This document shows positions 1 through 14,185 of a DNA stretch of 14,185 nucleotides, piece by piece. Location of the stretch: positions 1 through 14,185 of the forward strand of contig CAMOTK010000028.1 in assembly GCA_946625715.1 (NCBI GenBank). Direction: 5' to 3'. The position numbers were made by a program, and so were the translations under genes. Each line of letters begins with the position of its first letter. Positions within the stretch are counted from its first letter, which is position 1. The notes under the pieces are model-generated. The model made no database searches and had not been told where the DNA came from. It saw nothing but the letters and a program-made list of their open reading frames with translations. Source of the DNA: an uncultured Prevotella sp. (lineage in GTDB: Bacteria > Bacteroidota > Bacteroidia > Bacteroidales > Bacteroidaceae).

Positions 1-53
1 TTGCCTTGGAAAAATGTAAAAAACCACCCATTTTTGCCTTGGAAAAATGTAAA
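1..53. repeat. 33-bp tandem repeat, 1.6 copies visible
   Basis: The 20-base string TTGCCTTGGAAAAATGTAAA occurs at 1-20 and again, identical, at 34-53. The period is 33 bp, so the repeat preserves reading frame. The array may continue to the left of the window. Each unit also holds a near inverted repeat (GGAAAAATG against CATTTTTGCC). Confidence 0.7.
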
Positions 54-150
54 TTCGTGCTCGCTCTTGCCGATTGAGGTGAAGTCTGGCAAGGACTATG
101 AACGGCACAATGAGTTATCCAATGTGATGATGAATGAAGAATACGGCTGA
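1..150 (+). pseudogene. 3' remnant of AAA ATPase gene, DUF4143-type C-terminal domain
   Basis: Frame 1 is open from the window edge to a TGA at 148-150. The last residues read LPIEVKSGKDYERHNELSN, which matches the conserved PIEVKSGK-Y-RH motif of the DUF4143 (PD-(D/E)XK-like) C-terminal domain of bacterial AAA ATPases common in Bacteroidales. In that family the protein normally continues about 50 more residues after this motif; here it stops about ten residues later, just before a terminator hairpin, so the C-terminus is truncated. The upstream part is not family-like: it is an 11-residue, 33-bp tandem repeat beginning LPWKNV. I therefore read it as a decayed fragment. A short intact gene extending beyond the window cannot be excluded. 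Confidence 0.5.
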
Positions 151-153
151 CAC

Positions 154-195
154 AAAAAATGCTGAGACCGTTTTCAGTCCCAGCATCTGTTTTTT
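154..195. terminator. Bidirectional intrinsic terminator, copy 1
   Basis: A run of six A (154-159) leads into a 10-bp stem, ATGCTGAGAC (159-168) and GTCCCAGCAT (177-186), with one G-T wobble and an 8-base loop, followed by CTG and six T (190-195). It has a U-tract in both directions, suiting the convergent ends of the plus-strand remnant (stop at 150) and the minus-strand 68-aa gene (stop at 211). A near-identical copy lies at 504-546. Confidence 0.85.
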
Positions 196-210
196 GTCGG
201 ACAGGGTCAT

Positions 211-417
211 TCAGAGAGATTGTATCTCATCCAGTGACAAACCTGTGACTTTGGCTATTTGATCATCTGACAGCCCCAATGATTTCAAGTTCCTGGCTAT
301 CCTCACTTTTTCTTTCCATGCAGCAGTGTCCATCGAATTCTTTAAATCGCGATATACTTTTACGCTCTCTTCGTAATCTTGACGCTCCTCTTTTCTTTCG
401 TCAGCCATAACTTTCAT
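211..417 (-). CDS. Small protein matching the C-terminal tail of Rpn/PD-(D/E)XK nuclease-family proteins
   Basis: This 68-residue, charged, helical protein ends in LGLSDDQIAKVTGLSLDEI, the helix-turn-helix-like tail that closes many Rpn (recombination-promoting nuclease, PDDEXK_2 transposase-like) proteins in Bacteroidales. The preceding EESVKVYRDLKNSMDTA is the linker that normally follows the nuclease domain. The nuclease domain itself is absent: an in-frame TAA lies seven codons upstream of the start, so this is a complete short ORF rather than an open fragment. AAAGG about ten bases before the ATG may aid initiation, and a consensus promoter lies at 463-493. It ends in the terminator at 154-195. 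Known biology: in E. coli, short C-terminal Rpn proteins made from internal starts inhibit the full-length toxic nuclease. Whether this stand-alone version does so, or is only a relic, is inference. ATG at codon 4 is an alternative start. Confidence 0.65.
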   Translation of the reverse strand: MKVMADERKEERQDYEESVKVYRDLKNSMDTAAWKEKVRIARNLKSLGLSDDQIAKVTGLSLDEIQSL

Positions 418-462
418 ATCTATTACCTTTCGACTTTATCACGACTTGAACTTAATGCAATT

Positions 463-493
463 GCAAAGATACAACAAAATTTCAATTACGCAA
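463..493 (-). promoter_or_regulatory. Bacteroidetes-type promoter of the 68-aa gene
   Basis: Read on the minus strand: TTG (493-491), 19 bp, then TATCTTTGC (471-463), a full match to the Bacteroidetes primary-sigma consensus TTG/TAnnTTTGC. The predicted transcript starts near 459, about 40 bases before the ATG at 417. Confidence 0.75.
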
Positions 494-503
494 AGAAAAC
501 GAC

Positions 504-546
504 AAAAAAATGCTGGGACCGTTTTCAGTCCCAGCATCTGTTTTTT
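504..546. terminator. Bidirectional intrinsic terminator, copy 2
   Basis: A run of seven A (504-510) is followed by a perfect 10-bp stem, ATGCTGGGAC (510-519) and GTCCCAGCAT (528-537), with the same 8-base loop CGTTTTCA as copy 1, then CTG and six T (541-546). On the minus strand it terminates the operon ending with the 313-aa gene at 638. It differs from copy 1 mainly by one stem base, which here restores a G-C pair. Confidence 0.88.
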
Positions 547-547
547 C

Positions 548-580
548 AGCTTGGTTCTTCGCTTACTTCAGCACGACCTT
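548..580 (-). repeat. Duplicated 3' end of the 313-aa gene, distal copy
   Basis: 33 bp matching 623-655 with one mismatch (636 A against 561 G) and an offset of 75 bp. On the minus strand both copies read AAG GTC GTG CTG AAG TAA and then the same trailing bases. Because 75 is a multiple of three, the distal copy is in the same frame as the gene, and the frame between the two stops is open. Confidence 0.85.
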
Positions 581-620
581 GAGCTTCGCTCCAGCTCGTT
601 CACGTTCGGAAGAACTCAAG
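578..620. repeat. 43-bp imperfect palindromic element between the duplicated ends
   Basis: The segment begins CTTGAGCTTC and ends GAAGAACTCAAG, so its ends are inverted copies (CTTGAG against CTCAAG) with nearby matching CTTC/GAAG. It contains a smaller palindrome, GAGCT at 581-585 pairing with AGCTC at 593-597. Together with the flanking 33-bp direct repeats this resembles a REP- or MITE-sized insertion, but no transposase or known element is recognised. Confidence 0.4.
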
Positions 621-637
621 CAAGCTTGGTTCTTCAC

Positions 638-1579
638 TTACTTCAGCACGACCTTCTTGCCGTTCTGGATAGCGATGCCCTTGTAGCTGGCGGTGATCTT
701 CTGACCAGCGATGTTGTAAACAACACCGTTGACCTTCTCAGCCTTCACACCTGCGATACCAGCAGCAGCACCGGGAACTTCACCGTTCTCGAGGAAAGTA
801 ACATCGTTTTCATCTACCTTGGTGGTCAGAGTGGCCTTGCCATCCTTATCGAAGATGAAACCAGAGCAGGTAATCTTAGAACCATTGGCGTTAACAGCAT
901 ACTTGCAGCCCTTGAATACCTGGAACTTCAGCACACCCATACCGCCCTTGGCAATGTTTTGCCACTTGCCTTCAGCATCCAGATGAGAGTCATAGGTACC
1001 CTTAGCACGGGTGTAGATCTGCTCAGGCCACTCAACAGCTGTGATACCTCCATCTTTCAGGTAGTTGAATTCACCACCACCCTTGATCGTGTAACCATAA
1101 ACAGCGCCGAGGTCGGTAGAAGCATCACCGATAGCAGCAAAGGTGTAACCAATAGCCTGGCCTTCCTCGAAGACGGTGTAAGCCTTGTTAGAAGAAGCCT
1201 TGTGGATGACATAGAGCCAGCCATCATCAGTAGCAACGAACTCGAGATATGCACCAGAAACAGGAGCAATCAGCGTGGTGCTGGGAGTGCCGCCATCAGC
1301 GTCCTTGGGGTTGCTAGAACCCTGCAGACCACCCTTAATCAGAGTTTCACCACAATTTACACCATTGCAAGCAATGGTCTTGTAGTTGTCGTCAGCACCG
1401 ATAGCAGCAGTAATGCTAGTAGTCTTACCAATAACGGAACCTGCTTTCTGAGCAGCGGCTTCTGTTGTAAGACCAAGGGCTGCGAAGTCGGTGTTCTCTT
1501 CGTTGAACGAGCAGAATTCCTGTGCGTTCACGCTCATAGCTGCTACGAGAGCAACTGCACTAAGTAAAATTTTCTTCAT
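638..1579 (-). CDS. Secreted 313-aa protein with a GSK-type beta-sandwich motif and sorting-like tail
   Basis: A signal peptide (residues 1-19, cleavage at VNA-Q) begins a protein with no catalytic motif I recognise. Residues 217-243 have the pattern F-V-KG--Y-V-ANGSKIT--GF-F, which resembles beta-sandwich modules that accompany Bacteroidetes pectate lyases and other secreted pectinases; this is a remembered pattern, not a search result. Residues 287-313 form a YNIAGQKI...KGI-I-NGKKVV-K tail, similar to the tail of the pectate lyase in this window and typical of short T9SS-like C-terminal signals. It is the last gene of the minus-strand operon, 106 bp after the lipoprotein gene with a strong hairpin between. 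I saw no consensus promoter in that gap, so co-transcription is likely. A role in glycan binding or presentation at the surface is inference. The terminal codons are duplicated downstream at 548-580. Confidence 0.8.
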   Translation of the reverse strand: MKKILLSAVALVAAMSVNAQEFCSFNEENTDFAALGLTTEAAAQKAGSVIGKTTSITAAIGADDNYKTIACNGVNCGETLIKGGLQGSSNPKDADGGTPSTTLIAPVSGAYLEFVATDDGWLYVIHKASSNKAYTVFEEGQAIGYTFAAIGDASTDLGAVYGYTIKGGGEFNYLKDGGITAVEWPEQIYTRAKGTYDSHLDAEGKWQNIAKGGMGVLKFQVFKGCKYAVNANGSKITCSGFIFDKDGKATLTTKVDENDVTFLENGEVPGAAAGIAGVKAEKVNGVVYNIAGQKITASYKGIAIQNGKKVVLK

Positions 1580-1641
1580 AATAAAACGTTTTTAATGAAT
1601 TAATAAATAATTATAATGAGTAATATACTCTCTTGTTATTT

Positions 1642-1675
1642 GAGTTGTCTGTGGGGGCAAACCCACAGACAACTC
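1642..1675. terminator. Perfect 14-bp stem hairpin without U-tract (terminator, attenuator or mRNA-end stabiliser)
   Basis: GAGTTGTCTGTGGG (1642-1655) pairs perfectly with CCCACAGACAACTC (1662-1675) around a 6-base loop. On the minus strand it begins ten bases after the lipoprotein stop codon, but it is followed by CAAATAACAAG rather than a T-run. The structure is certain; the role is not. It could reduce expression of the downstream 313-aa gene or protect the upstream mRNA end. Confidence 0.6.
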
Positions 1676-1685
1676 TATACGGGAA

Positions 1686-2147
1686 TTACTTCTTTCCTAC
1701 GAACTCGTACTTGTACTCGACCACCATACGGCCACTGCGCTGGCTGACGGTGAAAGCAACGTTCAGATTGCCATCGGCATCAATAGCGCCAGAGAAAGCA
1801 GAACCTAACTTGTTGTCGGCGTTATTCTCGGACACCTGATTGACAAACTGATAGCCATGACCCGAGTGCCAGATGTTGGCCACCGAAGCAGCGTCGAGGC
1901 TGAAGCCGGCGCAAGTGAACGTTACGTTGGTCACGCCGGTAGAGGCACCGGCAGCGAGGGCAACAGAACCTTCAAACGTTTCCACGCCGCTGTCGCTGGT
2001 ACGCGTCCATGTGCCGGTATAGGTGCCTTCCGAGCCCTTCTCGGCAGTGGTGCTGTAGCTGATGTTCTCATCCTTGTCGTCGCCACAAGCAACGAGTGTG
2101 CAACTCAGAGCGAGAACAGCAAAGATTGAATATATAAACTTCTTCAT
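1686..2147 (-). CDS. Small surface lipoprotein of the SusCD operon
   Basis: 153 residues with a type II signal peptide and lipobox LVAC (Cys21), followed by GDDKDE. Acidic residues directly after the lipid cysteine are the usual Bacteroidetes export signal for surface lipoproteins. The rest is rich in T, S, G and alternating hydrophobic residues, suggesting a beta-sandwich. It occupies the position after susD where SusE/SusF-type or other surface glycan-binding proteins are normally encoded, 38 bp downstream of the susD-like gene. It is much shorter than SusE (roughly 390 residues) and I do not recognise a named family. Glycan binding is inferred from position only. Confidence 0.78.
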   Translation of the reverse strand: MKKFIYSIFAVLALSCTLVACGDDKDENISYSTTAEKGSEGTYTGTWTRTSDSGVETFEGSVALAAGASTGVTNVTFTCAGFSLDAASVANIWHSGHGYQFVNQVSENNADNKLGSAFSGAIDADGNLNVAFTVSQRSGRMVVEYKYEFVGKK

Positions 2148-2185
2148 TGTCGTGTGATATTAAAGTTATTAATTCTCTTCATGAA

Positions 2186-4009
2186 TTAGTAACCAGGATT
2201 CTGGTTTGACTTATCCATAGCGGTGTTCATCTCAATCTCGTTGGCCGGGATAGGACGATAGAGTTTATAGGCGGTACCGTTCACATCCATCATGGCCTTG
2301 GCGCTGCTGATATAGGGGTTGAACTCAACATTGTAGCGCACGAGCTGCTTGGTACGACGGAGATCCATCCAGCGCTGACCTTCAGCGTAGAGCTCACGAG
2401 CGCGCTCGTCGAGAATCACGTCGATGTCGCGAATCTGGAAGGAGCCAGTGGTAGCATAGCTGTTTACGTAGTCGCCAAAGGCATTGAGCGAGGCCAGTCC
2501 GGCACGGTTGCGCACGGCGTTGAGCTTAGCCAGAGCCTCAGTGGTCTTTCCGGCCATCATATAGGCCTCGGCAGCAACGAGATACATGTCGCTGACGTGC
2601 AGGAGCACGATGTCGCGGTAAGAGTTCTTACTTGTGACCTGCTCGGAGGCGGGATCGTCGAACTTCTTCACGCACACGCCATTGCTGGTCTGGTTGTTGT
2701 AGTCAGAGAGAGCCTGGGTGGACTTAGCTTTCACGCTGCCGTCGGCATTGAAGGTGTACTTCGTAATGCGGGGAAGTGTGAGAATGGCAGCAGTGACCTC
2801 AGTGATGTCGGTGCCCTGCACATACTGCGACTGATGGGCAGCGAGTTCAGCCTCGACCTCTGACTCGGTGACATACCAGGGGAAGTAGCGGTGGGCGATG
2901 TGGAAATCAGCCAGTTTGGCAGCATCCACATTGTAATAGGCATAGTAACCCTCGGTACCCCAGTTGGCCATGTTGCCGCTCTTGCCACCATTGTACATCG
3001 TGGTCATGAACGTTGCTTCATAACGCAGGTCGCCTTTCTCGAAAAGGTACATGCTCTTTTCAGACTGGGCATTGTCACTACCCACGTTCTTCTGACCGCT
3101 GGTGGTGCAGTCGCCATAGTAGCCGCCAAAGTTGTTCTGCATAGAGTGACCACCCTCGCTGCTGTTGCCGGGGTAGCCATTACGCTCGTACTGTACGGAG
3201 AAGATTTCCTCAGCATTGCCCTCGTTGGCGGGAGCCCACTTGTCGGCGAAGGTCATGGTCAGGCCGATGCCCTTGATGGCCTTTTCTGCCCAGGCAGCAG
3301 CCTCGGTGAAGTTGGCAGTAGAGCCAACGGTATAGGTACCCTGCTCTATGTTGTCAACGGTGGTGTCGAGATCCCAGCCGGCAGCCAGATAGACTTTGGC
3401 CAGAAGAGCAGCAACAGCCTGCTTGTTGGCACGACCCTTATGGTTCTGGTCGTCAAGGCTCGAGTTGTTGTAGAGGGCAGTCAGGTCTTCAATCAGACCG
3501 GCATAGACGTCCTTCAGCTCGGTACGGGGATAGTCGCGCTTGGCATCATTAATATAGGTAGTGATGTAAGGCACACCGCCAAACTGCTGGGTGAGCACGA
3601 AGTAACAGTAGTCGCGCAGGAAACGGGCCTCATAGCCTAAAGCCGACTCTGCACCGGCATAGCTGATGACGCCATTGGCGTAGTTGATGGTCTGGTACAG
3701 GTTGGAGTACAGGCTCTTCACGCCATCATCCTCCACCGTAAGCGTGTACTCATTGTACACACCGCCGGAATGGCCACGGGTGTTGATATAGAGGTCGGTA
3801 CCCTGAGAGAAGAGCTCGGGATTGTAAGCAACCGACTTCAGGCTGTTGTAAGTGGCTGTAAGGAACTGCGTGGCGTCAGATCCAAAGCGGTCGTCGGCCG
3901 TCTGTCCGCCGGCACTCTTGTTCTCCGGTGTCAGGAAGTCGCTGCAGCTGGTCAGAGACATACCCGTCAGCATGGCGGCCGTCACGAAAAGATATATTTT
4001 CTTTTTCAT
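2186..4009 (-). CDS. RagB/SusD family outer-membrane glycan-binding lipoprotein
   Basis: 607 residues. The signal peptide ends in a lipobox, LTSC (Cys22), followed by SDFLTPENKS, the typical start of SusD proteins. Family hallmarks include the YANGVISYAGAESALGYEAR-like helix early on, a TPR-rich scaffold (AKVYLAAGWDLD; AEAYMMAGKTTEALAKLNAVR-type helices), the late segment DERARELYAEGQRWMDLRR, and the C-terminal YRPIPANEIEMN...NPGY, which is near universal in the family. SusD proteins sit as a lid on the SusC barrel and capture oligosaccharides for import. The gene starts 22 bp after the susC-like stop, so the two are clearly co-transcribed. Length is at the long end of the family range. The ligand cannot be read from sequence; pectic oligosaccharides are inferred from the divergent pectate lyase. 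Confidence 0.97.
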   Translation of the reverse strand: MKKKIYLFVTAAMLTGMSLTSCSDFLTPENKSAGGQTADDRFGSDATQFLTATYNSLKSVAYNPELFSQGTDLYINTRGHSGGVYNEYTLTVEDDGVKSLYSNLYQTINYANGVISYAGAESALGYEARFLRDYCYFVLTQQFGGVPYITTYINDAKRDYPRTELKDVYAGLIEDLTALYNNSSLDDQNHKGRANKQAVAALLAKVYLAAGWDLDTTVDNIEQGTYTVGSTANFTEAAAWAEKAIKGIGLTMTFADKWAPANEGNAEEIFSVQYERNGYPGNSSEGGHSMQNNFGGYYGDCTTSGQKNVGSDNAQSEKSMYLFEKGDLRYEATFMTTMYNGGKSGNMANWGTEGYYAYYNVDAAKLADFHIAHRYFPWYVTESEVEAELAAHQSQYVQGTDITEVTAAILTLPRITKYTFNADGSVKAKSTQALSDYNNQTSNGVCVKKFDDPASEQVTSKNSYRDIVLLHVSDMYLVAAEAYMMAGKTTEALAKLNAVRNRAGLASLNAFGDYVNSYATTGSFQIRDIDVILDERARELYAEGQRWMDLRRTKQLVRYNVEFNPYISSAKAMMDVNGTAYKLYRPIPANEIEMNTAMDKSNQNPGY

Positions 4010-4031
4010 TGTTTCTGGATATTAAACGTTA

Positions 4032-7000
4032 TTAGAATTTAATGCTTGCACCAATCTGATAGGTAATCGTGCTCGGACCGTCGTTCTTCAGAGCAGCGTC
4101 GGCCCACTCAGGATCGAAGCCCTTGTACTTGGTGATAACGAACGGGTTGGTCACCGTAGCATAGAGGCGGAGGTGCTTGCAGCCAATCTTGCTCAGCAGG
4201 GTCTTGTCGAAGGTATAGCCCAGTGTGATATTCTTTACCTTCAGGAACGAAGCGTTGGTGACGCACTTCGACTGATCCCAGTAACCACCCTGTATACCGA
4301 CACCACCATTGCTGCCGCCATTGTTGGGGAAGGGCATGTCGCCATAGTGCGTAGAGGTCTGATAGACGGGGTTGATGTACGTACCATCGGGATTGACACC
4401 GTCGACGTCGACCAGCGTACCGGCAGGAATGTACCAGTCGCCCTGGAGACGCATACGGCCGCGGTCGCCCAGGTTCCAATACTCGCCGAGGAAGTTAGAA
4501 TAGACCTTGTAGCCAACCTTGGCATAGAGCGAGAACGAGAAATCCCAGTTCTTCCAAGAGAGGTTTGAGGTGAAACTACCGGTGAACTTCGGATCCATGC
4601 TGCGGATAACGCGGTCGTCGGGATCGATCTTACCGTCGCCGTTCTGGTCCTTCACATAGGGCTGACCCTCGGTGAGGCCATAGACCTTGTAGAAGTAGTC
4701 GTACTCCCTCATCTTGTCGCCGGGGTTCAGGCCGGCATTCTTAGCCGCATCGTTGTTGGGAACGGTCATCATGCGGTCGGTAACGATACCACCGGTCTCA
4801 TAAGTATAGGTATTGTTCAGAGCGTAGTTCAAGAACAGGTTGCCGGTCACGCCGTCACCAACGAGGCGGTCGACGATACCGTCGATGTTGCGCACCTTGT
4901 TGACGTTGTGGGCAAAGGTGAACGAAGTTTCCCAGTTCCAGTCCTTGGTCTTGATGTTAACCGTGTTCAAGGCGATTTCAATACCACGGTTGCGCACCGA
5001 ACCGATGTTGGTCTTCATTGAGCCGCCACCAGACTCTAAGGGCAGATCGACGCCACGGAGCAGGTTGTCGGAAGTCTTCTGATAGACATCGATGCTACCG
5101 TTGATGCGGTTGTCGATGAAGCCGAAGTCAAGACCGGCGTTGAACTCAGTAGAGGTCTCCCACATCAGCACCTTATTAACAATAGAGGAAGGTGTAAAGC
5201 CCTGAGCATAGTCGGCACCGAAGGGATAGAAGATAGGATCGGAAAGGGTCTGCTGGGTATCATAGGCACCGGCACCCTTGTTGTTACCAGTCTTACCGAA
5301 AGCCAGACGGAGCTTCAGGTTGCTGAGCCAGCTGACGTTCTTCATGAAGTCTTCCTCAGTGATACGCCAAGCAAGAGCTGCAGAGGGGAATGCACCCCAG
5401 CGATTGTCCTTGTCGAACTTCGAGCAACCATCCCAACGCATGGTCAGGGTGAGCAAGTAACGGTTCTTCCAGTTATAGTTGGCACGCAGGGCATACGACG
5501 TCATGCTGGTCTCTGAGTAAGAAGTCTTCGACTTGTCGGCATTGTACGTGCCGCTACCCATGTTCCACCAGTCGGTGAGGTCCATCACGCTGGTAGCAAA
5601 CCACTGGCTGCGCTCCGAATTGCCCGACTCCATCGAGAACAGGCCCATCAGACTGAGGTTGTGGTCCTGTGCAATGGTGGTGCTGTAGTTGATGATGTTA
5701 TCCCATGTCCAAGAGAAGTTGCGATAACGATCGGTATTAGCTTCGTTGGGCGTTTCGGAGGTATAGGTACCATCGTCGTAAGCCTCGCCGGTGAGCGGGT
5801 TCTTATAGCCACCGAAGAAACCTTCGCGATAGCTCTGATAGTTGGGAGAGAACGTGGTCTTGAAGTCCAGACCCTTGATGATGTCGAACTTCAGGTAGAC
5901 GTTACCCAGCAGGCGCCAAGACTCGCGCTGTTTTTTGGTGCTCTTCATAATGTCGAGCGTGCTGCGCTGATCAGAGAACTGATAAGAGTCGGTGCCGAGT
6001 GCGGCATAGTTACCAGGCTTGTGGTTCACGTTGCCGTCTTTGTCGTAGGGCACCATGTAGGGGTTCATACGATATGCATACTTGATGGCATCGTCGTTGG
6101 CATATTCCTGATCGGTGCGGGCAATATTCAGGCTGAAGCCAGCGCTGATGACCTTGTTGACCTTAGCGTCGACGCTACCCTTGAAGTTGAACTGCTTCTT
6201 GCCATCGCCCTTGTACGTACCGATTTCACGGTTGAAACCAGCACCGAAGTGGTAGTTCACACTCTCACTACCGCCGTTGACAGAAATGAAGTGGTTCTGC
6301 TGGCTGCCGTTCTGAGTGACCATGCCGGGCCAGTCGTAAGTCTTGCCTTCGGCCAGCATCTGCTTCATCAGGTATTCGCCATCGCCGGTGTGCTCACGGA
6401 GCAGGCACTGCTCAAGCACGGTGCCGCCGATCTGATAGACGGGATGAGAAGAGAGTGCAGAGGCTGCTGTCGCACCATTACCGCCATAAGTCAGGAACTT
6501 CATGAAGCGGTAGTCATAGAACTGACGGCCATTCTGGAACTCAGGCATGCGGGCTGTCTTCGACCAGCCATAATAGCCATCGTAGCTGATGGTGGGCTTC
6601 TGGTCGCGCTTGATGCTCAGGCCACCCTTTGTGGTCACCATAATCACACCGGCTGTAGCACGCGAACCGTAGATAGCGGTTGACGAAGCGTCTTTCAGCA
6701 CGTCGATGCGCTCGATGTCCTGAGGATTGAGGAAGTTGATGTCGTCGCACATCACACCGTCAACCACATAAAGAGGAGTGGTGCTCGAGTTGATAGACGA
6801 CTTACCACGGATTTCGATATTGAAACCACCGCCTGCACGACCAGACGACTGTGTGATGTTCACACCAGGGTTGCTACCCTGCAGGTTTCCTAATACTGAA
6901 GGAGCACCCTTGGCGTTCAGCTGCTCGGTGTTCACTGAAGAAACCGAACCCGTCACGTCTGTCTTCTTCATCGTACCGTAACCCACGACTACGATGTCCT

Positions 7001-7310
7001 GAAGCGTGGTGGCGTCTTCCTTCATCACCACTTTTACGTTAGACTTGCCGGCAACTTTCACTTCCTGTGTCACCATACCGATGTACGAAATCACAAGAAC
7101 CTTACGCTCGCCGAGCTTAATGGTGAAGTTACCGTCGAAGTCCGTCACGGTGGCGTTCTTCGTACCCTTCTCCATCACTGTCGCGCCGATGACGGCTTCA
7201 CCCTGCTCATCGACCACGTTACCCGATACTGACTGAGCTGAAATGCTGCCTACGAGGAAGCAGAACAACAGCACCAAGCCAAATCGAAGTGTTTTTAAAT
7301 GACCTTGCAT
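4032..7310 (-). CDS. SusC/RagA family TonB-linked outer-membrane transporter
   Basis: 1092 residues from the ATG at 7310. A longer open frame reaches 7445, but that start lies in the promoter, and a clear signal peptide (residues 1-26, ending GSISAQ) begins at 7310. Order of parts: carboxypeptidase-D-like regulatory domain (about 27-100, with GNVVDEQGEAVIGATV), TonB box DIVVVGYG (105-112), plug domain (about 113-230, with YVVDGV and IERIDVLKDASSTAIYGSRA), then a 22-strand-type beta-barrel ending in an aromatic residue, GASIKF. No N-terminal STN domain is present, so it is not of the anti-sigma-signalling subtype. It imports oligosaccharides captured by the adjacent SusD-like lipoprotein using TonB energy. 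It is the first gene of the minus-strand operon, with a consensus promoter at 7414-7445 and a roughly 100-nt structured leader. Confidence 0.97.
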   Translation of the reverse strand: MQGHLKTLRFGLVLLFCFLVGSISAQSVSGNVVDEQGEAVIGATVMEKGTKNATVTDFDGNFTIKLGERKVLVISYIGMVTQEVKVAGKSNVKVVMKEDATTLQDIVVVGYGTMKKTDVTGSVSSVNTEQLNAKGAPSVLGNLQGSNPGVNITQSSGRAGGGFNIEIRGKSSINSSTTPLYVVDGVMCDDINFLNPQDIERIDVLKDASSTAIYGSRATAGVIMVTTKGGLSIKRDQKPTISYDGYYGWSKTARMPEFQNGRQFYDYRFMKFLTYGGNGATAASALSSHPVYQIGGTVLEQCLLREHTGDGEYLMKQMLAEGKTYDWPGMVTQNGSQQNHFISVNGGSESVNYHFGAGFNREIGTYKGDGKKQFNFKGSVDAKVNKVISAGFSLNIARTDQEYANDDAIKYAYRMNPYMVPYDKDGNVNHKPGNYAALGTDSYQFSDQRSTLDIMKSTKKQRESWRLLGNVYLKFDIIKGLDFKTTFSPNYQSYREGFFGGYKNPLTGEAYDDGTYTSETPNEANTDRYRNFSWTWDNIINYSTTIAQDHNLSLMGLFSMESGNSERSQWFATSVMDLTDWWNMGSGTYNADKSKTSYSETSMTSYALRANYNWKNRYLLTLTMRWDGCSKFDKDNRWGAFPSAALAWRITEEDFMKNVSWLSNLKLRLAFGKTGNNKGAGAYDTQQTLSDPIFYPFGADYAQGFTPSSIVNKVLMWETSTEFNAGLDFGFIDNRINGSIDVYQKTSDNLLRGVDLPLESGGGSMKTNIGSVRNRGIEIALNTVNIKTKDWNWETSFTFAHNVNKVRNIDGIVDRLVGDGVTGNLFLNYALNNTYTYETGGIVTDRMMTVPNNDAAKNAGLNPGDKMREYDYFYKVYGLTEGQPYVKDQNGDGKIDPDDRVIRSMDPKFTGSFTSNLSWKNWDFSFSLYAKVGYKVYSNFLGEYWNLGDRGRMRLQGDWYIPAGTLVDVDGVNPDGTYINPVYQTSTHYGDMPFPNNGGSNGGVGIQGGYWDQSKCVTNASFLKVKNITLGYTFDKTLLSKIGCKHLRLYATVTNPFVITKYKGFDPEWADAALKNDGPSTITYQIGASIKF

Positions 7311-7358
7311 ACTTGTTTGTTTTAGTTGTTTTATTGAGTTATTATATTGTATTCGCGG

Positions 7359-7389
7359 GCGTTTCGGCCTCTCGAAGAGGCTTCCACGC
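7359..7389 (-). promoter_or_regulatory. Hairpin in the susC-like mRNA leader
   Basis: In the transcribed leader, GCCTCT (minus strand 7381-7376) pairs perfectly with AGAGGC (7372-7367) around a 3-base loop, and an outer GCGT/ACGC pair (7389-7386 with 7362-7359) extends the stem across a small internal loop. There is no U-tract, so it is not an ordinary terminator. A role in mRNA stability or translation is possible but not shown. Confidence 0.5.
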
Positions 7390-7413
7390 TTAGTTAGTAA
7401 CCAGTTTGACGCG

Positions 7414-7445
7414 GCAAAATTACTAAAAAAAAGTATCTCTACCAA
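7414..7445 (-). promoter_or_regulatory. Bacteroidetes-type promoter of the susC-like operon
   Basis: Read on the minus strand: TTG (7445-7443), 20 bp, then TAATTTTGC (7422-7414), matching TTG/TAnnTTTGC. Transcription would begin near 7410, giving a leader of about 100 nt before the ATG at 7310. This is the main reason for rejecting the upstream start at 7445. Confidence 0.75.
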
Positions 7446-7492
7446 AAGAAATGCAAAAAAAATCTTATAGTATTTAGTGGGGACAGGGCATT

Positions 7493-7524
7493 ATTGCACC
7501 TTTTTTCATTAAAATTACACCTTT
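7493..7524 (+). promoter_or_regulatory. Candidate operator: 11-bp direct repeat with 21-bp offset
   Basis: ATTGCACCTTT (7493-7503) and ATTACACCTTT (7514-7524) differ at one base and start 21 bp apart, two helical turns. The second copy overlaps the place where the lyase promoter should have its -33 TTG but does not. Direct repeats two turns apart at the edge of a weak promoter are the usual binding architecture for AraC-type DNA-binding domains, including those of hybrid two-component regulators that control Bacteroidetes polysaccharide loci. The regulator is not in this window. Confidence 0.55.
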
Positions 7525-7541
7525 ATATAAAATATTATTAG

Positions 7542-7550
7542 TACTTTTGC
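7542..7550 (+). promoter_or_regulatory. -7 element of the pectate lyase promoter
   Basis: TACTTTTGC matches TAnnTTTGC. At the expected distance upstream (about 7519-7523) there is only ACCTTT, with no TTG, so the promoter probably needs an activator. Transcription would start near 7554, about 23 bases before the ATG at 7577. Confidence 0.6.
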
Positions 7551-7576
7551 AGCGGAAAAAAACAAACGACAACGAT

Positions 7577-9211
7577 ATGAAACAACTGAAAAAAACGCTC
7601 TTAGCATGCTGCCTCATGGCAGCTACACAGCCCATGCTTGCTCAGACGCCTGCTTTCCCGGGCGCTGAAGGCTTCGGCCGACTGACCACCGGCGGACGCG
7701 GTGGCAAGGTGTATCACGTGACATCACTGGAAGACGACGGCAAGACCTCTACAAAAGGTACGCTGCGCTGGGCCAACGCACAGGCGGGACCGCGCACCAT
7801 CGTGTTCGACGTGTCGGGCACCATCTACCTGAAGTCGGCACTGAAGATTAACGCCAACACCACGATTGCCGGCCAGACGGCTCCCGGCGACGGCATCTGC
7901 ATTGCCGGCTATCAGGTGACGCTGAACAGGAACAACATCATCCGCTACATCCGCTTCCGTCCGGGCGACGAGAATGAGGGCGAGCACGACGGCCTGGGCG
8001 CCATGGACTCGGAAAACATTATCGTCGACCACTGCTCGGTGTCGTGGAGCGTCGACGAGTGTCTGTCGGTCTACGGTTCGAAGAACATCACCGTGCAGTG
8101 GTGCATCTCCTCGCAGAGCCTGAACAACTCCAACCATGCCAAAGGCAGCCACGGCTACGGCGGCAACTGGGGCGGCAGCGGTGCCTCGTACCACCACAAC
8201 CTGATTGCCCACCACGTATCGCGCACACCGCGCCTTGGCCCGCGTCCCGGCACACAGACTGACGAGCGCATGGACATGCGCAACAACGTCATCTATAACT
8301 GGGCAGGCGAAGGCTGCTATGGCGGCGAAGGCATGAACGTGAACATCGTGAACAACTACTACAAGCCAGGCCCCGGCACACCGAGCGGCGCCAAGGGCAT
8401 GCGCATTGCCTCTATCGGCATCCGCACCAGCGACTATACTAAACACAACACGGACAAGCCCAACGATTGGGACAAGATGTGGCACGTCTGGGGCGACTTC
8501 TACGTAGAAGGCAACGTGAACGAAAGCTATCCACAGGTGGCCCAGGACAACTGGACCTATGGCATGTATAACCAGATAAGCAACAGCAAAGTGGACAACA
8601 CCTACACGCAGGAAACAAAGGACACAATGCGCATCTACGACCCCATCGCCTTTGAGCAGGTGACCACCCACTCGGCCGAGAAGGCATACGAGCAGGTGCT
8701 GAAGTACGTGGGTGCCTCGCTCCACCGCGACGCTCTCGACGAGATTATCGTCAACGACGCCAAGAACGGCACGGCCACCTTCACCGCTTCGGGCAACTCG
8801 AAGGGTATCATCAACCACCCGAGCGACGTCTCGGGCGAAGGCTGGGAGAAGTGGCCCACGCTGAAGAGTGAGCCGGCACCTGCCGATACCGACGGCGACG
8901 GCATGCCCGACGCATGGGAAACGGCCAAAGGCCTGGACCCCAGCAATGCGGCCGACGGCAACACGAAGAACGACGAGGGCTACACGAACCTGGAACTCTA
9001 CCTGAACAGTCTCGTGGCCGACATCACCGCCAAGCAGAACGAGGGCGGCACCGTGCTGCAGGGACAGGAGAAGGATGCCGCCGGCATCAGCACCCTGCAC
9101 AAAGACAGCAAGCGCCCCGAGGGCATCTACACCATGAGCGGCCTGCGCCTCGACGGCATCTACCAGCCGGGGCTGTATATTGTGAACGGACAGAAAGTTA
9201 TTATCAAATAA
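7577..9211 (+). CDS. Secreted pectate lyase, PL1 family type, with calcium-repeat segment and sorting-like tail
   Basis: 544 residues from the ATG at 7577. A TTG at 7547 would extend the frame but lies inside the -7 promoter element. A signal peptide ends near LAQ (23). The catalytic parallel beta-helix (about 26-350) opens with PAFPGAEGFGRLTTGGRGG and carries HDGLGAMDSENIIVDHCSVS (137-156) and the HH--SRTPRLGPRPG segment (212-225) with the arginine that acts as base in PL1 enzymes. The fold cleaves polygalacturonate by calcium-dependent beta-elimination. Residues 437-477 contain DTDGDGMPDAWE, a thrombospondin-3/dockerin-like calcium loop often attached to such lyases. The C-terminus (518-544, GIYTMSG...GLYIVNGQKV-IK) is a T9SS-like tail, so secretion or surface attachment is likely. 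It is first of a two-gene arm with the GH3 gene, 17 bp downstream. Confidence 0.93.
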   Translation: MKQLKKTLLACCLMAATQPMLAQTPAFPGAEGFGRLTTGGRGGKVYHVTSLEDDGKTSTKGTLRWANAQAGPRTIVFDVSGTIYLKSALKINANTTIAGQTAPGDGICIAGYQVTLNRNNIIRYIRFRPGDENEGEHDGLGAMDSENIIVDHCSVSWSVDECLSVYGSKNITVQWCISSQSLNNSNHAKGSHGYGGNWGGSGASYHHNLIAHHVSRTPRLGPRPGTQTDERMDMRNNVIYNWAGEGCYGGEGMNVNIVNNYYKPGPGTPSGAKGMRIASIGIRTSDYTKHNTDKPNDWDKMWHVWGDFYVEGNVNESYPQVAQDNWTYGMYNQISNSKVDNTYTQETKDTMRIYDPIAFEQVTTHSAEKAYEQVLKYVGASLHRDALDEIIVNDAKNGTATFTASGNSKGIINHPSDVSGEGWEKWPTLKSEPAPADTDGDGMPDAWETAKGLDPSNAADGNTKNDEGYTNLELYLNSLVADITAKQNEGGTVLQGQEKDAAGISTLHKDSKRPEGIYTMSGLRLDGIYQPGLYIVNGQKVIIK

Positions 9212-9228
9212 GACAAACACATAACAAA

Positions 9229-11469
9229 ATGCGCAAGCTAACGATTCTTTTTGCACTGCTGACCCTATGGTGTGGCCAGCCAGCAGCACAGACGCTGCCC
9301 TTCCAGAATCCGAACCTCAGCACCGACGAGCGCGTGGAAGACCTGCTCAAGCGACTGACGTTGGAAGAGAAAACGAAACTGATGATGAACAGTTCGCCAG
9401 CCATACCCCGACTGGGCATTCCGCAGTGGGACTGGTGGAGCGAAGCACTCCACGGCGTAGGCCGCAACGGCGTGGCCACGGTGTTCCCGTCGTGCATCGG
9501 CATGGCCTGCTCGTTCGACAACGACCTCATCGGCCGCATCTACGACGCCGTGAGCGACGAGGCGCGCGCCAAGCACAACCAGCTGCGCGAGCAGGGCAAG
9601 CCCACCGCGAAGTATCAGGGCCTGTCGTTTTGGACGCCGAACATCAACATCTTCCGCGACCCGCGGTGGGGACGCGGTCAGGAGACCTACGGCGAAGACC
9701 CCTTCATGAACGCACAGATGGGTCTTTGCGTGGTGCGCGGCCTGCAAGGCACCCAAACTTCAAACTCGCAAACTTCAAAATACTATAAGCTTCACGCTTG
9801 CGCCAAGCACTTCGCCGTGCATAGCGGTCCGGAGAAGACACGCCACCACTTCGACATAGAAGACTTGCCGACGCGCGACCTGTGGGAAACCTACCTGCCG
9901 GCCTTCAAGACGCTCGTGCAGGAAGGCAACGTGCAGCAGGTGATGTGCGCCTACCAGCGCTTCGACGGCGAGCCCTGCTGTGGCAGCAACCAGCTGTTGC
10001 AGCGCATCCTGCGCGACGAGTGGGGCTTCAAAGGCCTGGTGGTGAGCGACTGCGGTGCCGTGAGCGACTTCTGGATGGAAGGCCGCCACGGAGTATCGAA
10101 GGATGCCGCCGCAGCCTCAGCCCGTGCCGTACTGAGCGGCACCGACGTTGAGTGTGGCAAGAACTACACGAACCTGCCCGAGGCCGTGCGCCGGGGCGAC
10201 ATCTCGGAAGAAGAAATCAACGTCAGCGTGCGCCGCCTGCTGAAGGGCCGTTTCGAACTGGGCAACTTCGACCCCGACGAGCTGGTGCCCTGGACGAAGA
10301 TTCCGGCCTCGGTCATTGCCTCGAAAGAACATAAGGCACTGGCACGCCAGATGGGCCGCGAGCAGATGGTGCTGCTGAAGAACAACGGCATCCTGCCACT
10401 CGACGCCAACAACAAGCGCATCATGGTGATGGGCCCCAACGCCGCCGACAGCACCATGCTGTGGGGTATCTACTTCGGACAGCCCTCGCACACCGTGACG
10501 CCGCTCGAAGGCATTGCTGCCCGTCTGGGTGGCGACGTGCCCTTCATTGAGGCGTGCGACATCACCAGCATGACGGTGGAGAAGCGGCGCATTGGCCGCA
10601 GCACCGAGAGCGCCGACGGCAGCACCACCCTGCAGATGGAGTCGATGGGACAGCACACGTTTACGATGGACGAGATTGTCCAGAGTGCAGCCCAGAGCGA
10701 CATCGTCATCTTCGTGGGCGGCATCTCGCCCAACCTGGAACGCGAAGAGGCCAAGAAAGTGCACCAGCCGGGCTTCGACTCCGGCGACCGCACGTCTATT
10801 GAACTGCCGCAGGTGCAGCGCGACATTCTCCGCAGACTGCACGAGGCCGGCAAGAAGGTGGTGCTGGTCAACTGCAGCGGCTCGTGCGTTGCACTCGAAC
10901 CGGAGATGAAGACCTGCGACGCCATTCTTCAGGCCTGGTATGCCGGCGAACAGGGCGGACACGCACTGGCCGACGTGCTCTTCGGCGACTATAACCCTGG
11001 CGGCAAACTGGCCGTCACGTTCTACAAGAACGACGCGCAGCTGCCTGCCTTCGACGACTACCGCATGCAGGGCCGCACCTACCGCTACTTCAAGGGCGAG
11101 CCCCTCTTCCCCTTCGGCTACGGACTGAGTTACACCTCTTATAAATATGGTAAGCCGCAGTACAAGAACGGCAAGGTGACGGTGAGCGTGACCAACACCG
11201 GCCGACGCGACGGCACGGAGATTGTGCAGGTCTACGTGCGCAACATGGCCGACACCGAAGGCCCCATCAAGACGCTGCGCGGCTACGGCCGTGTAGACCT
11301 GAAGGCCGGAGAGACCAAGACCGTGAGCATCGACATGCCGCGCGAGCGGTTTGAGGGCTGGGACGTGAAGACCAACACCATGCGCGTGGTGCCCGGTCGC
11401 TACGAACTGATGGTGGGTGCTTCGAGCGCCGACAAAGACCTGAAAAAGCTGGTTGTGAACATCAAATAG
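9229..11469 (+). CDS. Secreted GH3 family glycoside hydrolase (beta-xylosidase/beta-glucosidase type)
   Basis: 746 residues from the ATG at 9229; the frame is open further upstream but only inside the lyase gene, and a signal peptide (residues 1-20, QPAA-Q) begins here. Domains: GH3 N-terminal TIM barrel (about 30-350) with WSEALHGVGRNG, NIFRDPRWGRGQETYGEDP and the nucleophile motif GLVVSDCGAVSDF (Asp274); GH3 C-terminal alpha/beta domain (about 375-600), where NLEREEAKK near 502-510 holds the probable acid/base glutamate; and a fibronectin-III-like domain (about 635-740) with VTVSVTNTGRRDGTEIVQVY. Such enzymes remove terminal beta-linked xylose, glucose or arabinose residues from oligosaccharides; specificity cannot be read. 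It lacks the C-terminal tail of the lyase, so it is probably periplasmic. Residues 174-185 (TQTSNSQTSKYY) are an unusual insertion encoded by an AACTTCA repeat tract just before the conserved ACAKHFAVHSGPE. Confidence 0.95.
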   Translation: MRKLTILFALLTLWCGQPAAQTLPFQNPNLSTDERVEDLLKRLTLEEKTKLMMNSSPAIPRLGIPQWDWWSEALHGVGRNGVATVFPSCIGMACSFDNDLIGRIYDAVSDEARAKHNQLREQGKPTAKYQGLSFWTPNINIFRDPRWGRGQETYGEDPFMNAQMGLCVVRGLQGTQTSNSQTSKYYKLHACAKHFAVHSGPEKTRHHFDIEDLPTRDLWETYLPAFKTLVQEGNVQQVMCAYQRFDGEPCCGSNQLLQRILRDEWGFKGLVVSDCGAVSDFWMEGRHGVSKDAAAASARAVLSGTDVECGKNYTNLPEAVRRGDISEEEINVSVRRLLKGRFELGNFDPDELVPWTKIPASVIASKEHKALARQMGREQMVLLKNNGILPLDANNKRIMVMGPNAADSTMLWGIYFGQPSHTVTPLEGIAARLGGDVPFIEACDITSMTVEKRRIGRSTESADGSTTLQMESMGQHTFTMDEIVQSAAQSDIVIFVGGISPNLEREEAKKVHQPGFDSGDRTSIELPQVQRDILRRLHEAGKKVVLVNCSGSCVALEPEMKTCDAILQAWYAGEQGGHALADVLFGDYNPGGKLAVTFYKNDAQLPAFDDYRMQGRTYRYFKGEPLFPFGYGLSYTSYKYGKPQYKNGKVTVSVTNTGRRDGTEIVQVYVRNMADTEGPIKTLRGYGRVDLKAGETKTVSIDMPRERFEGWDVKTNTMRVVPGRYELMVGASSADKDLKKLVVNIK
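9755..9780 (+). repeat. AAACTTC repeat tract inside the GH3 gene
   Basis: AAACTTCAAACTCGCAAACTTCAAAA type tract: two exact ACTTCAA heptamers (9757-9763 and 9772-9778) separated by an imperfect 8-base unit. It is A/T-rich inside a GC-rich gene and resembles the heptamer array at 13869-13896. Confidence 0.65.
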
Positions 11470-11500
11470 GCTAAACAAAGTGAAAAGGTACAAGAATATT

Positions 11501-11531
11501 TTGGGTTTTCACGAATTTAAAGTATCTTTGC
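11501..11531 (+). promoter_or_regulatory. Bacteroidetes-type promoter of the kinase-RapZ fusion operon
   Basis: TTG (11501-11503), 19 bp, then TATCTTTGC (11523-11531), a full consensus match. The ATG is at 11539, only seven bases after the element, so the predicted mRNA starts a few bases before the start codon or at it. The same promoter would also drive the murU-like gene. Confidence 0.8.
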
Positions 11532-11538
11532 ACCGTCA

Positions 11539-13071
11539 ATGAAACAACTCTTACAACTTTATAAGCAGTGGAGCGGTCATGAACCTGCCAGCACCGAAAG
11601 GTTGCCGGGCGCAGGTTCAAACCGTTCATACTACCGACTGACAGACGCTGAAGGCCAAACCGTCATCGGCTGCATCGGAACCAGCCGCGACGAGAACCAC
11701 GCCTTCATCTACTTGGCACGGCACTTCTGCAAGCGCCAACTGCCGGTGCCGAAGATTTTGGCGGCCAGCGACGATGAGCTGCGCTACCTGCAAACCGACC
11801 TCGGCCGCACCTCGCTCTTCGACGCCATCAAGGGCGGACGAGAAGCCGGCGGCCGCTACACGCTGAAGGAACAGGAGCTGCTGAAGCGCGTCATACGCGA
11901 ACTGCCGAACATACAGATACGAGGGGCACGCGGGCTGGACTTCTCGCAATGCTACCCGCAGGCAACCTTCGATGTAGACAGCGTGCTCTTCGACCTGAAC
12001 TACTTCAAGTACTGTTTCCTCAAAGCCACAGAGATAGACTTTCACGAACTGAAACTGGAAGCCGACTTCCGACTGCTGGCCAAAGACCTGACGCAGGCCG
12101 ACGATGTTCAGGGATTCCTCTACCGCGATTTTCAGGCACGGAACGTGATGTTGATGGACAGCGTTCCAGCTTTCATCGACTTCCAAGGCGGTCGCCGCGG
12201 GCCGTTCTACTACGATCTGGCATCTTTCCTTTGGCAGGCCAGTGCCAAATATCCTCATAAGTTGCGCCGCGAACTGGTGTACGAATACTATACGGCGCTG
12301 AAGCAATACACCGAAGTACCCACCCCACACCGTTTTGTCGAGCGCCTGTCGCTCTTCGTGCTCTTCCGCACACTGCAAGTGCTGGGCGCCTACGGCTTCC
12401 GCGGCTACTTCGAGCGCAAGCAACACTTCATCGACAGCATTCCGCCCGCCATCCAGAACCTGCGCGAACTGATAAATGAGGGCAACTACCCCTACCCTTA
12501 CCTGATGTCGATTCTGAAGAAGCTGACCGAGCTGCCACAGTTCCAGCAGATAGCAGCCACGGCCAGTCGTGCCGACGGCTACAAGACCACCGACAACAAT
12601 CCCTACAAGCCACACCCGCAAGACGGTCCGGCCACGTTCTCGAAGTACGACGGCAAGGGCCCGCTGGTGGTGCGCGTCTTCAGTTTCTCGTTTGCCAAAG
12701 GCATTCCAGAAGACGAGAGCGGCAACGGCGGCGGCTATGTGTTCGACTGCCGCAGCACCCACAACCCCGGCCGCTACGAACCCTACAAGCAGCTCACGGG
12801 ACTGGACGAGCCCGTCATCCGCTTTCTGGAAGACGACGGCGAGATTCTCACCTTCCTCGACTCGGTCTACAAGCTGGCCGACGCCCACGTGCGCCGCTAC
12901 ATCCAGCGTGGCTTCACCAGCCTGATGTTCTGCTTCGGCTGCACAGGCGGACAGCACCGCTCGGTCTACTCGGCTCAGCATCTGGCTGAGCACATCCACC
13001 AGAAATTCGGTATCGAGGTGCGCATCTGCCACCGCGAACAGCATATCACCCAAACACTCGAAGCGCTATGA
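11539..13071 (+). CDS. amgK: Fusion of AmgK-like amino-sugar kinase (APH fold) and RapZ C-terminal domain
   Basis: 510 residues. N-terminal half (about 1-335) is an aminoglycoside-phosphotransferase-fold kinase: LPGAGSNRSYYRL (22-34) is the nucleotide loop, FLYRDFQARNVM (193-204) is the catalytic loop with Asp197 and Asn202 (Tyr replaces the more usual His), and FIDFQGGRRGP (212-222) supplies the metal-binding Asp214. The pattern fits AmgK, the anomeric MurNAc/GlcNAc kinase of peptidoglycan recycling. After a polar linker (about 340-373), residues 374-501 match the RapZ C-terminal domain: VRVFSFSFAKGIP, YVFDCRSTHNPGRYEPYKQL, TGLDEPV, and FGCTGGQHRSVYSAQHLAEH, against GCTGGKHRSVY in E. coli. 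That domain in E. coli binds glucosamine-6-phosphate and RNA; the RapZ N-terminal P-loop domain is absent here. The stop overlaps the next start by ATGA, implying translational coupling. Kinase substrate and a sensing role for the RapZ part are inferences. Confidence 0.9.
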   Translation: MKQLLQLYKQWSGHEPASTERLPGAGSNRSYYRLTDAEGQTVIGCIGTSRDENHAFIYLARHFCKRQLPVPKILAASDDELRYLQTDLGRTSLFDAIKGGREAGGRYTLKEQELLKRVIRELPNIQIRGARGLDFSQCYPQATFDVDSVLFDLNYFKYCFLKATEIDFHELKLEADFRLLAKDLTQADDVQGFLYRDFQARNVMLMDSVPAFIDFQGGRRGPFYYDLASFLWQASAKYPHKLRRELVYEYYTALKQYTEVPTPHRFVERLSLFVLFRTLQVLGAYGFRGYFERKQHFIDSIPPAIQNLRELINEGNYPYPYLMSILKKLTELPQFQQIAATASRADGYKTTDNNPYKPHPQDGPATFSKYDGKGPLVVRVFSFSFAKGIPEDESGNGGGYVFDCRSTHNPGRYEPYKQLTGLDEPVIRFLEDDGEILTFLDSVYKLADAHVRRYIQRGFTSLMFCFGCTGGQHRSVYSAQHLAEHIHQKFGIEVRICHREQHITQTLEAL

Positions 13072-13868
13072 AACAGGCCATGATACTGGCAGCAGGACTG
13101 GGCACACGCCTGAAACCGCTCACCGACACGATGCCAAAGGCACTGGTGCCCGTGGGTGGCAAACCGCTGCTCGACCTGAATATCCGCAAACTGCTGGCGC
13201 AGGGCTACGACCGCTTTGTGGTCAACGTGCACCACTTTGCCCAGCAAATCATCGACCATGTGGCCCAACAAGACTATGCGCCGCTGGTGCACTTCAGCGA
13301 CGAGAGCGAACAACTGCTCGAAACGGGCGGCGGACTGAAGAAAGCACAACTGCTCTTCGACGACCAGCAGCCCATCCTCATCCACAACGTCGACATTCTC
13401 GACAACATCGACTACGACTGGTTTGCCCGCCAACACCAGGATGAAGAAGACGCCGTGCTGCTCGTCAGCCGCCGCAAGACCAAACGCTATCTGCTCTTCG
13501 ACAACAGCATGCGCCTCATGGGATGGACCAACATTGAGACTGGCGAGGTGCGCTCACCTTATCCCTGGTTGCGCGAGTCGGAGATTGCCATCGACGAAAA
13601 CTGGAACGTGGTGGCGCAGCCCAATTCTCACTTGTCAACGCTCCATTATCAACTGAATGCCTATGCGTTCAGCGGCATCCACAGTTTCTCGCCCCGCCTC
13701 TTTCCGCTCATGGACCGTTTCCCCGACAGGTTCAGCATCATCGACTTCTACCTCTCCGTCTGCCACCGCAGCCGAATCTACGGCTGTCAGAAAGACGGCC
13801 TGAGCGTGCTCGACGTCGGCAAGCTCGACTCCTTAGAGCAGGCTGAAGCCTACGTCAAAGCCCCATAA
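13068..13868 (+). CDS. murU: MurU-like sugar-1-phosphate nucleotidyltransferase
   Basis: 266 residues with a single nucleotidyltransferase Rossmann domain. [20 protein letters not shown] (6-25) is the nucleotide-binding signature, with Lys24 in the PKA motif; [11 protein letters not shown] (83-93) is the substrate loop of MurU/glucose-1-phosphate transferases; HNVDIL (106-111) carries the metal-binding Asp109. The length fits stand-alone MurU (about 225-270), and there is no acetyltransferase or left-handed-helix domain as in GlmU. Starting 4 bp inside the kinase gene, it would use the MurNAc-1-phosphate made by that kinase and UTP to give UDP-MurNAc, bypassing de novo synthesis and fosfomycin-sensitive MurA. 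Mannose-1-P or GlcNAc-1-P transfer is the alternative reading by sequence alone; the kinase partnership favours MurU. Confidence 0.88.
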
Positions 13869-13896
13869 ACTTCAAACTTCAAATTTCAAACTTCAA
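13869..13896 (+). repeat. Four tandem ACTTCAA heptamers between murU-like gene and guaA
   Basis: Directly after the TAA come ACTTCAA, ACTTCAA, ATTTCAA and ACTTCAA, an exact 7-bp period with one substitution. They fill most of the 37-bp spacer before the guaA ATG at 13906. No hairpin or promoter consensus is visible, so guaA may be transcribed from upstream. Confidence 0.75.
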
Positions 13897-13905
13897 AATA
13901 TTTCC

Positions 13906-14185
13906 ATGCAACAGAAGATTATCATTCTCGATTTCGGGTCGCAGACCACGCAGCTCATCGGCCGCCGCGTGCGCGAGCTGGACACCTTCTGCGAGATTCT
14001 GCCCTACAACAAGTTCCCCGTGGGCGACGAGAGCGTCATCGGCGTCATACTCAGTGGCTCGCCTTACTCAGTACACGACCCCGAGGCCTTCAAGGTCGAC
14101 CTCAGCCAGTTCATCGGACGTCTGCCCGTACTGGGCATCTGCTACGGCGCACAGTTCATCAGCCACACCCTCGGTGGCAAGGTAG
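13906..14185 (+). CDS. guaA: GMP synthase (glutamine-hydrolysing), N-terminal part, cut by window end
   Basis: The first 93 codons are present. [20 protein letters not shown] (2-21) is the start of the class I glutamine amidotransferase domain of Gua[16 protein letters not shown] (48-62) matches the SG-P-SV loop, and GICYGAQ (77-83) contains the nucleophile Cys79. The enzyme converts XMP to GMP using glutamine-derived ammonia; the ATP-pyrophosphatase and dimerisation domains lie beyond the window. The DFGSQ-TQLI-RR start distinguishes it from carbamoyl-phosphate synthase and anthranilate synthase amidotransferases. It lies 37 bp after the murU-like gene on the same strand. Confidence 0.95.

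Follow-up and report, generated by a model that had tools for sequence, protein, structure and literature searches.

The window analysed here, a stretch of 14,185 nucleotides from an uncultured Prevotella sp., encodes a protein in which a sugar kinase is joined to the C-terminal domain of RapZ (RapZ_C), and its gene runs into that of a MurU-like nucleotidyltransferase. The locus raises the question of what a RapZ domain does inside a kinase. The fused gene (11539..13071, + strand; delimited by ORF, Pfam, family alignment and predicted structure) encodes 510 amino acids: an APH-fold kinase domain (residues 1-336; 11539..12546, +) with catalytic residues D197, N202 and D214, a low-confidence linker (residues 347-373; 12577..12657, +; pLDDT under 50) and RapZ_C (residues 374-503; 12658..13047, +). 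The preliminary description of this DNA had observed the same fusion of an APH-fold kinase with a RapZ C-terminal domain, which the Pfam matches confirm, and its motif FGCTGGQHRSVY in the RapZ domain reads as stated. In the ORF calls, the stop codon overlaps the next start as ATGA (13068..13071, +), and the MurU-like ORF of 266 amino acids follows (13068..13868, +; Pfam and NCBIfam). The start of a GMP synthase (guaA-like) gene lies directly 3' of the MurU-like gene (13906-14184); a protein sharing the GMP synthase-like start was seen at 7 of 80 named loci.

Upstream of the fused gene lies a polysaccharide utilisation region (2186-11469), comprising a SusD-like lipoprotein (2186-4009, - strand), a SusC-type TonB receptor (4032-7445, -; the called TTG start at 7445 looks too far upstream), a pectate-lyase-like protein (7547-9211, +) and a GH3 glycosidase (within 8914-11469, +; the called start at 8914 also looks too far upstream). 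A match to TTTG-N19-TATCTTTG, which we take to be the Bacteroidetes-type promoter consensus, ends 8 bases 5' of the start codon (11500..11530, +); the motif matched three times in the window against 0.07 expected. With so short a distance to the ATG, the fused-gene message may be nearly leaderless (11500-11541). This promoter was rejected as a family trait: only 5 of 80 named relatives carried it within 150 bases upstream, and 17 of 1600 random stretches matched.

The kinase half matched Pfam APH over residues 20-250 with 50.4 bits (cut-off 23.2). When the predicted model was compared with known structures, residues 1-336 superposed on APH-fold kinases, and this fold occupies the place of the RapZ P-loop NTPase half that had been described as missing. 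Asp197, Asn202 and Asp214, noted earlier as intact, were invariant across a 25-member family alignment. AmgK was the best kinase model for the fused protein, despite scores far under the equivalog cut-offs (NF045759, 59.1 bits against 550; NF045698, 17.3 against 500). The likely reaction of the window kinase is phosphorylation of a hexosamine at the anomeric position.

Pfam identifies the second ORF as a nucleotidyl transferase, and its best NCBIfam model is MurU. The MurU models NF045697 and NF045761 were the two best of 42 matched (25 listed), at 123.9 bits (cut-off 370) and 108.3 bits (cut-off 250), both below the cut-off. The genomic partner that characterises an AmgK-type kinase is thus present in a MurU-like form, under the MurU cut-offs. 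The low equivalog scores (59 of 550 bits and 124 of 370), together with the lack of AnmK in 36 of 142 RapZ_C genomes, would suit another reading, in which kinase, nucleotidyltransferase and RapZ domain serve a different amino sugar (GlcNAc or an exogenous sugar) whose phosphate the RapZ domain dephosphorylates or senses. AmgK and MurU are nonetheless the best kinase and transferase models, and a link with MurQ absence among AnmK genomes, given below, points to MurNAc; we consider a different sugar improbable.

The C-terminal part matched the Pfam RapZ C-terminal domain (PF22740) over residues 377-501 with 107.5 bits (cut-off 27) and belongs to that family. Structure comparison returned the RapZ C-terminal fold, on whose presence the preliminary description had staked its reading. 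The RapZ RNase adapter equivalog NF003828 gave 87.7 bits (cut-off 244) and aligned at profile positions 157-277 only, which is short of a full-length RapZ. The family alignment and the predicted secondary structure place a C468-T-G-G-Q-H-R474-S475 loop (C-x5-R-S; 12940..12963, +) between strand 461-468 and helix 474-490; Cys468 closes the predicted strand and Arg474 opens the helix. Conservation was read from 120 sequences of RapZ_C, taken from fused proteins as well as from separate genes. Cys468, Thr469, Gly470, Gly471, His473, Arg474 and Ser475 were identical in 119 of them, the gap being the truncated L101; Asp403, Arg405, Asn409, Pro410 and Gly411 were identical in all 120, and His498 in 119. 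Of the 119 complete sequences, 111 had Q and 8 had R at position 472; K occurred there in one (G298) of 25 further sequences from the order sample. The K-to-Q change that had been remarked on is therefore real in the window but no peculiarity of it, Q or R being the usual family state; with the remainder of the loop unchanged, the distinct ligand mode deduced from it is weakened.

A C-x5-R-[ST] loop between a strand and a helix is the arrangement of the cysteine phosphatases, and by alignment and predicted structure the RapZ_C loop takes the form of a cysteine-phosphatase loop, a point absent from the preliminary description. The resemblance itself is known already. The matching E. coli RapZ residues form a pocket that binds sulfate or malonate, and a published comparison likens the loop to that of protein-tyrosine phosphatases and raises hydrolysis as a hypothesis (both PMC7199280, excerpt); phosphatase activity is cited for the full-length homologue YvcJ of B. 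subtilis (PMC7525490, excerpt). What is new here is the link of the loop to MurNAc salvage. The E. coli pocket residue H190 is replaced by an invariant Gly in the family. Among the listed fold and profile matches of RapZ_C there was no protein-tyrosine phosphatase; these were RapZ, followed by weak matches such as P-loop kinases and phosphofructokinase. The domain might instead be a scaffold or oligomerisation module only, with an unrelated HAD phosphatase such as MupP acting on MurNAc-6P, and the RapZ C-terminal domain does form dimers (PMC5737377, excerpt). A scaffold has no need of an invariant C-x5-R-S loop, nor of persisting as a separate, sometimes unlinked gene, and we regard this role as rather improbable, slightly more so than service to another sugar.

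The preliminary description had also proposed an RNA-adapter role. On such a reading, a small RNA bound by the RapZ domain would link salvage to the decay of RNA, as happens in E. coli. In its favour, the homology to RapZ is genuine, and by consensus most relatives, unlike the window protein, have K at the K170 place. In E. coli RapZ, the path of GlmZ is lined by K170, R184, K194, R196, R211, R238 and K251 (PMC9841335, excerpt). In the alignment, only R184 (R405) and R196 (K417) stay basic in the window protein, whereas K170, K194, R211, R238 and K251 correspond to A386, P415, D432, F459 and Q472; five of the seven path residues are thus non-basic. The basic RNA-binding tail is reported only in Enterobacteriaceae, together with GlmY/GlmZ, in the excerpt of PMC7073468, and "there is no evidence" of RNA binding by B. 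subtilis YvcJ in that of PMC7525490. No Rfam match was found within the window. On path residues, tail and the Rfam search of the window, we rejected the RNA adapter as the main reading; it is very improbable and should be dropped.

The survey of architecture and murU adjacency that had been proposed as a check showed that the fusion recurs throughout the phylum. In a predicted-protein search, at least 8000 candidates passed E 1e-3, and the best 120 listed all contained both Pfam domains. The few names among the matches listed were mostly phosphotransferase, besides aminoglycoside/choline kinase family phosphotransferase and predicted P-loop-containing kinase; in another listing, of 120 rows, no entry bore the name of T. 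forsythia AmgK. In a phylum sample of 296 Bacteroidota genomes, RapZ_C was present in 36, fused in 27 (frames of 478-524 residues, both domains checked in all 27) and separate in 9 (134-155 residues); a second phylum draw returned genomes already in the sample. Of 129 genomes from the order to which the window belongs, 109 carried RapZ_C: 100 in frames of 466-565 residues, 6 as a separate gene (134-161 residues), one in a frame of 750 and two in frames of 268 and 398; the 100 were called fused by open-frame length, with both domains checked in G000, G230, G395 and G396. Named carriers include Prevotella, Hoylesella, Leyella, Alloprevotella, Phocaeicola, Bacteroides, Parabacteroides, Paludibacter, Tannerella sp., Muribaculum, Carboxylicivirga and Ignavibacteria. 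Far from being an oddity, the fusion is a theme of the whole phylum.

In the 15 genomes with separate RapZ_C (9 + 6), a separate kinase gene was present in all and directly beside RapZ_C in 13. In two loci (L068 of G180 and L069 of G271) the RapZ_C gene lies far from kinase and MurU; the G180 kinase was the most divergent of 14 found (29% identity), on the longest tree branch (4.66). Triple fusions of kinase, RapZ_C and MurU-like transferase were found at L106:6001-8280 (760 aa) and L157:3398-5650 (751 aa), and contig 46 of G298 contains a single open frame of 750 residues. Adjacency was counted in 80 named loci kept from at least 584 relatives. The fused ORF was called in 77 (L135, L146 and L160 fall outside the count; a later scan matched L135 to both RapZ and AmgK models), and MurU was the adjacent downstream gene in 49 of these 77. 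The 25 loci scored as not adjacent include the triple fusions L106 and L157, and three more loci end at a contig edge. The ATGA coupling stands for the window but is no universal trait: the 4-base overlap, reckoned from the longest ORF, occurred in 12 of the 49 adjacent loci.

The MurU query covered the whole phylum sample and 26 order-sample genomes. In the phylum sample, a MurU match at E 1.2e-24 or better was present in 36 of 36 RapZ_C genomes, linked in 28, and an equally good match in only 2 of 260 genomes lacking RapZ_C (G009 and G231). The RapZ domain, without the RapZ NTPase half, therefore accompanies the kinase and MurU as a constant third partner. Best models and MurU linkage across the phylum bear out the amino-sugar salvage context and the coupling to a MurU-like gene put forward in the preliminary description.

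The MurNAc-6P that AnmK makes can go to MurQ or, as in Pseudomonas, enter the MupP-AmgK-MurU route, and MupP was discovered by seeking a gene that co-occurred with amgK and was absent with murQ (PMC5371407, excerpt). The thresholds were E 1e-3 for AnmK (the match in G216 reached no better than 1.2e-10) and E 1e-30 for MurQ; among the MurQ matches, 7 of 211 and 8 of 27 scored below the model's own cut-off. Among the 207 AnmK genomes of the phylum sample, 182 had MurQ without RapZ_C, 13 had both, 12 had RapZ_C without MurQ and none had neither. All 12 MurQ-less AnmK genomes therefore had RapZ_C (Fisher 5.6e-13, kinship ignored); they represent six families, each of which is one of the 11 (out of 50) that contain RapZ_C (p 2.9e-5 at the family level). 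In the order sample, 75 of 85 AnmK genomes were without MurQ, and 73 of these had RapZ_C; the exceptions, G370 and G391, had neither kinase nor RapZ_C, and the MurU of G391 is on a 10-kb contig. RapZ_C was present in 81 of the 85 AnmK genomes against 28 of the 44 others (p 6.5e-6, kinship ignored). The phylum sample showed no such enrichment, AnmK occurring in 25 of the 36 RapZ_C genomes and in 207 of 296 overall. The gene distribution fits a missing MurNAc-6-phosphate phosphatase step, a point the preliminary description did not contain. RapZ_C co-occurs with kinase and MurU and complements MurQ absence in AnmK genomes, as MupP does, but the trio moves as one. Because the three proteins travel together, the profile supports the trio as a MurQ alternative and not, by itself, RapZ_C as the phosphatase.

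Genomes with the kinase alone bear on this distinction. The kinase was queried in 30 genomes: 22 of the 280 that lack RapZ_C across the two samples, and 8 with separate RapZ_C. Six of the 22 had the kinase without RapZ_C, with catalytic residues intact, and all six were without AnmK and MurQ. AnmK was missing in 6 of 6 kinase-only genomes against 36 of 142 RapZ_C genomes (Fisher 4e-4, kinship ignored; G000, 65% complete, excluded). Within the 22, the contrast was weak (kinase in 6 of 17 without AnmK and 0 of 5 with it), and two of the kinase-only genomes, G313 and G417, belong to one genus. In a kinase tree of 50 rows, the kinase-only state required four changes, at least two of them on starred branches, and the kinship-aware pair test found two pairs on starred branches and four in all, too few to decide. 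In three loci from genomes without AnmK and MurQ, MurU comes immediately after the kinase, with no intervening RapZ_C: L082 of G009 (5090-6801), L175 of G417 and L177 of G313.

RapZ_C without AnmK is what an allosteric sensor would account for. The RapZ domain would then bind GlcN6P, another amino-sugar phosphate or a UDP sugar and switch the kinase with no catalysis, so that salvage is adjusted to the de novo supply of hexosamine. GlcN6P is a ligand of E. coli RapZ, whose C-terminal domain may bind it in exchange with GlmY (PMC7199280, excerpt); loop and pocket are intact in the family, and RapZ_C is retained in the 36 AnmK-less genomes, 25 of which are also without MurQ. Of the 25 AnmK-less genomes read from the order sample (17 without and 8 with MurQ), 24 keep an intact C-x5-R loop, so the AnmK product is not the sole reason for its retention. 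Bit scores gave no sign of relaxed constraint on RapZ_C without AnmK (81 against 27 genomes, p 0.15). AnmK is scarce in the window's own kinase clade: it is missing from G314, G395 and G230, the last being the one further genome sampled from the window's family that has RapZ_C, and neither AnmK nor MurQ was found in G000 (65% complete). A sensor explains this persistence better than a phosphatase does; for a phosphatase, AnmK-less genomes would have either other sources of MurNAc-6P or amino-sugar 6-phosphate, or an additional non-catalytic role for the domain. Yet the pocket has an invariant Gly where E. coli has H190, and a pure sensor of de novo supply predicts neither the separate, unlinked RapZ_C genes of G180 and G271 nor the finding that every genome seen to have lost the domain (6 of 6 of those found) is without AnmK. 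We rank the sensor second and consider it somewhat unlikely. G396 (L219, 3832-9538) is a natural case of RapZ-loop decay, which we count in favour of the phosphatase reading: in its fused protein Asn409, His473 and Arg474 are replaced, the kinase is kept and AnmK is absent. A MurQ gene and a weakly NagK-like protein lie within 5 kb of this fused gene.

The reading we rank first, at a probability of roughly 0.4, is that the fused protein is a bifunctional cell-wall salvage enzyme, in which RapZ_C would be a MurNAc-6P phosphatase feeding the kinase. The two folds, the invariant loop, the constant kinase/RapZ/MurU trio and its distribution against AnmK and MurQ were computed; from them we infer catalysis by the loop, MurNAc-6P as its substrate and the action of the kinase on MurNAc. 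The RapZ domain would bind an amino-sugar 6-phosphate, most likely MurNAc-6-phosphate, in the C-x5-R loop, and Cys468 would act as the nucleophile that removes the 6-phosphate. The fused kinase would then phosphorylate the freed MurNAc at C1, and the co-translated MurU would turn the product into UDP-MurNAc, the RapZ domain taking the role held in Pseudomonas by the HAD phosphatase MupP. Such a phosphatase would account together for the invariant Cys-Arg loop, for the existence of RapZ_C as a separate gene and in triple fusions, and for the distribution complementary to MurQ. A wider and more tentative proposal is that RapZ_C is at heart a cysteine-type amino-sugar-6-phosphate phosphatase, serving Bacteroidota as the MurNAc-6P phosphatase in separate, kinase-fused or triple-fusion form, and that the RNA and two-component functions in E. 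coli are a regulatory reuse of a recycling enzyme.

The AmgK-MurU route has been presumed for Bacteroidetes (PMC5790795, excerpt). In the open-licence literature, we found no paper naming a MurNAc-6P phosphatase for Bacteroidetes and none treating AmgK together with RapZ; only PMC7199280 was found for RapZ with tyrosine phosphatase. If the RapZ domain is that phosphatase, a gene of 109 of 129 order-sample genomes, mostly labelled 'phosphotransferase' when it bears a name at all, gains a function, and the hypothesis that E. coli RapZ hydrolyses the metabolite it senses becomes open to direct assay on a separate protein of about 137 residues.

Compared with known systems, the window protein shares its fold over residues 1-336 with N-acetylhexosamine 1-kinase (4ocj) and other APH-fold small-molecule kinases, although identity to 4ocj-type kinases is only about 10%. 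RapZ_C has the local strand-C-x5-R-[ST]-helix loop in common with cysteine-dependent protein-tyrosine phosphatases, whereas its overall fold is that of RapZ. RapZ and YvcJ of E. coli and B. subtilis carry a P-loop NTPase half, in place of which the window family has a kinase of another fold or nothing; the family further differs from them in K251 to Q or R, H190 to G and an insertion, ahead of the FDCR strand, that contains an invariant GGG, and most RNA-path basic residues of E. coli RapZ are gone from the window protein. The AnmK-MupP-AmgK-MurU pathway of Pseudomonas and Caulobacter likewise has an APH-fold sugar kinase beside a MurU-like nucleotidyltransferase, and like the window-type trio it is distributed in complement to MurQ among AnmK genomes. 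The window kinase and transferase score far under the model cut-offs for AmgK and MurU proper, and the third component is a fused or adjacent RapZ C-terminal domain, instead of or beside the HAD phosphatase MupP.
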